Source of the DNA: Elusimicrobiota bacterium
Lineage (GTDB): Bacteria > Elusimicrobiota > Elusimicrobia > UBA1565 > UBA9628
Reading direction: 5' to 3'
Assembly (NCBI GenBank): GCA_003151975.1
Contig: PLZD01000032.1
Coordinates: 1-64,000 of the forward strand
DNA: 64,000 bases
Shown here: positions 1 through 64,000 of the stretch, one piece after another
Layout: each line of letters begins with the position of its first letter
Position numbering within the stretch: position 1 is the first letter of the stretch
Translations under genes and position numbers: made by a program
The notes under the pieces: model-generated
Seen by the model: the letters and a program-made list of their open reading frames with translations, nothing else
Told to the model about the DNA's origin: nothing
The model's database searches: none

Positions 1-221
1 GTCGGCTCGCGGCCCGCCGAGGTGTGGGCCTGGTGGAGATAGCCCTCCTCCTCGAGCTCCTGAAGGATGCTGCGAATCGTCGCGCTCGACAGGTCCAGGC
101 CCGCCTCTTCCGCGATCAAGGACGACGAAACCGACTTCGAGGTCTTGATGTAATAGTGCACGATCCACTGCAGGAGGTGGCGCTTGCGTTCCTGAACGAC
201 CTCGGGCTTGAGTTGCCGCAT
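1..221 (-). CDS. hrcA: HrcA heat-shock repressor, N-terminal part (cut by window edge)
   Basis: Reading the minus strand from the ATG at 221 gives a winged-helix protein that begins MRQLKPEVVQERKRHLL and contains LSSATIRSILQELEEEGYL followed by HTSAGREP. The SSATIR helix and the HTSAGR motif are typical of the HrcA DNA-binding domain. HrcA represses chaperone operons by binding CIRCE operators, and a CIRCE-like site lies directly upstream at 243-269 over the predicted transcription start, so autoregulation is expected. About 73 codons are visible; the GAF-like C-terminal domain lies outside the window. Downstream genes (often grpE-dnaK-dnaJ) cannot be seen. Confidence 0.93.
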   Translation of the reverse strand, partial: MRQLKPEVVQERKRHLLQWIVHYYIKTSKSVSSSLIAEEAGLDLSSATIRSILQELEEEGYLHQAHTSAGREP

Positions 222-242
222 AAAAGTGGACGTCGCTCGAAA

Positions 243-269
243 TTGGCAGTCTATTTCAGCGACTGCTAA
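243..269. promoter_or_regulatory. CIRCE-type operator for HrcA
   Basis: TTGGCAGTC, nine bases, then GACTGCTAA form an inverted repeat with 8 of 9 pairs matched. The classical CIRCE is TTAGCACTC-N9-GAGTGCTAA. Arm length and spacer match exactly, and the C to G change in one arm is matched by the G to C change in the other, so dyad symmetry is kept. It lies just downstream of the -10 box of the hrcA promoter, covering the predicted +1. Confidence 0.9.
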
Positions 270-270
270 T

Positions 271-299
271 ATTATAATTCAGCGCGCGAAACTTGTCAA
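271..299 (-). promoter_or_regulatory. Consensus sigma-70 promoter of hrcA
   Basis: On the minus strand TTGACA (299-294) and TATAAT (276-271) are both perfect consensus hexamers with a 17-bp spacer. Transcription would start near 264, inside the CIRCE element, giving a leader of about 43 nt. This is the strongest promoter I see in the window, as expected for a gene held down by a repressor. Confidence 0.9.
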
Positions 300-335
300 T
301 CCCCCAGCCCGATTGCTGATTTAGGTTTGACCGCG

Positions 336-372
336 AAAAAAAAGAACGGCCCGGCTCTTGCGAGCCGGGCCG
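336..372 (-). terminator. Rho-independent terminator after clpP
   Basis: An 11-bp stem (347-357 with 362-372) closed by the loop TTGC is followed on the minus strand by a U-rich run (TTCTTTTTTTT). It starts about 20 bp past the clpP stop and separates clpP from hrcA. Confidence 0.9.
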
Positions 373-390
373 CATCGTCCGCGGACGCTT

Positions 391-1029
391 CTACTTCTTC
401 GCGGCGGCCGGAACGCCGTTCAAGGCGGCGATCTTCGAGCCGGTGATGACCTCGTCGATGATGCCGTAGGTCTTGGCTTCCTCGGCGGACATGTAGTTGT
501 TGCGCTCCATGTCGCGGTTGACCTTCTCGAAGGTCTGGCCGGTGTGCTTGGCCATGATCTCCTCAAGAGTCATCCGGGTGTAAGCCATTTCCTTGGCCTC
601 GAGCACGATGTCGGTCGCCTGGCCCGAGATGCCGCCCACCAGAGGCTGGTGGATCATGATGCGAGATTGCGGGAGCGCGAAACGCTTGCCCTTGGAGCCG
701 GCCGCGAGGATGACCGCGCCAAACGACATCGCCATGCCCATGCAGATCGTCGTGATGGGCGACTTGATGTACTGCATCGTGTCGTAAACCGCGAGCCCCG
801 CGGTCACCATGCCTCCGGGAGAGTTGATGTAGAGGTTGATGTCCTTGGTGTTGTCGTCGGACTCGAGATAAAGAAGCTGCGCGATCAAAACGTTGGCCGA
901 GTCGGTCGTGAATTCGCCTTCGTAGCCGCCGACGAAGATGATGCGGTCTTTGAGCAGGCGAGAGTAGATGTCGTAGCCGACGACGGAGCCCTGGGTGGCG
1001 CGTTCGATGACTTGGGGTATCAGGTTCAT
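391..1029 (-). CDS. clpP: ATP-dependent Clp protease proteolytic subunit, with Asn at the catalytic Asp position
   Basis: The 212-aa protein matches ClpP over its whole length. The nucleophile is Ser102 ([13 protein letters not shown]) and the catalytic His is His127 ([11 protein letters not shown]). The third triad residue in E. coli and B. subtilis ClpP is the last Asp of RDTERD; here that segment reads [10 protein letters not shown], so the position is Asn177. A one-residue insertion after His127 was allowed for in this alignment. An Asn at this place is known in Listeria ClpP1, an isoform that works mainly in mixed rings. The protein should form the degradation chamber fed by ClpX or ClpA/C. 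No clpX lies next to it. Confidence 0.95.
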
Positions 1030-1068
1030 GCCGACATGAAACCAAATTTGAGTTGGGTTCTCAAGAGG

Positions 1069-1099
1069 CCGGAGCCCTCCCGCTTCGGGAGGGCTCCGG
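1069..1099 (-). terminator. Strong hairpin between the secreted repeat gene and clpP
   Basis: A perfect 14-bp GC-rich stem (1069-1082 with 1086-1099) with a 3-nt loop lies between the stop at 1114 and the clpP start at 1029. On the minus strand it is not followed by a clear U tract, so it may end or attenuate transcription or protect a 3' end. Confidence 0.6.
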
Positions 1100-1113
1100 C
1101 GCAGTCGGCCCGG

Positions 1114-1788
1114 TTACGGCTTGGGCGCGGCGTCCTTGGCCTCGTCGGCCTTGATCTGTCCTTCGACGTGATTCTCTTCCTTGTTCAGATGGTTCTGCTC
1201 GTCTTTCGTGATGTGGCCGCCGTTGGCCTTGGCGTCGGCCTGCTCCTGACGGCGGATGGACTGGTCCTCTTTCTTGATCTGCGAGCCTTGCTGGTAGGTC
1301 ATCTTCTTATCGGTCAGCGCCTTGTTGACCTGGTTGTTCTGATTGTCCGTGCGCTTGAGAACCTCGGTGCGCCGACCGTGATTCTTCTCGAAGTTCTTCG
1401 TGTCCTCGGGATGACCGGCGGCGTTGATGGAATCCTTGTGCTCGTCGTGATTGATCTCGTGGTTGACGCCGTTCTCTTCCTTGTTGAGTTGGCGCTGCTC
1501 GCCTTTCGTAATGTGGCCGCCGTTCTTCTTGGCGTCGGCCTGCTCCTGGGCCCGAATCTTGCGCTCCTGGCCTTGGATCTTCGCGTCCTGGCCCTTCGTC
1601 AGCTTGCCGTTCTTGGTGGCGTTGTTGGCGCGCTTGGACTGGCGGTCGTCGCGCTTGAGCACTTCCGTGCGGCGCGGATGATTTTGCTGGAACTTCTTAT
1701 TGTTTTCCGGACGGTTGTTCTTCGCGAAGAGCGAAGACGGAGCGGCGAGCAGAACGGCGAGCGCGGCGACGGCGAGCAGTGCTTTCAT
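1114..1788 (-). CDS. Secreted highly charged protein with an internal duplication, function unknown
   Basis: The 224-aa product starts with a signal peptide (residues 1-22, ending SLFA). The rest is hydrophilic, rich in Lys, Asn, Gln and Glu, and made of two similar halves of about 95 residues. Each half has the block R(R)TEVLKR, then an EQADAK-NGGHITK segment, then E(Q)..LNKEEN. The first copy is near residues 30-110 and the second near 130-215. I do not recognise an enzymatic domain. The start is firm: AGGAGG lies 5 bp upstream and a TTGCTC-N17-TATAAG promoter lies further upstream. It is probably a periplasmic or surface helical protein. Confidence 0.8.
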   Translation of the reverse strand: MKALLAVAALAVLLAAPSSLFAKNNRPENNKKFQQNHPRRTEVLKRDDRQSKRANNATKNGKLTKGQDAKIQGQERKIRAQEQADAKKNGGHITKGEQRQLNKEENGVNHEINHDEHKDSINAAGHPEDTKNFEKNHGRRTEVLKRTDNQNNQVNKALTDKKMTYQQGSQIKKEDQSIRRQEQADAKANGGHITKDEQNHLNKEENHVEGQIKADEAKDAAPKP

Positions 1789-1826
1789 GAGATCCTCCTG
1801 AGTTAAGTCCTTCTCAGCTTTGCGGT

Positions 1827-1855
1827 CTTATATAAATTACGGCCGACCTGAGCAA
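1827..1855 (-). promoter_or_regulatory. Promoter of the secreted repeat gene
   Basis: Minus-strand TTGCTC (1855-1850), a 17-bp spacer and TATAAG (1832-1827) precede an AGGAGG ribosome-binding site at 1799-1794. The leader would be about 33 nt. A GTGAC-TTCG-GTCAC hairpin at 1864-1877 lies just upstream, after the kinase gene, and could be a weak terminator. Confidence 0.7.
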
Positions 1856-1885
1856 GAGTTCGCGTGACTTCGGTCACAACCCGGG

Positions 1886-4036
1886 TCAGGATGAGGCCTC
1901 CTCAAAACCGCGGAGGAACTTCCCGGCCTCTTGAGGCCGCTTCGTGGGATCGGGATCGAACGCGTTGGAGAAGAAAGCGTCTAGGCCCGGCCCGAGCGAG
2001 GCGTCGCGCTCGGACGGAGGAGCGTAGATCTTCTGAAGCTTCTGCTCGAGGTAATTCGGCCCGTTGAAGGGACGAGCGCCGGTGAGCATCTCGTAGGTCA
2101 TCACGGCCAGCGCGTAGATGTCGGCGGCCTGCGACACCGAGCCGAACGCCTGCTCGGGCGCCATGTAAGGCGGGCTCCCGGAGGCCGCCGTCGTGGTCAG
2201 CGTATTGTCCCCGGAGGCTTGATGCGCGATGCCGAAATCCATGACCTTGGCGGTGCCGTCGGGCGTGATCATGACGTTGGAGGGCTTGAGGTCGCGGTGG
2301 ATGATGTGGCGGCTGTGAGCGTAGTCGAGCGCGGAGGCGACCTCGCGCAGCACGCGGCGGGCGCGCTCCACCGTAAGGCGGCCGGACTCGTCGAGAACCT
2401 TGTCGAGAGATTTTCCCTCGACGTATTCGAAGACCAGGAACAGATCGCCCTCGTTGAGCACGTTGTGGATTTCGGCGAGGTTGGGGTGCTTGAGCGCGGC
2501 GACCAAGCGCGCTTCCCGCAAGAATCTCTCGAGGTCCGCCGAGGTCGTGCGTTCGTCGCGCTTGAGCTGCTTGATGGCGACGCGACGCTGGAGAGTCTCG
2601 TCGACCGCGAGGTGGACCACTCCCATGCCGCCCCGGCCGAGCTCGCCGGTGACGCGGTAATGGCCTCCCAGGATGTCTCCCGTGGCCAGAGGGCGGCTGG
2701 CCGTCGCGGCATCCTGCATGGTCGCCGGCGCCTCGGGCTTGGGCGTCAGCAAACGCTGGGCCGTGGCGGCGCCGCGCTTAGCGGCCGCGTAGCCGAAAAA
2801 TCCCAGCACCAGCAGCGCGACGGCGCTCGCGACGGTCGGCGGGCTGATCATCTGACCGATGATCGCTTTGGGCCCGGCCGGGGGGCTGGAGACCCCGGCG
2901 CCGGCGATCAACGCCGCGATGTCCGCGTGCCCGGCGGCCTTCGCATGGTCCAAGGCGCTCAGCCCAGACTCCTCTTTGAGATTTGCGATGGCCCCTTTCG
3001 AGAGGAGCGCCGTCGCGACGCCGGTGTTTCCCCACTCCGCGGCGAGCATCAGCGGAGTCCAGCCGTGACGGTTGACCGTGTTGACGTCGGCGCCGTGCTG
3101 GATCAGCAGATTGGCGCAGGCGCCCCCGTCGTCCTTATCGAACTTCGCCGTCCAGTCCAGGGGCGTGCCGCCGTTGTCGTTTTTCTGGTTGACCGCGGCG
3201 CCGTGATCGAGCAGCAGATAGACGACGTCCTTGCGGCCGTTGCGGGCGGCCCAGTGCAGGGCGGTGGAACCCCCGGGGTCGGGCGCGTCGACGGGGACGC
3301 CGGAGTCGATCAGCGACTTGACCACCGCCGGCTGTCCCAACATCGCCGCGCAAACGATCGGCGGCAGTTTCCATTCGACGCATTTCGGGTCCAGCGCGGG
3401 CGCGGCGGCGGTCGAAGCGAAGACTGAAACGGCCGTAGCGGTCGCGGCTGCGACAGGAGTCGTCGCCGCCGCGGCCTTGGGCCCCGCGAGAATCATCGCG
3501 GCGATATCGGGATGTCCGCGCTCCGTCGCGTGGTCCCACGCGTTGTGACCACCCGAATCCTTGAGGTCGACGGTCGCACCGTGGGAGAGCAGCACCTTGA
3601 CGACATCCGCGTTCCCGAATTCAGCCGCCGTCATCAGCGGCGTCCAGCCCTCATTGTTGAGCGAATTGACGTTGGCTCGGTGCGTCACCAGGATATTCGC
3701 CGCGACGCCCCCGTCCTTAAGGTCCCACTTGGCGCACCAATTCAAAGGCGTGCCGCGATTATTGTTCTGGGCGTCGACGTCGGCGCCAAGCGACAACAGG
3801 AGGTTGATGACGTCCTTGCGCCCGTTCCGGGCGGCCCAATGCAGAGGGGTCGCTCCGCCGGGGTCCCGCGCATCCACCGGGGCCCCTTTTTGGATCAGGT
3901 CCTTGACGATGGCGGACTTGCCCTTGGAAGCGGCGCATGAGACTTCCGGCATATTCGGATCCTTGCACGTGATCGCCGCCGCGCCGTCTGCGGCCGCGAC
4001 GAGCAGGAGGATCACGACCGCGGAAAGCAGCCTCAT
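1886..4036 (-). CDS. Membrane Ser/Thr protein kinase with extracytoplasmic ankyrin repeats
   Basis: This 716-aa protein has a signal peptide (1-20), two duplicated blocks of ankyrin repeats (about 24-185 and 219-380), a transmembrane helix (about 402-419) and a C-terminal PknB-type kinase (about 458-710). The kinase is complete: GxGxxG loop GELGRGGMG, VAIK Lys489, HRD 580-582, DFG 600-602 and APE 626-628. Each ankyrin block begins with a Cys pair (C24/C34 and C219/C229). Bacterial PknB-type kinases usually have the kinase first and the sensor last; here the order is reversed, but a cleaved signal peptide plus one TM helix still puts the kinase in the cytoplasm. The ligand of the ankyrin part is unknown. 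Confidence 0.9.
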   Translation of the reverse strand: MRLLSAVVILLLVAAADGAAAITCKDPNMPEVSCAASKGKSAIVKDLIQKGAPVDARDPGGATPLHWAARNGRKDVINLLLSLGADVDAQNNNRGTPLNWCAKWDLKDGGVAANILVTHRANVNSLNNEGWTPLMTAAEFGNADVVKVLLSHGATVDLKDSGGHNAWDHATERGHPDIAAMILAGPKAAAATTPVAAATATAVSVFASTAAAPALDPKCVEWKLPPIVCAAMLGQPAVVKSLIDSGVPVDAPDPGGSTALHWAARNGRKDVVYLLLDHGAAVNQKNDNGGTPLDWTAKFDKDDGGACANLLIQHGADVNTVNRHGWTPLMLAAEWGNTGVATALLSKGAIANLKEESGLSALDHAKAAGHADIAALIAGAGVSSPPAGPKAIIGQMISPPTVASAVALLVLGFFGYAAAKRGAATAQRLLTPKPEAPATMQDAATASRPLATGDILGGHYRVTGELGRGGMGVVHLAVDETLQRRVAIKQLKRDERTTSADLERFLREARLVAALKHPNLAEIHNVLNEGDLFLVFEYVEGKSLDKVLDESGRLTVERARRVLREVASALDYAHSRHIIHRDLKPSNVMITPDGTAKVMDFGIAHQASGDNTLTTTAASGSPPYMAPEQAFGSVSQAADIYALAVMTYEMLTGARPFNGPNYLEQKLQKIYAPPSERDASLGPGLDAFFSNAFDPDPTKRPQEAGKFLRGFEEASS

Positions 4037-4051
4037 AGGAATGGTGCCGAG

Positions 4052-4080
4052 AGTATAATACGCGGCCGACGGGGCGTCAA
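4052..4080 (-). promoter_or_regulatory. Promoter of the ankyrin kinase gene
   Basis: TTGACG (4080-4075), a 17-bp spacer and TATACT (4057-4052) on the minus strand. The start would fall near 4045, only about 9 nt before the ATG at 4036, and there is no Shine-Dalgarno sequence in this short leader. Confidence 0.75.
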
Positions 4081-4100
4081 TACGCCGGAGAGAGAAGCCT

Positions 4101-4136
4101 GGGACCCAGGCGACACGGTCTCCAAAGTCCTATAAT
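4101..4136 (+). promoter_or_regulatory. Promoter with GGGACCC palindrome and a -10 placed for a leaderless mRNA
   Basis: GGGACCC followed by AGGCGA (4101-4113) lies 17 bp before TATAAT (4131-4136). TATAAT ends exactly 6 nt before the ATG at 4143, so the predicted +1 is the A of the start codon. There is no TTGACA-like -35. The same arrangement, with GGGCCC followed by AGGCGA and a 17-bp spacer, is found upstream of the gene at 14154. Confidence 0.65.
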
Positions 4137-4142
4137 GCGCCG

Positions 4143-4973
4143 ATGCCTCCCAAATTCGACGCCGAAGCCTACACGCGCGAGATGCGCAAAAATTGGGACG
4201 CCGCCGCGCCGCATTACGAACGCTTGAGCGCGGACTTCTTCCCCCCGATCGCCAAGGCCTTCGTCGATTTCGTCGGCCTCAAGGCCGGCCAATCCGTGCT
4301 CGATGTCGCCTGCGGCCCCGGAACGGCGACGCTGCTCGCGAAAAAAGCCGTCGGCAAGCACGGCAAAATCGTGGGCATTGACCTCGCGCCCGGGATGCTC
4401 AAGCTCGCGGGCAAGGCGCTGGGCACCTGCGACCTGCGCGAGATGGACGCCGAGGATATGGATTTTCCCGACGAGACCTTCGAAGCCGTGATCTGCCAGC
4501 TGGGCCTCATGCTCTTCGCGCGGCCCGAGGCGGCGCTTTCCGAGATGACCCGCGTCGCCCGGCGCGGCGGCTCGGTCTCCTGCCTCGTGCAGGGCGCGCC
4601 CGACAAGATGCTCTTCACGAGCATCGTCATGAAGACGATGATCCGCCATGCGCCCGAGCTCAAGACTCCCGGCGCACCCAACCTGTACGCCTTCGGCGGC
4701 GAGGGCGTGCTGGAGTGGGCGCTCAAGATCGGCGAGCTTCACGGCGTGCGCGAAAAACGCCTGGCCGGGACTTTCCCCTTCGCCTCGCCCGAGGCGTACT
4801 GGGAGCTCATGACCTCGGGCTCCGGAAGGACCGGCTTGATGCTGAAGAGCTTGCCGGCCGCCAAGCGCGACGCGATCAAGGTCGACGTCCTGGCCGCCGC
4901 CGAGGCTCTCGTCAGAAAAGGCCGGCTCGAGATGCCGTTCGAGGTCGTCATGGCCTCGGGCGTCAAACGCTGA
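4143..4973 (+). CDS. Class I SAM-dependent methyltransferase (UbiE-like)
   Basis: The 276-aa protein has the Rossmann SAM-binding motif VLDVACGPG (residues 52-60), the acidic residue of motif II in VGIDLAPGML, and later motifs of the Methyltransf_11/UbiE type. The substrate cannot be read from the sequence; UbiE relatives methylate quinones, lipids or small molecules. It heads a tight four-gene run with a membrane protein, an acyltransferase and an MFS transporter (gaps of 3-5 bp), which suggests a membrane lipid or exported product. No ribosome-binding site precedes the ATG, in keeping with the leaderless promoter. Confidence 0.88.
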   Translation: MPPKFDAEAYTREMRKNWDAAAPHYERLSADFFPPIAKAFVDFVGLKAGQSVLDVACGPGTATLLAKKAVGKHGKIVGIDLAPGMLKLAGKALGTCDLREMDAEDMDFPDETFEAVICQLGLMLFARPEAALSEMTRVARRGGSVSCLVQGAPDKMLFTSIVMKTMIRHAPELKTPGAPNLYAFGGEGVLEWALKIGELHGVREKRLAGTFPFASPEAYWELMTSGSGRTGLMLKSLPAAKRDAIKVDVLAAAEALVRKGRLEMPFEVVMASGVKR

Positions 4974-4977
4974 GCGC

Positions 4978-5577
4978 TTGGAACTCATTCCGCTCATCGT
5001 ATTCTGGGTCGGGATCTTCGAGCTCGTTCGGCGGCTCGGGATGTTTGAGGGAGAAAGCCGGCGGTCGATGTACTCCTTGACCCTTGGCGTCTGGGCGATC
5101 GTGGCGGCCTACGCGATCCTGCACGATCAGTACATCGTGCGCATCGCTCCCGAGCATTTCACGATCTATCACGGCGAGATGTGGGGCCTGACCGAGCCCA
5201 AAGCCTTGGCGGCCGCCTGGGCATTCGGCTCCTCGTGGTATCCCGGCATCCTGCTCGGCATGGTCTGCACGCTGGCCGCGCGCGCCGACGCCTCCGTGCC
5301 GCGCGTCGCCGCCCGCGACGTGCTCAAGTCGGCGGCGGCGGTGGTGTGCCTGGTGGAGGCCTCGGCGGCGATCTCGGGCTTGATCGCTCACCGCCTCGGA
5401 CACCGCCTCTACCCCGCGCGCTTCTACCACGCGCCCGGAGTGCGCCTGCAGCTCGCCCAAACCATCCAGTTGACGAGCTACTGGGCCTCGGCCGTCTTTT
5501 CCATCACGCTGACCTTCGGCCTCGTCGCCGTCCGATGCCTCCGCCGGACGCCGGGCGCTGAGAAAGTGGTAAGCTAG
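4978..5577 (+). CDS. Four-helix membrane protein of unknown function
   Basis: The 199-aa product begins with TTG, 4 bp after the methyltransferase stop. It has four hydrophobic segments (about 2-18, 31-48, 75-100 and 155-180) and no recognisable catalytic motif. Position in the operon between a methyltransferase and an acyltransferase suggests a role at the inner membrane. The TTG is chosen because no ATG gives a full first helix; this start is uncertain. Confidence 0.65.
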   Translation: MELIPLIVFWVGIFELVRRLGMFEGESRRSMYSLTLGVWAIVAAYAILHDQYIVRIAPEHFTIYHGEMWGLTEPKALAAAWAFGSSWYPGILLGMVCTLAARADASVPRVAARDVLKSAAAVVCLVEASAAISGLIAHRLGHRLYPARFYHAPGVRLQLAQTIQLTSYWASAVFSITLTFGLVAVRCLRRTPGAEKVVS

Positions 5578-5582
5578 CCGCG

Positions 5583-6272
5583 ATGACCGGGATCGCGACG
5601 CTTCTGCGGTTTTTCATGCTCGCCGTCATCAAGATCGTGAGCCGCTGTCTCTATTCGTTTGACTACGAGTGGGTCGGCAGGCGCCACGCGCATCCGTTTC
5701 GCGACGCGAAGATCGGCCTCCTGCTCAACCATACGAGCCTGTTCGAGCCGGTCCTGATGGGCCTCCTGCCGCTAAGCTGGCTGTGGCAAGTCTCCAAGCA
5801 CGGCCTGCTGCCCGGCGCCGACATCACGATGAACCGCCCCATCGCCGGGAAGATCTTCGCCTTCATGGTGGCCCATCCGGTCACGATCACGCGCGCCCGC
5901 GACGCGAGCTGGCGCAATTTCCTCGCGCGCGTCTCCGAGGAAGTGGTCGTCGTCATGTCGCCCGAAGGCCGCATGAAGCGCAAGACCGGCCTCGACAAGT
6001 TCGGCAAGTCCATGACCTGCCGCGGCGGCGTCGCCGACGTCCTCGACCGCAAGCACAGGGGCACCATGCTGATCATGTACAGCGAAGGGCTGCATCACGT
6101 GCAGGCGCCCGGCGAAGGATTTCCCCGCCTCTTCCAGCGCGTCCGCGCGCGCTTCGAGGAAGTTTCGATCGAGCACTACAAGAATTCCTTGCGCCACGGC
6201 GAGCCCGGCTTCCGCGAACGCGTCATGGCTGACCTCGACCGCAGGCGCGACGCGCACTGCCCCTGGGATTAG
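5583..6272 (+). CDS. PlsC-like acyltransferase with HX4E in motif I (copy 1)
   Basis: The 229-aa protein has an N-terminal hydrophobic anchor and two PlsC-type blocks: NHTSLFEP (His50, Glu55) and SPEGRMKRKTG (PEGR at 127-130). Classical glycerophosphate acyltransferases have HX4D; Glu replaces Asp here. A close relative of the same length is encoded at 53684-54364 with the same substitution, followed in both by the GLDK(F/H)GK segment and ending in HCPW. A lysophospholipid acyltransferase role is likely but the acceptor is unknown. It starts 5 bp after the membrane-protein stop. Confidence 0.8.
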   Translation: MTGIATLLRFFMLAVIKIVSRCLYSFDYEWVGRRHAHPFRDAKIGLLLNHTSLFEPVLMGLLPLSWLWQVSKHGLLPGADITMNRPIAGKIFAFMVAHPVTITRARDASWRNFLARVSEEVVVVMSPEGRMKRKTGLDKFGKSMTCRGGVADVLDRKHRGTMLIMYSEGLHHVQAPGEGFPRLFQRVRARFEEVSIEHYKNSLRHGEPGFRERVMADLDRRRDAHCPWD

Positions 6273-6275
6273 GGC

Positions 6276-7451
6276 TTGACCTCGAGGACCGACCGCCTCC
6301 TCATTTGCCTCGCGGCGCTCCTGCGCTCGTCGGGCGTCGGCTTTGCGAGCGCGGTGCTGGCCATCTATCTCGACAAGCGCGGCTTTGGTCCCGCGAGCAT
6401 CGGCCTGATCGTCTCCGCGGGACTCGCCGGCGGCGCGTGCATGACGGCCTTGGTGAGCTTCTTCGGCGACCGCTGGGGCCGGCGTCGGGTCCTCATCCTG
6501 CTCGCGATCTTCGGCGCCGCGGGAGGCTTGGGCTTGGCGCTCTCGCCCTCGGTGATCGTCATCGCGGCGCTCTCTTTCCTGGGCATGGTCAACGGCATGG
6601 GCCACGACCGCGGCGGCGCCTACGCGCTCGAGCAAAGCGCGCTGTCGGGAGCGACTTCGGTCCGCGAGAGAACGAAACTCTTCGCGGCCTATCACGCGGC
6701 GGGCGACGTGGGCTGCGCCTTGGGGTCTCTGGCGGCGGCACTCGTCGCGCTCGTCGGCTACAAGACGCTGTGGTTTGCCTACGCCGCCGCGATGGGGACC
6801 GGCGCGCTGCTCTATCCGATGCTCTCGGTTTCGGTCGAATTGCCGCACCCGCCGCGCCCGCTCTCGCCCGAGTCGCGCGCGCGCATCGTCCGATTCTCCG
6901 CGCTTTCGGCCATCGACAGCCTCGGCAGCGGATTTTTGACCTCGGCGCTGATCGCGTATTTTTTCTACAAGCGGTTCGGGCTCAACGAGACGGACATCGG
7001 CATCCTGTTTCTCGCGGCCGACCTGGCCAACATCGCGTCCAATTTCCTCGCCGAACGGCTCGCCGGGCGCATCGGGCTGGTCAACACGATGGTGTTCACG
7101 CATCTTCCGGCGAGTCTCTTCCTGATTGCGATGGCGTTCTCGCCGAGCTTTCCGCTCGCCGCGACCCTCTTTCTCTTGAGGGAATTGTTCATCGAGATGG
7201 ACGTGCCCACAAGGCAGTCCTTCTTGGCCTCGATCGTCAAGCCCGAGGAACGCACCGCGGCGCTTGGCTTGGTCCAGCTCACGCGCACGGCGATGTGGGC
7301 GATCGCACCGGGCGCTGCGGGCCTCATGATGCGCGGCGTGGCCCTGGCCTCGCCTTTGGTCGCCGGCTCGTCGTGCAAGATCGGCTACGATCTGCTGCTT
7401 CTGCGCGAGTTCCGGCACCTCGAGCCCGTCGATGAGCCGTCCGAGGGCTGA
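6276..7451 (+). CDS. Major facilitator superfamily transporter
   Basis: The 391-aa protein is hydrophobic, with about 11-12 transmembrane segments and the MFS loop 2-3 signature FFGDRWGRRRVL. The two halves are visible as repeated helix blocks. It starts with TTG 3 bp after the acyltransferase stop, so it is the last gene of the 4143 operon. Its cargo is unknown; in this setting export of a lipid or of a methylated metabolite is possible. The C-terminus is short and cytoplasmic (EFRHLEPVDEPSEG). Confidence 0.88.
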   Translation: MTSRTDRLLICLAALLRSSGVGFASAVLAIYLDKRGFGPASIGLIVSAGLAGGACMTALVSFFGDRWGRRRVLILLAIFGAAGGLGLALSPSVIVIAALSFLGMVNGMGHDRGGAYALEQSALSGATSVRERTKLFAAYHAAGDVGCALGSLAAALVALVGYKTLWFAYAAAMGTGALLYPMLSVSVELPHPPRPLSPESRARIVRFSALSAIDSLGSGFLTSALIAYFFYKRFGLNETDIGILFLAADLANIASNFLAERLAGRIGLVNTMVFTHLPASLFLIAMAFSPSFPLAATLFLLRELFIEMDVPTRQSFLASIVKPEERTAALGLVQLTRTAMWAIAPGAAGLMMRGVALASPLVAGSSCKIGYDLLLLREFRHLEPVDEPSEG

Positions 7452-7509
7452 ACTGGGTTGATAAGACTTGGTTTCAGGAGGCGGGGGCTTCGCCCTCAGC
7501 TTCGGGGCT

Positions 7510-9732
7510 TTACGGCGTAAAGGGCGTGCGGTATTCGGCGCGCCGCAGCAGGGCTTTGATCCTGGCCCGCAGCAGTCGCGGGTTGAAGGGTTTAGTCAGA
7601 TAGTCGTCGGCGCCGAGCTCCAGGGCCAAGCTCTGCGACTCCGCCTCGCTCATTGCCGTCAAAATGAGGATCGGCAGTCCCAACAGTCCCATTTGACCGC
7701 GCAAGCGCTTGAGAACGCCGAAACCATCCATCTCCGGCATCATGATGTCGAGAAGCACAAGGTCGGGCTTTTCGCTTTGGATTTTTTCCAGCGCCGTCAG
7801 TCCATTTTCCGCCTCAATGAGCGCATATCCTTCGGAACCGAGAGTATCGCGAACCACGTTCCGGTTGTCGAGATTATCGTCGACGATCAGAATCCGGCGC
7901 ACATTCTTAGGCGCCGGCATGGATGCGGGAACGGCTGGCGCCGCGGGCGGTTGGGCGAGGATCGCCCGAGCCGCCGAAACGGTCGGGGGGCTTGGCAGAG
8001 ATATCTTCATCAGGGACATCGCTTCTTGGATCTCTATATCACCATGCGCCAAATGCCAGAGGATATCCTGCTCCATGGTCATCAGCCAGCCCTGCTTGAG
8101 GCATTCCGCGCGCAGGGCGGCCATGTCCGTCGTGGAAGCAAGCAAGTCTCGGGCGGCCTCGTCGCTGAGATCCAAGAGCTGCACTACGGCGGTCCGGCCC
8201 TTGAGTCCGGTAAACATGCACTTCTCGCATCCTTTGCCTTTGAATTGGCGGGCCGGCAGCCCCCATTCGTTCAATAACTCGGTCGTGAGGGCGCTGGGAT
8301 GTTCTTCGATCCGGCACTCGGTGCACGTGCGCCGGACCAACTGTTGCGAAATGATGCCGACCAGAGCCGGAGCCAGCTTGAACCGCTCGATCCCCATATC
8401 CAGAAGGCGATCGATCGTCGAGATCGCGTCGTTGGTATGGAGAGTCGAGAACACCATGTGGCCGGTCAGCGCCGCCTGGAAGGCGATATCGGCCGTTTCG
8501 CGATCGCGAATCTCGCCTACCAGCAGGACGTCGGGATCCTGACGCAGCACGGAGCGCAGCACGGCAGCGAAAGTCAGCCCCGCTTTCTCATTGACTTGGA
8601 CCTGATTGATCCCGGCCAACCGGTACTCGATGGGATCCTCGACCGTCACCACGTTGATTTTGGCCGACTTCAGTTCGTTGAGGATGGTGTAGAGGGTGGT
8701 CGTCTTCCCAGACCCGGTGGGGCCCGTCAGGAGCAGCATCCCCTTTGCTGAATGGGACAGGCGCAGCATCCGGTCGAGGATCTCAGGCCTAAATCCCATC
8801 GTCTTCAGCGACACCTGCGCCGTCCGAGGGTCCAGAATACGCAACACCGCCTTCTCGCCGAAGGCCGTCGGGATGGTGGAAACGCGCAGGCCGAATTCTT
8901 CCGTTCCCACCAGGAGCTTGGCGCGCCCGTCCTGCGGCAGGCGGCGGTCCGCCACATCGAGATTGGCCATGATCTTGAGCCGTGAGACCAGCGGGCCTTC
9001 TCCGACGCTTTTGGGAAGCGTCATCATGTTCCGCAGATCCCCGTCGATGCGATAGCGCACCGTAGTCGCGGACTCCTCCTGTTCGATATGGATATCGGAA
9101 GCATGCATGCGGACCGCCTGCGCGATGATGCCGTTGGCCAAGCGCATGATGGGGGCGGCGATCTGGATCTTATCCAAAACGGCATCTTTTTCCTTGTCCT
9201 TCGTCCCATCGTCGAGGCACTCGACCGCCAGGTCATCGGGCAGCTTTTTCAAAATGTCCCAGACCTCCGTGTCGGAGCCGTGCCCCTGCTCGATGAGATC
9301 CGTGATCCTATCCGGAAGGCCGAAAAAAGGGACCGGTCTCCTGCCGGAAATGGAAGCGGCGTCATCCAAAGCGACCATGTCGGTCGGATCGGCCATCAAT
9401 AGATCTATGTGGTCAGCGTCGACACGGAACGGGACCATCATATGCTTGCGGCACAACCGTTCCGGAATCAATGAAAGAGCCATCTGTCCCAGATCGCCGG
9501 CAGCGAGTTCATTAAAGCTGATCTTGTGCTGATCCTTTACCGCTTGAGCCAGCTGAGCTTTAGTCAGGATATTGCGGCGGAGCAGTTCCGTGGAGGCATA
9601 CGGCGCACCGCCTTGACGGAGGGATTCCACCACCGCCTTGTCCAGAAGTTGGCACGCAAGAAGGGCCCGAATAAGCCATTCATCCTTGAACGGCTGCGAA
9701 GTCACGCCGGCGACTTTCTCGTCTTTAACCAT
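7510..9732 (-). CDS. pilB: PilB/GspE-type secretion ATPase fused to a C-terminal response-regulator receiver
   Basis: This 740-aa protein has an MshEN/GspE N-terminal domain (about 15-150), a PilB-type ATPase core with Walker A GPTGSGKT (337-344), Walker B DPDVLLVGE (399-407) and STLHTNDA, and a zinc-binding Cys set (C470, C473, C502, C505). These power pilus or pseudopilus assembly. After a Pro/Ala linker (about 580-610) a complete receiver domain follows (phosphoacceptor Asp662 in LLDIMMPEMDG, switch Lys in LTKPF). Its start overlaps the stop of the upstream hybrid kinase by one base. PilB with a C-terminal receiver is unusual; phosphorylation may gate pilus extension. The gene pair looks somewhat poorer in GC than its neighbours. 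Confidence 0.92.
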   Translation of the reverse strand: MVKDEKVAGVTSQPFKDEWLIRALLACQLLDKAVVESLRQGGAPYASTELLRRNILTKAQLAQAVKDQHKISFNELAAGDLGQMALSLIPERLCRKHMMVPFRVDADHIDLLMADPTDMVALDDAASISGRRPVPFFGLPDRITDLIEQGHGSDTEVWDILKKLPDDLAVECLDDGTKDKEKDAVLDKIQIAAPIMRLANGIIAQAVRMHASDIHIEQEESATTVRYRIDGDLRNMMTLPKSVGEGPLVSRLKIMANLDVADRRLPQDGRAKLLVGTEEFGLRVSTIPTAFGEKAVLRILDPRTAQVSLKTMGFRPEILDRMLRLSHSAKGMLLLTGPTGSGKTTTLYTILNELKSAKINVVTVEDPIEYRLAGINQVQVNEKAGLTFAAVLRSVLRQDPDVLLVGEIRDRETADIAFQAALTGHMVFSTLHTNDAISTIDRLLDMGIERFKLAPALVGIISQQLVRRTCTECRIEEHPSALTTELLNEWGLPARQFKGKGCEKCMFTGLKGRTAVVQLLDLSDEAARDLLASTTDMAALRAECLKQGWLMTMEQDILWHLAHGDIEIQEAMSLMKISLPSPPTVSAARAILAQPPAAPAVPASMPAPKNVRRILIVDDNLDNRNVVRDTLGSEGYALIEAENGLTALEKIQSEKPDLVLLDIMMPEMDGFGVLKRLRGQMGLLGLPILILTAMSEAESQSLALELGADDYLTKPFNPRLLRARIKALLRRAEYRTPFTP

Positions 9733-11420
9733 TATCTGCCGCGAAACGGGTCCATGGAGACATCCTTGGGCGCGGATGCGGGAGACCGGCGGTCACCCTC
9801 GATGGTATTGAGTTTTTCAAGGAGCTCAACGCGTTTGAACGGCTTGATGAGGTAATCGGTCACCCCCAAAGCGTAGCCCAAGCTCCTATTGTCCAGAAGG
9901 GAGACCATGATGACGGGAATAGATCGCAGCTCCGGATCGCTCTTCAATATCTGGAGCACGGCCCAGCCGTCCCGGCGCGGCATCATGACATCCAGGGTGA
10001 TGGCCAACGGCTTGATTTGCCGGGCCAAGGCGATCCCTTCCTCTCCCGCGAGGGCTCCCGCGAATCCATAACCGGTGCCGTGCAGGCTGTCCCGAAGCAG
10101 GTTCAGAATCTCGGGGTCGTCGTCGATGGCTAGAAGCGTCTTATTCGGTTTACAAGAAGAAGTCATATTGAAGATCGTCGCCGTTTCGTCTTTTTCTTTA
10201 GCGCTTTCCAGGGGCAAAGCGACGGTGAACACCGTGCCGCTCCCTTCGACGCTTTCTACCTCGATGGTCCCGCCCAGAAGCTCCGCGAACTTCTTGCTGA
10301 TCACTAGACCCAGGCCGGTCCCGCCGAATTCTCGAGTCGATGAGACGTCTAATTGACGAAATTCTTGGAAGAGCAGCTTTATATCCTCGGCTTTGATGCC
10401 TATCCCGGTGTCCCGGACGCGAATTTGAACTCGTCCTGATTCGGGCGCTTGCTTGGCCTCGATGAAAACGCCGCCCATGCGGGTGAACTTGATCGCGTTG
10501 GTGATCAAATTGACCATGATCTGCTTGACCTTGGTCTTGTCGCTTCGAAGACGAAGGTCCTCCGCCATATTCCATTCCAGCTTAAGTCCTTTGGCCTGGG
10601 CCAGGATTTCCATCATGTCCAAGATTTCTCTGGACAGCTCCTTGAGGCTGAAATTCTCCAGATAGACCGGCATCCTGCCGGCTGATAATTTGGAATTATC
10701 AAGAATGCTGTTGATGACCTCCAGCAGATTGTTGCCGGCGGCCTCCACTCGCTTCAAGGATTGCTCCTGCTTCGGGGTTATTTCCCCATACACGCGATCC
10801 AAATGGAGAGCGGTGTAGCCCAGAATCGCGTTCATCGGCGTCCTCAATTCATGCCCCATGTTGTCCAACAGTTCCGACTTGAAACGGCAGATGTCGTTGA
10901 GTTCATCCACCTTGCGGCTCAGCCGGCGCTTCTCCAAGGCGCGGTCGACGATTCGAATAAGATTGTCGATCTGGAGCGGTTTGGTGATATAGTCGTAGGC
11001 GCCCAGCTTCATGCTCTGAATGGCGCTTCCCACGGTGGCATCGCCGGTCACCATGATGACTTCGATCTGCGGATCGATGCTTCTCAGAGCGCTGAGGGTA
11101 TCAAGACCGCTCCGCTTGGGCATCAGGAGGTCCAAGACCACCACATCGATATTTTTTCCTTGAGCCTTCTCGATCGCCTCGTCCCCATCGGCGGCTGCGA
11201 TGACTTGCCAGCCATGAGCCCCAAATACTCGGATCAGCAGATTGCGACAGCCGGGGTCGTCATCGACGACCAGAATTTCTGAGACCGGCTTGCCCGGCGC
11301 CGACACCGATAATGGGGCAGAGGCTAGCGCGGCGACAGTGGGTGCGGTTGGGCGATCGCTCATTTCACTCCGGTCCGAGTCCGTCATATGGATGATACTC
11401 TCTGGGCAAAATCGCGGCAA
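9732..11420 (-). CDS. Hybrid histidine kinase, REC-HisKA-HATPase-REC
   Basis: The domain order is receiver 1 (about 47-160, Asp97), HisKA with His190 in GHELRTPMNAI, HATPase_c (N308, DTGIG, GGTGLGL at 366-372) and receiver 2 (about 427-545, Asp477). There is no transmembrane segment, so it is a cytoplasmic phosphorelay kinase. The stop overlaps the start of the PilB-receiver gene by one base, so the two are co-translated and the fused receiver of PilB is the obvious phosphotransfer partner. The start is either TTG at 11420 (TATAAC lies 6 nt before it) or ATG at 11387; both leave all domains intact. Confidence 0.93.
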   Translation of the reverse strand: MPRFCPESIIHMTDSDRSEMSDRPTAPTVAALASAPLSVSAPGKPVSEILVVDDDPGCRNLLIRVFGAHGWQVIAAADGDEAIEKAQGKNIDVVVLDLLMPKRSGLDTLSALRSIDPQIEVIMVTGDATVGSAIQSMKLGAYDYITKPLQIDNLIRIVDRALEKRRLSRKVDELNDICRFKSELLDNMGHELRTPMNAILGYTALHLDRVYGEITPKQEQSLKRVEAAGNNLLEVINSILDNSKLSAGRMPVYLENFSLKELSREILDMMEILAQAKGLKLEWNMAEDLRLRSDKTKVKQIMVNLITNAIKFTRMGGVFIEAKQAPESGRVQIRVRDTGIGIKAEDIKLLFQEFRQLDVSSTREFGGTGLGLVISKKFAELLGGTIEVESVEGSGTVFTVALPLESAKEKDETATIFNMTSSCKPNKTLLAIDDDPEILNLLRDSLHGTGYGFAGALAGEEGIALARQIKPLAITLDVMMPRRDGWAVLQILKSDPELRSIPVIMVSLLDNRSLGYALGVTDYLIKPFKRVELLEKLNTIEGDRRSPASAPKDVSMDPFRGR

Positions 11421-11527
11421 TCCGGAGTTATACGCGGGATCTATGGTAGAACTCCGAATCGGAGCTTTGGAATCCGATCACTGGACCGGGGTGCTCGAGC
11501 CGACCGACGAGCCGCAGACAGATCCGC

Positions 11528-11557
11528 TTGCGGCCCCTCGGCCTTAATTGGTTTAAT
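11528..11557 (+). promoter_or_regulatory. Likely promoter of tRNA-Phe
   Basis: TTGCGG (11528-11533), an 18-bp spacer and TTTAAT (11552-11557) lie 19-48 bp before the tRNA. The start would be near 11564. Confidence 0.55.
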
Positions 11558-11575
11558 CATTTTCGCCGCAACCAC

Positions 11576-11650
11576 GGCGGGGTAGCTCAGTGGTAGAGCA
11601 CCGGTCTGAAAAACCGGGTGTCGACAGTTCGATCCTGTCCCCCGCCACCA
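11576..11650 (+). tRNA. tRNA-Phe (GAA)
   Basis: The acceptor GGCGGGG pairs with CCCCGCC (11640-11646), followed by discriminator A and an encoded CCA (11648-11650). The D arm (GCTC/GAGC), the anticodon stem CCGGT/ACCGG with loop CTGAAAA (anticodon GAA) and the T arm GACAG-TTCGATC-CTGTC are all intact. It is the only tRNA gene I find in the window. A lipoprotein gene starts only 11 nt after the CCA. Confidence 0.97.
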
Positions 11651-11661
11651 TTTTTTCTTCC

Positions 11662-12069
11662 ATGCCAAAGAGAGCCCTCGCCTTGTCGGCCCTTGTCGCC
11701 CTCGGCGCGTGCTCGCACCCGAAGCCCGTCCTGTACCCGACCGAGTTCTACAACCAGCAGCCGCCCGACAAAGTCAAAGCGGACATCGCCGAGTGCGAGG
11801 CCAAGGCCAAGGAGTTCGTAAAGACCCACAAGTCCGAGATCGTCGCCAAGCACACGCTGACGGGCGCGATCTTCGGGGCGTTTCTCGGCATCGTGACCGG
11901 CGCCTTCACGGGCGACTACGGCCGCGCGATCTCGGAAGGCGCGGCGGTAGGCGGCGCCGCGGGTGCCGCCGGCGGCGCGATTCAAGCCAACTCGCCCGAC
12001 GGCGTCTTCATGCGTTTCACCGACTACTGCTTGTCGCAGAAGGGCTACCAGCCCATCGGGTGGAAATGA
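11662..12069 (+). CDS. Glycine-zipper lipoprotein
   Basis: From the ATG at 11662 the 135-aa product has a signal peptide with lipobox LGAC (mature Cys near residue 16), a charged region, and a glycine-zipper segment rich in GxxxG (about residues 68-110), followed by a short tail with one Cys. Such proteins sit in the outer-membrane inner leaflet or span it. The reading frame is open back into the tRNA gene, so an automatic start there would be wrong; the lipobox fixes the start at 11662. It may be transcribed through the tRNA. The next gene begins 1 bp after its stop. Confidence 0.85.
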   Translation: MPKRALALSALVALGACSHPKPVLYPTEFYNQQPPDKVKADIAECEAKAKEFVKTHKSEIVAKHTLTGAIFGAFLGIVTGAFTGDYGRAISEGAAVGGAAGAAGGAIQANSPDGVFMRFTDYCLSQKGYQPIGWK

Positions 12070-12070
12070 C

Positions 12071-12694
12071 GTGGCATTGCTTTTCTTTCTAGCTTTAGCC
12101 ACGGCGTCCGCCGCCGAGCTTCCCAAGAATTTTCTCCCGCTGCCGCTCGTCAAGCAGACGGCCGACTACGACTGCGGCGCGGCGTCTCTTTACTCCGTGC
12201 TCGTGTACTGGGACGCCTACAACGGCGACGAGACGGGCTTGTTTCCCCTGCTCGCCACGACGCCCAAGGACGGCACCGATCCCGTGCATCTCGTGATCGG
12301 CGCCGATCATTACGGGCTCAAGGCGGGCATCACCGAGCACATGACGCTCGACGACTTGCGCGACGCGCTCGAGCGCGGCGACACGGTCATCCTCGACCTC
12401 CAGGCTTGGCGCGACGGCAAGACCAAGAAGACCGCGTGGAAGGACGACTGGGACGACGGGCATTACGTCGTGCTATTGGCCATGGACGAAGAGAACGCCT
12501 TCGTCATGGACCCTTCGGCCGAGGGCGGCTACGCCTGGCTGCCTCAAACGGAGCTCGTGGAGCGTTGGCACGATTTCGAGGACCGCCACGGCCCGAAGGT
12601 CCACTACCACCATCTCGGAATCATCATCCACGGCAATCCGCACGCCGCGGGAAAGCCGCACGGCCGGCCCGGCCGGCTGATTCGCATGGAGTAG
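12071..12694 (+). CDS. Secreted C39-like cysteine peptidase domain protein
   Basis: The GTG at 12071, 1 bp after the lipoprotein stop, gives a 207-aa protein with a signal peptide (1-14, cut near ASA|AEL) and one peptidase_C39_2-type domain. The visible catalytic set is Cys35 in ADYDCGAASL, His131 in DDGHYVVLL and Asp147 in VMDPS. Related domains cleave leader peptides or act as papain-like hydrolases in the envelope. The frame extends upstream in the other gene, but only the GTG gives a proper signal peptide. Coupling with the lipoprotein suggests they act at the same site. Confidence 0.82.
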   Translation: MALLFFLALATASAAELPKNFLPLPLVKQTADYDCGAASLYSVLVYWDAYNGDETGLFPLLATTPKDGTDPVHLVIGADHYGLKAGITEHMTLDDLRDALERGDTVILDLQAWRDGKTKKTAWKDDWDDGHYVVLLAMDEENAFVMDPSAEGGYAWLPQTELVERWHDFEDRHGPKVHYHHLGIIIHGNPHAAGKPHGRPGRLIRME

Positions 12695-12722
12695 CTCCGC
12701 TTAAATCTGCTAACCTTTGGCC

Positions 12723-13145
12723 ATGAAACTACTCGCTCTGTTCTCGCTCCTCGCCGCGGCGTACAGCCAGGCTCCCGGCTCGTCGGTCGTCTACCGCCAC
12801 GCCAACGAGATCGAGTGGAAAGTCTCCGGCAGCCTGCCGCCCGGCGCCGAATACCACCTCATTTACGAGGATAAGGCGACCCACGCCCTGCAGACCTTGG
12901 TGCGCTTTCCCCCGGGATATTCCCTGCCGCCGCATTCGCACACCCACGACGAGACCTTGCTGATCGTCAAGGGCAAGCTCGTCATCGATTTCGGCGGCCA
13001 GAGCTCGCAGACCTTGGCCTCCGGCTCCTACGCCGTGATTCCCGCGGGCGTGCTGCACTCGCTCAAGGCCAAGGGCGAGCTCGTCATGATGATGGCCGTC
13101 AACGGCCCCTACGACATCCAGGGCCTGCCCAGCCTCAAGCAGTAG
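12723..13145 (+). CDS. Secreted cupin-domain protein
   Basis: The 140-aa product has a signal peptide (about 1-18) and a single cupin beta-barrel. Metal ligands are visible in PPHSHTHDETLLIVKGKL (three His and one Glu) and in PAGVLHSLKAKG (His). It could be a small oxygenase or a metal-dependent sensor; the substrate is unknown. The ATG at 12723 is preferred to an in-frame TTG two codons upstream, because TAACCT ends exactly 6 nt before it. Its 3' end overlaps the convergent lipid kinase gene by 11 bp. Confidence 0.85.
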   Translation: MKLLALFSLLAAAYSQAPGSSVVYRHANEIEWKVSGSLPPGAEYHLIYEDKATHALQTLVRFPPGYSLPPHSHTHDETLLIVKGKLVIDFGGQSSQTLASGSYAVIPAGVLHSLKAKGELVMMMAVNGPYDIQGLPSLKQ

Positions 13146-14058
13146 CGCAGAGAAAAGGAACGGCCGCCGGCAGGACCTGAAAAACCGCCGGCAACGCGCC
13201 GATCGCATCGCCGTCGATGTTCAAATAGACCGTCCTCTCCGAGCTGATCTCGAGCCGCCGGACCCGTTTGTGCGACACGCCCGAGGTGCCGATGTGGCCG
13301 CCCGAGTAGATCAACGGAAACCGGCCCAGCAAGGACAGCCGCGAGAGAGCGCCCACCGAAATAAAGTCGAGCAGGCCGTCCTGCGCGTCGGCTTCGGGCG
13401 CGATCTTCATGCCGCCGCCGGTCGTGCTCGTGTTGGCGACCGCGAGCAAGTGATAAGAGGCCCCCGGCTGCGACTCGCCGTCGACGAGGATCTTCATGGG
13501 ATAGGGCTTGGACTTCAAGAGGCACGAGAGCGAAAGCAGCATGTAGCTCAAAGTCCCGCCGAAGCGCTTGCCCTTCGCTTGAGTGCGCCGCCCGATGTCG
13601 CCGCCGAGGCCCAGCGAGACGACATTCAGGAAATGTCGGCGCGCCGAAGACCCGTCCTCCATGGTGAACTCGACGAGTCCGGCGTCGAGCCGGCGGATCT
13701 TGGGCTTCTTGAGGACGTCGACGAAGCTCTCATCGGCCTTGAGCCCCAAATGCCGCGCCAGATCGCAGCCCGAGCCCACGGGCCAGGTCCCCAACGCCGC
13801 GCGCGCGCGCAGCGCCGGGGGCGCCTTGAGATACCCGTCGACCATCTCGCCCGCCGTGCCGTCGCCGCCCACGGCCACGATTGCCCCGAAGCCCTGCTCG
13901 AGCGCCTTCAAGACGAGCTCGGCCGCGTGCCCGGGCGCGCGCGTGCGCCAGACCGCCGAGCCCGGCAGCGCCAGGAGCAAGCGAGCCTCGGCGGGGCCCC
14001 AACGGCTGGCTCCGCGTCCGTTTCCCGCCGCGGGATTGACGATGAACAGCGTCCTCAT
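13135..14058 (-). CDS. Diacylglycerol/lipid kinase family protein (YegS/DgkB type)
   Basis: The 307-aa protein from ATG 14058 has the DAGK catalytic signature: NPAAGNGRG near the N-terminus, GGDGTAGEMVDGYL, and PVGSGCDLARHLGL. The C-terminal half carries the beta-sandwich of the family with LNVVSLGLGG and the IDGDAIG segment. It phosphorylates a lipid hydroxyl with ATP; diacylglycerol is the likely substrate but related enzymes use other lipids. An upstream in-frame start at 14097 would add 13 residues and is less likely because the NPAAG motif is normally at residues 7-10. Confidence 0.9.
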   Translation of the reverse strand: MRTLFIVNPAAGNGRGASRWGPAEARLLLALPGSAVWRTRAPGHAAELVLKALEQGFGAIVAVGGDGTAGEMVDGYLKAPPALRARAALGTWPVGSGCDLARHLGLKADESFVDVLKKPKIRRLDAGLVEFTMEDGSSARRHFLNVVSLGLGGDIGRRTQAKGKRFGGTLSYMLLSLSCLLKSKPYPMKILVDGESQPGASYHLLAVANTSTTGGGMKIAPEADAQDGLLDFISVGALSRLSLLGRFPLIYSGGHIGTSGVSHKRVRRLEISSERTVYLNIDGDAIGALPAVFQVLPAAVPFLCATA

Positions 14059-14112
14059 GCCCCTGAGGATACAAATTTCTCTGGACCTAAAGACCACCCC
14101 TCCCTGCCCTTT

Positions 14113-14147
14113 GGGCCCAGGCGATTCTCGGACGAGGAAGCTACCCT
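14113..14147 (+). promoter_or_regulatory. GGGCCC-AGGCGA element with TACCCT -10 (leaderless layout)
   Basis: GGGCCC then AGGCGA (14113-14124), a 17-bp spacer and TACCCT (14142-14147), which ends 6 nt before the ATG at 14154. The upstream element and the spacing match those at 4101-4136. TGGGCCCA is a perfect palindrome at 14112-14119. Confidence 0.55.
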
Positions 14148-14153
14148 TAGGGC

Positions 14154-15029
14154 ATGAGGAAATTAAACTTGCTTTTTGTCGCCGCGTTGATCTCGACGGC
14201 GTCCTCCCGCGCCATGGCCGCCAAATCCGGCTGCATCGCCGTCCTGCCGCTGGCCACGGAGAACGCGGCGCCTGAAGCCAAGCGCTGGGACAAGGCGTCC
14301 GAAGCGTCCTTCGCCCGCAAGGGCTGCGTCCTGGAGCTCGACTGGGACGCCCTGCGCAACATTCTCGGAGAGGAAGCCGCTTTGGCCAAGGACCTGCGCG
14401 ATCCCGTCATCATGCGCCGCGTCGGACTGATGGTGTCGGCGGACCAGATCGTCTCTCGATTCTACACGACCGGCCGCAAGGGAGCCGTCGAGGAGACCAT
14501 GGTCGTCGACGTCGAGACCGGCCGGGTCTCGCGGCTGAAGGTCGCGCTTAAACCGGCGGCCGAGCAGCGCGCCTCCCGCGACATCCGCTCCGGCTTCTTC
14601 GGAAGCGTCGTGGACGCCGACGCGCGTCCCGCGCGGAGCAAGAAAGACACCGCCGCGCTGCGAGCCGCTTTCGGCATCAGCTCGAAAGATTCCGTGGCGA
14701 TGCGCGACGCCGTCGCATCAAGGGACGCCGTCGCGAACCCCTCGTGCCAATCGGCGCAAGCGCGCGTCGACGGCATCGAGAATTCGGTGCTCGATTTGAA
14801 GGCGCGTTCCTGGGCGCTCAAGCTCAAGGACGGCTCCGATAGCGCCGAAACCGCCGTCGCCGAGGCGGGCCTCACCGACCAGCGGCTCAAGGAAAAGTTC
14901 GCCTCCCGGCTCGATCAGTGGTCCGAGGTGAAACGAATCCCCCCGCTCACCCCATCAGAGTCGCGCAAGCTCGAGGACGCCGAGAACAAGGTCATCGACC
15001 TTATTCGCCGCTGCGACCTGCCCAGATAA
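14154..15029 (+). CDS. Secreted protein of unknown function
   Basis: The 291-aa product has a signal peptide (1-22, AMA|AKS). The mature part starts with SGCIAVLPLATENAAPEA and a second Cys at KGCVLEL, which resembles the beta-strand plus helix beginning of periplasmic CsgG/TolB-N-like folds, but I cannot assign a family. A Ser/Arg-rich middle (about 140-190) is followed by helical segments and a final Cys. It stands alone on the plus strand between a lipid kinase and the subtilisin pair. Confidence 0.75.
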   Translation: MRKLNLLFVAALISTASSRAMAAKSGCIAVLPLATENAAPEAKRWDKASEASFARKGCVLELDWDALRNILGEEAALAKDLRDPVIMRRVGLMVSADQIVSRFYTTGRKGAVEETMVVDVETGRVSRLKVALKPAAEQRASRDIRSGFFGSVVDADARPARSKKDTAALRAAFGISSKDSVAMRDAVASRDAVANPSCQSAQARVDGIENSVLDLKARSWALKLKDGSDSAETAVAEAGLTDQRLKEKFASRLDQWSEVKRIPPLTPSESRKLEDAENKVIDLIRRCDLPR

Positions 15030-15039
15030 AATAAAAGAA

Positions 15040-15068
15040 GCGCCCGGGGCCTTGCGGACCCCGGGCGC
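15040..15068 (-). terminator. Terminator hairpin between the secreted protein and the subtilisin gene
   Basis: A 10-bp GC stem (15040-15049 with 15059-15068) lies between convergent stops. On the minus strand it is followed by CTTCTTTTATTTTAT, so it acts best as the terminator of the subtilisin gene; it may also serve the plus-strand gene. Confidence 0.8.
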
Positions 15069-15093
15069 CTATTCTGCTCGTACCCGATCTTTT

Positions 15094-16383
15094 CTAGCGG
15101 ACTAGCTTGCCCGCGTCGATCATGCCCAGGCCCTGCTCCTCGGCCGAGAGCCCTTCGACGGACTTAGCGGCCTTCTGGAGCTGAGCCAGCACGCCGTCGG
15201 GACCATCGAGGCCCCGGTAGCCCTGGGAGACCACGAGAGCGGCCAAGCCCGTGACGTGGGGCGCCGCCATCGAGGTTCCGGAGAGCGTCGCGTAGTCCCC
15301 GCCAAGCATCGACGAGTAGACCGAGACGCCGGGCGCGATGAACTTGACCTGCGGCCCGCGGCTCGAGAAAGAAGCGATCTTGTCGTTCCAGTCGCTTGCG
15401 GCCACCGCGATGGTCTCGGGATAAGCGCCGGGATAACCCACCGCCCCGCCCGAATTGCCCGCCGCCGCGACGACCACGAGGCCGCGCGCCTTGGCGTAGC
15501 GCAGAGCGCGCTGCATCGTGTCGCTCGGATTGGCCGAGCCCAAGCTCATGTTGGCGACCTGCATGCCGTGGTCGGCCGCCCAGACGATGCCCTTGATGAC
15601 GTCGCTCAAAGAGCCCGAGCCGTCCGCGTCGAGAACCTTGACCGCGTAGAGGCGCGCCTTGGGAGCGACGCCCATGAGATGCTCGGGGTCGTTGGCCGCG
15701 ATCGTGCCGGCCACATGAGTGCCGTGGCCGTTGTCGTCCTGATAGCTGCCGTCGGCCTCGGAGTCGGTGATGGCGTTGTAGCCGCCGTCCACCTTGCCCT
15801 GCAGCGACTTGTGGCGCAGGTCGATGCCCGTGTCGATGATGGCCACGCGCACCTTCTCGCCCTGGGTGTAGTCCCAGGCCGAAGGAGCCTTGACGCGCGT
15901 GATGCCCCAAGGATAGGCGCTATGAATGGAAGCGGGATGAACCGCCGAGCCGGAAGCCTTGAAGCTCTGGAGCCCGAGGGCGCCCAGCGCGGCGCCGTTA
16001 TTAATGAAGGGCGCTTCGCCGAGAGTCGCGGGGGCGTTCTCGATCCATTTCGCGGTGAAGTCTTCCTCAACGGAGGCGACGCTGGGGTCGTCCTGCGCCG
16101 TGACCGAGGCTCCGGCGCTGCCGCCGGCGTCAAAGGCGCCGAAAACGGCGGCGGCCTTGGGCGTGGCGGGAACGTCGGCGACGACCGCGATGAACTTCTT
16201 CTCTTGGTCGTTGCTCTCGATCGTGGAAACTGCGGTACCCTTGATCCCCGACAATACCTTCGCGCGAGCGGCCGCGGGCGTGCCGGCCTTGAAGGTGATG
16301 ATGACTCGTTTGGTGTTCGCCGACCACGAAGAACCCGCGGTCAGCGCGATCAGCGCGATCCAGAGCGCTAGGACTTTTTTCAT
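15094..16383 (-). CDS. Secreted subtilisin-like serine protease (S8), paralogue 1
   Basis: The 429-aa protein from ATG 16383 has a signal peptide (1-21), an inhibitor-I9-like propeptide (about 24-112) and an S8 catalytic domain (about 157-425). The triad is Asp184 (IIDTGID), His220 (NGHGTHVAG) and Ser371 (GTSMAAPH), with oxyanion Asn310 (AAAGNSGG). GGGGGGAG lies 8 bp before the ATG. A paralogue with the same plan is upstream at 16725-17912. It is expected to be exported, mature itself by removing the propeptide and act outside the cytoplasm. An open frame upstream to 16449 is judged untranslated. Confidence 0.95.
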   Translation of the reverse strand: MKKVLALWIALIALTAGSSWSANTKRVIITFKAGTPAAARAKVLSGIKGTAVSTIESNDQEKKFIAVVADVPATPKAAAVFGAFDAGGSAGASVTAQDDPSVASVEEDFTAKWIENAPATLGEAPFINNGAALGALGLQSFKASGSAVHPASIHSAYPWGITRVKAPSAWDYTQGEKVRVAIIDTGIDLRHKSLQGKVDGGYNAITDSEADGSYQDDNGHGTHVAGTIAANDPEHLMGVAPKARLYAVKVLDADGSGSLSDVIKGIVWAADHGMQVANMSLGSANPSDTMQRALRYAKARGLVVVAAAGNSGGAVGYPGAYPETIAVAASDWNDKIASFSSRGPQVKFIAPGVSVYSSMLGGDYATLSGTSMAAPHVTGLAALVVSQGYRGLDGPDGVLAQLQKAAKSVEGLSAEEQGLGMIDAGKLVR

Positions 16384-16404
16384 GTTGCAGTCTCCCCCCA
16401 GTTC

Positions 16405-16426
16405 GGCCCGGAGAGGGGTCCGGGCC
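16405..16426. other. Stem-loop in the leader of the subtilisin gene
   Basis: An 8-bp stem, GGCCCGGA with TCCGGGCC, lies 22-43 bp before the protease start. Read on the plus strand it is followed by TTTTGCCGTTCTTTT and looks like a terminator for a transcript antisense to the protease gene; read on the minus strand it is a leader hairpin just before the ribosome-binding site. Confidence 0.5.
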
Positions 16427-16561
16427 TTTTGCCGTTCTTTTACCGGCAACTACATTTTGGACGAAAGTCCCAGTTTCGCCATGAGTCAATGGGCCCAGAC
16501 GCGTCTAGGTCCAAGGACCTATGAGGTAGGCCCTTAGGGTACACCGCTTCTGGGCCTAATG

Positions 16562-16696
16562 GGTTCGCGGGCGCAGCGAGCGAACCGCCCGCCGCAGGCG
16601 CAGCGATCTGGTTCGTTGCTCTAAAGCATCAGACCAGCGCAATGGAAGAAATTAAGCGTGTAATTCCGCTCGCCGTTGCTTTAGAGCAACGAACCA
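16562..16696. repeat. Palindromic intergenic element between the two subtilisin genes
   Basis: Two nested structures are visible. A 7-bp hairpin GGTTCGC/GCGAACC spans 16562-16586. A perfect 19-bp inverted repeat has arms at 16609-16627 and 16678-16696 separated by 50 bp, and each arm ends in a small palindrome (GCTCTAAAGC / GCTTTAGAGC). No open frame or transposase motif is inside. It may be a REP/MITE-like element, or the 3' structure of the upstream protease mRNA. The stretch 16384-16724 holds no gene. Confidence 0.6.
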
Positions 16697-16724
16697 ACGG
16701 AGCGACGCGCAAGAGCCGCGGACT

Positions 16725-17912
16725 CTAGCGAACTAAGACCGCGGCGTCGATCATGCCGCGGCCTTGCTCGGACGCGCTGAGGCCGATGGGCTTGGCGGCG
16801 CGCGTCAGGGCGGCGCGCACGGCGTCGATGCCGCGGTGCCCGCGCGCGACGGCCAGAGCGGCCAGGCCGGTCACGTGAGGGGTGGCCATCGAGGTGCCGT
16901 CGAAGTACTCGTAGCCGCCGCCGGGGACCGACGACTTCACGTCCACGCCGGGGGCGATGAACTCCACCTTATCGCCGCGGCTGGAGAAAGAGGCGATCTT
17001 GTCGTGCTCGTCGGAGGCCGAGACCGCGATGACGTCGGCATAGCCGCCGGGATACTCGACCTTCTTGCCGTTATTGCCGGCAGCGGCCACGAAGACCACG
17101 CCGTGCGAGGTCGCGTAATTGATCGCCAGGTGCATGAAGACGATGCCGATCGGCGAGCCGAGGCTCATGTTGGCCACCTGAATGTTGTTGTTGGCGGTCC
17201 ACAAAATCCCCTTGATGACCGAAGTGAGGTTGGCCCCGCCGTCCTTGTCGAGGACCTTCACGGCGACCAGCTTCGCCTTGGGCGCGACGCCGACGACGCC
17301 CTTGCCGTCCCAGAGCGCCGCGATCGTGCCGGACACGTGCGTTCCGTGGTGGTTATCGTCCATGCAGGACTTGCTCGCGTCGAAGGCGTTGTAGCAGCCG
17401 ACGACTTGGCCGCGCAGATCCGGGTGATTGGCGTCGATGCCGGTGTCGAGCACCGCCACGCGCACGCCCTCTCCCTGCGTCGTGGCCCAAGCCGCCGGAG
17501 CGTTGACGCGCGCGATGCCCCACGGCACCTCGGCGGGAAGAACGCCCGGCGGCAGCGCCGACGCGGAGACGACCGAGGTATTATGGAAGACGGGCGCCTT
17601 CAGCGCCCCGAAGGCGGGCTCGACGTCCTGCAGCCAGTTCACGTAAACGTCTTCTTCCACCTGAGTCACGCCGGGTTCGGTGAGTATTTTCTGCTCCATG
17701 ATCGAGAAAGGCTGGACCGGGACCTCCGCGACCACGGCGCCGAACTCGTCGAGGCTGTCGACTTGGGTCGCCCCCAAGGACTTGAGGACGTTGACGCGAT
17801 CGGAGATGCGAGCGCGCGGATCAAAACCGATGATGTAGCGTTTGGTTTGGGACGCGGCTCCGACGGGGAGAGCGGCGGCCAGCGCGAGGATGAGGATGAC
17901 GATGGACTTCAT
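16725..17912 (-). CDS. Secreted subtilisin-like serine protease (S8), paralogue 2
   Basis: The 395-aa product has a signal peptide (1-20), an I9-like propeptide (about 23-92) and an S8 domain with Asp156 (VLDTGID), His189 (HHGTHVSG), Asn280 and Ser341 (GTSMATPH). A Cys pair at 173 and 183 may form a disulphide bond. The ATG at 17912 is preferred to a GTG at 17918 because GGAGG lies 8 bp before the ATG but only 2 bp before the GTG. The layout and many catalytic-domain segments match paralogue 1, which points to tandem duplication. Confidence 0.95.
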   Translation of the reverse strand: MKSIVILILALAAALPVGAASQTKRYIIGFDPRARISDRVNVLKSLGATQVDSLDEFGAVVAEVPVQPFSIMEQKILTEPGVTQVEEDVYVNWLQDVEPAFGALKAPVFHNTSVVSASALPPGVLPAEVPWGIARVNAPAAWATTQGEGVRVAVLDTGIDANHPDLRGQVVGCYNAFDASKSCMDDNHHGTHVSGTIAALWDGKGVVGVAPKAKLVAVKVLDKDGGANLTSVIKGILWTANNNIQVANMSLGSPIGIVFMHLAINYATSHGVVFVAAAGNNGKKVEYPGGYADVIAVSASDEHDKIASFSSRGDKVEFIAPGVDVKSSVPGGGYEYFDGTSMATPHVTGLAALAVARGHRGIDAVRAALTRAAKPIGLSASEQGRGMIDAAVLVR

Positions 17913-17941
17913 GAGCACGACCTCCGTCCCAGGAGGCCGAT

Positions 17942-17989
17942 ATTATAGCACGGGACCGGACCGAAGGGCCCAAACTTTTTGTGGGCCCA
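17942..17989. promoter_or_regulatory. Promoter of subtilisin 2 with paired GGGCCC palindromes
   Basis: On the minus strand TATAAT (17947-17942) is followed by a leader with GGAGG. At the -35 position there is no TTGACA; instead AGGGCCCA (17965-17972) lies there, and a second palindrome TGGGCCCA lies at 17982-17989. Together they also form a 7-bp inverted repeat around a T-rich loop. They may be operators for one regulator. Confidence 0.55.
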
Positions 17990-18036
17990 TTCCGGCCTCG
18001 CGCTAGGCCTTTCGGTAACTCTCACGCAGAAAGGTG

Positions 18037-18065
18037 TTGACGAAAAATGGTTCGGGGGTTATACT
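18037..18065 (+). promoter_or_regulatory. Promoter of the small basic protein gene
   Basis: TTGACG (18037-18042), a 17-bp spacer and TATACT (18060-18065). The start would be near 18072, 20 nt before the ATG at 18092. This promoter is the main reason to accept the short gene. Confidence 0.75.
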
Positions 18066-18091
18066 CAAAACAAGACGCAAGAGAGACTCCA

Positions 18092-18283
18092 ATGAAAAAG
18101 CAATCGCCGAAGAAAACCGAGACGCGCGTGAAGTCGGGAGGCCGCCGCAGAGGCGGAGACGACAATCCCATGGAGTTCGACCGGGGCTGGCAGGAACTTG
18201 AGCAGCAGCACGACAGGCTCAAGACCGACTGGGCGGGCTTAGCCGCGATGCTCGGCGTCAACTCGAAAAAAGCGGGCTTCTAG
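18092..18283 (+). CDS. Small basic protein of unknown function
   Basis: The 63-aa product begins MKKQSPKKTETRVKSGG. Its N-terminal half is rich in Lys and Arg and its C-terminal half is a predicted helix with DRGWQELEQQHDRL and GLAAMLGVNSKKAGF. No signal peptide, Cys or known motif is visible. It could bind nucleic acid. The start is chosen for its distance from the promoter; an in-frame upstream ATG at 18047 would lie before the -10 box. Confidence 0.6.
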   Translation: MKKQSPKKTETRVKSGGRRRGGDDNPMEFDRGWQELEQQHDRLKTDWAGLAAMLGVNSKKAGF

Positions 18284-18312
18284 CAGTTCGCGGCAGGCGC
18301 TCGCGCCGCGCA

Positions 18313-18334
18313 GCGGGCCCCATCTGGGGCCCGC
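18313..18334. terminator. Hairpin between convergent genes
   Basis: A perfect 9-bp stem, GCGGGCCCC with GGGGCCCGC and loop ATCT, lies between the stop of the small gene (18283) and the stop of the nuclease gene (18341). Neither side has a T tract, so it may be a bidirectional, less efficient terminator. Confidence 0.6.
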
Positions 18335-18340
18335 GAAGCC

Positions 18341-19597
18341 CTAATCCTCGTCGATTTCCTTTTTCCGCTTGAACCGCACCGTCTTTTCTTTCACCCTCTT
18401 GGCGTAGCGGCTCACCGCGTCCTCCGCGAGTTTGAGCAGGGCCTCGGGCCACTCCTTCCTCTTATAGCCGTCCAGCAGGCGCTTGGCGTCGAGGTGCGAG
18501 ACTTCCTTCCAAAGCGGGCTCGCGCGCAGCTCGCGCTCGAGAGCTTCCAACGCCTCGGGCGAGCTGGTCTTGGTCGGGAAATGGTATTCGTCCTTCTCGG
18601 TGATCGAGACTTCGCCTTCCAGGCCCGCAACCGCGCTGACCCCGTGCTGTTCGGCGTAGCGAATCAAGGAATCGCGCAAGGCGTCCTCGTCCCGCTCGAT
18701 CTCGCGCAGCTTGTCGCGCAGTTCCTTGCGCTTGGATTCCGCGGCCGACATTTGGTCGACGAGCCTAACGCCGTCGTCCTTCTTGAGCGCCTCGAACGAC
18801 ATGCTCGCCACTTTCTCGCCATGCGCGAAGAGCGGGCAGAGGTCGCGATACTCGCACCAATCGCAGAGCGCCGTCTTGTGCGGCGCGAACTCATGATCCT
18901 GCTTGATCGTCCGGATGAGCGCCGCGATCTCCCCCTCGAGCGCGGCAAGCTGCTCGGGCGTGCGCGTGGATACGAGCGATTTGCCGTGCCGGACGTAATG
19001 CCAAATCAAGCGAACGGCCTTCGTGTCGGGCCAGTCGCGGCGCACGGCCAGGTCGTAGATCGCCAGCTGCCAGTCGGAATCGGCGTCGGACTGCGGCGGC
19101 AAGGTCTTTCCCGTCTTATAATCGTGGATCTCGAAGGCGCCGTCCTTGCCGAGCGCGAGGCGGTCGACGAAGCCCTCGATGCGGTACGGGGCGCCGTCCA
19201 CCATGAGCTCAAAGCCCACGCGCTTTTCGACGGCCACGGTGCGGTTCTCGTCGAACGGCTTGTGCCCGTCGTAGTAAATCTTGACGCACTCGCGGCCGAG
19301 CTCCTTCCAATCCTCGGGAGCGTAGCTGCGGTCCTTGATCTCGATGTCGGGAGACCAGCCCGCCGACCACTCGTCCTCGAACGCGCGGAGGATTTCCTCG
19401 AGCGGCGGCAGCTTGCCGTGGCCGATCTGCTCGTAGAGCTTCTCGAAGGCCGTGTGGACGCAGGTGCCTAAGAACGCCTCGACCGTTTGCGTGCCGCGCT
19501 TGATCTTCTCAACGTAGCGGTACCGGTAGCGTCGCGGGCAGTCCTGGTAGGTGTTGAGCTTCGACGGAGAGAACTTCGTCGAGCTGTCCGATTCCAT
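18341..19597 (-). CDS. RecB-like PD-(D/E)XK nuclease with Fe-S cluster cysteines
   Basis: The 418-aa protein resembles the AddB/RecB/Cas4 nuclease domain (PDDEXK_1). Motifs are FSPSKLNTYQDCPRRYRYRY at the N-terminus, GTCVHTAFE, GFVDR (Asp145), HDYKTGK (Asp159, Lys161) and WQLAIY (Gln177). C20 with C245, C248 and C254 (LCDWCEYRDLC) match the four-Cys pattern of a [4Fe-4S] cluster. The C-terminal 150 residues are helical and charged. It lacks a helicase domain and no partner helicase is adjacent, and there is no CRISPR array. It is the last gene of the long minus-strand run. DNA repair is the likely role. Confidence 0.88.
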   Translation of the reverse strand: MESDSSTKFSPSKLNTYQDCPRRYRYRYVEKIKRGTQTVEAFLGTCVHTAFEKLYEQIGHGKLPPLEEILRAFEDEWSAGWSPDIEIKDRSYAPEDWKELGRECVKIYYDGHKPFDENRTVAVEKRVGFELMVDGAPYRIEGFVDRLALGKDGAFEIHDYKTGKTLPPQSDADSDWQLAIYDLAVRRDWPDTKAVRLIWHYVRHGKSLVSTRTPEQLAALEGEIAALIRTIKQDHEFAPHKTALCDWCEYRDLCPLFAHGEKVASMSFEALKKDDGVRLVDQMSAAESKRKELRDKLREIERDEDALRDSLIRYAEQHGVSAVAGLEGEVSITEKDEYHFPTKTSSPEALEALERELRASPLWKEVSHLDAKRLLDGYKRKEWPEALLKLAEDAVSRYAKRVKEKTVRFKRKKEIDED

Positions 19598-19604
19598 GTC
19601 GGTT

Positions 19605-20795
19605 CTAGAGCACTTCCAGAAGCGCGAACTGCAGGTACTCGGTCTCGGGCATCGCGAGCAGGATGGGGTGATCGGCGCCCTGGCCGCGCAGCGCGAGCAG
19701 GCGCGTGGGCTTCTGCGCCGCAGCCTGCGCGATTTTGAGCATCTGCACGAAGATCTCGCGCGTGACGTGCTGGGTGCACGTCGAGCTCACGAGCAGGCCG
19801 CCTTTGGGCAGCGCGCGCAGGGCCCAGGTGTTGAGCTTCGCGTATTGCTTAAGCGCGCGGGGCAGGTGCTTCTTGGCCGGCACCAGGCTCGGCGGATCGA
19901 GCAGGATCATGTCGGGCTTCAAGGGCTGCTTGCCCTCCGAGAAGGACCGCAGCGCGTCCTCGGCGTCGTCTTCCTCGAAGGCGACTTCGACTCCATTGAG
20001 CTCGGCGTTTTCTTTTGCGAGAGCGATCGCGGGACCGGAACTGTCGACGGCGAGCACGGCCTTTGCGCCGAACTTCGCCGCGTTGATCGCAAACGCCCCC
20101 GTGTAGCAGTAAAGATCGAGCACGGCGCGATCCTTGAAGTAAGGCCGCAGGAACGCGCGGTTCTCGGCTTGGTCGAAATAGAAGCCGGTCTTCTGGCCCT
20201 CGGTCAACGGGGTCTTGAACCTAAGACCTCCTTCGGAGACCTGAACGTATTCTGGAACGGACCCGCACAAAGTGCGGGTCTCGGCGGGTAGGCCCTCGAG
20301 CGTGCGCGCGCGATGATCGTTCTTGAGATAGATGCCCTGAGGCTTGAGCAGCTCCTCGAGCGCTCCCTGGATCATCGGCAAGCGCGCTTCCATGCCGGCG
20401 GAGAGCACCTGAAGCACGAGCACGCTGCCGTAGCGGTCGACGACCAAGCCGGGCAGGCCGTCGGACTCGCCGAAGCAGAGCCGGTACGACGTCTCGCCGG
20501 GCCGCACCTTCTCGCGGTAAGCGATCGCGGCGGCCAGGCGCTTATAAAAGAACGCCTGGTCGACCTCGACGGCTTCAAAAGCCAGCATCCGGCAGGCGAT
20601 CAAGCTGTTGGGATGGTAGAGCGCGGTGCCGACCGGGCGGCCGTTGGACGCGACGACTTGCACGACGTCGCCGGCCTTGGCCTTCGGGGCCTGCGCGATT
20701 TCGTTTGAGAATACCCAAAGATGCCCGCCCATGATCCGCTTGTCTTGGCCGGGCTTGAGCTTGACGACCAACGCGACTTCAGCTTCTTGATTCAA
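19605..20795 (-). CDS. RlmI-like rRNA (cytosine-C5) methyltransferase family protein
   Basis: From TTG 20795 the 396-aa product has an N-terminal PUA domain (VVKLKPGQDKRIMGGHLWVFSNEI), the linker FGESDGLPGLVVDRYG, and a class I methyltransferase domain with FYFDQAENRAFL, VLDLYCYTGAF and LLDPPSLVP. The family methylates cytosine in 23S rRNA; the exact base cannot be told. The TTG is chosen because GGAG lies 7-8 bp upstream and the protein then begins just before the PUA domain; this gives a 17-bp overlap with the upstream SAM hydrolase gene. A longer frame to 20933 is out of register with the family. Confidence 0.88.
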   Translation of the reverse strand: MNQEAEVALVVKLKPGQDKRIMGGHLWVFSNEIAQAPKAKAGDVVQVVASNGRPVGTALYHPNSLIACRMLAFEAVEVDQAFFYKRLAAAIAYREKVRPGETSYRLCFGESDGLPGLVVDRYGSVLVLQVLSAGMEARLPMIQGALEELLKPQGIYLKNDHRARTLEGLPAETRTLCGSVPEYVQVSEGGLRFKTPLTEGQKTGFYFDQAENRAFLRPYFKDRAVLDLYCYTGAFAINAAKFGAKAVLAVDSSGPAIALAKENAELNGVEVAFEEDDAEDALRSFSEGKQPLKPDMILLDPPSLVPAKKHLPRALKQYAKLNTWALRALPKGGLLVSSTCTQHVTREIFVQMLKIAQAAAQKPTRLLALRGQGADHPILLAMPETEYLQFALLEVL

Positions 20796-21543
20796 CTTTG
20801 TCTCCGGCCGACGCCTTAAAGTGGTCCTTAAAATTACCGTCGCGCACGGCGAGCTCGACGTAGCCCGACGAGCCGATGATGGCCATGACCTCGCCCGAGT
20901 CCTTGCCGGCGTAGGTCGTGCAGATCTTTCCAAGATCGCTGGCGCCGAACACGATGTCGGCGTCCTTGCCGACCTCCTCGCGCGGGATGTTGGTGACCGC
21001 GTTGCCGAAGCGGTCGAAGTTCAGGATCTCTCCCGAGACGGCGCCGCCGGCCTTTTTGACCTGCGGGAACTCGATCTCCCAGGCCGGTTTGCATTTGGGG
21101 CCGAGAAACGCGGGCGCCTTGCCCTTGGCCAAGTGGCCGGCCACCGGCGCGAAAATGTCGCGGCCGTGGAACGTGTGGCTGACCTTCTCGAGGAAGAGCT
21201 TCGCGTTGCTGACTTCGCGCATCTCGAGGACGGGCTCGCCGATCCAGCTCAGCACGCCGTTGTCGGGGCCGAGGAATTGGTGCTTGGCCGTGCGCGCCCA
21301 GAGGATCTTGCGCGCCGAGCCGACGCCGGGATCGACGACGACGACGAAGAGCGAGCCCTTCGGGAAATACGGCACGCTGACGCGCAAATGAAACGCGCCC
21401 GTGCGCACGTCCTGGGGCGGCACCGCGTGGCAGAGGTCGACGATCTGAGCTTTGGGCGCAATGGAGAGCATCACGCCCTTCATGATCCCGACAAACGGGT
21501 CATGAAAGCCGAAGTCCGTCAGCAAGACGATTGGGCCGGTCAA
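20779..21543 (-). CDS. SAM hydroxide adenosyltransferase (DUF62, SAM hydrolase)
   Basis: The 254-aa product starts MTGPIVLLTDFGFHDPF with KGV shortly after, and later has VVVDPGVGS, FLGPDNGVL, HTFHGRDIFAPVAGHL and NFDRFGNAVTNI. These are the marks of the DUF62/duf-62 family, relatives of fluorinases and chlorinases that convert SAM and water to adenosine and methionine. The TTG start overlaps the purB stop (TTGA) and has GGAGG 9 bp upstream, so translation is coupled to purB. The pairing with a purine gene fits recovery of adenosine. Confidence 0.9.
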   Translation of the reverse strand: MTGPIVLLTDFGFHDPFVGIMKGVMLSIAPKAQIVDLCHAVPPQDVRTGAFHLRVSVPYFPKGSLFVVVVDPGVGSARKILWARTAKHQFLGPDNGVLSWIGEPVLEMREVSNAKLFLEKVSHTFHGRDIFAPVAGHLAKGKAPAFLGPKCKPAWEIEFPQVKKAGGAVSGEILNFDRFGNAVTNIPREEVGKDADIVFGASDLGKICTTYAGKDSGEVMAIIGSSGYVELAVRDGNFKDHFKASAGDKVESRS

Positions 21544-22853
21544 TTGAGGACACCTCCGCGGCGAAGGATTTCCTTCACCGATTCTTTGTAGCTGTTGAGG
21601 TCGAAGCACGCGGCCAGGTCCTTCTTCGAGAGCCGCTTGGTGACCGCCGCATCCGATTCAAGCACTTTCAGGAAGGGCTCGCGCGTCTTAAAGGTCTTCA
21701 TCGCGTTCTTCTGGACGAGCTCGTAGGCCGGCAGGCGTTCCATCCCCGCGTCGATGAGCTTGAGCATGACCTTCTGCGAAAAGACGAGGCCGAGCGAGGA
21801 CTCGAGGTTGTGCTTCATGTTCTGCGGGTAGACCTGCAGGCTCTCGAGGATGCCCTTCATCCGCGCGAGCATGAAGTCGAGCGCGATGCAGGCGTCGGGC
21901 AGGATGATGCGCTCCACCGACGAATGGCTGATGTCGCGCTCGTGCCAGAGCACGATGTTCTCGACGGCGGCCGTCTCGTAGGAGCGGATCAGGCGCGAGA
22001 GGCCGGTGAGGTTCTCGCAGAGCACGGGATTGCGCTTGTGCGGCATCGCGGAGCTGCCCTTCTGGCCTTCCGCGAAAGGCTCCTCGAGCTCGAGCGCCTC
22101 GGTCTTCTGAAGGTGGCGGATCTCGACGGCCCAGCGCTCGATCATGGCCGCGCTCAGCACGAGCGCGTGGAAGAACTCGGCGTGGCGGTCGCGCGGGATG
22201 ACTTGGGTCGAGACGGGCTCGGGCTTCAACCCGAGCTTCAGGCAGACCTCGTTCTCCACCGAGGGCCCGACGTGCGTGTACGCGCCGACGGCGCCAGAGA
22301 TCTTGCCGTAGGAAATCGAGTCCTTGACGCGCTTGAGGCGCTCGAGGTTGCGCAGGGCCTCGGCGTGCCAGCCCGCGAGCTTGACGCCGAAGGTGATGGG
22401 CTCGGCGTGCACGCCGTGCGTGCGGCCGGCCATCCAGGTCAGCTCGTGCTTCTTCGAGAGCGCCTTGACGCGGGCCGCGACTTCCTCGACGCCCTTGATC
22501 AGGAGCGCGGCGGCGTCGCGCATCTGGACAGCCAGAGCCGAGTCGAGCACGTCGGAGGAGGTCATGCCGTAGTGCAGGTAGCGGCCGATCGTGGGAGCGG
22601 TGGGCGCGACCGTCGCGGCGATGGCCGAGAGCATGCCGATGACCTCGTGCTGGGCCACGGCTTCCTTGAGTCTCGCCTCGTCGGAGAGCGACTTCGACAG
22701 CGCCGCGTGCAGCGTCTTGAGTTCGGCGGCCGGAATCCGCTTATCCTCGGAGAGCACCTCGAGAAAAGCCTCCTCGACGCGCAGCATGACGCGCATGCGG
22801 TTCTCGTCGGACCAAATCTTGCCCATCTGGGCGCGGGTGTAGCGTTCAATCAC
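21540..22853 (-). CDS. purB: Adenylosuccinate lyase
   Basis: The 437-aa protein shows the fumarase/aspartase superfamily signature GSSAMPHKRNP, the HYGMTSSDVLDSAL segment and the AGRTHGVHAEPITFG segment with the catalytic His. PurB acts twice in purine synthesis, splitting fumarate from SAICAR and from adenylosuccinate. The GTG at 22853 is chosen because AGGAG lies 7 bp upstream and the protein then starts MIERYTRAQMGKIW as in the family; the frame extends upstream into pyrE but that part is a shadow. The gap to pyrE is 2 bp. Confidence 0.96.
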   Translation of the reverse strand: MIERYTRAQMGKIWSDENRMRVMLRVEEAFLEVLSEDKRIPAAELKTLHAALSKSLSDEARLKEAVAQHEVIGMLSAIAATVAPTAPTIGRYLHYGMTSSDVLDSALAVQMRDAAALLIKGVEEVAARVKALSKKHELTWMAGRTHGVHAEPITFGVKLAGWHAEALRNLERLKRVKDSISYGKISGAVGAYTHVGPSVENEVCLKLGLKPEPVSTQVIPRDRHAEFFHALVLSAAMIERWAVEIRHLQKTEALELEEPFAEGQKGSSAMPHKRNPVLCENLTGLSRLIRSYETAAVENIVLWHERDISHSSVERIILPDACIALDFMLARMKGILESLQVYPQNMKHNLESSLGLVFSQKVMLKLIDAGMERLPAYELVQKNAMKTFKTREPFLKVLESDAAVTKRLSKKDLAACFDLNSYKESVKEILRRGGVLN

Positions 22854-22855
22854 GA

Positions 22856-23452
22856 TTATTCTCCTTCCTGGGCGCCTGTCGCCTTGCGGCTCGCGTCGGT
22901 CGTCGGCACGCCCATCGCGCACTGCGGACAGGCGTCGGGCGGGTAAACTTGCAGCGGGTAGCCGATCAAAGTCCGGATCGGCACGTTGAGAGAGAGGCCC
23001 TTCATCGAGCGGTCGACGATCGCGCCGACGCCGACGACCTTGGCCCCATACGCATGGGCGAGAGAAACGATCTCGCCGCTCAGCCGCCCCGAGGTCACGA
23101 CGTCGCTGACGATCAGCGCGCGCTCGCCGCGCTCGAGCCGGAAGTTTCTTCGCAGCGCGACCATGCCGTCGACGGACTCGACGAAGATCGAGCGGCACTT
23201 GTAGAGGCGCGCCATCTCCTGCCCCAAGATGGCCGACGAGGTCCCGGGCGCGATGATGACCTCGACGCCCGACGGGAACTTCGAGACCAAGGCCTTGGCG
23301 ATCTTCTGCGCGACGTGCGGATACTGCAGGACCATGGCGGTTTGAATGTAGACCGGGGTGTGCAGGCCGGAGGACAGCTGAAAATGACCGCTCACCACCG
23401 CTCCGTGCTCTTGCAGCAGGCCCAAAACGTCCGTCTTCTTGATCACGCTCAC
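22856..23452 (-). CDS. pyrE: Orotate phosphoribosyltransferase
   Basis: The 198-aa protein has the N-terminal GHFQLSSGLHTPVYIQ segment, the PRPP-binding motif ALIVSDVVTSGRLSGE and the C-terminal PPDACPQCA segment seen in one branch of PyrE. It makes OMP from orotate and PRPP. The catalytic loop region reads ALRRNFRLERGE. The ATG overlaps the stop of the AsmA-like gene by 4 bp (ATGA), and purB follows 2 bp later, so pyrimidine and purine steps share a transcript. Confidence 0.95.
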   Translation of the reverse strand: MSVIKKTDVLGLLQEHGAVVSGHFQLSSGLHTPVYIQTAMVLQYPHVAQKIAKALVSKFPSGVEVIIAPGTSSAILGQEMARLYKCRSIFVESVDGMVALRRNFRLERGERALIVSDVVTSGRLSGEIVSLAHAYGAKVVGVGAIVDRSMKGLSLNVPIRTLIGYPLQVYPPDACPQCAMGVPTTDASRKATGAQEGE

Positions 23453-25701
23453 TTTGATTCCTCCAATGTCTTCAGCTTCTCGATCTCGACGAAGCGCCCA
23501 GCGGCGCGCGCTCGTCCTTGAGCAAGGCGGTCCTCGATCTCGTGCTCGCCGATCTTCTTCAAGCGGATCTCGAGCGTCGGATTGCCGAGGTCGCCCGTCA
23601 CGCGAAATCCGATCGACGGCCGCCCCTTCTCATCGACCCACCACTCGGGCAGAGCCTTGGGGGTCTTCGTGAGCCGAGTCAGCACGGTCATATTGACCTG
23701 CTCGCGCGCAAAGTCCGCCGTGCCGTCGGCGACGGCCATCGTGGCGGGGCTGTCCACCAAAGTGAAGTGCGTCGTGACGACGCCCTGGCTGGCCGTGTAC
23801 TGTCCCTCAATACGGTTGAAGTCGAGCTCCTTCGGGAAGGTATCGGCCAACGTGAAATTGGACATCTTGGAAATCTTGTACATGTAGATGTATGGGAGAA
23901 AGACGATTCTAAGAAATTTATTCGACTCCTGGACCGCCTGGATGTCGTTGACGCGCCCGGGGCCGAAGCCGACCTTGACGTCGCCGCCGGCGCCCTTGAG
24001 GCTGGGCGTAACGCCGTGCAGGTCCCACAGGATATCGGTGCTCTTGAATTGAAAATTCGCGTGCGTGACTTGGCCGATGTGGAAGTGGCCGATCGTGTCG
24101 GGAAATTTATGCGGGATCGCGTACTTGAAGGTCTGGAGCCAGGGCACATCCGCGCGAGAGGCCGTCGTGGTCGAGATGCTGTTCGCGATCGAGACGACCA
24201 AATGCTGAGCGTGCTCCCAGCTTATTTTATCCACGTTGCCCGAGAGCGCGACCTCCTTGGGCTTGGAGAGGTTTGTTACGCGCACCTTAAGCTTCGCCCG
24301 CGAGTCGTCCCACTTGAACGCGAGGTCGTCGATCGTCAAGTCCTGACCCACGAGGCCCACCGTGCCGCTGATGTCGGTGAACGACTCGCCGAAAGCCGAG
24401 GCGGCTCCGTGCGAGGCCGCCGCCGAGAAATTATAGAAGTCGTTGGCCGCGGAAAGGTCCAGGTCGCCGCGCTCGATCGTCGAGTTCTTAAGTATCGCGG
24501 AAAATCCGCGCAGATGAACCTTCGCACGATGGACCACGAGCTTGTCGCTCCAGCCCGAGGCCCCCACCTCGCCGCTCGCGCTGCCCTTCAAATGAAAGCG
24601 GGTCACCGTCGGCTTGAAGGCCGCCAAGGCGTCCAACGGAAAATCCGAGACCGTGGCGAAGACGTCTAGCTTGGGCTTGGCGCCGGAGAGGTCGAGCGAG
24701 CCCGCCGCCGAGGCGTTGAGCGGTCCCGCCGAAGCTTGCAGCTGCTCGACTTTATACTGACGCGGCGCCAGGTTTTGGAGCTTGACCTTCCAATGACTCG
24801 GCGGCAGAGTCAGATCGAACTTCTTGTCGAGATAGTTCTGCCACTCCGCGGGACCCAGCGCCGGCAGAAGGATGTCCGCGGTGACCGACGGCTCGGCAAA
24901 TCCGTTGATCCCGACGGCGCCGCGAATCGGATGGCCGTCGACTTTGGCCTCGAAGCGCTCCGCGCGGATGTAGGCCTCCTTCCAGTTTTGGGAGGCCAGC
25001 GACATCGTGCCGTCGAGCGAGAGCGAGGCGCGCAGCTCGCGGCCCTCGAAACGGCTGAGGTTGTCGAAACTCAGGGCCAGCTTGAAGGGCTTGTCGAAGT
25101 CGAAGCGCGTCACCGCGAGACCGAAGTGCTCGAACTTGGTGCTCGTCTTGTTGAGCCGGTCGTCGATCTCGAGCGTGCCGTTCTCGATGACGGTGTGCTC
25201 GGCGGCCAGCGAGAGAGGAAGCTCGAACCTCCCGCTCGGCGAGATCACGGTCCCGGTCGAGGGCACGAGATCGGTGATGTTCCAAACGCCGTTCTCGTCG
25301 CGCCAGAGGTTGATGTGCGGGCTGACCAGCCTGACGTTATTAAGCTCGAGGCGGCGCTTCATCAACGCGTTGAGCTTGACCGTCACCACGACGATGTCGC
25401 TGTCGAGCAGGCGCTTCTCGGGGGCGAGCTTGGAGAAAATCTGGACGCCCTTGAGCTTGATGCCCTGCGGGCTCAGGACCACGCCTTGGATCTGCACCGG
25501 CCTGTGCATGACGTCCTGCAGCTGGACGACGAGAATCTGCCGCGCGCGCTCGTTGTCGAAGAGCTGCGGGAATGAGGCTAAAGCGCCCACGATCAAGGCC
25601 AGCAGGATGACGAACAGCGCCGCGAATCCCTTGACCAGAAGCCACAGAACCCTCAGGGCAAAACGGAAGTTGCTTCGCGGATGATGTGGCGAAGGATTCA
25701 C
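23449..25701 (-). CDS. AsmA-like envelope protein
   Basis: The 750-aa protein has one N-terminal transmembrane segment (about 18-45) and a long repetitive beta-rich region with AsmA/DUF748-type features: the early FDNERARQILVVQLQDVM, LSPQGIKLKGVQI and LNNVRLVSPHINLWRDENG segments, and many SGxVDL-like strands. The C-terminal part contains NRIEGQYTASQGVV, as in AsmA_2-type proteins. Members form long grooves that carry lipids between membranes or affect outer-membrane assembly. Start and stop fit the operon: 9 bp after the upstream gene and a 4-bp overlap with pyrE. Confidence 0.85.
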   Translation of the reverse strand: MNPSPHHPRSNFRFALRVLWLLVKGFAALFVILLALIVGALASFPQLFDNERARQILVVQLQDVMHRPVQIQGVVLSPQGIKLKGVQIFSKLAPEKRLLDSDIVVVTVKLNALMKRRLELNNVRLVSPHINLWRDENGVWNITDLVPSTGTVISPSGRFELPLSLAAEHTVIENGTLEIDDRLNKTSTKFEHFGLAVTRFDFDKPFKLALSFDNLSRFEGRELRASLSLDGTMSLASQNWKEAYIRAERFEAKVDGHPIRGAVGINGFAEPSVTADILLPALGPAEWQNYLDKKFDLTLPPSHWKVKLQNLAPRQYKVEQLQASAGPLNASAAGSLDLSGAKPKLDVFATVSDFPLDALAAFKPTVTRFHLKGSASGEVGASGWSDKLVVHRAKVHLRGFSAILKNSTIERGDLDLSAANDFYNFSAAASHGAASAFGESFTDISGTVGLVGQDLTIDDLAFKWDDSRAKLKVRVTNLSKPKEVALSGNVDKISWEHAQHLVVSIANSISTTTASRADVPWLQTFKYAIPHKFPDTIGHFHIGQVTHANFQFKSTDILWDLHGVTPSLKGAGGDVKVGFGPGRVNDIQAVQESNKFLRIVFLPYIYMYKISKMSNFTLADTFPKELDFNRIEGQYTASQGVVTTHFTLVDSPATMAVADGTADFAREQVNMTVLTRLTKTPKALPEWWVDEKGRPSIGFRVTGDLGNPTLEIRLKKIGEHEIEDRLAQGRARAAGRFVEIEKLKTLEESK

Positions 25702-25710
25702 CCGAAAATT

Positions 25711-26841
25711 CTAGCCTTTTTTTGTAGTCGGGAGGAGCCGTTCGTAGACCGAAGCCGTCGCGGCGAAATTGGAATCCCACGTGTTGGCGGCCGCAGACCG
25801 CGGGCCCAGCGCGCCGAGCCTTTGGCGCAGGCCCGGATCGCCCGCGAGCACGGTGATCTCGGAGGCGAGCTCGTCGGCGTTGGTGCGCTCGAGCAGGTAC
25901 TCGCGCGCCTCGCCCTGCATGAGCTCGGCGGCGCCGACGCGCTTGTTGGACAGCACCGGCAGGCCGCAGGCCAGCGCCTCCTGCACGCTTTGCCCGAACT
26001 CCTCAAAATGCGCCGGATGAACGTAAACATCGAGCGCGCGGTAGAACCGCTCGACCTGCGTCGACGGAGGAAGGAATGAGACGACTTCGCCAAGGCCCTC
26101 GGCCACCACCTGCCGCCGATAAGGACCCACATGCTTTTCCTTGCCCATGATGAGCGCCCGCAAGGTCCCGCGCAGGCGCGTCGCCGCGTGGCCGAGCGCC
26201 GAGATGAAAACATCGACGCCGCGCTTCTCGAAGTCACCCGAGGTGATGAGGCCGAAGACGACGTCGGTCTCGAGAAAGCTCAGCAGACCGCGCATCTGGC
26301 GGCGCACGGCGGGATCGCCGGCGGCGTTGAAGCGCGCGGGGTCGTGGCCCGGGTAGATCACCGAGGACGCCTCGGCCGGCACGCCGAAGCGGCTCATCAC
26401 GTCGTCGCGCATGAGCTTCGAGTTGCAGATCAAATGACGGAAGCGCCGCTCCTTGAGCTGCAGCGCGTGCAGTTCGCCAACGCCGCCGGACGGCAAGGGC
26501 GCACCGTGGATCAGCTCGTGCGCGGCGTGCACGCAGTTGTGCAGGCTCAGCACGTCCTGCTTAAGCTGGTCCCCGTGGCCGTGCACGAGATCGAAGCCCG
26601 CCGTCAGGGATTGCGCGCGCCAGGCGAAATACTTTCTTTTGACGGTGCTGCCGAACGGCAGGCCCCAGATCGCGCGGGGCTGCGCGCCCGCCGCTCGAAT
26701 CGCGTCGGCGTCGAGCCTCTCGCCGAAAACCTCCACGGCCCAGCCCTTCGCGCTGAGGCGCTTGGCGTGCTCGAGTATCGTCGTCACCGTGCCGCCGATG
26801 CCGGCGACGTCGCGGCTGACCAGCGCGATCCTCGGGCTCAT
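25711..26841 (-). CDS. GT4-family glycosyltransferase
   Basis: The 376-aa product from ATG 26841 has the GT-B fold of family 4: an N-terminal IALVSRDVAGIGGTVTTI segment, the middle FNAAGD and GDFEKRGVDVFISAL segments, and the donor-binding HPAHFEEFGQSVQEALACG, with the E-x7-E motif. It transfers a sugar from a nucleotide or lipid donor, probably to a surface glycan. The ATG overlaps the asnB stop (ATGA), which is why it is chosen over an in-frame ATG three codons upstream. Confidence 0.92.
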   Translation of the reverse strand: MSPRIALVSRDVAGIGGTVTTILEHAKRLSAKGWAVEVFGERLDADAIRAAGAQPRAIWGLPFGSTVKRKYFAWRAQSLTAGFDLVHGHGDQLKQDVLSLHNCVHAAHELIHGAPLPSGGVGELHALQLKERRFRHLICNSKLMRDDVMSRFGVPAEASSVIYPGHDPARFNAAGDPAVRRQMRGLLSFLETDVVFGLITSGDFEKRGVDVFISALGHAATRLRGTLRALIMGKEKHVGPYRRQVVAEGLGEVVSFLPPSTQVERFYRALDVYVHPAHFEEFGQSVQEALACGLPVLSNKRVGAAELMQGEAREYLLERTNADELASEITVLAGDPGLRQRLGALGPRSAAANTWDSNFAATASVYERLLPTTKKG

Positions 26842-28745
26842 GCCATCCACCGGTCGTACCAGCGCGCGAGGCTGTAGAGCATCCAGAGCCTAGGCGCGTG
26901 ATCGACATAGCCCGCGCGATGCTGGCGCAGCAGAGTCGAGCAGAATTTCGGATCGACCCAGCCGTCCTTGAACAAGCGGCTGCCGGCGAAGACGCTCTCG
27001 ATCGCCGGCCCCAGCGGTCCGCGCAGCCACTCCTTGAACGGAAATGAGAAGCCCATCTTCTTGCGGTTGACGACCTCGGCGGGCAGATGCCGCGCGGCGA
27101 CGTCCTTGAGCAAGCCCTTGAGCCGTCCCTGCGGCAGCTTCGAGGGCCCCGGGATCGAGAAGGCGAGCTCCACGAGGTCCCGGTCCAAGAACGGCGCCCG
27201 GGACTCGAGCGAGTTGTGCATCGTGACGCGGTCGACGCGGTTGAGCAGGACCTCGCTCATCTTCGTGTAGAACTCGACGAAGCAAATCCAATTGATGCGG
27301 TCGCCGCGGTCGGCGGCGACGCGCCGATACGAGCTGGCGAGATACCTGATGAAGTCGCCGGCGCCGTCGGAGGGCTCGGCCCCGGCGGCCGGGCCGGCCC
27401 AATGACTGTATAAAGACGGCGGGAAGCCCAGCGACGAGCCCCAGTAAATCGGCAAGCCTTCTGACGCGCGGCGCCAGCGCTCGAAGCGCTGGTGGCCCCG
27501 GTGCGTCATTTTGAAGGCCGGACCCGTCAGCGCATGCAGGGCCTTGGCGCCGAGGCGGTTGAGCGGTTTCGAGTAGTGGTCGATGTCGGCGAGGCCCTTC
27601 TGCATCGAGTCGTAGCCGAAGAAGAGCTCGTCGGAGCCTTCGCCGAGCAGCACGACCTTGAAGCCGTCGGCGCGCGCCCGCTTGCTCAGGAAGTGCAGCG
27701 GCACCCAGACCCAGTCGCTGATCGGATCGGGCAGGACGAGCGAGTCGTCCTGCAGGGCGTCCAGCACGTCGCGGCTTGAGATCAGCACCTCGCGGCAGTC
27801 GATCGGAAAGGATTTGGCGATCAGGCGCGAGTACTCGAACTCGTTGTAGCCCGGCAGGTCCGAGTAGCCGATGGTGTAGGAGGCCGTACCGCGCGCGCCC
27901 GCGGCGGCGGTCTTGGCGACGATCAGGCTCGAATCGATGCCGCCGCTCAGGAAAACGCAGACCGGCACATCGGAAACCAGGCACCGCCGTGCGGCCGTCG
28001 AGAGCGCGTCGTCGATGCGGTCGGCCGCGTCGCCGTGAAAGGTGCCCGCGGGCGTCAACGCGCTCCAATACTGGTGCGTCTTCGACTCGCCGTTTGAGAA
28101 CTCAAGCCAGCAGCCGGGCTCGACCTTCTCGAATTCCTCCACTAAAGTGTCGGGCGATGGCACGAACTTGAGCGCCATGAACGACTCGAGCCCGTCGCGC
28201 GAAAGCTCCTTGGCCCCCGGCCAAAGCTTAAAGAGGCCCGAGAGCTCGGAAGCGAAATAGATCCCCCCCTCGTGCTCGGCGTAGTAAAGCGGCTTCTCGC
28301 CCGCGCGGTCGCGCGCGAGGAAGAGCGTCTTTCGGTTGTGGTCGTAGAGCGCGAACGCGAACATGCCCGCGGCGCGCGCGAGTATTCCCGCCAGACCCCA
28401 GCGTTGATAGCCTTGGAGCAGGACCTCGGTGTCGGACAGCGTCGAGAACTTATGCCCGAGCCCTTCCAGCTCGCCGCGGATCTCCTCGAAGTTGTAGATT
28501 TCGCCGTTGTACACGATCCACGCCGCGCCGTCGGCCGACGCCATCGGCTGATTGGCGCGCTCCGAGAGGTCGATGATCGACAGGCGCAGGTGGCCAAAAC
28601 CCAGTCCGCGATCGGCCCAGACCTTGACCGCCTGCGCGTCCGGGCCGCGGTGCGCCATCGCGCCCACCGCCGCTCGCAGATCGCGCTCGGCGCGCGGCGC
28701 GTCGAAATTGCCTTTCGGCTTAAAGACTCCCGCTATCCCGCACAT
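26838..28745 (-). CDS. asnB: Glutamine-hydrolysing asparagine synthase
   Basis: The 635-aa product starts MCGIAGVF, so Cys2 is the N-terminal nucleophile of the class II glutaminase domain. RGPD, VYNGEIYNF and the ATP pyrophosphatase motif SGGIDSS follow, then GEGSDELFFGY. The length fits the long asparagine synthase type found in glycan gene clusters, where related proteins amidate sugar or peptide carboxylates. A GT4 gene follows with a 4-bp overlap, so a role in surface polysaccharide is as likely as asparagine supply. The start overlaps the upstream kinase gene by 13 bp. Confidence 0.93.
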   Translation of the reverse strand: MCGIAGVFKPKGNFDAPRAERDLRAAVGAMAHRGPDAQAVKVWADRGLGFGHLRLSIIDLSERANQPMASADGAAWIVYNGEIYNFEEIRGELEGLGHKFSTLSDTEVLLQGYQRWGLAGILARAAGMFAFALYDHNRKTLFLARDRAGEKPLYYAEHEGGIYFASELSGLFKLWPGAKELSRDGLESFMALKFVPSPDTLVEEFEKVEPGCWLEFSNGESKTHQYWSALTPAGTFHGDAADRIDDALSTAARRCLVSDVPVCVFLSGGIDSSLIVAKTAAAGARGTASYTIGYSDLPGYNEFEYSRLIAKSFPIDCREVLISSRDVLDALQDDSLVLPDPISDWVWVPLHFLSKRARADGFKVVLLGEGSDELFFGYDSMQKGLADIDHYSKPLNRLGAKALHALTGPAFKMTHRGHQRFERWRRASEGLPIYWGSSLGFPPSLYSHWAGPAAGAEPSDGAGDFIRYLASSYRRVAADRGDRINWICFVEFYTKMSEVLLNRVDRVTMHNSLESRAPFLDRDLVELAFSIPGPSKLPQGRLKGLLKDVAARHLPAEVVNRKKMGFSFPFKEWLRGPLGPAIESVFAGSRLFKDGWVDPKFCSTLLRQHRAGYVDHAPRLWMLYSLARWYDRWMA

Positions 28746-29323
28746 AACTTGAGTGTCAGAGCTACGCCAATAGGCATCCACATATTGTCGTTAAAAAGGA
28801 GACTCGTGGGTAGGAATTCAATGATCGTCCCCGCGCTGGCGCCAGCCAGCGCGGAACCGGCCGAAAATCCCAAGCATGTTCCAACGGCGGCGCATGTCAA
28901 AAAACAGGCGGCGGAACCTTCAATAGATTTCTTCGACCCGAACAAGTGATGCCTCCCGACCGCCTTCCCCACAAGCGCCGCCGCCGTGTCTCCCAACGAG
29001 ACGCAAAGCAATCCAGCCGCAACAAAACGCGCTTGATCCCGCAAAGCGAGAAACAAGATGAATGCCCCGACCGTCGTGCTCACGATGCCGCTGTAATGAT
29101 TCCTCTCTTCCTCGCGCGCGAGTCCGCCCATGAGGTCGAACAGTAATTTATTGACGGCAGGAATATAAAGCCGGGAGGTCTCGACGACGAAGACGAGGAT
29201 CGTCCACGGGATCATCCAACGAATGATCCGCGGGTAGCCGATCCAATAGTAAACGATCAGGAACGCCAACGAGAGCTGGTGGAAGGTCTTGCGGCCGAGC
29301 TCCTTGAACCATTCCCGGTTCAT
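28733..29323 (-). CDS. DGK1/VTE5/SEC59-type CTP-dependent lipid kinase
   Basis: The 196-aa membrane protein has about five transmembrane helices and the family signature GDTAAALVGKAVGRHHL followed by GSKKSIEGS. The N-terminus MNREWFKELGRKTFHQLSL also fits (ExxRKxxH). Family members phosphorylate dolichol, phytol or diacylglycerol with CTP. In a glycan-linked cluster a polyprenol or diacylglycerol substrate is plausible. The coding sequence looks lower in GC than its neighbours. Confidence 0.85.
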   Translation of the reverse strand: MNREWFKELGRKTFHQLSLAFLIVYYWIGYPRIIRWMIPWTILVFVVETSRLYIPAVNKLLFDLMGGLAREEERNHYSGIVSTTVGAFILFLALRDQARFVAAGLLCVSLGDTAAALVGKAVGRHHLFGSKKSIEGSAACFLTCAAVGTCLGFSAGSALAGASAGTIIEFLPTSLLFNDNMWMPIGVALTLKLCAG

Positions 29324-30063
29324 CAGGGATGACTCAGCTGGGACGCGAAGCCCGTCGTAAGCGGCTTGACGAAATGCCAGAGCCAGAGCCAGAAGACGAC
29401 GGTCCGGTCGGAGACCGCGCGAACGTCGTCGACGAAAGTGATGGCGTCGGGAAACAGCGCCTTAAGGAGCACAAGGACCACGAGACCGTTGGCCAGACCG
29501 ATCCAGGCCAGCGAGAACACGACGCCGCCGGCCTGCGCGAGGTCGGGTTGGGTCCGGTCCCAAATCACCTCGAAGGTCTTGAGCGCGTGGAAGGCCAAAG
29601 TCAGCCCGACCAGCGTCAAGAAGAGCAGGCTGTTCGAATGCGCGGGCTTGAGCCAAACAAAGAGCCGGTAGCCAAGAATGACCACGATCGTGTAGATGGG
29701 CACGCAGTAGGGCGCGAGCGCGATGAAGGCGCTGCTGTGCGAAAGATCGACATGGCCGCCGGTTTCGCCGACCTTGAAGCCCAGCACGCTGCCGCCGACC
29801 GACCACGCGGCCAGCGCGTGCGTGAGCTCGTGGCCGAAAATGTAGGCGCGGCGCGAGAGCGCGCCGGCCCAGCCGACGGGCCCCGCGTCGGAGATGGCAC
29901 AGTACCGAAGAAAGAGCCACGATGCCATCGCGAGCAGAAGCCCGGCCAAGAAGGGGAATGCCGCCGACGAGCGCGAGGCCAGAAGCGCCAGCGCGCGGCC
30001 CGCGGCCAGCAAGGTCAACGCCGAGCTCGGCATCAACGCCAGACCAACGAGAAGCCTAATCAT
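29323..30063 (-). CDS. Multi-spanning membrane protein with HEXXH motif (M50-like)
   Basis: The 246-aa protein has about six hydrophobic segments and HELTH at residues 78-82 in FGHELTHALAAWSVGG, as in M50-type intramembrane metalloproteases. A second metal-ligand motif is not obvious, although HSSAF and NSLL segments follow. It could be a site-2-protease-like enzyme or a catalytically distant M50B relative. The stop and the start of the next gene share base 29323. Confidence 0.7.
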   Translation of the reverse strand: MIRLLVGLALMPSSALTLLAAGRALALLASRSSAAFPFLAGLLLAMASWLFLRYCAISDAGPVGWAGALSRRAYIFGHELTHALAAWSVGGSVLGFKVGETGGHVDLSHSSAFIALAPYCVPIYTIVVILGYRLFVWLKPAHSNSLLFLTLVGLTLAFHALKTFEVIWDRTQPDLAQAGGVVFSLAWIGLANGLVVLVLLKALFPDAITFVDDVRAVSDRTVVFWLWLWHFVKPLTTGFASQLSHP

Positions 30064-30069
30064 TGCTCG

Positions 30070-30519
30070 CTACTCGAGCATGTAGTCTTTGTAGGGGATG
30101 TGCTTGGCGTCGAGCTCTTTCTTCCAGAGCTCCTTGGTCTTGGCCATCTGCTCGCGCGAGAGCACGACCCAATGGCTCTCGGGAGGCGTGAAAAGCTCGA
30201 CGGCGGTCTGGAACCAGACGTAGGCGTACTTGAGGCTGCTCTCCGCGAGGCGCTGATCGCGCTCGAAGCGCGCCAGCTCCAATTTCTCCTCGTAGTCCGC
30301 CTCGGAAAGCCGTCCGGCCGTCAGTTCCGATTTAAACGAGGCTTCCTTGACGGCGAGCTCTCCGTCGAAGAAATTCTTCTTGAGCGACGGGTCCTTTTCC
30401 CACTCGAGGTACTTCATGCCCTCGAGGTAGGCCGAGCGGGCGCGCAGCACGAGATCGACGTAGGCCATCGCGTAGACCAACGCGGCGCACGCCAACACCG
30501 CGACCAGGACTCGCCGCAT
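30070..30519 (-). CDS. Membrane-anchored small protein, function unknown
   Basis: The 149-aa product has one N-terminal transmembrane helix (about 4-22) and a charged helical body with SLKKNFFDGELAVKEAS and KLELARFERDQRLAE, probably outside the cytoplasm. No known domain. It sits 8 bp after the two receiver genes and 6 bp before the HEXXH membrane protein, so it may be part of the same sensing or processing unit. Confidence 0.7.
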   Translation of the reverse strand: MRRVLVAVLACAALVYAMAYVDLVLRARSAYLEGMKYLEWEKDPSLKKNFFDGELAVKEASFKSELTAGRLSEADYEEKLELARFERDQRLAESSLKYAYVWFQTAVELFTPPESHWVVLSREQMAKTKELWKKELDAKHIPYKDYMLE

Positions 30520-30527
30520 GGGCGCTC

Positions 30528-31010
30528 CTAAAAAATACCGCCGCTCATCGGGCCGCGACTCTGGCCCGGGCCGCGGTTGAGGTCCGGCGGGCGAGTCCTA
30601 AGGATGTTGTGGATGGTCGAGCCGAGCACGGCGGGCCGCAGCGGCTTTTCCATGAACTCCTTGACGTTCGGCTCGAGCCGCACGATCTCGATGTTCTTGC
30701 GGTCCATGTGGCGGCCGGTGATGACGATGATCGGAATATTCCCATTGCCGGAGGCCTGCAGTTCGCGCAGGACCTCGTACCCGCCGAGGCCCGGCAGCAT
30801 GAAGTCGAGGATCAGCAGGTCGGGATTGAGCGCGCGCGCCTTTTGCAGGGCTTCGTTGCCGTCGGTGGCGCGGTCGGTGCGGAAGCCCTCCTTGCGGACC
30901 ACGTGCTCCATGAGATCGAGCAGGCTCTCGTCGTCGTCGACGAGCAGGATCAGCTTCTCGCCGGGGTCGGCGAGATTTTCTTCGGGCTGAGAGGCTTGTG
31001 GTTCTTCCAT
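30528..31010 (-). CDS. Single-domain response regulator (receiver only), paralogue A
   Basis: The 160-aa product is one receiver domain (about 19-140) with the acidic pair DDD at 25-27, phosphoacceptor Asp69 (LLILDFMLPG), Thr in VITGRH and Lys in MEKPLR. A short Arg/Gly/Pro-rich tail follows. No output domain. It starts 2 bp after a closely related receiver gene. Confidence 0.9.
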   Translation of the reverse strand: MEEPQASQPEENLADPGEKLILLVDDDESLLDLMEHVVRKEGFRTDRATDGNEALQKARALNPDLLILDFMLPGLGGYEVLRELQASGNGNIPIIVITGRHMDRKNIEIVRLEPNVKEFMEKPLRPAVLGSTIHNILRTRPPDLNRGPGQSRGPMSGGIF

Positions 31011-31012
31011 TG

Positions 31013-31450
31013 TTATTCCGGGTCGGCGGCCGGCTTCATCGTCGGCGCCGCGGTCTTCAAAATCTTGTGCAGCGACATCGTCAGAATGTTCGCCTTCACC
31101 GGCTTCTCGAGGAAATCCACGACGTTGGACTCCTGGCGGATCATCTCGGCGGTCGTGCGGTCGGTGTAGCGGCCCGTCACGATGATGATCGGAATCTTCG
31201 AGGTGTCGCCCTGCTGAAGCTGGCGCAGGATCTCGAAGCCGCCGTAGCGCGGGAGCATGAGGTCGAGCAGGACGATGTCGGGCAGGAGCTTCTGGATCTT
31301 ATTGATGCCCTCTTCGCCGTCGGAAGCGGTCTGGACCTTGAAGCCTTCCTTGCGGACCAGGAATTCGAGCAATTCCCGCACGCTCTCGTCGTCGTCGACG
31401 ACCAAAACGAGCTTGTCCTGGGGACGCCCCAAGGCGGTTTCCTCAGCCAT
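31013..31450 (-). CDS. Single-domain response regulator (receiver only), paralogue B
   Basis: The 145-aa product is a receiver domain with DDD at 19-21, Asp63 (VLLDLMLPR), Thr in IVTGRY and Lys in LEKPVK. It resembles the next gene along the whole domain, including a shared VRKEGF segment and GRxxDR after the conserved Thr, so the two arose by duplication. No cognate kinase is adjacent. TTTAAT with an extended TGA element ends 6 nt before the ATG, which may give it its own leaderless promoter within the run. Confidence 0.9.
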   Translation of the reverse strand: MAEETALGRPQDKLVLVVDDDESVRELLEFLVRKEGFKVQTASDGEEGINKIQKLLPDIVLLDLMLPRYGGFEILRQLQQGDTSKIPIIIVTGRYTDRTTAEMIRQESNVVDFLEKPVKANILTMSLHKILKTAAPTMKPAADPE

Positions 31451-31481
31451 GGCTAGATTAAATCATAAGCCCTAGGGTCGT

Positions 31482-33086
31482 TCAAGGCGCAATCTCGACG
31501 ACGTCGAACTCGTCGAGAGGCTCGCGCGAGATCGAGAACGGCAGGAAGCCCGTCGCGCTCGAATAGAAGCCGCCCTCGCCAGTGTACGCGCTCAAGAGGC
31601 GCAGCGGCAGAGGGCAGTCCACCGTGATCCGCTCGACATCGGCCAGAAGCTTTCGGTTGGGCCTAAGGATGTTCGAGTTGGCCGCGGGAACGACCACGAC
31701 GTCACCCGGCCGGACTTCGTCCCAGCCGCCCTTGTTCAGATCGAGCTCGGATGCGCCGGCGCGTTCGAGATAGTACTGCAGTCCCCAATGACCGGCGCAC
31801 CACAGGCGTCTGCCGGGGTAGCGCGCGGCGACCCGGGCGGCCAGGTCGCGCTGGGCGCCGGCGTAGCGCGCGTCGACGAAACTCAGCGCCGCGCTCAGGG
31901 CCAGCGCGCCCGAGAAGGTCAGCGCGTAGATTCGGCGGAGGTCTCCGGGCTTCAGACGGCGCTCCAGCTCGCCGGCCATCGCGAAGATCAACGGCGGCAG
32001 CAGGAACAGGATCAGCCGCGCAAGCACCGACCAATAGAGAAACGCTTGGACAAAAAGCACCGACACGATCCACGGCGCCCAAAGGTCCCACGCGCGGCCA
32101 CGGCGCAGCGTCAAGACGCCCGTCAGCGCGCACAACGCCCCGAAAGCGAGCACGACGCCGGTCGCGCGGTCGAGAGGCCGGACCAAAGGCGCCAAATCGA
32201 AGTACGGCAGGAAGAGGATGCAGGAGCACGCCGCCAAGACCACGATGGTCCTGCGCTCGCGGCTGAAGGCCAGCGCCGGCCAAACCGCCGCCGCCGGCGA
32301 CGCGCCGCCCGTGAACGCCAGCATCGACCGGAGCTTGTGAGACCAGCGGGAATACGGCATGTCCGCGCTCTGCGATAGCGCGCCCCACGCCGAGCCCAAC
32401 GCCGAGCGGTACGTCAGACGGTCGTAGGCGGCGTAGCCCGCGATCGGCAGAAGGGCGACGGCCGCGTAGCCCGCGATCCTCTTTAACGGCGCGCCGCGCC
32501 TCCACAGATAGAAGATCGCCGTCGGGACCAGGAAGACCGCGCCGTACTTGGCGAAGACCGCAGCACCGCACAGCGCGGCCGAGGCCCAAAGGAACTCCCG
32601 GCGATTTTCCTTTTCCGCGCGCACCAAGGCGTAGAGGCCCAGAAAGCCCAGCGCCAACGCCAAAGTCTCAGGGTAGAGCAGGTTCATGTTGATCAGATAC
32701 GCCGGCGACGCGATTAAGATCAAGACGGGCCAGAGCGGCTCGGACAAGAAAAGTCCCGCCAGCAGATAGAGCGCCGCGGCGTCCAGCGCGTTGGCCGGCA
32801 CGAACATCAGGCGCATCGCCCACTCCCGGCCCGCCGTCAGCTTCCACGCGGCGGCCAGCGCGTAGAGCATCAGCGGCGGGGTGTTGTTGATCGAGGCCAT
32901 CGGCACCGAGCGCCCGTACCAGTTGAACTCGAAATCGAACGGATGAAGAGGATCGACGACGATGTGCCGCGCCGGAGCGAGAAATAACGGCTCGTCCATG
33001 TGAAACGGCTTGTCGAGGAAGAACAGCGAGCTCGCCGCGATGAAGCCCACGACGATGAGCAGTTCCCGGCGCGGCCTTCCGGTCAT
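31482..33086 (-). CDS. GT-C family membrane glycosyltransferase (PMT/ArnT-like), paralogue 1
   Basis: The 534-aa protein has about 11-12 transmembrane helices. The first periplasmic loop begins FHMDEPLF, the Asp-Glu motif where GT-C enzymes bind the lipid-linked donor, followed by DPLHPFDFEFNWYGR. The C-terminal soluble part ends with TGEGGFYSSATGFLPFSISREPLDEF. The upstream gene encodes a relative with the same motifs; the two overlap by 4 bp (ATGA). It probably moves a sugar from a polyprenyl donor to a lipid or protein outside the inner membrane. Confidence 0.87.
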   Translation of the reverse strand: MTGRPRRELLIVVGFIAASSLFFLDKPFHMDEPLFLAPARHIVVDPLHPFDFEFNWYGRSVPMASINNTPPLMLYALAAAWKLTAGREWAMRLMFVPANALDAAALYLLAGLFLSEPLWPVLILIASPAYLINMNLLYPETLALALGFLGLYALVRAEKENRREFLWASAALCGAAVFAKYGAVFLVPTAIFYLWRRGAPLKRIAGYAAVALLPIAGYAAYDRLTYRSALGSAWGALSQSADMPYSRWSHKLRSMLAFTGGASPAAAVWPALAFSRERRTIVVLAACSCILFLPYFDLAPLVRPLDRATGVVLAFGALCALTGVLTLRRGRAWDLWAPWIVSVLFVQAFLYWSVLARLILFLLPPLIFAMAGELERRLKPGDLRRIYALTFSGALALSAALSFVDARYAGAQRDLAARVAARYPGRRLWCAGHWGLQYYLERAGASELDLNKGGWDEVRPGDVVVVPAANSNILRPNRKLLADVERITVDCPLPLRLLSAYTGEGGFYSSATGFLPFSISREPLDEFDVVEIAP

Positions 33087-34690
33087 TTCAGCTGGACCAC
33101 CGTGAACGTCTCAAGAGGCTCGCGCGAAAGAGAGTACGGCAGGAAGCCCGACAAGTTGGAATAGAAGCCCCCCTCGCCGGTCCACCCGCTCATCAGCCGC
33201 AAAGGGATGGCGCAGGGCAGCTCGGAGGTCATGACGTCGGAGAGGATCGGATGAGAAGGCTTGACCCGCGCGGAATTAATGCCGAGGACCACCACCGCGT
33301 CGCCGGGACGCGCGAGGTCCCAGCCGCCCGCCGAAGCATCGAGGCCGCGGCCCCCGGCCTCTCCCAAATAGTGCGCCAAGCCCATGTAGCCGCTATACCA
33401 CACCGTGCGGCCCTTCGGGATAAACATGGACGCGACGTTGAGGGCGAACTCCTTTTGGGCCGCCGCGTAGCGGTAGTCGACGGCCGCCAACGGAAGGCTC
33501 ACGCACAGCGTCGCGGCCAGGCTCGCGCCGTATATTTTTTTCAGCTCGCCCGCGGGCCACGACGACTCGAACCGCTCGGCCATCAGAAAGATCAGCGGCG
33601 GCAGCATGAAGAGCGTCATGCGCGCCATGATCGACCAGTAAAAGAACTGGAATAATCCCGCCGTGGCGAGCCACGGCCCGAACAGCGCGAAGCCCTTCCG
33701 CGCGCGCGATTCGCGGGAGAACGCGAAGATCAACGCGAGCGCCGCTCCGGAAGCCATCAACGCGCCCGTCAGACGATCGATGAACCGTACCGCGACAGGA
33801 AAATCCAAGGCCGGAACGAAGAGCAAGACGGCGCCCGCCGCGACGAGCCAGCGAGTTTTCCCCTTGACCAGCAGCCACGGCCAGACGGCCGTGACGACGC
33901 CGCAGCCGCCGAGAAACGCGAAGAACGAGCGCAGCCGGTGCGGTCCCGACGACCACCATGAAGCCTGCGACTGCGTCGCGACGCTCAAGAAACGCGCGAT
34001 CAAGTCCGGATTGAAGAAAAAGTAAAAGACGATCAGGGCCGTCGCGGGCGCCGCGGCAGCCGCGAGGAACGCGAAGAGTTTTATGGGCCTCACGCCCCGG
34101 CGCCAACCATAAACGGCGGCGGGAATGAGAAACAGGGCCGCGTTGTACTTCGAGACGGCGGCGGCGCCCAGCAAAGCGGCCGAACCCCAAAACCAACTCG
34201 GGTCTTTCTCGTCGACGCCGCGCGCGATCGAGTAGAGACCCCAAAACCCGAGAGCCCCCGCCAGCTTCTCGGGCATCAGGTGGTTCATGTTGATGAGATA
34301 GGCGGGGGTGGCGATCGCGATCAAGGTCGGCAGCAGCGGCGACTTTAGAAAACGAGACGCAAGCAGGTAGAGGCCCAGCGCCGCGGCAAGATCGAGCGGG
34401 AACAGCGTCAGGCGCGTCGCGAATTCGGATTGTCCGCTTAGCCGCACGGCTGCTGCCAGCAAGTAAAAAAGCGCGGGAGGCGTCGTGTTGATCTGGGCCG
34501 CGGGCAGAAGACGGCCGTACCAGGTGAAGCTGAACGCCAGCGGGTGAAGCGGATCGACGAGAACGTGCTGGGCCGCGGCGAGAAAAAACGGCTCGTCGTT
34601 ATGGAACGCCTTCCCCATGAACGGCAGAAAGACCGCCGCGAGGAAAACGCCCACGAGAACAAGCTCGCGGCGCCGTTTCCCCGCGGTCAA
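33083..34690 (-). CDS. GT-C family membrane glycosyltransferase (PMT/ArnT-like), paralogue 2
   Basis: From TTG 34690 the protein has 535 aa, almost the same length as paralogue 1. It shares FHNDEPFF with the Asp-Glu motif, DPLHPLAFSFTWYGR, the central helices, and the C-terminal TGEGGFYSNLSGFLPYSLSREPLETF. The TTG overlaps the stop of the Lrp-like gene (TTGA), giving translational coupling and a start that matches the paralogue; a longer frame to 34900 is not supported. Confidence 0.87.
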   Translation of the reverse strand: MTAGKRRRELVLVGVFLAAVFLPFMGKAFHNDEPFFLAAAQHVLVDPLHPLAFSFTWYGRLLPAAQINTTPPALFYLLAAAVRLSGQSEFATRLTLFPLDLAAALGLYLLASRFLKSPLLPTLIAIATPAYLINMNHLMPEKLAGALGFWGLYSIARGVDEKDPSWFWGSAALLGAAAVSKYNAALFLIPAAVYGWRRGVRPIKLFAFLAAAAAPATALIVFYFFFNPDLIARFLSVATQSQASWWSSGPHRLRSFFAFLGGCGVVTAVWPWLLVKGKTRWLVAAGAVLLFVPALDFPVAVRFIDRLTGALMASGAALALIFAFSRESRARKGFALFGPWLATAGLFQFFYWSIMARMTLFMLPPLIFLMAERFESSWPAGELKKIYGASLAATLCVSLPLAAVDYRYAAAQKEFALNVASMFIPKGRTVWYSGYMGLAHYLGEAGGRGLDASAGGWDLARPGDAVVVLGINSARVKPSHPILSDVMTSELPCAIPLRLMSGWTGEGGFYSNLSGFLPYSLSREPLETFTVVQLK

Positions 34691-34917
34691 AGATTCGTGG
34701 TGACGAGGGTCTCGGTGCCGGTGACGCCGTCGACGCCGCGAATCGAGCTGACCACCAAGCCGCAGAGCTTGTCCATGGTGTCGGCCTCCGCGGACAGGAT
34801 TACGTCCCAGCCGCCGAAAGTCATGAACACCTCGGTCACGCCCGGCAGCGCCCGGATCTTTTGAATGGCCTTCTGTTCCTTGCCCGGCCCCAGCTTGCAT
34901 AGGACGAACGCTCTCAT
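34687..34917 (-). CDS. Stand-alone Lrp/AsnC ligand-binding (RAM) domain
   Basis: The 76-aa product begins MRAFVLCKLGPGKEQKAI and has the RAM-domain pattern with GVTEVFMTFGGWDVILSAEAD and RGVDGVTGTETLV. There is no helix-turn-helix. Such stand-alone domains bind amino acids and form oligomers, and may modulate full-length Lrp proteins. The gene lies 1 bp after a lipoate ligase and overlaps the next glycosyltransferase; the ATG at 34917 has AGGAG 5 bp upstream. A longer frame to 35055 is a shadow of the ligase. Confidence 0.88.
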   Translation of the reverse strand: MRAFVLCKLGPGKEQKAIQKIRALPGVTEVFMTFGGWDVILSAEADTMDKLCGLVVSSIRGVDGVTGTETLVTTNL

Positions 34918-34918
34918 G

Positions 34919-35599
34919 TCATCTCCTTTTGTTCCACGCATCCGACCGGTATTTTTCTTCGAGTCGCCGCGCCTCGATCCGCCAGGCCTCGTCGATCTCA
35001 GACGAGGCCGCGCGCTCCCATTCCTTCTCGATGCCGAGCGCGACGGCCTCCTCAATTTCCTCGACAGAGCGACCGAACACCTCGGGTCTCAGCGAACCTT
35101 GATAGAGCCCGCGTCCCGCCCGGCGCCTGAGCGCTCCGCCCAAAGCCTTGCGCCCGTCGTCGTCGGTGAGATCCATTTTCTCCGGCGCGGAAAAGCAAAG
35201 CTTCTCGAGACCGCCGGGCGCGGGCGCTCCGGACCACAAGCGGCTCGCGATCCCGCTCGCCTTCAATCCCAAATGGACGCCTCGGTGGATGTTCTTGTAA
35301 ATCAAACACGGAGAGCTCAAGCGCTCCCACGGGAACACGAGCGAGAAGGTGACGTCGCCGTCGTGGAACACCACGCCGCCGCCGGTCGCGCGGCGCACGA
35401 GCGGCGCGCCCGCAAGCTTGCGCCGCCGCGCGGCGTCCTCCGCGGCCACATGAGGCTGAGAGTAGCCGAAGGTCACGGCGGGACCTTGCCAGCGGTAGAA
35501 GCGCAGGACCAGCGCGCCTTCGGGCGCGTTGAGCAGGATCGCCTCGTCGAGCGCCATGTGCGCGGCCGCGTCGAGCGCCGCCACGCTTTCGCCGATCAT
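34919..35599 (-). CDS. Lipoate-protein ligase A family (LplA/LipM-like)
   Basis: The 226-aa protein has the family marks [42 protein letters not shown] and the [12 protein letters not shown] segment that corresponds to the lysine loop (GRKIxGxAQRR in LplA). It attaches lipoate or octanoate to lipoyl domains. The lipoyl-carrying GcvH is encoded in the same minus-strand run at 40778-41179, so GcvH is the likely substrate. TAGGAT ends 6 nt before the ATG, so it may also have its own promoter. Confidence 0.88.
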
Positions 35600-35629
35600 G
35601 AGCCTATCCTAGCAAAACCGAAAGGCGGC

Positions 35630-37888
35630 CTATTGGCCCGGCGGCTGCTGCTGGACCTTGCCCCGCATCTCCTTCTCGAGGTCGTCCATCTGCTTCATGT
35701 CCTTTCGCAGAAGTTCTTCCTTGGTCGGCTGGGGCGCGGGTTGCGGTTGAGGCTCGACGGCGGGGCTTTGCGCCTCGGGAGCGGGCGCGGGAGCCGCTTC
35801 GGGCGCCGGTTGGGGCGCGGGTTTTGTCGCCGCCTTGGGCGCCGGTTTCGGCTTGGGTTTTGCCGCGGGCTTTCCCGACGCTCCGGCCAATTGCTCGTAG
35901 ATCGAGCCGAGCTGATGGTGCAGATCCGCGGACTTGTCCGCGCCGATGTCGGCGGAAGCGAGCTGGCCCTGAAGGTCGTTGAACGACGGGGCCACCTGCC
36001 GGCTCACCTCGCAGAGGTGGCCGGGACCGTAGCAGGTGTTGAGAATCGGGGTCAGGGGCCTTCCGCACTCGCCCGATGGACCGCAGGCGATGATCCCGCG
36101 CGGAGGCGGCTCCACGACGGGAGGCTTCTGGTCGATGACCCCAATGGGATTGACCGGATTCTGGAGGGGCGGCGGCGGATTGTCCGTGATGGGGCCAGAC
36201 GGCGGCGTCGGATTGGGGCATGCGGGGCCCGCCGGCCAGCAGGCGGTCCCAAAAAGAGAAGGCGGAGGAGAGGGCGGCACGGCCGGCGGCGGCGCCGGAG
36301 TCGGCGCGGGCGGCGCATAAATCGGCTGAGGATTTCCGCCGTGTCCGCCATGACGCCCGTGCTGGCTCTCGTAGATCAAGTAGCCGACGCCGCCCAACGT
36401 CGCGACATCGAGCAAATCCATCGCCCAGCCCGTTTCCTGCAGAGTTTCAGGATTGACGACGAGGTTCTGCGCATCCTCTTGCGAGATGCGCTTCAGATCG
36501 CCCGCGTAGTCGGTCTTGTCCGGGGCCTGCTTGGAGGCTTGCCGGTATTCCAGCGCAGCCAGGGTCGCATAGGAAGAGTGCAGAATGGCGGAGCGCGAGG
36601 CGAGCTCCTTGCGCGACGCCGCCTTGGGGGGCAGGGCCTTGAGCACCTGCTTGTAGTCGTCGTCCGACACCGACATCAGAAGATCGGCCAGTTCCCGCAG
36701 GCGCGCCTCGCGCTTGGCGGTCAGCGCCTCGTCGGCTTCCGGCTCGGGAGCCAGCGCCGCCAACTGCTCGTAAAGGCCGCCGATCTGGCCGTGGAGCGCG
36801 GCTTTCTTCTTCTGCGACTTCTCGGCGGCAAGGTCGGTGTAGAGCGCGCCGATCTTCTTGTCCAAAACATCGGCCGGCGAGTCCTTAAGCTTGCGGCCAA
36901 CATAAGTTTGACCGCCGTTCAGAGCGTAGTTGATCGCCGCGTTGCCCAGCCACTTGAAGACGTCGATGGCCCAGCCCGCCTCTTTGAGAGTGCCCGTGTC
37001 GACCATGACGGCCTGCGCGTCGACCGTCGCCGGAATCTCGGCGGCCTGGCGATACTCGAGCGCCGCGAGAGTCAAGTAGACCGACTTGAGGGCATCCGGG
37101 CGGGTGGCGACGTGCGCGTCGGGGGCCGGGCTTGCCGGCAGCTGCGCCAGAGCTTTCTTGTAATCGTCGTCGGAGAAAGACTTGAGCAGGTTGGCCAGCT
37201 TGATCAGGCGCTGCTCCTGTCTCGCGACCTGGACGTCCATCGACGGCGGCGCGACGGCGGCCGCGGCCAATTGCTCGTAAACTCCGCCCATCTCAAAATG
37301 AAGAGCGGCTTGCTGCGGAGGCTCCTTCGCCTTGCCGAGGTCCATCTCGAGCCCGCCGAGCTTGCGATCGAGCTTGGCGGTCTCAGAATTGCTGAGCTCT
37401 CGGCCGACGTAGGTCTGCCCGCCCTGAAGCGCGTAGTTGATCGCGGCGTTGCCGAGCCACTTAAGCAGGTCGACGGCCCAGCCGGTCTCCTGCGCCGACT
37501 GCACGCGCTCGTACGCCGGCGCGTAGGTCGACGACGATACGGCCGCCTCGTGGTACTCAAGGGCCGCCATTGTCGTGTACGCCGAGCCCAGCGCTTGGGT
37601 CCGGGAAGACGCCTGTTCCGGCACCTTCGCCGGGGCTTGGTTGACCGCGCCGTCGTAATCGTCGTCGGTGATCGACTCGAGGATCTTGATGAGCTCCTTG
37701 AGCTTGGCGCCCTTCTCCGACGCCGCGCTGTCGTCGGGCGCGACCACCGGGGGCGTCGTGCCTTTCGGCGCGAGCAGCGGTGCCGCCTTTCCCTTCGGCG
37801 AGACCAGCGGCGGCGTCTGCGCGTCGTCTTGAGCGAAGACGCCCGTGCCGGCGAGCAGAGAAGCGGCGAACAAGAAAGCGATTTTCAT
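35630..37888 (-). CDS. Secreted protein with three tandem ~190-residue repeats, function unknown
   Basis: The 752-aa product from ATG 37888 has a signal peptide (1-20) and three related units. Each begins with a short DDDY segment ([33 protein letters not shown]), then a helix with [10 protein letters not shown], then, in units 1 and 2, [19 protein letters not shown], and closes with GGxYEQLAAL. A Pro-rich linker (about 520-620), a Cys-containing segment and a Pro/Ala/Lys-rich tail follow. The ATG overlaps the gcvP stop (ATGA). I do not recognise the repeat. It is probably a periplasmic or surface scaffold. Confidence 0.8.
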
Positions 37889-40791
37889 GAGGCGGAACCC
37901 TCCCACGGCGGACACGAGCAGACGAAGTTGCGATCTCCGTACGCGTTATCAATGCGCCCGACCGCGGGCCAGAATTTATTTTCGCGCAGCCACTCCGCCG
38001 GGTAAGCGGCGACCGCGCGCGAGTAGGCGTGCTTCCAATCGTCGGCGCAGACGGTGTCCGCCGTATGCGGCGCGTTCTTGAGCGGGTTGTCGACGCGATC
38101 CGACTTGCCCTGCTCGATGAGCCGGATCTCCTCGCGGATGGCGCTCATGGCCGCGATGAAGCGGTCGAGCTCGGCCTTGGACTCGCTTTCGGTGGGCTCG
38201 ATCATCATCGTGCCCGGCACGGGGAACGAGACCGTCGGCGCGTGGAAGCCGTAATCCATGAGGCGCTTGGCGGCGTCTTCGACCTGAATGTCGGTCGAGG
38301 CTTTGAACTGGCGCAGATCGAGTATGCACTCGTGCGCGACGAGGCCGGATGATCCCTTGTAGAGCACGGGGTAGAGCTTCTCGAGCGCCTTCGCGACGTA
38401 GTTCGCGTTCAAAATGGCGGTCTTCGTCGCCTCGGTCAGGCCTTGAGCGCCCATCATCGCGATGTACGCCCACGAGATCACGAGGATCGACGGCGAGCCC
38501 CAGGGCGCCGCCGAGACGGGGCCGGCGGCCTGCGGCGCGCCCGGCTCCATGACCACGGGATGGCTGGGCAGAAACGGGGCCAGATGCTCGGCGACGCCGA
38601 TCGGGCCCATGCCCGGTCCGCCGCCGCCGTGCGGGATGCAGAAAGTCTTGTGCAGATTGAGATGGCAAACGTCGGCGCCCATGTCGCCGGGGCGGCAGAG
38701 CCCGACCTGCGCGTTCATGTTGGCGCCGTCCATGTAGACCTGGCCGCCGTGCTTGTGAATGATCGCGCAGATGTCCTTAATGCCTTCTTCAAAGACGCCG
38801 TGCGTCGATGGGTAAGTGACCATCAGCGCGGCCAAGTCCTTGGCGTGCTCGTCGGCCTTGGCTTTGAGGTCCTTAAGATCGATGTCGCCGTTTTCGGTCG
38901 TGGCGACGGGCACGATCTTGAAGCCCGCCATCGCCGCCGAGGCCGGGTTGGTCCCGTGCGCGGACTGCGGGATCAGGCAAACGTTTCGCGCCGATTGGCC
39001 GCGGCTTTTGTGGTACGCGCGGATCGCGAGCAAGCCGGCGTATTCGCCCTGCGAGCCCGCGTTGGGCTGGAGCGAGACCGCGGCAAAGCCCGTGATCTCG
39101 GCGAGCCACTTGGACAGCTGGCGGAAAAGTTCTTGATAGCCCTGCGCCTGCTCGAGCGGCGCGAACGGATGCAGCTTGCCGAACTCGGGCCAGGTCACCG
39201 GCAGCATCTCGGCCGCGGCGTTGAGCTTCATCGTGCAGGAGCCGAGAGGAATCATCGAGTGCGTCAGCGAGAGGTCTTTCGCTTCAAGCCGTTTTATGTA
39301 CCTCAGCATTTCCGTTTCGGAATGGTAGCTGTTAAACACGGGATGCGTGAGAAAAGGACGCTCGCGCTTCAGCGCGAGCGGAACAGCCGCGTCAGCGGCT
39401 GCGCCGGTCAAAGGAGACAAGTCGTCGATCGTAAATTCGAGTCTTTTCCCAATGGAAAATATATCGAGCAAGTCTTTAATATCAGCCTCAGACGCCGTTT
39501 CATCAAGAGCGATCGTAAGAGAGTCGTCGAGCAACCGGAGATTGATTCTCCGCACTTTCCCCTCCATGATGATCCGGCGCAGCGCGTCCCGAGGAGGACT
39601 GACCTTGACGGTATCGAAGAAGGGTTCGGGCGAAACTTCGTAGCCCAGCTTCTGAAGCCCCGCGGCGAGGAGGCTGGTCAAAAAGTGGATGCGCGCGGCG
39701 ATCCGCTGCAGTCCGCTCGGCCCATGATAAACGGCGTACATGCTGGCCGTCACGGCGAGTAAGACCTGCGCCGTGCAAATATTGGAGGTCGCCTTCTCGC
39801 GGCGGATGTGCTGCTCGCGCGTCTGCAAAGCGAGGCGATAGGCGGGCTTGCCGCGAGAGTCCTTCGACACGCCGACAATGCGCCCCGGCATGATGCGCTT
39901 GTACTCGTCCTTGGTCGCCATGAAGGCCGCGTGGGGGCCGCCGTAGCCCATAGGAACGCCGAAGCGCTGGGAAGAGCCGACGGCGATGTCGGCTCCGAAA
40001 TCGCCGGGGCACTTCAAGAGCGTCAGGCTCAATAGGTCGGCCGCGACCGTCACGAGCGCTCCGGCTTTGTGGGCCTTCTCGCAAAGAGCCGAGTAGTCGC
40101 AAACGCCTCCGTCGGTCTTCGGATACTGGACCAAGACTCCGAACGGCTTGCGCGTGAAATCGAATTTCTCATGGTCGCCGACGACGACCTCGAAACCGAA
40201 GCCTGCCGCGCGCGTGCGCACGACCTCGATCGTCTGCGGATGGCAATCTTTAGAAACGAAAAAAATATTCGTTGAATTCTGATTGGCGTTGTGGCTCATC
40301 GCCATCGCCTCGGCCGCGGCGGTTGCCTCATCAAGCAAGGATGCATTGGCAACAGGCAAGCCCGTGAGGTCGATGATCATCGTCTGGAAATTGACGAGCG
40401 CTTCGAGGCGCCCCTGCGCGATCTCCGCCTGGTACGGAGTGTAAGCCGTGTACCAGCCGGGATTCTCGAGGATGGTCCGCAGGATGACGGGCGGCGTAAC
40501 GCAGTCGTTGTAGCCCATGCCGAGGTACGAGCGAAAAACCTGATTGCGGGACGCCATCAGCTTGAGCTTGGCTAGCGCCTCGTGCTCGGTCAGCGCGGGC
40601 GGCAACTCGAGCGGCTTTCCCAAACGGATGGCGCGCGGAACGGCTTTGTCTGCCAGCTCGTCGAGCGACTTGAGGCCCAGGGCCTTGAGCATCAGCTGCG
40701 CCTCGTCGTGGCGCGGGCCGATGTGGCGGCGCAGGAACGAGTCCGACGGAGGAACGAGAGCCTTTTGCGGCTTCGCTTTAGTGGCCGGCAT
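37885..40791 (-). CDS. gcvP: Glycine dehydrogenase (decarboxylating), P protein, single chain
   Basis: The 968-aa product contains both P-protein halves in one chain. The N-terminus has FLRRHIGP and [12 protein letters not shown]; the C-terminal half has the PLP-lysine motif [18 protein letters not shown] with Lys715. It decarboxylates glycine and passes the aminomethyl group to GcvH. The start at 40791 gives an overlap of 14 bp with gcvH, the same as between gcvH and gcvT. The frame is open further upstream, but that part is antisense-like shadow of gcvH. Confidence 0.97.
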
Positions 40792-41179
40792 TGGCGGCCG
40801 GGGACTTGAGGAATTCTTGGTACTTCGCGAAATCCATGAGCGAGCTTTCTTCGCCGGGCTTGGAGGGCTTGACCTTGAAGAGCCAGCCTTCCTCGAGCGG
40901 CGAGCGGTTGACGAGCGCCGGGTCCTTGGCGAGCACCTCATTGACGGCGACGACCTCGCCGGAGACGGGCGCGTAGATGTCGAAAGCGGCCTTGACCGAC
41001 TCGATCACGGCGCACGCCTCTCCCTGCGCGACCTTGCGGCCGATCTTGGGCAGCTCCGCGTAGACGACGTCGCTGATCTCGTGCTGGGCGTGGTCGGAAA
41101 CGCCGACAGACGCCGTGCCGCCCTCCACGCTGACCCACTCGTGCGACTTCATGTAACGGCAGCTTTCAGGTTTTGGCAT
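40778..41179 (-). CDS. gcvH: Glycine cleavage system H protein
   Basis: The 133-aa protein has the lipoyl domain with the modified Lys63 in [14 protein letters not shown], and the typical beginning [14 protein letters not shown] and ending [13 protein letters not shown]. It carries the aminomethyl group between P, T and L proteins. It overlaps gcvT by 14 bp and gcvP by 14 bp. The L protein (lpd) is not in the window. Confidence 0.97.
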
Positions 41180-42287
41180 TTTTTAGATCCTCTGAGACGT
41201 AGTAGGGCATCTTGACGACTTCGGCGGCGGCACGCCGGCCGTGGAGCTCGACCTCGAGCTTGGCGCCGGGCTTGAGATCGGGCCGGTCGAGATAGCCTTG
41301 TCCGATGCCCGCCTGCAAAGTCGGCGAGAAAGTCGCGCTGCACAGCGTTCCGGCCTGCTTGCCGTCGACAAAAACCGGCGTCCCAGGCCGCGGCACGCCG
41401 CGCTCGGAGAGCTTGATGCCGATCAGCTTGCGCTTGAGGCCGTCCTTCTTCTGCTTCTCGAACGCGGCCCGCCCGACGAAATCGCCCTTGTCGAGCTTGA
41501 CGACCCAGCCGTAGCCGGCCTCGTAGCTCGAGTGGTCGTCATCGATGTCCTGGCCGTACAAAAGATAGCCGGCCTCGAGGCGCAAAGTGTCTCGCGCGCC
41601 CAGGCCGCAGGGCACGGCGCCCAGCGAGCGTCCTTTCAGCAAGAGATTGTCCCAGAGCCGCGAAATGATCTCCGAGGGCACGATGAACTCGAAGCCGTCT
41701 TCGCCTGTATAACCCGTGCGGGTGATCGCGCTTTTCTGGTCGAAGACCGTGGCCATCATCGCGCCGAAGCGCGGCAGCTTGAGCGCGTCGGGATAGTCGA
41801 GGCCGACGAGCTGGGCCGCTTTCGGGCCCTGCACCGCGATCATGCTGTAGTAATCGCTCATGTTGTCGAGCTCGACTTTGAGCCCGGTCGAATGCTTCTG
41901 GAAATAGTCGAAGTCCTTGTCGATCGTCGCCGCATTGACGACGACGAGGTAGCGGTTGTCGCCCATGTTCGAGACGATGACGTCGTCGACGACGCCGCCT
42001 TTTTCGTTCGGCAGGTGGGAGTAGATCGCCTTGCCGGGCCCGATCTTGCCGATGTCGTTGGTATTGATTGTCTGGAGGAACTTGAGCGCGTCGGGGCCGT
42101 AGACCCAGACCTGGCCCATGTGCGAGACGTCGAACAGGCCGCATTGATTGCGGACCGCGGCATGTTCCTTTAATATGGACTCGTATTGGATCGGCAGTTC
42201 CCAGCCGTGGAAGTCCACCAGCTTGGCGCCGAGGGCTTTGTGCGCGTCGTAAAGGGCGGTGCGGCGGAGCTCCGTCGTGGTGCTCAT
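41166..42287 (-). CDS. gcvT: Glycine cleavage system T protein (aminomethyltransferase)
   Basis: The 373-aa protein has the GcvT marks LYDAHKALGAKLVDFHGW, FDVSHMGQV, RTGYTGEDGFE and LGARDTLRLEAGYLLYG. It moves the methylene group to tetrahydrofolate and frees ammonia. It is the first gene of the 24-kb minus-strand run. TATTAT ends 6 nt before the ATG at 42287, suggesting a leaderless start; I see no glycine riboswitch in the short upstream region. Confidence 0.97.
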   Translation of the reverse strand: MSTTTELRRTALYDAHKALGAKLVDFHGWELPIQYESILKEHAAVRNQCGLFDVSHMGQVWVYGPDALKFLQTINTNDIGKIGPGKAIYSHLPNEKGGVVDDVIVSNMGDNRYLVVVNAATIDKDFDYFQKHSTGLKVELDNMSDYYSMIAVQGPKAAQLVGLDYPDALKLPRFGAMMATVFDQKSAITRTGYTGEDGFEFIVPSEIISRLWDNLLLKGRSLGAVPCGLGARDTLRLEAGYLLYGQDIDDDHSSYEAGYGWVVKLDKGDFVGRAAFEKQKKDGLKRKLIGIKLSERGVPRPGTPVFVDGKQAGTLCSATFSPTLQAGIGQGYLDRPDLKPGAKLEVELHGRRAAAEVVKMPYYVSEDLKNAKT

Positions 42288-42293
42288 ACCTTA

Positions 42294-42386
42294 ATAATAC
42301 AAATTAGCAAATAAGGTGGGGGTTGCCAATGCTGGCGGATTGTGACAAAAATCGCCATTGCGAAAAACAAGGAAAGGCCCTACACT
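42294..42386. promoter_or_regulatory. Divergent promoters of gcvT and the secreted protein gene
   Basis: Minus strand: TATTAT (42299-42294), 6 nt before the gcvT ATG, with no good -35. Plus strand: TTGCGA (42358-42363), a 17-bp spacer and TACACT (42381-42386), 6 nt before the ATG at 42393. Neither start codon has a Shine-Dalgarno sequence between the -10 and the codon, so both mRNAs are predicted to be leaderless. Confidence 0.7.
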
Positions 42387-42392
42387 TTTACC

Positions 42393-42905
42393 ATGAAAAG
42401 GATTCTTTCCTCGCTTCTCGCGCTGAGCGTCATCATGGTTCCGGCGTTCGCTCAAACCGCGGACGACGACCCGCTGCTCGCCAAGATCGTCGATTTCGCC
42501 AAAGCCAACATGGGCAAGACCGTCGGCAACGGCGAGTGCGCGGGATTGGCCGCGCAGGCGCTCAAAGCCGCGGGCGCCAAACCCCGGGCGCGCGTGGGCT
42601 ATCCGGCCGCCAACGACTATGTCTGGGGCGAGGAAGTTCTGCTGATCGAAGCCGCGCCGGACGGAGTCAAGATGACGGGGACCTTCGAAGACGTGAAGCC
42701 CGGCTACATCGTGCAATTCAGCAACGTCAAGTTCCAAAGAGCCCACTTCGCCCACCACACTGCCATCGTGGAGTCCATCAACCGCAAGCGCCTCGGGCTT
42801 CTGCAGCAGCACATCGGGGGACATCGGTTCGTCGTCGAGGGAGCGGTGCGCATCGACAAACTCGCGTCGGGCTGGATGCGGTTCTATCGGCCGCTGCCGC
42901 TCTAA
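42393..42905 (+). CDS. Secreted CHAP/NlpC-like cysteine hydrolase-like protein
   Basis: The 170-aa product has a signal peptide (1-20) and a compact domain with Cys49 in GNGECAGLAAQAL and His121/122 in HFAHHTAIVES, the order found in CHAP and NlpC/P60 folds. GYIVQFSNV before the His matches the GDIVxF segment of these domains. It may cut peptidoglycan or another amide outside the cell. The family assignment is by pattern only. The 3' end overlaps the convergent gene by 4 bp. Confidence 0.7.
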   Translation: MKRILSSLLALSVIMVPAFAQTADDDPLLAKIVDFAKANMGKTVGNGECAGLAAQALKAAGAKPRARVGYPAANDYVWGEEVLLIEAAPDGVKMTGTFEDVKPGYIVQFSNVKFQRAHFAHHTAIVESINRKRLGLLQQHIGGHRFVVEGAVRIDKLASGWMRFYRPLPL

Positions 42906-43771
42906 GACTTGAAGAAAAAACTCTTCGAGCCGAGGTCCCGAGACGACTCGATGCGCCAGCCGTCCTTGGTCTTGCGCCAAACGTCGCGCGAGTAGCCTTG
43001 GGAGTAGTAAGTTTGGTCCCTGCGCGCTTCCTCGTTGACGGTGCCCGAGAACGCGCTCATGACGACCACGGCGACCTTGCCGGCCGAGAGGTCCATCGAG
43101 ATGATCTTGACGTCGAAGGCCGAGACCGCGGTGAGCCCCGCGAACTCTTTTTGCATGTAGGTCAGGTCCGCGTCTTTCTTCATGACCTCGCCGTCGATCA
43201 AAGTGTCGGTGTAGTCGTCGGTTTCCATCTCCCAAATCGCGCGCGGGTCTTTGCCGCGCACGGCCTCATTCAACTTGGCGTATCCCGCGAGCAGTTCCGC
43301 GCGCATCGAGGCCGTCGTCGGCGCAGCGGCGGGGGCCTCCGGCGTGGAGAAAATGTCCCATTCGACGCCGGCCGCGCGCTGAAACACGGTATTGATCGAC
43401 TCGCCATAGCTGACAAAGCCCCTTTGACGCACGATGCGGTAGGCCATGACGACCAGCGAGTCGAAGCCCTCGGCCGATACCTCGGGCTTGACCAAGCCCA
43501 TCAGCTCGTCGGCGCCGCGCTTGATGGCCTCGATGTCGTCGGCCTTGTCGGCGAGATACTCGACGCCCAAGGTCCGCGCGCCTGATTTGATGCCCTTTAT
43601 AGGCCCGCGCTCGATGATGTTGTAGACCGTGCCCGACGGCGCGCGCAGCTCGGTCGTCTTGATCTTCGGGGCGAAAGCCTTGGGGAACATGAAGCTGGCG
43701 CCGACGAATATCCCGCCGACGACGACGAGCCCCAGCAAGCCCCAACCGGCGATTTTAAGGAGAGTCTTCAT
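42902..43771 (-). CDS. Membrane-anchored protein with C-terminal NTF2-like (SnoaL/DUF4440) domain
   Basis: The 289-aa protein has one N-terminal transmembrane helix (about 6-30), a middle region, and a C-terminal domain of about 130 residues: AELLAGYAKLNEAVRGKDPRAI, then VWRKTKDGWRIESSRDLG near the end. The latter is the usual last strand of SnoaL-like/DUF4440 domains. Ligand unknown. It follows the PilZ-like gene with a 49-bp gap. Confidence 0.7.
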   Translation of the reverse strand: MKTLLKIAGWGLLGLVVVGGIFVGASFMFPKAFAPKIKTTELRAPSGTVYNIIERGPIKGIKSGARTLGVEYLADKADDIEAIKRGADELMGLVKPEVSAEGFDSLVVMAYRIVRQRGFVSYGESINTVFQRAAGVEWDIFSTPEAPAAAPTTASMRAELLAGYAKLNEAVRGKDPRAIWEMETDDYTDTLIDGEVMKKDADLTYMQKEFAGLTAVSAFDVKIISMDLSAGKVAVVVMSAFSGTVNEEARRDQTYYSQGYSRDVWRKTKDGWRIESSRDLGSKSFFFKS

Positions 43772-43820
43772 GCTCGGTCGCCAAAGTTATCAAATTGCCC
43801 GACGGGGCGCAATAAAGAAG

Positions 43821-44135
43821 CTAGCGCGACAGGGCGTCGAGGAGGACCGTCGAAAGGCGTCGCGATTCCACCTGGTCGAGGAAGCGCAGCTCGGCGGCGT
43901 TGTAGCCGTCGGCGTCCGTTTCGACCCAGAGGACCTCGGCGGGAAGGTCCCGGAAACGCTCGCCCGCGAGCTCGAAGCTCAAGAAAATTTTCTCGCGGCG
44001 CGAGATTTTCGTCATGGTCGACACGCCCGCGGACGTCGCCGTGAGTTCCGTCAATCGTCCCCAACCATCCGCGCGGGCCAACTCCGGCGCGAAACGCAGC
44101 GCCACCGGCGCGTCTTGCGCGGCCGCGCGCTTCAC
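43821..44135 (-). CDS. Small PilZ-like protein
   Basis: From the GTG at 44135, which overlaps the upstream stop (GTGA), the 104-aa product has the beta-barrel pattern of PilZ domains: a TSAGVST turn, KIFLSFELAG, PAEVLWVE and AAELRFLDQVESRR. The c-di-GMP motifs RxxxR and (D/N)xSxxG are not intact (SAG in place of SxxG, and no clear RxxxR), so binding of c-di-GMP is doubtful. The frame is open further upstream but only as a shadow of the propeller gene. Confidence 0.6.
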   Translation of the reverse strand: MKRAAAQDAPVALRFAPELARADGWGRLTELTATSAGVSTMTKISRREKIFLSFELAGERFRDLPAEVLWVETDADGYNAAELRFLDQVESRRLSTVLLDALSR

Positions 44136-45289
44136 TTGAGCCCCCAGATCAAATGGCGGTAGACGCGCGCGGGGCCGATGTCCTTGGGGATGGGCTCGCC
44201 CACGGTCCAAAAATGCTCGCCGTCCCAGGCCAAGCCCACGGGCCGGTGCCGTCCGTCCTTGTACTCGGGCAGTGATATCCGCTCGACGGCCTCGTCGGGA
44301 CGCTCGAGATTGTGTCGCACGAGCTCGTGGTTGGCCGAGTCGAGCGACCACAAGGTCCGGCCGTCGTAGACGATGGCGACGGGCGAGACGCCGGGATACT
44401 TGTAAGATGCGATCTCCGACAGCTCCGAGTCGACGAGATGCTTGTGTATGCGATGCTCTTTCGAATCCAAGGTCCACAGATAAAGCCCGTCGAAGGCGAT
44501 GCCCAAGGTGTTTTGCGCGGCGCGATCGTAGTTCTCCACAGCGGTGAGGCTGTCGTCCTTCATGCGCCGCGATACGCCGCCGAACGCGGAGGCCGTCCAG
44601 ACGGAGTCGGCGCCGAAGGCCAGCGCGATCGGCGTCTGGTCGGGGAAATGCACGATGCGCTTGATGGCCATGTTCGCCGGATCGTAAGCGTAGAGCGACT
44701 GCGTGAACCAATCCGCGACCCAGAGCCGGCCCTCGTCGAAGGCGAGGCTCGCGGGATGGGCGGAGGGCAAGTCCCAATAATAGCGCGTGGCCGCCTCGGC
44801 CTTCACCTGCGCCTCGTGGCGCTTGACGGACATCGTGCCGAAGGCGGCGGCGAAAAAAGCCAGCGCCGCGAAAGCGTAGACGGCCGCGGTCGGCCGCTTG
44901 GGCGGCGTGCGCGTCAAAGTGTAGACGGTCCCGGGCAAGCGGCCGGCCTTCGCGAGCCCGGCCTGCAGGGCCTCGCGCGTCCAGGGCGCCGAGACGACTT
45001 CCGCGGCACCCGTGCGCATGAGGCGCACGGCGCGGCTGGCGTCGCGTACTTTAAGCGCCACGACGACCGGCGTCAGCGGCGAGACGCGCAGCAGTTCGCG
45101 AACGAGGACCTCGGCGTCCTGATTGGGCGCGTCGACGACGAGCATGAGGCGCGGCGAGAACTCGCCAATGAGCTCGACGGCGTCGGCCAGGCGCCCCGCG
45201 CCATGCACGAGATGGCCTGATTCCCCCGCCATGAGCGCGAGTCTCTCGCGGTCCGAGTCGTCCCGGCAGACCAAGGCGATCGTGGCCAT
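44132..45289 (-). CDS. Receiver-like domain, transmembrane helix and extracytoplasmic beta-propeller in one protein
   Basis: The 385-aa product begins with a receiver-like domain (1-115) with Asp53 (LVVDAP) at the phosphoacceptor position; the DD pair is present at 10-11 but the switch Lys is not obvious. A transmembrane helix follows (about 134-153), then a propeller-like region (about 165-380) with repeated LWxxD and LAFD-type strands, as in NHL/SMP-30 or PQQ-like repeats. A cytoplasmic receiver joined to a periplasmic propeller is unusual. It starts 1 bp after a PorV-LysM gene and overlaps the PilZ-like gene. Confidence 0.8.
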   Translation of the reverse strand: MATIALVCRDDSDRERLALMAGESGHLVHGAGRLADAVELIGEFSPRLMLVVDAPNQDAEVLVRELLRVSPLTPVVVALKVRDASRAVRLMRTGAAEVVSAPWTREALQAGLAKAGRLPGTVYTLTRTPPKRPTAAVYAFAALAFFAAAFGTMSVKRHEAQVKAEAATRYYWDLPSAHPASLAFDEGRLWVADWFTQSLYAYDPANMAIKRIVHFPDQTPIALAFGADSVWTASAFGGVSRRMKDDSLTAVENYDRAAQNTLGIAFDGLYLWTLDSKEHRIHKHLVDSELSEIASYKYPGVSPVAIVYDGRTLWSLDSANHELVRHNLERPDEAVERISLPEYKDGRHRPVGLAWDGEHFWTVGEPIPKDIGPARVYRHLIWGLK

Positions 45290-45290
45290 G

Positions 45291-46649
45291 TCAGCGCTTG
45301 GGCGGGGCCGGGATGACGAACTCCGCCCCCTCCTGCGGCAAGCCGCGGTCCACCTTGTCGCGGTTGGCGTCGTAAATCGTCTCCCAAAGATTACCGTCGC
45401 CGTAGAAGGTCTTCGACATCGAGCGCAAGGTCTCGCCGGGCTTGACCACGTGCAGCTGCGGCCAAGTGATCTTCTTGGGCAAGGCCTTCTTGCGGATGAG
45501 GAGCGGCTTGCGCGGCGGCGTCTTCTTGACCGCGGAATCGACATCGGCCTGCTTGAGGTCGAAGTCGGCGTTCTCCTTCTTCGTCTGCAGCTCCCGGTAC
45601 TGCTGCTCGAGCTCGCGCACCCGCTGCTCGACGACGCCGAGCTCGGCGTCGGAGATCTGCCGGTGCGTCTCGGCCGTCTTGGTCTCCTCGTCGGCCGTCT
45701 TCTTGCGCTCCTCGAGCTTTTGAATGTCGGTGCGCAAAGCCTCGGCTTGGCTGGCCGCCTGGCCGACGAAGTTGCCGGAGAACGACGGCGCGCCGAAGCG
45801 GTAATTGAAGCTCATCTGAAAGCCGCCGCCCTGGCGATGAATGCCGCCCGTGGGAAGCTGCATCGCGAAGTCGAGCACGACGGGCGAGAGATTGAGGCCG
45901 AAGCCCCAGGCGAACTGGCTGACGCCGTCGAGCTGGAAGCCGCGGCCGGCCCGCACCTTGAGCAAGCCTTGATAGAAGGAGCCCTCGATGCCGGGATAGA
46001 AATCGGTCAGGCGATTGCGGAAGTCGAGGTCGCCCGTCACGGTCAGCCACTTGTGCCACACATAGGCCGAGCCCAGGCTGTACTTCCCGCGGGCTTGGCC
46101 CACGTTCGTCACCCAGTCCCGGACCACGAACGAGCCGCTCAAGCCCATGTTGCTCCGCGCGAGGATGCCTCCGTCGAAGCCGAGGCCGAACAAGCTCGAG
46201 TCGAGCGCGCCGCCCTCGTTGACGTTGAGGAATTTCAGGTTTCCGCCGATCTTGAGCGGTTTGGCCAGCGGCAGCGCCGGGACTTTGAACTCCTGCGAGT
46301 AGTTCATCAGGAGCTCGTCCTTGTCGCCTCCGTTTTGCTGGCGCTCCGACATATAGGCGCCGCCGATGGTCGCCGTGTTGATCGGCTCAAACGGACGCAT
46401 GTAGGTCAAGGTCCCGAAGGTCATCGTCCCAACGGGAGACTGCAAGCGCCCCACGCCAGTGCCCGCCTGCGTGTAGGGCGTGTTAGCGGTGCCCGCGGGA
46501 TTGAAGAACATCGCGTAGGGATCGTCGGCGACGGCCGAATAGCCCATGCCCATGCCGGCCGCCTTGGCGCCGGGCAGGAAATCGTCAAAAATGGCCGCCC
46601 CGGCAGGGGCAGCCGCGGCAAAAAGCACCGCGAAAATCATCATCCTCAT
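45291..46649 (-). CDS. PorV-like outer-membrane protein with coiled coil and C-terminal LysM
   Basis: The 452-aa product has a signal peptide (1-19) and a UPF0164/PorV-like barrel (about 20-300), recognisable by FLPGAKAAGMGMGYSAVADDPYAMFFNPAG. A coiled coil (about 300-370, rich in Glu, Lys, Gln) and a LysM domain (about 395-447, HVVKPGETLRSMSKTFYGD) follow. LysM binds peptidoglycan, so the protein could tie the outer membrane to the wall. PorV relatives serve as shuttle or porin in type IX secretion; no other T9SS gene is visible. TATAAT lies 8 nt before the ATG. Confidence 0.85.
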   Translation of the reverse strand: MRMMIFAVLFAAAAPAGAAIFDDFLPGAKAAGMGMGYSAVADDPYAMFFNPAGTANTPYTQAGTGVGRLQSPVGTMTFGTLTYMRPFEPINTATIGGAYMSERQQNGGDKDELLMNYSQEFKVPALPLAKPLKIGGNLKFLNVNEGGALDSSLFGLGFDGGILARSNMGLSGSFVVRDWVTNVGQARGKYSLGSAYVWHKWLTVTGDLDFRNRLTDFYPGIEGSFYQGLLKVRAGRGFQLDGVSQFAWGFGLNLSPVVLDFAMQLPTGGIHRQGGGFQMSFNYRFGAPSFSGNFVGQAASQAEALRTDIQKLEERKKTADEETKTAETHRQISDAELGVVEQRVRELEQQYRELQTKKENADFDLKQADVDSAVKKTPPRKPLLIRKKALPKKITWPQLHVVKPGETLRSMSKTFYGDGNLWETIYDANRDKVDRGLPQEGAEFVIPAPPKR

Positions 46650-46699
46650 TCGGGGCGATTATAACTAAATTAGGTTACGCGAATATTGCCAAGGAATCC

Positions 46700-46728
46700 T
46701 TGACTTATCCGACATCTCCTGTAATAAT
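46700..46728 (+). promoter_or_regulatory. Promoter with TTGACT and AATAAT, leaderless layout
   Basis: TTGACT (46700-46705), a 17-bp spacer and AATAAT (46723-46728), which ends 6 nt before the ATG at 46735. Confidence 0.65.
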
Positions 46729-46734
46729 GACGAT

Positions 46735-47601
46735 ATGGACGAGGCTCCCTCCCCGCCGCCGCGCCGCAACTGGCTCGCGGCTTTGCTCGTCATCCTAGCC
46801 ATCGGCGGCTCGGCCATCGGGGTCTTCATTTACCAGATGATCCAAAGCGGCCGGAAAACGACCGTCGACGCCTCCGGCTTCGACATCGCCCAGACCACGG
46901 ACAAGACCTTTGTCACCACGGACTCGGGTCAGCAGCCGGCGGATCCGGGCTCGAGCCTCGGCATGATCAAGACCGGCTTGCCGCAAATGCGCTTCGGATC
47001 GAACTCCCCCGCTCCGAACAGCGGTTCCGGAGGCTCAGGCGGAGCGAACAATGGACAGCAGAACGAAAGCTCGTTCACTCAGATGGCCCGTCATTACGAG
47101 CCGCAGGTCACCGATTTCGTGAAAAATTGGGGCAAGAAATCACCGACGCTCAAGCAGTACGCCAAGGATTGGATGAGCTATCCGGATCTCAAGAAGCTCA
47201 ACGACGATTACATGCACAACCACGATCCGATCGCCTTCGCGCGCGGATTGGCCGGGTCATCAAGCTTTCCGACGCTGGTGAAGAAGTATGCCGGCACCCC
47301 GGACATGCAGCAGTTCGTGCACGCCGCCATGTCGGCGATGCCCGCCGACATGAGGACCGCCGGCTTGAATTACATCAACAGCGACAATATCGTCAAGAAG
47401 GTCGCGGACAACGTCATGACGAGCCTGGGGCTGCCAGCAGGTCTCCTAGGAGGCGGCGGCGCCAGCGCGCCTCAGGTCGACGCGAACCAGGTCATGGGCA
47501 ACATGCTGGGCAACAACCCGCAGCTGCAGAAGGCCATGGAAAGCAATCCTGATATCCAGAAGAAGATCCAAGACGCCACCGCCGGGCAGCAGCAGCACTA
47601 A
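46735..47601 (+). CDS. Membrane-anchored protein of unknown function
   Basis: The 288-aa product has a Pro-rich N-terminus, one transmembrane helix (about 13-36), a Ser/Gly/Asn-rich linker (about 70-115) and a helical C-terminal region (about 118-245), with conserved-looking YEPQVTDFVKNWGKK, then an Asn/Gln/Met-rich end. No known domain. A terminator hairpin follows. The single gene is flanked by oppositely oriented units. Confidence 0.7.
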   Translation: MDEAPSPPPRRNWLAALLVILAIGGSAIGVFIYQMIQSGRKTTVDASGFDIAQTTDKTFVTTDSGQQPADPGSSLGMIKTGLPQMRFGSNSPAPNSGSGGSGGANNGQQNESSFTQMARHYEPQVTDFVKNWGKKSPTLKQYAKDWMSYPDLKKLNDDYMHNHDPIAFARGLAGSSSFPTLVKKYAGTPDMQQFVHAAMSAMPADMRTAGLNYINSDNIVKKVADNVMTSLGLPAGLLGGGGASAPQVDANQVMGNMLGNNPQLQKAMESNPDIQKKIQDATAGQQQH

Positions 47602-47631
47602 CTCACCCTCCTTCCTCCTCCATAAAAAGCC

Positions 47632-47657
47632 AGAGCCCCGCCCTAAGGCGGGGCTCT
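47632..47657. terminator. Bidirectional terminator hairpin
   Basis: A perfect 11-bp stem, AGAGCCCCGCC with GGCGGGGCTCT and loop CTAA, lies between convergent genes. On the minus strand it is followed by GGCTTTTTATGG, a good U run; on the plus strand the T content is low. Confidence 0.8.
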
Positions 47658-47693
47658 CCTCTCGTGTGAAGAAGGGTCCGAGAGAACTAAGGC

Positions 47694-47966
47694 TTACTTG
47701 CTCGACTGCTGATTCACGCTCAGCGGCTGAGCCTGGGACGAGGTGCCCGAGCCTGACCCAGCGGTTCCGCCGCTGGCGGCCGAGTTAGCCACGCACTCCC
47801 CGTTGGCCTGATGGGTTCCAGCACCGCAAGGCAAGCTCGCCGGTGCAGTCGAGGCGGCTGTCGGAGTGCTTCCGCCGCACCCGCCGCCGCTGCCACCGCA
47901 CGCCAACGCTCCCGTCAGGCCCAGAGCGACCGTCACAGCCATCGCCCGCAAAATGTTCTTTTTCAT
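47694..47966 (-). CDS. Small secreted Cys-motif protein, probable lipoprotein
   Basis: The 90-aa product from ATG 47966 has a signal sequence with a Cys just after GALAC (an imperfect lipobox), a Gly/Cys-rich stretch, a Thr/Ala/Pro linker, and the motif CGAGTHQANGECVAN. The same pattern, Cys-x2-GTHQ-x2-G-x-CV-x-N, occurs in the neighbouring small gene. AGGAGG lies 5-10 bp upstream and a TTGACA promoter precedes it. An upstream in-frame ATG at 47987 overlaps the -10 box and is rejected. Confidence 0.75.
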   Translation of the reverse strand: MKKNILRAMAVTVALGLTGALACGGSGGGCGGSTPTAASTAPASLPCGAGTHQANGECVANSAASGGTAGSGSGTSSQAQPLSVNQQSSK

Positions 47967-47987
47967 TACCCCCTCCTCACTTGTCAT

Positions 47988-48017
47988 AGTTTAAGGCCGC
48001 AAGCCCCATCCTGTCAA
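47988..48017 (-). promoter_or_regulatory. Promoter of the small Cys-motif lipoprotein gene
   Basis: Minus-strand TTGACA (48017-48012), an 18-bp spacer and TAAACT (47993-47988). The leader of about 16 nt contains AGGAGG, so this gene is not leaderless. Confidence 0.75.
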
Positions 48018-48085
48018 TAGCAAACGACGACTTTAATTGAAGTTTTACCATGCCGCTTGGATGCAAAATTATCATGTTTTTTATG

Positions 48086-48352
48086 CTATTTCTTTGCAGG
48101 CGCCGGCTTTGCCGACGGAGCGGCGGCGCCAGGACGGACCGGATTGCTGACGCAGCGGCCATGTTCCTGATGCGTGCCGGGCTCGCATTGCAGCAAATCC
48201 TTCTCGGTGTATTCCTTGGGCTGGCTGTTGGCGCCCAGGCTAACCATCCTGTCCCAGTTCAGCGCCACGACGCCAGAGTAGCCGATTCCGACGAGAATGG
48301 TCATGCCCACCATGAGCCACCAGAATGCCGTCTTGTTGAATCTCTTCGCCAT
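48086..48352 (-). CDS. Small membrane protein with the same Cys motif
   Basis: The 88-aa product from ATG 48352 has one transmembrane helix (about 12-33) and an outside C-terminal tail with CEPGTHQEHGRCVSN, which matches the motif in the neighbouring small gene, then an Ala/Pro/Lys-rich end. AGGAGG is present about 12 bp before the ATG. The function is unknown. The two-Cys loop could be a disulphide-closed binding element. Confidence 0.7.
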   Translation of the reverse strand: MAKRFNKTAFWWLMVGMTILVGIGYSGVVALNWDRMVSLGANSQPKEYTEKDLLQCEPGTHQEHGRCVSNPVRPGAAAPSAKPAPAKK

Positions 48353-48456
48353 AGGATGATTCGTCCTCCTTCCACGCAAGTGTATGCGGATTACGAGCCG
48401 CTGTCAAGGCCGGCTCCGCAAACCCGCATGAGCTGGGTCGCGGTCCTTCCAAAATG

Positions 48457-48462
48457 TATAAT
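48457..48462 (+). promoter_or_regulatory. -10 box of lgt, leaderless layout with a GTG start
   Basis: TATAAT ends 6 nt before the GTG at 48469. An in-frame ATG at 48454 would lie before this -10 and would add five residues not typical of Lgt. Confidence 0.65.
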
Positions 48463-48468
48463 CCAACC

Positions 48469-49242
48469 GTGAGACCGTTGATCTTCTCGTGGGGTCCTTT
48501 TCATGTCGCGGGCTACGGACTCATGATCGTGATCGGGGGCGTCGTGGTCTTCGGGCTCCTCTACCCCCGCATGGAGAAGCTCGGCCTCAAGAACGACGAG
48601 CAGTTCTGGCTCTTCGTGAACATCACCTTGCTGTCCGGGCCGGTCAGCGGGCGCATCCTTTACCTTTTCGAGTACACCAAGCCCTTTTCCGCCGACTTCT
48701 GGCATTCGATGTTCGCCCTCTCGACCGACTTCTCGATGCTCGGCGCCTTCATCGGCATGCCGCTGGCGTTCTGGGCCTTCGCCCGCTGGTACAAGATCCC
48801 TTTCATGCGCTTCTTCGACGGCGTTTGTCTCATGGCCTGCGTCTGGCACATCTTCGGCCGGCTGGGCTGCTTCATGGCGGGCTGCTGCCACGGGCGGCCG
48901 ACGGCCTTGCCCTGGGGCATCGTGTTCACGGACCCGAGATGCTCCGTCCCCGCCCGCTGGCTGGGAACGCCTCTGCATCCGACCCAGCTCATCGAAGCGG
49001 CGGGCGACGCCGTGCTGGCGGCGTTTCTCTGGCGCGCCTTCAAGCGCGAGGCGGGCTCGGGGCTGGTGGCGGCGATGTGGTTCGGCTGCTACGGCGCCCT
49101 GCGCTTCATGACGGAGTTCCTGCGCGGCGACACCGTGCCCTTGTCATTTGGCCTTACCGCGGGACAACTCTTCTCGCTCGGGCTGATGGCCGCGGCCGGC
49201 GTCATCCTCATCTGGCGGCATGAGAACCTCCGCACGGCATGA
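48469..49242 (+). CDS. lgt: Prolipoprotein diacylglyceryl transferase
   Basis: The 257-aa membrane protein begins MRPLIFSWGPFHVAGYGLM and has the Lgt signature GRLGCFMAGCCHGRP, the HPTQLIEA motif and SGRILYLFEY. It moves diacylglycerol from phosphatidylglycerol to the lipobox Cys, the first step of lipoprotein maturation. Lnt, the last step, is encoded at 54361-55866. The stop overlaps the start of the SDR gene (ATGA). Confidence 0.97.
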   Translation: MRPLIFSWGPFHVAGYGLMIVIGGVVVFGLLYPRMEKLGLKNDEQFWLFVNITLLSGPVSGRILYLFEYTKPFSADFWHSMFALSTDFSMLGAFIGMPLAFWAFARWYKIPFMRFFDGVCLMACVWHIFGRLGCFMAGCCHGRPTALPWGIVFTDPRCSVPARWLGTPLHPTQLIEAAGDAVLAAFLWRAFKREAGSGLVAAMWFGCYGALRFMTEFLRGDTVPLSFGLTAGQLFSLGLMAAAGVILIWRHENLRTA

Positions 49243-50054
49243 GCGCTCCCGAATCCCTGAAGGACAAGACCGTTCTGGTCAGCGGCGCCGCCTCGGGCAT
49301 CGGTCGGCGTCTAGCCCAAGACCTTTACTGGAACGAGAAAAGCCGCCTCATTCTCGTCGATGTCGATGAAAAAGAACTGCGCATACTTAAAGACGAGCTC
49401 GAGCCCGAAGACGGAGGCGACCGAGTCCTGGCGCTCGTCTGCGACATCAGCTCCGAGGACTCCGTCGCGCGTCTCGTGCGAGCCGTCGGACGCCGGCGCG
49501 TCGACGCTCTCGTCAACAACGCCGGCGTCGCGGTGCTGGGCTCGTTTGAGCACACCGACTTCGCGGACTTCGAGCGCGTGGTGCGTGTCAATTTGCTGGG
49601 CACGGCGCGGCTGACCAAGGCTTTCCTGCCGAATCTTCTGGAGGGCGGCAAGAGCTTCATCGTCAACGTCGCCTCGATGGCGGGCCTGGTCGGCGCGCCG
49701 GGCATGAGCGCCTATGTGGCCTCGAAGTTCGGCATCGTGGGTTTCTCGGACGCCCTGCACGCCGAACTCGGCAAGCGCGTCGGCGTCGGCGTGGTCTGTC
49801 CGACCTTCGTGCGCACGAACATCGCCAAAGGCGCGCGCGGAAAGGCCGATTGGTTCTTGGGCGCCGTGGGCTCCAAGCCCGAGAAAGTTTCGGCCGCGAT
49901 CATCCGCACCATCAAGGAGCGCAAGAAGCTCGTGCTCGTGAATGCCGACGCCTACCTTTTCTATTATTTAAATCGTTTCTTCCCCGGCCTCTCCGAGACG
50001 ATGATCTGGGCCGCCTATAAAGTCCTCAAGGCCACGGGAGTCATCGAAGAATGA
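49239..50054 (+). CDS. Short-chain dehydrogenase/reductase
   Basis: The 271-aa protein has the Rossmann motif VSGAASGIGRRLA, NNAG (NNAGVAVLG), catalytic Ser in VASMAGLVG and YVASK (Tyr and Lys of the YxxxK). The C-terminal part has a hydrophobic segment (AYLFYYLNRFFPGL). NAD(P)-linked oxidation or reduction of a lipid-like alcohol or ketone is likely. It overlaps lgt by 4 bp and the ADC-like gene by 4 bp. Confidence 0.93.
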   Translation: MSAPESLKDKTVLVSGAASGIGRRLAQDLYWNEKSRLILVDVDEKELRILKDELEPEDGGDRVLALVCDISSEDSVARLVRAVGRRRVDALVNNAGVAVLGSFEHTDFADFERVVRVNLLGTARLTKAFLPNLLEGGKSFIVNVASMAGLVGAPGMSAYVASKFGIVGFSDALHAELGKRVGVGVVCPTFVRTNIAKGARGKADWFLGAVGSKPEKVSAAIIRTIKERKKLVLVNADAYLFYYLNRFFPGLSETMIWAAYKVLKATGVIEE

Positions 50055-50827
50055 GCGCGCTGACTTTTTTCGAGGGCTACAAGCAGGAGCCGGTCTCGAT
50101 CCGCGGCGTGCCCGGCAAATCGCCGATGTTCTTTCGCGACTACCACATGATGGGCGGCGTGTTCCTCGCCGATCTCGCGAAAGCGCGCGAGGCGCTTCCG
50201 AAGAAATGGTACCGCCCGCTCAAGATGCCGCTGGGCAAGGCGCTGGTCGCCGTGCACTGCATGGAATACAAAGACAGCGACATCGGCCCGTACAACGAGA
50301 TCTCGCTGTCGATCGCCCTCAAGCGCGGCTGGCTGCCGTTCATGTCGATGTTCCAAGCGACGCGCTCGATACAAACGCGCGAGTACCACGCCTACATCAA
50401 GTCCTTGCCGGTCACGACCGCCACGGCCCTGCACGGCGGCATCGACTTCTTCAACTACCCGAAGTACCTGGCCAACATCACCTTCCGCGAAACCGCCGCG
50501 CACCGCGTCTGCACCTTGCGCGATAACGAGAGCGGCGACGTCATCCTCGAATTCGAAGGGCGTCGGATCAGCACCTGGGTCTGCGCGCCGAGAGACGAGA
50601 ACGTCATGACGCTCTACACCTATCCCGAGATGAAGGGCCGCCCCATGCGCGCGAAACTCATCATCAATCGCGTCGAGTGCGGTACAGCGTACGGCCGCGG
50701 CGCGAACCTGCGCTACGGCTCTCATGCGCGCGCGGCGGATTTTTCCGGGCTCGGCATCGGCCGGATCGTCGAGTATTTGTACGCGCCCCGCTGCCAGGGC
50801 GTGATGTTCGCGCCCGAAGCGCTATGA
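50051..50827 (+). CDS. Acetoacetate decarboxylase-like protein (ADC superfamily)
   Basis: The 258-aa product matches the acetoacetate decarboxylase fold (PF06314-type) by YKDSDIGPYNEISLSIAL, the central GR(R)IS segment and the length. In true ADC a lysine pair makes the Schiff base; I cannot place that lysine with confidence, so the reaction could be a decarboxylation, an aldol or a dehydration step. The start (ATG 50051) overlaps the SDR stop (ATGA), and the stop overlaps the next start. Confidence 0.8.
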   Translation: MSALTFFEGYKQEPVSIRGVPGKSPMFFRDYHMMGGVFLADLAKAREALPKKWYRPLKMPLGKALVAVHCMEYKDSDIGPYNEISLSIALKRGWLPFMSMFQATRSIQTREYHAYIKSLPVTTATALHGGIDFFNYPKYLANITFRETAAHRVCTLRDNESGDVILEFEGRRISTWVCAPRDENVMTLYTYPEMKGRPMRAKLIINRVECGTAYGRGANLRYGSHARAADFSGLGIGRIVEYLYAPRCQGVMFAPEAL

Positions 50828-52086
50828 GCGACGGCCGCAAACGAATCGCGATCGTCGGCGGCGGCATGGCGGGCCTGACCGCGGGCTATTATCTCAACCG
50901 CAAGCACGAGGTTGTCTTATTCGAGAAGTCCGCGCGCATCGGCGGCAACGCCTACAGCCACAAGACGGCCAAGGGTGATACGCTCGACATCGCCGTCGCT
51001 GCGTTCGGCAAAGCGGGCTACAAGAATTTCTACGCCTTGCTCGACGAGCTGGACATCCCGACCGAGCTGTGCGCGAACTCCTATCTCAGCGTCCACAACC
51101 TAGACACCAAGGAAGGCTTGTATTTGACGCTGTCGGCGGAGGGCGCGCTGTATCAGGGCACCGAGCTCTTTCGCCTCGCGAACCTGACGAGCATGGCCAA
51201 GCTCTTCATCGGCCTTCAGCGCGCCCAACGGCGGCTCTCCTCGGGGAAGCTCAAGGGCGTCACGCTCGGGCAATGCCTCGCGGATCTGCCTGAGTTCTCG
51301 GGCGACGCGAAGGTGCTGCTCTTGTCGGCGTTGTGCCTGCTTTCTTCGATGGAAGTGCACGAACTGCTGGCCTCGCCGGCCGAGTTCTTCCTCAATAAAC
51401 TCAAGACGCACAACGACGTGATCTCGCCGAAGGCGATCTACTCCGTGCGCTGCGTGCGCGACGGCACGCGCCGGTATGTCAACGCCCTGGCCGCGCGGTT
51501 TCGCGAGAACATCCGCTTCAACGCCCGGATCAAGAAAGTGGAGCGCAGTGCAAAGGCCGCGACCATTGTCATGGACGACGGCTCGCGCGAGGAGTTCGAC
51601 GCGGTCGTCTTCGCCTGCAATCCGGATCAGGCCTTGGCGCTTTTGGCGGCTCCTACGGCGTTAGAAAAGGAATTATTGGGAGCGTGGCGCTACAAAGACG
51701 GCCGCGTGGTCGTGCACCGCGACCATTCGGCGTTCCCTCCCCGGGCGTTAATCGAAGCCTACACCTTCCTTTATACAGAGCGTGACGGCAAGATGGAGAC
51801 TTCAGTTAATGGGGCGCTCTGGCACGAACCGCAGGCGCCCAAAGATAGCGATTACATCAGCGCCCAGCATCCCAATTACAAGATCCGCAAGGACTTGATC
51901 GACCTCGACACGGTCCTGCGCACGCCTCTGTTCGATTTCAAGTCGGTCGCCACGATCCCACGCCTGCCCGAGCTCAACAAGCAGGGCTCAACATTTTTCT
52001 GCGGAAGCTATTTCGGCTACGGCCTGCACGAGGACGCCGTGACCTCGGCCAAAGCCGTCGCCGCGAAGCTCGGCTGCGTAAAGTGA
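50824..52086 (+). CDS. FAD-dependent oxidoreductase (amine oxidase/COG2907-like)
   Basis: The 420-aa product from ATG 50824 has the dinucleotide motif IAIVGGGMAGLTAGYYL, the second FAD block EKSARIGGNAYSH and the C-terminal FFCGSYFGYGLHEDAVTSA. This is the layout of COG2907-type flavoproteins that are found with fatty-acid-modifying enzymes. Substrate unknown. It overlaps the ADC-like gene by 4 bp and the following membrane gene by 4 bp (GTGA). Confidence 0.88.
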   Translation: MSDGRKRIAIVGGGMAGLTAGYYLNRKHEVVLFEKSARIGGNAYSHKTAKGDTLDIAVAAFGKAGYKNFYALLDELDIPTELCANSYLSVHNLDTKEGLYLTLSAEGALYQGTELFRLANLTSMAKLFIGLQRAQRRLSSGKLKGVTLGQCLADLPEFSGDAKVLLLSALCLLSSMEVHELLASPAEFFLNKLKTHNDVISPKAIYSVRCVRDGTRRYVNALAARFRENIRFNARIKKVERSAKAATIVMDDGSREEFDAVVFACNPDQALALLAAPTALEKELLGAWRYKDGRVVVHRDHSAFPPRALIEAYTFLYTERDGKMETSVNGALWHEPQAPKDSDYISAQHPNYKIRKDLIDLDTVLRTPLFDFKSVATIPRLPELNKQGSTFFCGSYFGYGLHEDAVTSAKAVAAKLGCVK

Positions 52087-52772
52087 AGAAAATTCGCGGC
52101 TTTTTGTTTTCTCCACTGAATCGAAAATTTCAATCCGCGATAAACATCCTCGGGATTTTTCTGGGCGTCGTCTTCTTGGGAGTACCGTTCGTCATCACAT
52201 TATTTTTATGGCTACTGACTATGGCAACCGCGTTAACGCGCGGAGGTCCGTACGGAAGCGTGCGCTTGGAGGCCAATGACTACATCACCTTCGGGCTTTG
52301 GCTTCTGCTGATAATCCCGAGTGTTGCGGGTATTCTGTACAGAAAATATTTGACGGGGATCGCCGGAGTCACGCTTCTTGTGGTTAGTAGCTGCATGTTC
52401 ATGCTCAAGTCGTGCGACGCGGTCATGGAGAAACGGGATTCTTGGATACCCTCTCCTAACGGCAAGCATTCCGCCAGAACCACTTTTCGCAGCTCGTGCG
52501 CGGTGTGCGCCGATATCACCAGCGTGGAACTCAAATCGAATGGGTCCATGTTATTCCCACATTTGCGATCGGTCTTTAGCTGGGACATTAGCCCATATCG
52601 AATCGACCTGCGCTGGGACGATGACACTCACCTCGTTCTTGTGTTTTCGGATCGTCCAGTTCGTTTTCCGGACGCTAAGCTTCCAACTCGCGAGGGAAAA
52701 CAGCAATGTTCGCAGTTCGTGAACGGGATTCATATTTCCTGCGCAGATAATCACGGCCCGATAACGCCGTGA
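52083..52772 (+). CDS. Membrane protein of unknown function, low GC
   Basis: The 229-aa product has three hydrophobic segments (about 18-52, 68-85, 92-108) and a soluble C-terminal part with several Cys (SCAVCADIT; QQCSQF; ISCADN). No known domain. Base composition is clearly lower in GC than the upstream genes, and this marks the left edge of a low-GC patch that runs to about 53670. It is still coupled by GTGA overlap to the flavoprotein gene. Confidence 0.65.
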   Translation: MKKIRGFLFSPLNRKFQSAINILGIFLGVVFLGVPFVITLFLWLLTMATALTRGGPYGSVRLEANDYITFGLWLLLIIPSVAGILYRKYLTGIAGVTLLVVSSCMFMLKSCDAVMEKRDSWIPSPNGKHSARTTFRSSCAVCADITSVELKSNGSMLFPHLRSVFSWDISPYRIDLRWDDDTHLVLVFSDRPVRFPDAKLPTREGKQQCSQFVNGIHISCADNHGPITP

Positions 52773-52796
52773 CATGGACACGGAGCTAACAGGCCC

Positions 52797-53060
52797 CTAC
52801 TTACAGGCCGCGATAGCGCGCGAATAGTCGGCGACGGGGACCGAAATGTGGCCGACCGAACCGACCTTGCCCCGCGCCATCAGGTCGAGCCGACGAAGGA
52901 CAGCCGCGTCGAAGGAGCGCTCACCGCAGCGCAGACACACCCCGACCGGGACCTTCTCGACGACGACCAAAGCTCCCTTGCAGCGATGGTCAACGCGCAC
53001 CTTTCGCTGTTTGATGGGCCCGCCGCAATTCTCGCAGGGATCGCTTTTCATGTCTGTCAT
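52797..53060 (-). CDS. YgiT-type zinc-finger protein (orphan antitoxin-like)
   Basis: The 87-aa product has CENCGG and CLRCGE, the two CxxC pairs of the YgiT/MqsA N-terminal zinc-binding domain, with KVRVDHRCKGALVVVEKVPVG between them as in YgiT-type proteins, and a short tail. These small proteins usually pair with a DUF4258-type toxin, but no toxin gene is next to it on its strand. TATACT lies just upstream of the ATG at 53060; a start at 53051 is also possible. Confidence 0.75.
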   Translation of the reverse strand: MTDMKSDPCENCGGPIKQRKVRVDHRCKGALVVVEKVPVGVCLRCGERSFDAAVLRRLDLMARGKVGSVGHISVPVADYSRAIAACK

Positions 53061-53097
53061 TTCAAGTATACCGTGATGACCCGAAGTTTGCCAGAGG

Positions 53098-53136
53098 GCA
53101 ACGCCCGTTGCGGAAAATCCGAGCATCTGTTAAACT
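53098..53136 (+). promoter_or_regulatory. Promoter and dyad operator of the toxin-antitoxin pair
   Basis: TTGCGG (53108-53113), a 17-bp spacer and TAAACT (53131-53136) precede AAGGAG (53142-53147) and the ATG at 53157. A perfect dyad, GCAACG-CC-CGTTGC (53098-53111), overlaps the -35 box and is the likely site for autorepression by the antitoxin. Confidence 0.7.
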
Positions 53137-53156
53137 CATGAAAGGAGACCAGACAA

Positions 53157-53378
53157 ATGACAAAACTCGCCAGAGCGGGAATACTTGCGTTGAGCGTCCC
53201 AGAACGGATTCAACTGGTCGAGGACATTTGGGATAGCATTGCTCAGGCTCCCAAGTCGCTGCCGCTCACGACCGCCCAGAAAGCTGAGCTAGATCGACGA
53301 CTTGCCGCCTATCGCAAAGATCCAAGCGTCGGCTCTCCGTGGGAAGCTGTAAGAAAAAAACTGCGCAAGTCCCTATGA
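53157..53378 (+). CDS. Antitoxin of a ParE/RelE module (TIGR02574 family)
   Basis: The 73-aa product has the family pattern ILALSVPERIQLVEDIWDSIA and LTTAQKAELDRRLAAYRKDP with a final WEAVRKKLRKSL. These small helical proteins are the 'addiction module component' antitoxins. The stop overlaps the toxin start by 4 bp (ATGA), as usual for such pairs. Confidence 0.9.
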   Translation: MTKLARAGILALSVPERIQLVEDIWDSIAQAPKSLPLTTAQKAELDRRLAAYRKDPSVGSPWEAVRKKLRKSL

Positions 53379-53671
53379 TTCGCGTTCTCCGGCTTCGTCC
53401 TGAAGCCGAGGATGAGCTTACCGAAGCTCTCAATTGGTACGAAAAGCAAGTTGATGGACTTGGAGTGGAGTTCCTGTCCGCGGTCGAGGCGTGTTTTCAA
53501 TCCATCATTCGCCATCCGCTGTCCTATCCGGTCGTCCACAAAACCATGCGACGCGCCTTGTTGAGGCGTTTTCCATACGAGATTTTCTACGTCTCGACTT
53601 CGACGCAGATCATGGTCCTCGCCGTATTCCATGCGAGGAGAGACCCGGAGCGTTGGATGGGCCGGGCCTAA
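53375..53671 (+). CDS. ParE/RelE-family toxin
   Basis: The 98-aa product starts MIRVLRLRPEAEDELTEAL and has the RelE/ParE fold features AEDELTEALNWYE, GxGxEFLSAVE and PYEIFYVSTSTQIMVLAVFHARRDPERW. The last strand with HARRDP is typical of ParE-type toxins, which act on gyrase, while RelE members cut mRNA; I cannot tell which. It ends 12 bp before the convergent acyltransferase gene. Confidence 0.92.
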   Translation: MIRVLRLRPEAEDELTEALNWYEKQVDGLGVEFLSAVEACFQSIIRHPLSYPVVHKTMRRALLRRFPYEIFYVSTSTQIMVLAVFHARRDPERWMGRA

Positions 53672-53683
53672 ACAGGATCTGCC

Positions 53684-54364
53684 CTAGCCCCAGGGGCAGT
53701 GCCGGTCGCGCCGGCTCTCGAGATCCCTCAGCACGTTGTCGCGGAACTCCGGCGTGCCGTGGCCCATCTCCTTCTTATAGCGCTCGATCAGAATCTCCTC
53801 GAGCCGCGCTCGGATGCGCACGAACAGGTGCGGGAAGCCCTCGCCCGGAACTTGGACATGGTGCAAGCCTTCGCTGTAGAACAGCAGCATCGTCCCTTGG
53901 GTCTTGCGCTCCAAAATATCCACGATGCCGCCGCGCAAGTTCATCGGCTTGCCGTGCTTGTCGAGGCCCGTGCGGCGCTTCATGCGTCCCTCGGGCGCGA
54001 TGAGAACGACGGACTCTTCGGTGACCAGCGAGAGAAAATGCTCCCACGACTTGTCGCGCGCGCGCGTCACGCTGACGATGCCGGGCACCATGAACTTGAA
54101 TATGCGCCCCGCGATCGGACGCTCGAGCGTCGCGTCCGCCCCGGGCATGAGCCCGCGCGTGGAGACCGCCCAGACGAAGGGCCACGGAAAAAGCGCCGAC
54201 AGAATCGGTTCAAATAGGCTCGTATGATTGAGCAGAACACCAATGCGCGTCTCTCCAAACGGATTCTGCGGGACCGGCCCGACCCACTCGACGCTGAAGC
54301 GGAAAAAGATTCGGCTCAGGATATTGATGCTTCCGAGCACGAAGAACCCGACAAGCGCCTTCAC
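53684..54364 (-). CDS. PlsC-like acyltransferase with HX4E in motif I (copy 2)
   Basis: From GTG 54364 the 226-aa protein is a close relative of the gene at 5583-6272, with NHTSLFEP (His47, Glu52), APEGRMKRRTGLDKHGK and YSEGLHHVQVPGEGFPHLF, and the same HCPWG end. The GTG overlaps the lnt stop (GTGA), which fixes the start. As the last gene of a lipoprotein and envelope operon it may supply or remodel phospholipid for Lnt or act on another lipid. Confidence 0.82.
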   Translation of the reverse strand: MKALVGFFVLGSINILSRIFFRFSVEWVGPVPQNPFGETRIGVLLNHTSLFEPILSALFPWPFVWAVSTRGLMPGADATLERPIAGRIFKFMVPGIVSVTRARDKSWEHFLSLVTEESVVLIAPEGRMKRRTGLDKHGKPMNLRGGIVDILERKTQGTMLLFYSEGLHHVQVPGEGFPHLFVRIRARLEEILIERYKKEMGHGTPEFRDNVLRDLESRRDRHCPWG

Positions 54365-55866
54365 AGGAGAAGCCCGAGCGCCGTCGCGGCAAGACAAAGC
54401 GTGCCGAACCAGTCGCCGTGCCTCGTATAAAAGGAACGGCGCGGAAACGGGTCATTCAAAGGCACATCCGCGTCCAAGCGCCCGCGCGCGCCCAACGGCA
54501 GGCTCGCCGTCACGACGCCCCACGGATCGATGACGCCCGAGATGCCGGTGTTCCCGCAGCGAATCTCATAGATGCGGTTCTCGACGGCGCGGAAGACATT
54601 CATCCCAAAATGCTGCGACGGGCCCCAGGTGTCTTTGTACCAGCCGTCGTTGGTCAAGTTAATAAGGAGGCGCGCGCCGCGCGCGGCGTCCCGGCGCGCC
54701 CAGCGCGGGAAGGCCGCCTCGTAGCAAATCGTGACGGCCGTCGGGCCGAACACCGTGTCCAGCAGCCGTTGGTCCAAAGCGCCCTCGCTCATGTCCCCGA
54801 ATTTATCGAGGTCCTTCAACCATCGGTCGACGAACCAGCGCGGGATGAGGCCGCGGAACGGAACGAATTCCCCGAATGGAACAAGCTCGCGCTTGGCGTA
54901 GAAACCCGCGAGACTTCCATCGGGCGCGATGAGTTGGGCTACGTTGGCGGCGCCCACCGGGCCCTCGGGGCTCGCCAGTATGCCTACGAGATTTTGAGCG
55001 GCCAGTTTCCGGGCCCAGATCGCCGCTTCGGCGACAGGATGATCGCCGCGCACCTGCCGCGGGATCGCGGTCTCGGGCCACACGACGAGCACCGGCGGCG
55101 CCGTCCGCGGCTCAGACAAAAGTTCGTCAAAGCCCGCGAGAATCTCGCGGCCGAAATCCGCGTCCCACTTGTGGTATTGGTCGATGTTGGGCTGAAGTAT
55201 CTCCACGCGCGCCGTGGGACCGGGATTTTCCGGACGCTCGAACATGGCCATCTTGCCGGAAACGCAGAGCCCGACGACGAAAGCGGTCGCCAGCGCCATG
55301 TTCGCGGCTGAAATTCCCGAGCCGTCGACCCAAGCGTCGGCGATCGCCGCGTTGAAAAGCAGAACGGCAAAGCCCAGCAGATGCGGCCCGCCCCAAGACC
55401 CGGCCTGCACGAGGCACAAGTTCGGCCACTGCGTGTAGGCGAGCATGTCGCCCGGTATGCGCGCGGTCCAGCGCTCGGAGGCGAAAGTCACCGCGGTGAA
55501 GACCGCGGCCCAAAGCCAGGGACGCAGGGCGCGCGGCGCTTTGCCCGTGATCCTGCGGCCGAGCCAGGCCGCGGCCAGCCAATTGACCGCCAGCGTCGCG
55601 GACAGCACGGCCAAGGCCATGACGCACATCGGCAGAGGAAAATGCGCGAAGCGGCCCGTGCCGAAAATCCAAAAAAACGCCGCGGCGTTAAACGCCCAAC
55701 CCGCGAAAAATCCCAATGCTGCCGCCTGCTTGCCCGGTGCTCCCTCGTTAAGCGCTATAAAAAGCGGCGCGAGGCAAAACCAGCCGAGCGGCCAACATCC
55801 TCCGCGAGGAAAACTCATCGCGATGAGCCCGGCGCCTAGGACACTCCACAGCCGCGCTCGCGACAT
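54361..55866 (-). CDS. lnt: Apolipoprotein N-acyltransferase
   Basis: The 501-aa protein from ATG 55866 has about seven transmembrane helices, then a periplasmic nitrilase domain. The triad Glu (WPETAIP), Lys (YAKRELVPFGE) and Cys (TICYEAAFP) is intact. It adds the third acyl chain to the N-terminal Cys of lipoproteins. The upstream in-frame extension is a shadow of the PAP2 gene. Lgt is encoded 6 kb away in the same window; lspA is not seen. Confidence 0.95.
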   Translation of the reverse strand: MSRARLWSVLGAGLIAMSFPRGGCWPLGWFCLAPLFIALNEGAPGKQAAALGFFAGWAFNAAAFFWIFGTGRFAHFPLPMCVMALAVLSATLAVNWLAAAWLGRRITGKAPRALRPWLWAAVFTAVTFASERWTARIPGDMLAYTQWPNLCLVQAGSWGGPHLLGFAVLLFNAAIADAWVDGSGISAANMALATAFVVGLCVSGKMAMFERPENPGPTARVEILQPNIDQYHKWDADFGREILAGFDELLSEPRTAPPVLVVWPETAIPRQVRGDHPVAEAAIWARKLAAQNLVGILASPEGPVGAANVAQLIAPDGSLAGFYAKRELVPFGEFVPFRGLIPRWFVDRWLKDLDKFGDMSEGALDQRLLDTVFGPTAVTICYEAAFPRWARRDAARGARLLINLTNDGWYKDTWGPSQHFGMNVFRAVENRIYEIRCGNTGISGVIDPWGVVTASLPLGARGRLDADVPLNDPFPRRSFYTRHGDWFGTLCLAATALGLLL

Positions 55867-56777
55867 CAGTGATCGAACGCGCACAACCAGCGATGAGTGC
55901 GCTCCCCCGCCCAAAGACTTGCGCCCGCCAAGGCGGCGCTCGCGATGACGTCCACGAGGAAATGCCAGCCGAGCATGACCGTCGAGATGATCACGAGCCC
56001 GTTCAGAACTACGAACGCGGGAAAGAGTCTCGGTCTTGATGCCGCGGCGTAGGTCAGCAGGATTGCCCATACCGCGTGAAACGACGGGAAGGCCACCATG
56101 CCGCCCCAGACGGTCGTCACTTCGCGCAAGGCGTGCACCGCCTGGAATTTCTGCCCCGTCAAAAGCTGCTCCCAGGTGAAGTACGGGCTTTGCATTACGC
56201 TGGCCGGGCCCGAGCTCGGGAAGAAATAGTAGAAGAGCCCGCCGACGAAGAACGAGTAGGCCATCGCGTACAAAAAGACGCGCATTCGCCGTCGGTCGCC
56301 GCTAAGCGCCGCGAGCAGCGGAACCAACGGCAGCTCCGCGTTGAGGCCCGGGTAGCTCCAGCGCATGACTGGCGAAAACCACGGATGACTCCACGTCCAC
56401 GCCATGAGATCGGTCACATGGATATGGAGCCTCGCATCCCACGAGACCAAATGCTCGTCGACGGCGGCACACGGCGTGAACTGGATGCCCGTCGTCAGGA
56501 CGGAGATCGCCGCCCAAAGAAGGATGGCCGAGGCGTAGTTGCGCACGGCAAACGCCGTGCGCGCCGAGAGGCCGCGCGCGTACGCCGCGAAAGCGACCAG
56601 CTCGAGCAGGGGCGGGATCGTTCCAGCCGCAAACCGAGGAAAATAGGCGATCCCCGTAAAATGATATTTGACAGCGTTGACCGCGATCATCGCGCCGGAA
56701 GCGGAGACGAGCGCCAGCGCGCAAGCGCCCAGCCACCAATCCTCCGCTCCTAGTCCGGCTTGGCGGTCGCGCTTCAC
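55866..56777 (-). CDS. PAP2-superfamily membrane protein
   Basis: From GTG 56777 (overlapping the upstream stop, GTGA) the 303-aa product has about seven transmembrane helices and the phosphatase motifs AFPSFHAVWAI and LGWHFLVDVIAS, as in the PAP2_3/inositol phosphorylceramide synthase branch. It could remove phosphate from a lipid or move a head group. The first PAP2 motif (KxxxxxxRP) is not clear, so activity is less sure. Confidence 0.8.
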   Translation of the reverse strand: MKRDRQAGLGAEDWWLGACALALVSASGAMIAVNAVKYHFTGIAYFPRFAAGTIPPLLELVAFAAYARGLSARTAFAVRNYASAILLWAAISVLTTGIQFTPCAAVDEHLVSWDARLHIHVTDLMAWTWSHPWFSPVMRWSYPGLNAELPLVPLLAALSGDRRRMRVFLYAMAYSFFVGGLFYYFFPSSGPASVMQSPYFTWEQLLTGQKFQAVHALREVTTVWGGMVAFPSFHAVWAILLTYAAASRPRLFPAFVVLNGLVIISTVMLGWHFLVDVIASAALAGASLWAGERTHRWLCAFDH

Positions 56778-57685
56778 AGAGTCTTGAGAAATTCGCGCGA
56801 AACGTATCCGGGCATCCAGATGAGGTGAAGGATCGCGGTATAGTGGCCCAAGGGGACCCACATTTGCCGCGAGTCCGGGAACGCCTCCTTGAGCTTGAGG
56901 CCGTTGTACTTCGGCACGACGGTGTCCCAGCTCGCGTTGATCAAGAGCGGCGTCTTGCCTTTGTTCTTGTCCTTGTAATCCAACGGATCGAGGCCGATCC
57001 ACGCCGTCTTAAGCTCGGCGGGATCTATGCCGGATTTGCGTAGGAACGGCTCGGTCATCGAGCTATGCACGACAAGATCGGGAAAATTGGCGCCGCCGAG
57101 CAAGAAGACAGCGTGCTTCGGCGCGGAATCGACGGAGTACACAGCGGCACCCACCATCGCGCCGAGGCTCACGCCGAAGAGGCCGATCCTTTTTGAATCG
57201 ACCTCGGGCCGCGTCTTGAGCCAAGCCAAGGCGCGGCGCGCGTCGAGCACCGATTGGCGGTAGTTGAAGGCCAGGCGCTTGGCCGTGCGCGCCAAGAACA
57301 CCTGGCCGCTGGGTTCGGACGCGTGGACGCGGCGATGGAACTGATAGGGCATCTCGATCCACGCGACGGCAAATCCGTCTTTCTCGAAACGCTTGATGAA
57401 GCGCTCCTCGATCCAGATGTTGGGCGCGGCCATGACCGGCAGCACTAGGATGCAGGGGACTTTCGCGCCCGACGCGGGAACCGAGAAGTGGGCCCACACG
57501 ACGTCGTTGGCCGGAAAAGGGCTTTTGAGCGGAGACGCGAACTTGACCTCGTACTCGATGCGTCCCGCCTCGCGCTTGACCTCGCGCGCCTCGACCTTGG
57601 CGGGCGGCTTGCCGTCGTAATCGAGCGGTGAAGAGGCGGCCGCGGCCCGGCCGAGCAGCAGGAAAACGAGCGCCCCCTCGAGCAC
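56774..57685 (-). CDS. Alpha/beta-hydrolase, probably secreted
   Basis: The 303-aa product has an N-terminal hydrophobic signal-like segment (1-17), the PCILVLPVMAAPNIWIEERF strand, the nucleophile elbow GVSLGAMVG (Ser) and a late GHYT with the likely catalytic His. It resembles ABHD18-like or acyl-peptidase type hydrolases. It starts 1 bp after the beta-barrel gene and is coupled by GTGA overlap to the PAP2 gene. Confidence 0.82.
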   Translation of the reverse strand: MLEGALVFLLLGRAAAASSPLDYDGKPPAKVEAREVKREAGRIEYEVKFASPLKSPFPANDVVWAHFSVPASGAKVPCILVLPVMAAPNIWIEERFIKRFEKDGFAVAWIEMPYQFHRRVHASEPSGQVFLARTAKRLAFNYRQSVLDARRALAWLKTRPEVDSKRIGLFGVSLGAMVGAAVYSVDSAPKHAVFLLGGANFPDLVVHSSMTEPFLRKSGIDPAELKTAWIGLDPLDYKDKNKGKTPLLINASWDTVVPKYNGLKLKEAFPDSRQMWVPLGHYTAILHLIWMPGYVSREFLKTL

Positions 57686-57686
57686 G

Positions 57687-59132
57687 CTAGAATCCCATAA
57701 CCATCGCGAACGCGAGCTGATAGATGTCGACGAGGCCGAGGGAATTGAAAGAGCGCGTCGAGGCGTGGCTCATGGTCCAATAGGAGTATTCCGACTTCAG
57801 TCCGAAGTGTTCGGTCAGCGGATAATTAACCGCGGCGGTATATTTGTCGATGCGCGTCGTCGTCCGGTAAGCCAGGCCGCCCTCGGCCTGAACCGATGGG
57901 AAAGCCGTGCCGCCGAGGTTTTGATTCAGAAAAAGGTCCAGTATGGGGCCCGTGCGAAACATCTGGTTCCACACGAAGACGCCGGTCACGCGTTTGCCCC
58001 AGCGCGGCTTGCGGATGAGCGGAAACGAGGTCTGGATGAAGTAGCCCTGATTGACCTCGCGATCCTGGACGAACTGGTTGGGGATGATGGAGCCCTGCCC
58101 GTCGAGCGGCGCCAAAAACTGGTTTTCGCTGTAGACGTAGTTCGCGGAGAAATTGAAGCCGAGATAGTCGAAGGTCAGGTCGGCTGAGTAAATCTGATAG
58201 TTAAGATGGCCCTCGAGATCGTATTGTCCGCCCATGCCGGCGAGTCCGAAATTCATAGCCGTGACGTCGAGTATGCCCTCGGGAACGGGCCACGGCAACC
58301 GCACGTCGCCCAGCTCGAAGACGACCCGGCCGCCGAACGACTTGTAGTTATTGTTATCCGCCAGATTGTTGTCCTGGTGCCCGAAATCGACGTTCGAGCC
58401 GTTGCCGGGCACGTTGGGAATGCCCAAGAAATCGGTGTTCGGGAATGTCCGCTGGCGGTTGTTGTTCTCGCCCAGCCCGTTGACCACATAGAAGGTCAAT
58501 TCCGTCGGCATGTACGGGTTCTTGCTCGGCGGATAGTAGCTGGCGCGAGCCCCCAGGTCGGTGTAGCCCACGCTCACCGGCGGCCGCGGCGAATTAACGC
58601 GAACGACGAGGTCGAGGCTGTCGGGAGAGGAATAGAGCAGAGGGCGCGTGACGGTCAGGTAGTCGTTGGCGCGGTAGAGCTCGTTGTAGCGGGAAAACGG
58701 CACGAGGAACTTCCCGAACTGGAGGGTCAAGTTGTCGATCCGCTTGTAGGCGAAGTTGAGCTGATAGAGCTGCACGGAGCCCTGGCCCTCCGTGGGCCAG
58801 TTCCCCTCCAGCTGGATAGGCACGCCGTCGATGAACGGGCCGTCAACGCCAAAGTACATGTCCGCGAGATAGACCTCGTTCTGGATCTGCGTCTCGAAGC
58901 CGGGCTTGCGGGGCCCGACGTTGCGCCAGTTCAGAGAGAGGCTGCCGCGCACGTGCATGCGGGACAACCGGTGCAGGAAGTCGTTGACGTTGGACGCAGC
59001 CGCCGAGGACGACGGCGTGACCAAATAATCCTGGGCGCGGGCGCCCGCCGATAAGGAGAGAAGAAGGACCGACATGAGGAGCGCGCGTTGACAGCCTACG
59101 GTAAAATAGTTAATATGAACGCGTCGCAGCAT
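57687..59132 (-). CDS. Outer-membrane beta-barrel protein (porin O/P-like)
   Basis: From ATG 59132 the 481-aa product has a signal peptide ending ARA|QDY and a long run of amphipathic strands with aromatic girdle residues, such as LTLQFGKFLVPFSRYNELY, SADLTFDYLGFNFSANYVY and TAAVNYPLTEHFGLKSEYSYW. It ends in Phe (AMVMGF), as outer-membrane proteins do. The GKF.PF segment resembles phosphate-selective porins. TATACT lies 7 nt before the ATG; starts at 59177 and 59075 are also open. Confidence 0.8.
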   Translation of the reverse strand: MLRRVHINYFTVGCQRALLMSVLLLSLSAGARAQDYLVTPSSSAAASNVNDFLHRLSRMHVRGSLSLNWRNVGPRKPGFETQIQNEVYLADMYFGVDGPFIDGVPIQLEGNWPTEGQGSVQLYQLNFAYKRIDNLTLQFGKFLVPFSRYNELYRANDYLTVTRPLLYSSPDSLDLVVRVNSPRPPVSVGYTDLGARASYYPPSKNPYMPTELTFYVVNGLGENNNRQRTFPNTDFLGIPNVPGNGSNVDFGHQDNNLADNNNYKSFGGRVVFELGDVRLPWPVPEGILDVTAMNFGLAGMGGQYDLEGHLNYQIYSADLTFDYLGFNFSANYVYSENQFLAPLDGQGSIIPNQFVQDREVNQGYFIQTSFPLIRKPRWGKRVTGVFVWNQMFRTGPILDLFLNQNLGGTAFPSVQAEGGLAYRTTTRIDKYTAAVNYPLTEHFGLKSEYSYWTMSHASTRSFNSLGLVDIYQLAFAMVMGF

Positions 59133-59181
59133 TTCGGCGAGTATAGTATTTTTCTCTATTTGAAGGGGGAATTCCAACCAA

Positions 59182-59496
59182 ATGGCTCACGTGATCGGAG
59201 AAGCGTGTCTCGGCGAGGTCTACGCGGCCTGCGTCGACGTCTGTCCGGTGGAGTGCATCCATCCGGGTCAATACAAGAGCGAGGCGATGATGATCATCGA
59301 CCCCGAGGTTTGCATCGATTGCGGAGTCTGTCTGCCGGAGTGCCCGATCGGCGCGATCGTGGGCTCCGTGGACGAGAACCCCGAGTGGGCGAAGGTCAAC
59401 GCGGAGCTGACGCCGTCCTTCAAGGGCAATCCCAAGCTCACGCCCCGGCCGCCGAACGATCCGCCGCACAAGCCGACCAACAAGCTCGTCAAGTAA
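59182..59496 (+). CDS. fdxA: 7Fe ferredoxin ([3Fe-4S][4Fe-4S])
   Basis: The 104-aa product has C9-x7-C17-x3-C21-P followed by C25, then C44-x2-C47-x2-C50-x3-C54-P. This spacing is that of Thermus and Azotobacter 7Fe ferredoxins, where C9, C17 and C50 hold the [3Fe-4S] cluster and C21, C44, C47 and C54-type residues complete the [4Fe-4S]. The C-terminal tail is Pro/Lys-rich. A GAAGGGGG ribosome-binding site lies upstream. A terminator follows at once. Confidence 0.92.
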   Translation: MAHVIGEACLGEVYAACVDVCPVECIHPGQYKSEAMMIIDPEVCIDCGVCLPECPIGAIVGSVDENPEWAKVNAELTPSFKGNPKLTPRPPNDPPHKPTNKLVK

Positions 59497-59516
59497 TTGG
59501 TTGTTGCTAGGCCAGA

Positions 59517-59562
59517 GAAAGCCGGCCCTGATGATACAGTCATCAGGGCCGGCTTCTTTCTT
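59517..59562 (+). terminator. Rho-independent terminator after the ferredoxin gene
   Basis: A perfect 14-bp stem (59521-59534 with 59540-59553), loop TACAG, followed by TTCTTTCTT. It lies within the open frame of the next gene if that is read from TTG 59497, which argues for a later start of that gene. Confidence 0.9.
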
Positions 59563-59568
59563 GGTATC

Positions 59569-61476
59569 ATGGTCCTGGCCGGTCCCTTGCGCGCGATGAG
59601 CTATACCGTCGTCCACCGCACCCCGCTCGACACGACCTCTTGCGAGGCCTCGGGCCTCGTGCGCGTGCCTTTCGAGCAGGGCCTCTTCAAGACGACGGCT
59701 GCGACCGCGACTCTCCAGTCCGCCGTCATCGAAGCGCCCTTCGAGTTCGACGACCTCGTCGGCTCCTGGAACGCCAAAGTCCCCCCGCTGGCCGGCCTCA
59801 AGATGCAGGCCCGCGTGCGCATCGGCTCCGATTGGTCCGGCTGGTTTGATCTTGCCGCCGCCGGCAAGGACGGGCTTGAGTCCGTCGAGAAGCAGGAGGA
59901 CGACTTCGGGCTTGTCGACGTCGACACGCTCCGGCTTAAGAAAAAAGCCAACGCGTTCCGTTACCGGTTCCAGATCTCGGCGCCCTCGCGCCCGGTGACC
60001 CTGCGGCTGGCCGCCGTGACGGTCTCAAACGACACGGCGCCCGAGCTCAAGCCGTTTCAAGCGGGCCCTTGGGTCGCCGAGCTCAAGGTTCGGCCGCGCT
60101 CGCAAACCGTCGAGCAGGAGAAAGTCCGCCACGACATCTGCAGCCCCACATCGCTCGCCATGGATTTGGAGTTCTGGGGCATGCGCTTGCCCACGATGGA
60201 AGTAGCCGAGCGCGTGCGCGACCACAAGTCGGGCATCTTCGGCGACTGGCCGCTCAACATCGCGGTCGCGGGCGAGCTCGGCCTCGAGGCCTACGCCGCG
60301 CGGCTCGACGGCCTTGAGGACTTGCAGGACGAGATCGCGCAGGGCCGCCCGGTGGTCGCCAGCATCACCTTCAACGAAGGCGAGCTCAAGGGCTCGCCGA
60401 TCAAAAAGACCAAGGGGCACCTGCTGCTCGTCGTCGGCTTCGATTTCAAGGGCGACGTCATCACGCTCGATCCGGCCGCGCCCCCCGACTCCGTGCGCCG
60501 GATTTACGACCGGAAGGATTTCTTCAAGGCCTGGCTCGTCAACAAGCGGGGCTTGGCCTACCTCATCAGTCCGCTCAAGGGCCGCAAGCTGACCGTCGGC
60601 GTTCCGGTCACCGACCTCATGCTCAAGGCGCGCCAGCGCAAGAAGGTCGAGCTCAACGACGGCGAGCACCTCTCTCAATTGCTTTACGGCGAGCCCGTCA
60701 CCGTCGTCGCCGTCAAAGGCGGCTGGGTGCAGGTGCAGGCCGACGAGCAGCCGGATTTTTACCAGGAAAAGCGCTGGGAAGGCTACCCGGGCTGGGTCGA
60801 CGCCGACGCCCTGCGCTTCGCCCCTCCCCCGAAGCCCAACGTCGTCGTGCGCATGCGCCAGGCGCTCGTCCAGCGCGGCGAGGAACTGCGTCTGCTCTCG
60901 GTCGGCACGCGCCTGACGCGCATCGAGCAGAAAAAGGACGTCTCCATCGTGCGCCTCCTCGACGGCGCCACCGCGGAAATCGCCACAGATGCGCTGTACA
61001 TCCCCCCCGAGCACGTCACCGACGAGAGCCGCGCGATGATCATACGCACGGCGGAATTGTTTTTGGGCACTTCCTATTATTGGGGCGGCCGCGCGGGCGT
61101 GCAGCCCGACCTCTCGATCGGCGTGGACTGCTCGGGCCTCGTGAGCCTCGCCTACCGCGTGCACGGCATCGACATCCCGCGCGACTCGCACGAGCAGAAA
61201 CTAAAGGCCAAGCCCGTCGAGAATAAGGACATGCGCATGGGCGACCTCATTTTCCTTACCGAGCCGGGCGATCCCAAGCGCATCACGCACGTCATGATCT
61301 ACACCGGCGGCGACAGCGTCATCGAAAGCCGCAAGTCTTCCCTGCGCGTCATGCGCTCTTCCTTTAAAGAGCGCTTCGGCAAGCCGCTCACCGAAATCAA
61401 GTCCGGCGACGAGGTTACCGATCTCTCGTACCCGCGCCCGAAGAAGCGGCTGATCTACTTCGGCACCTACTTCTAA
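59569..61476 (+). CDS. C39-like peptidase domain, SH3-like repeats and NlpC/P60 domain in one protein
   Basis: The product has an N-terminal beta-domain (nt about 59600-60060), a C39_2-type domain with Cys in HDICSPTSLAMDL (nt about 60130), His in KGHLLLVVGFD and Asp in LDPAAPP, an SH3-like region (nt about 60570-61000), and a C-terminal NlpC/P60 domain with Cys in GVDCSGLVSLAYR (nt about 61130) and His in THVMIYTGG. The combination of C39-like and NlpC/P60 domains suggests a wall hydrolase with two catalytic sites. The frame opens at TTG 59497, but the ferredoxin terminator lies within that extension; ATG 59569 is a compromise, as it gives only a short signal segment. Confidence 0.85.
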   Translation: MVLAGPLRAMSYTVVHRTPLDTTSCEASGLVRVPFEQGLFKTTAATATLQSAVIEAPFEFDDLVGSWNAKVPPLAGLKMQARVRIGSDWSGWFDLAAAGKDGLESVEKQEDDFGLVDVDTLRLKKKANAFRYRFQISAPSRPVTLRLAAVTVSNDTAPELKPFQAGPWVAELKVRPRSQTVEQEKVRHDICSPTSLAMDLEFWGMRLPTMEVAERVRDHKSGIFGDWPLNIAVAGELGLEAYAARLDGLEDLQDEIAQGRPVVASITFNEGELKGSPIKKTKGHLLLVVGFDFKGDVITLDPAAPPDSVRRIYDRKDFFKAWLVNKRGLAYLISPLKGRKLTVGVPVTDLMLKARQRKKVELNDGEHLSQLLYGEPVTVVAVKGGWVQVQADEQPDFYQEKRWEGYPGWVDADALRFAPPPKPNVVVRMRQALVQRGEELRLLSVGTRLTRIEQKKDVSIVRLLDGATAEIATDALYIPPEHVTDESRAMIIRTAELFLGTSYYWGGRAGVQPDLSIGVDCSGLVSLAYRVHGIDIPRDSHEQKLKAKPVENKDMRMGDLIFLTEPGDPKRITHVMIYTGGDSVIESRKSSLRVMRSSFKERFGKPLTEIKSGDEVTDLSYPRPKKRLIYFGTYF

Positions 61477-61521
61477 CTTCCTCCGCTCCTGGCGGCTGTA
61501 ATCTTCAAAGGGCAAATTAAG

Positions 61522-61527
61522 TAAAAT
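61522..61527 (+). promoter_or_regulatory. -10 box of the amidase gene, leaderless layout
   Basis: TAAAAT ends exactly 6 nt before the ATG at 61534; no Shine-Dalgarno sequence lies between. Confidence 0.6.
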
Positions 61528-61533
61528 AACGCG

Positions 61534-63423
61534 ATGCTATCCGCGGCTCTCGCTATTTTGCTTTCTTCCGCGCACGCCGCGTTTCCCGGCGTGGAGCGCT
61601 CGACCGAGCCGATCACGGTCATCTATCCGCCCGAAGGCGCGAACTTCCCTACGATCGACGGCAATTTCGTCATGGGCTCGGTCGCCGACGCCAAGGCGCC
61701 GTTCAGCATCAACGGCGCCAGCGTAACGGTCAACCCCGACGGCGCGTATTTAGCCTGGATCAGCCTGCGGCCCGGGACCTTCACGCTCCACTGCGAGCTC
61801 TCTCTCAACGAAGGCGCCGTCGGTTACAACCGGACGATTTTCGTGACGCCGCCGCAGACTCCGCTGCCCGCCAAGCCCTTGGCCATCGACAAGGACTCGA
61901 TCTTTCCCAAGAGCGACATGGATCTGCGCGCCGGCGACTGGCTCATCGTCAAGCTCAGGGCCTCGCCGGGCGCGAAGATCCAATACCGGCTCAAAGGCAA
62001 GCCCTGGCAGCAGATGGCCGAGGTCAACCCGACGCTCGGCCTGTTCGAGGGCACCTATCAAGTCCAGCCCGGCGACGACATGCCCGCATCGCCCGTCGAA
62101 ATCCAGGCCGGCTCGGGCTGGGGCGCGATCTCGGCGAAGAGCCAAGGCAGTGTCGCGTTCCTCTCCGGCGCGCCGCAGATCGCGCTCGTCAGAGGCAACG
62201 GCGCGGCCCGACTCAAGACCGGCCCCGGCGAGGGCGAGCTCTTTCCCGGCGTCAACGGCATGCGCTTCATGGTCGCGGGACGCGTGGGCCAGGACTACAA
62301 GCTCGCGCTGCCCGGCGGCGAGGCCGCGTGGCTTGAATCCAAGTATCTTGAGTTTCAGCCGCAAGGCACGGCGCCTCCGCGCGCGGCGACCGACGTCATC
62401 GCGGTGAAAGTCGGCGACGACTCGACCGTCGTGCACATCGGCCTGACCGACCGCGTGCCGTTCCGCGTCGACGAAGCCGACGACGGTCGCTCTCTGACGG
62501 TCAAGATCTATTACGCCTGGGCGCACACGAACTGGATCATCTACGCCGACGAGGATCCGCTCGTTCATGAAGTCCGCATCAAGCAGGAGAGCTCGGACAT
62601 CGTCGCCGTGACGGTCCGCCTCAAGGAACATCAGACCCTTTGGGGCTTCCACGCCTCCTACGACAGCGGCTCGATCCGGCTCGAGCTGCGGCGCCCTCCC
62701 CGCCTAGCGTCCTCGCCTAAATCGCCGATGGACGGCGTCTCCGTGTTCCTCGATCCCGGTCACATGCCCTCGGCTCCCGGCGCGACGGGGCCGCTCGGGA
62801 CGCACGAGATGGATATCAATTACGCCATCGCCAGGACCCTCGAAGCCAAGCTCACCGACCTCGGCGCCAAGGTCCTCATGAGCCGCAAAAGCTCCGACGA
62901 CGAGGTCGGCCTTCCCGACCGGCCGCGCCTGGCCTGGGAGAAGCACGCCGATCTCTTCATCAGCGTGCACAACAATTTCCTCGGCGACGGCTCCAACCCA
63001 TTCAAAGGGCCGCCGCACGGCTACTCGGTCTTCTATTATCACCCGCACAGCCTGGATTTCGCCCGCGACGTCTATGAGGCGTATTCAGGCCGGGTCCCGT
63101 TGCCCGGAGAATCCCTGCGCTTCGGCGACCTGCTCGTCGCGCGCATGACCGAGATGCCCGCGATCCTGACCGAGTCCGCGTACCTGACCTATCCCGAACA
63201 GGAGACGATGCTGCTCGACGCCAAGTTCCGCGAGAAGATCGCCTCCGCCATCAGCGCGGGCGCGCGCCAGTTCATCGAGGCCGAGCGGCGGCGCCAGGCG
63301 GCCAACGCCCCGGCGCCCAATCCCGCGCCGGCACCCGCCGTCGAAAAATCCGCGCAGAAAGCCAAATCTTCGCCGCCCGCGCCCAAGAAGACCAAGAAGA
63401 AAAAGAAAGGAGCCGCGGCGTGA
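61534..63423 (+). CDS. N-acetylmuramoyl-L-alanine amidase (amidase_3) with N-terminal accessory domains
   Basis: The 629-aa product has a signal peptide (1-14), beta-rich domains (about 20-390) and an amidase_3 domain (about 405-585). Zinc-site motifs are VFLDPGHMP, THEMDIN, FISVHNN and the catalytic Glu in ILTESAYLTYPEQE. A Pro/Ala/Lys-rich tail ends the protein. The N-terminal part may be an AMIN-like targeting domain. It cuts the amide bond between MurNAc and L-Ala, as in cell separation. Confidence 0.92.
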   Translation: MLSAALAILLSSAHAAFPGVERSTEPITVIYPPEGANFPTIDGNFVMGSVADAKAPFSINGASVTVNPDGAYLAWISLRPGTFTLHCELSLNEGAVGYNRTIFVTPPQTPLPAKPLAIDKDSIFPKSDMDLRAGDWLIVKLRASPGAKIQYRLKGKPWQQMAEVNPTLGLFEGTYQVQPGDDMPASPVEIQAGSGWGAISAKSQGSVAFLSGAPQIALVRGNGAARLKTGPGEGELFPGVNGMRFMVAGRVGQDYKLALPGGEAAWLESKYLEFQPQGTAPPRAATDVIAVKVGDDSTVVHIGLTDRVPFRVDEADDGRSLTVKIYYAWAHTNWIIYADEDPLVHEVRIKQESSDIVAVTVRLKEHQTLWGFHASYDSGSIRLELRRPPRLASSPKSPMDGVSVFLDPGHMPSAPGATGPLGTHEMDINYAIARTLEAKLTDLGAKVLMSRKSSDDEVGLPDRPRLAWEKHADLFISVHNNFLGDGSNPFKGPPHGYSVFYYHPHSLDFARDVYEAYSGRVPLPGESLRFGDLLVARMTEMPAILTESAYLTYPEQETMLLDAKFREKIASAISAGARQFIEAERRRQAANAPAPNPAPAPAVEKSAQKAKSSPPAPKKTKKKKKGAAA

Positions 63424-64000
63424 AGAGCCACTCCGAGGCGCATCTTGCGTGTCTCTACGACTTGATCGACCTTCAAGAGCAGTTCAAGGAACCGGACGAG
63501 GACAAGCTTTGGAGCCGCGTCATGGACAAGCTCGGCGCTTCGCTCCAATGCGAGGCCGCGACCTATTACGTCTACCTGACGGCCAAGCGACAGCTTCTCC
63601 CGCGCTACGCGCTGGGGCCGCGCGCCGAGGATTTGAAAGGAACGCCCGTGGACATCCGCACGGGCTTGTGCGGCTGGGTGGCGACCTACCGCGAGCCGCT
63701 GATGGTCGACGACGCCTATAAAGACGAACGCTTTCTCCAAGAGGTCGACAAGGTCACCGGCTTTCGCACGAGGAGCGTGCTGGCCGTGCCGCTCTTCGAG
63801 CGCCTCGAGCTGACGGGCGTCATCCAGCTCATGAACAAGCGCGGCGGCTCCTTCACAAAAGAAGATCTGCGCTTGGTTCAGGCGGCATGCACTTCGACCG
63901 CCGTGGCCTTGCGCGGCCTCAAGCTCGAGAGCACGGTGGACAAAGTCACGGCGCGCAATGCGTCCATACTCGAAAACCTCGGCGGCGGCTTCATGGCCAT
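63420..64000 (+). CDS. GAF-domain sensor protein, cut by window edge
   Basis: From GTG 63420, which overlaps the amidase stop (GTGA), about 193 residues are visible. A GAF domain (about 25-160) has the usual RTGLCGWVATYREPLMVDDAY and SVLAVPLFERLELTGVIQLMNK. After a helix, SILENLGGGFMA looks like the start of a PAS domain. The output part (histidine kinase, GGDEF or other) is outside the window. Confidence 0.85.
   Translation, partial: MKSHSEAHLACLYDLIDLQEQFKEPDEDKLWSRVMDKLGASLQCEAATYYVYLTAKRQLLPRYALGPRAEDLKGTPVDIRTGLCGWVATYREPLMVDDAYKDERFLQEVDKVTGFRTRSVLAVPLFERLELTGVIQLMNKRGGSFTKEDLRLVQAACTSTAVALRGLKLESTVDKVTARNASILENLGGGFMA

Follow-up and report, generated by a model that had tools for sequence, protein, structure and literature searches.

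A PilB-type ATPase with a fused receiver domain and an overlapping hybrid histidine kinase gene in Elusimicrobiota: a candidate phosphorylation-gated motor

Signals are known to reach the pilus motor through transcription, c-di-GMP, FimX/PilZ and separate CheY-like proteins. In Xanthomonas oryzae pv. oryzicola the stand-alone receiver EmvR, which is tied to the histidine kinase ColS, binds PilB and cuts its ATPase activity by about 40%, and its acceptor D59 is needed (PMC11973254). The response regulator PixE of Synechocystis has been proposed to bind the extension ATPase PilB1 and to steer pilus use (reviewed in PMC7690835); it is freed from a BLUF photoreceptor and has an extra PATAN domain (PATAN-REC). 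In the Pil-Chp system of Pseudomonas aeruginosa the CheY-like receivers PilG and PilH, phosphorylated by a kinase, control the localisation of PilB (PMC12632253). A fusion of PilB and a receiver in cis was not found in the mostly open-access literature that was searched.

The locus described here belongs to an Elusimicrobiota bacterium and lies in a stretch of 64,000 nucleotides (contig PLZD01000032.1), called the window. Two open reading frames on the minus strand were confirmed, and a Pfam profile search gave the same domains as the first-pass annotation. The upstream gene (9732..11420) encodes a soluble hybrid histidine kinase of 562 aa with the order REC-HisKA-HATPase-REC; another 25 genomes hold orthologues of it at 47-67% identity. 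The downstream gene (7510..9732) encodes a PilB/GspE-type ATPase of 740 aa with a C-terminal receiver (Pfam T2SSE 6.6e-123, Response_reg 3.4e-29), here called PilB-REC. The two genes do overlap by one base, as had been claimed: at the junction, AGATAATGG, the TAA stop and the ATG start have one A in common (TAATG). The TTG start of the kinase at 11420 is a mechanical call, and the ATG at 11387 is the likelier start.

As with EmvR, a receiver may act directly on PilB, but EmvR is a separate single-domain repressor in trans whereas here the receiver is covalent and the kinase gene adjacent and overlapping. PixE likewise acts in trans without a fusion, and Pil-Chp differs in its chemotaxis-type ChpA kinase, its separate receivers and its working via localisation with FimX/PilZ. 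By analogy, PilB-REC can be regarded as the cis form of a type of control for which EmvR, PixE and PilG are the trans examples. It is fairly probable that the pair forms a two-component system with an auxiliary PilB-type hexameric motor as output, in which transfer from the kinase to D662 would gate the motor on a platform common with the housekeeping PilB.

The kinase combines a HisKA domain with an H-box, a HATPase_c domain and fused receivers, and is thus a hybrid histidine kinase. Its domains, all on the minus strand, were placed by Pfam and, except for HATPase_c, by alignment. The N-terminal receiver (residues 49-158; 10947..11276) has the acceptor D97 and is followed by the HisKA dimerisation and phosphoacceptor domain (residues 181-248; 10677..10880) with H190 in the motif HELRTP. 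The HATPase_c catalytic domain comprises residues 294-405 (10206..10541) and the C-terminal receiver, a second Response_reg stretch with D477, residues about 428-538 (9807..10139).

PilB-REC, also encoded on the minus strand, has an N-terminal DEW motif (residues 17-19) that by its conservation is typical of the family, ahead of an MshEN-type N-terminal domain (PF05157, 1.4e-14; residues 75-149; 9286..9510). The T2SSE ATPase core (PF00437, 6.6e-123; residues 192-572; 8017..9159) keeps Walker A (337-345), GEIRD (406-410) and the tetracysteine C470/C473/C502/C505, so that the Walker motifs and zinc site of a PilB are present. An Ala/Pro-rich linker of 31 residues (578-608; 7909..8001), probably disordered with a pLDDT below 50 in both AlphaFold2 models, leads to the receiver domain (residues 612-732; 7537..7899; PF00072 at 614-726, 3.4e-29), where pLDDT is mostly 88-97. 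The receiver is canonical for a response regulator. D662 (7747-7749) is the acceptor, as proposed by the first-pass annotation, and D618/D619, T692 and K714 make up the rest of the site. Its alpha-1 motif D622-N623-R624 (7861..7869) is also found in stand-alone receivers that go with this kinase family. In the models the ATPase and receiver halves are well folded on either side of the low-confidence linker; with a pTM of 0.55-0.64 they give no docking geometry of the receiver on the ATPase.

A search of 341 genomes from the phylum gave close homologues of PilB-REC (E <= 1e-130) in 42, nearly all of them full-length including the receiver, some matches ending at contig ends. The receiver-bearing homologues are 43-61% identical to PilB-REC over the full length. 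In the phylogeny the PilB-RECs group in a single clade, distinct from plain PilB (44 of 45 rows, SH-aLRT 100). A second sampling recovers the clade, with 24 rows at 87 and 23 of these at 96, and there a receiver-less sequence from Gemmatimonadota is its neighbour (support 98). D662, D709/D710 and K714 are invariant in 39 aligned receivers and D618/D619 and T692 are conserved in at least 90%, while Walker A, the Walker B region and the tetracysteine motif are invariant across the clade. By sequence comparison the fusion of ATPase and receiver is genuine and old, and fusion and gene pair alike exceed chance, the receiver being kept in the full-length members of the 44-sequence clade and the two-gene neighbourhood recurring. 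A frame error fusing two genes is ruled out by the full-length recurrence of the fusion in the clade. Nor was a frameshift splitting receiver from ATPase, earlier raised as the case against the fusion, seen among the homologues; in the sole one with a frameshift that was noticed (G010, L252) the break lies within the ATPase and leaves the ATPase C-terminus and receiver joined.

Similar fusions occur in other phyla. Among the matches listed, most of which are plain PilB, the receiver is C-terminal in L099, L100, L102 and L114 and N-terminal in L129 and L164, and an adjacent kinase gene is also present at L100, L129 and L164; in an Omnitrophota bin a kinase directly adjoins PilB-REC, and in a Myxococcota bin and a Rhodoferax bin one adjoins REC-PilB. 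Unlike the PilB-RECs of the clade, these fusions lie mostly on separate tree branches and the receiver is sometimes N-terminal.

The c-di-GMP-regulated ATPases of the MshE/MshEN type have the same ATPase family and N-terminal domain as PilB-REC (PMC5013675), but the tested PilB-RECs are without the RLGxx...Q motifs for c-di-GMP and have a receiver at the opposite end. None of 31 PilB-RECs matches the two 24-residue motifs (RLG...Q) in a relaxed form of the published motif (PMC5013675), for which the source genome's canonical PilB has one match. Binding of c-di-GMP by the N-terminus of PilB-REC is rejected because the motif is gone in all 31; GGDEF proteins are nonetheless encoded in the genome.

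The first-pass annotation described the protein as the ATPase that drives pilus extension, and this part of its claim is not supported. The ATPase scores 498.5 bits against the PilB equivalog cut-off of 675.65 (TIGR02538) and 502.4 bits against the GspE cut-off of 630.25 (TIGR02533), and since neither is reached it is not justified to name it the pilus extension motor. The gene is also far from the pil genes: a separate canonical pilB-pilT-pilC operon is found on contig C26, and the genome has about ten further PilB-like ATPases. There are about 21 T2SSE-family genes, of which about 11 are PilB/GspE-like and the others PilT-like or Tad. Four encode a PilB with a C-terminal receiver (in the window and on C17, C39 and C11), one on C34 has an N-terminal receiver and one on C61 an N-terminus that reads as GAF-like. 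What holds of the idea that the ATPase is itself the response regulator is that the fusion is real, the phosphorylation site intact and a partner kinase present.

The surplus of ATPases allows another, unlikely interpretation, namely that PilB-REC is a signalling subunit and not a motor. It would join the ring of the housekeeping PilB, or PilC, or compete with either, and act as a brake or poison subunit under the control of phosphorylation. For about 11 PilB-like ATPases the genome has just three PilC/GspF proteins plus a single Tad pair. Neither the window pair nor any of the other three PilB-RECs has pilus genes or a dedicated platform close by, and a signalling role of PilB has been reported in Myxococcus (PMC5544727). 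The invariant Walker A, Walker B region and tetracysteine fit an active motor, however, and a brake could dispense with them.

For the preferred reading, a kinase-gated auxiliary motor, the gene neighbourhoods are informative. The search for PilB-REC fusions with adjacent kinases, named earlier as a check, gave close homologues in 42/341 genomes and a same-strand histidine kinase next to 19 of 38 PilB-REC genes, whereas none of the 21 genes for plain PilB has one (Fisher p = 3e-5, only indicative because the loci are related). These counts cover loci with readable flanks and a gap of at most 800 bases, which leaves room for one small receiver gene, and the plain-PilB control loci are mostly one conserved pilB-pilT operon. 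Subject to these properties of loci and control, a chance neighbourhood is rejected. The adjacent kinases include REC-HK-REC and REC-HK types; one family has a kinase of 377 aa directly downstream, and an 872-aa kinase overlaps PilB-REC by a few bases. A 20th locus has a CheB-CheR-PAS-HisKA_3 kinase with a NarL-type regulator, and in some relatives a regulator of the NarL type or an HTH-receiver also belongs to the cluster. No kinase adjoins the other half of the PilB-REC genes, among them two of the four in the source genome.

The window kinase family is found in 26 genomes, the window and 25 others, and goes with PilB-type ATPases. Two loci are cut by contig ends; in 18 of the 24 readable loci a PilB-type ATPase adjoins the kinase, a PilB-REC in eight (at one, L246, the contig stops short of the receiver) and a receiver-less PilB in ten. 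The receiver-less partners form a separate clade (99% support) and are about 505 aa long, without the first part of the MshEN region. One or two stand-alone receivers (R1, R2) precede them, and in most cases a REC-GAF-HK kinase comes next. The fused receivers group on their own, apart from R2, so the idea that the PilB receiver is a stand-alone R2 joined on is unsupported. In the kinase tree the label for a PilB-REC partner changes five times, and the window kinase is closest to one from an operon with a receiver-less PilB (97/87), which argues that the type of ATPase beside the kinase has been exchanged.

The kinase family also has a receiver motif in common. Established studies of specificity between kinases and regulators show that the alpha-1 region of receivers contacts the kinase. 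DNR stands at the start of alpha-1 in the stand-alone R1 receivers, and in the sampled neighbourhoods it was found in 17 R1, one R2 and exactly seven PilB-RECs and in none of about 115 other receivers. The PilB-RECs with DNR come from operons of the window kinase family or from G231, where kinase and PilB-REC are at contig ends. Since they all fall in a single clade, the motif stands for a few events rather than seven. In the source genome DDxxDNR is confined to two receivers, one of them that of the window's PilB-REC. The PilB-REC of L212 pairs with a window-type kinase yet is without DNR; this locus has its own R1.

It is improbable that the real target of the kinase is another receiver, with the adjacency of PilB-REC incidental or the PilB receiver a mere phosphate sink. 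One or two stand-alone receivers flank orthologous kinases, six of the 24 loci have no PilB neighbour, so that PilB is not the sole possible target, and the source genome has a second receiver with DDxxDNR, at C53:73102, besides that of PilB-REC. On the other hand, the source genome encodes nothing closely related to R1, the closest of 72 matches being the window PilB receiver itself, and the pairing with a PilB-type ATPase persists through the change of ATPase type. A His-Asp-His-Asp phosphorelay through an HPt protein was also considered; a search of the genome with PF01627 found no HPt domain, which a divergent one could escape, and this favours direct transfer from kinase to receiver. That the ATPase instead powers type II-like secretion under the same phosphorylation control is most unlikely, since the closest PDB entries by sequence and by fold are PilB/PilF and then GspE, by a small margin, and no secretion genes adjoin the window pair, although the ATPase scores equally with the two profiles, GspE and PilB (502 and 498 bits), a secretin/PilM/GspE/GspF/pseudopilin-type cluster is present elsewhere in the genome and an exported FKBP-type isomerase adjoins the gene in one PilB-REC family.

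Direct phosphotransfer from kinase to motor would best explain the architecture, the intact and conserved active sites, the repeated pairing with a kinase and the common receiver motif. Another kinase may feed a signal into the hybrid kinase via its N-terminal receiver. The hybrid kinase would then autophosphorylate on H190 and hand the phosphate on to D662 in the receiver, which a flexible linker ties to each ATPase subunit. Phosphorylation might shift the contacts of the receiver with the ATPase of its own ring, with neighbours or with a PilC-type platform, and the changed contacts would gate either hydrolysis or the recruitment of the motor to the type IV filament machine. The auxiliary motor and the housekeeping PilB would use one such machine, and this sharing of the platform is presumed. 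The receiver might stand in for the N-terminal c-di-GMP sensor, which has lost its binding motifs. The function that we infer, an auxiliary kinase-gated PilB-type motor, is narrower than the one first claimed, and the pairing with the kinase is better supported than could be seen from the window alone. The gene comparisons suggest that the motor may be switched directly by phosphorylation and not by gene expression, and that relatives keep or re-assemble the pairing of kinase and motor.

More tentatively, and with some doubt, the locus might represent a widespread and undescribed class of type IV filament motors gated directly by phosphorylation, in which a kinase module is repeatedly combined with PilB-type ATPases and the receiver is either fused or a stand-alone protein encoded nearby. 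Several interchangeable motors per genome, each with its own kinase, would compete for a few pilus platforms, a possible reason for genomes with far more PilB-like ATPases than platforms. With a receiver built into the ATPase and the kinase gene adjacent, the signal route to the pilus motor would be as short as it can be, and the question of how a signal reaches the motor would become directly testable with two purified proteins.

Orthologues of the window kinase that adjoin a receiver-less PilB of a separate clade are encoded in a conserved signalling operon (loci L238-L245, L247 and L253; for example L240:5944-11916). In this operon a kinase of REC-HK-REC-REC architecture is accompanied by either a single stand-alone receiver or two, by a PilB of 505 amino acids in which the first part of the N-terminal domain is missing and, in most cases, by a REC-GAF-HK kinase. 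Genes for a TonB-dependent receptor, ABC_sub_bind and HTH-receiver proteins are found nearby in some cases.

Other regulatory PilB fusions were found. The window's own genome (G000) has an N-terminal receiver-PilB fusion on contig C34 (L007) and a GAF-like-PilB fusion on C61 (L010). Genome G006 encodes a protein in which PilB carries a receiver at either end (C151, L074). In a Myxococcota bin, the gene lying between those for a kinase and a receiver (L129:2926-5349) encodes a protein of REC-MshEN-T2SSE architecture whose C-terminus bears a double zinc ribbon.

An exported FKBP-type isomerase gene adjoins PilB-REC, mostly downstream, in 15 loci of a single family (L190:9367-10131 and 14 more alike).

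In the window, a tRNA-Phe (GAA) gene (11576-11650, plus strand) lies immediately upstream of the hybrid kinase gene, with strands opposed. Two adjoining minus-strand genes (15094-16449 and 16725-17918) encode putative subtilisin-like proteases, judging from sequence alone. A single minus-strand ORF (1886-4036) combines ankyrin repeats with a Ser/Thr protein kinase domain, an uncommon pairing in one protein for bacteria.
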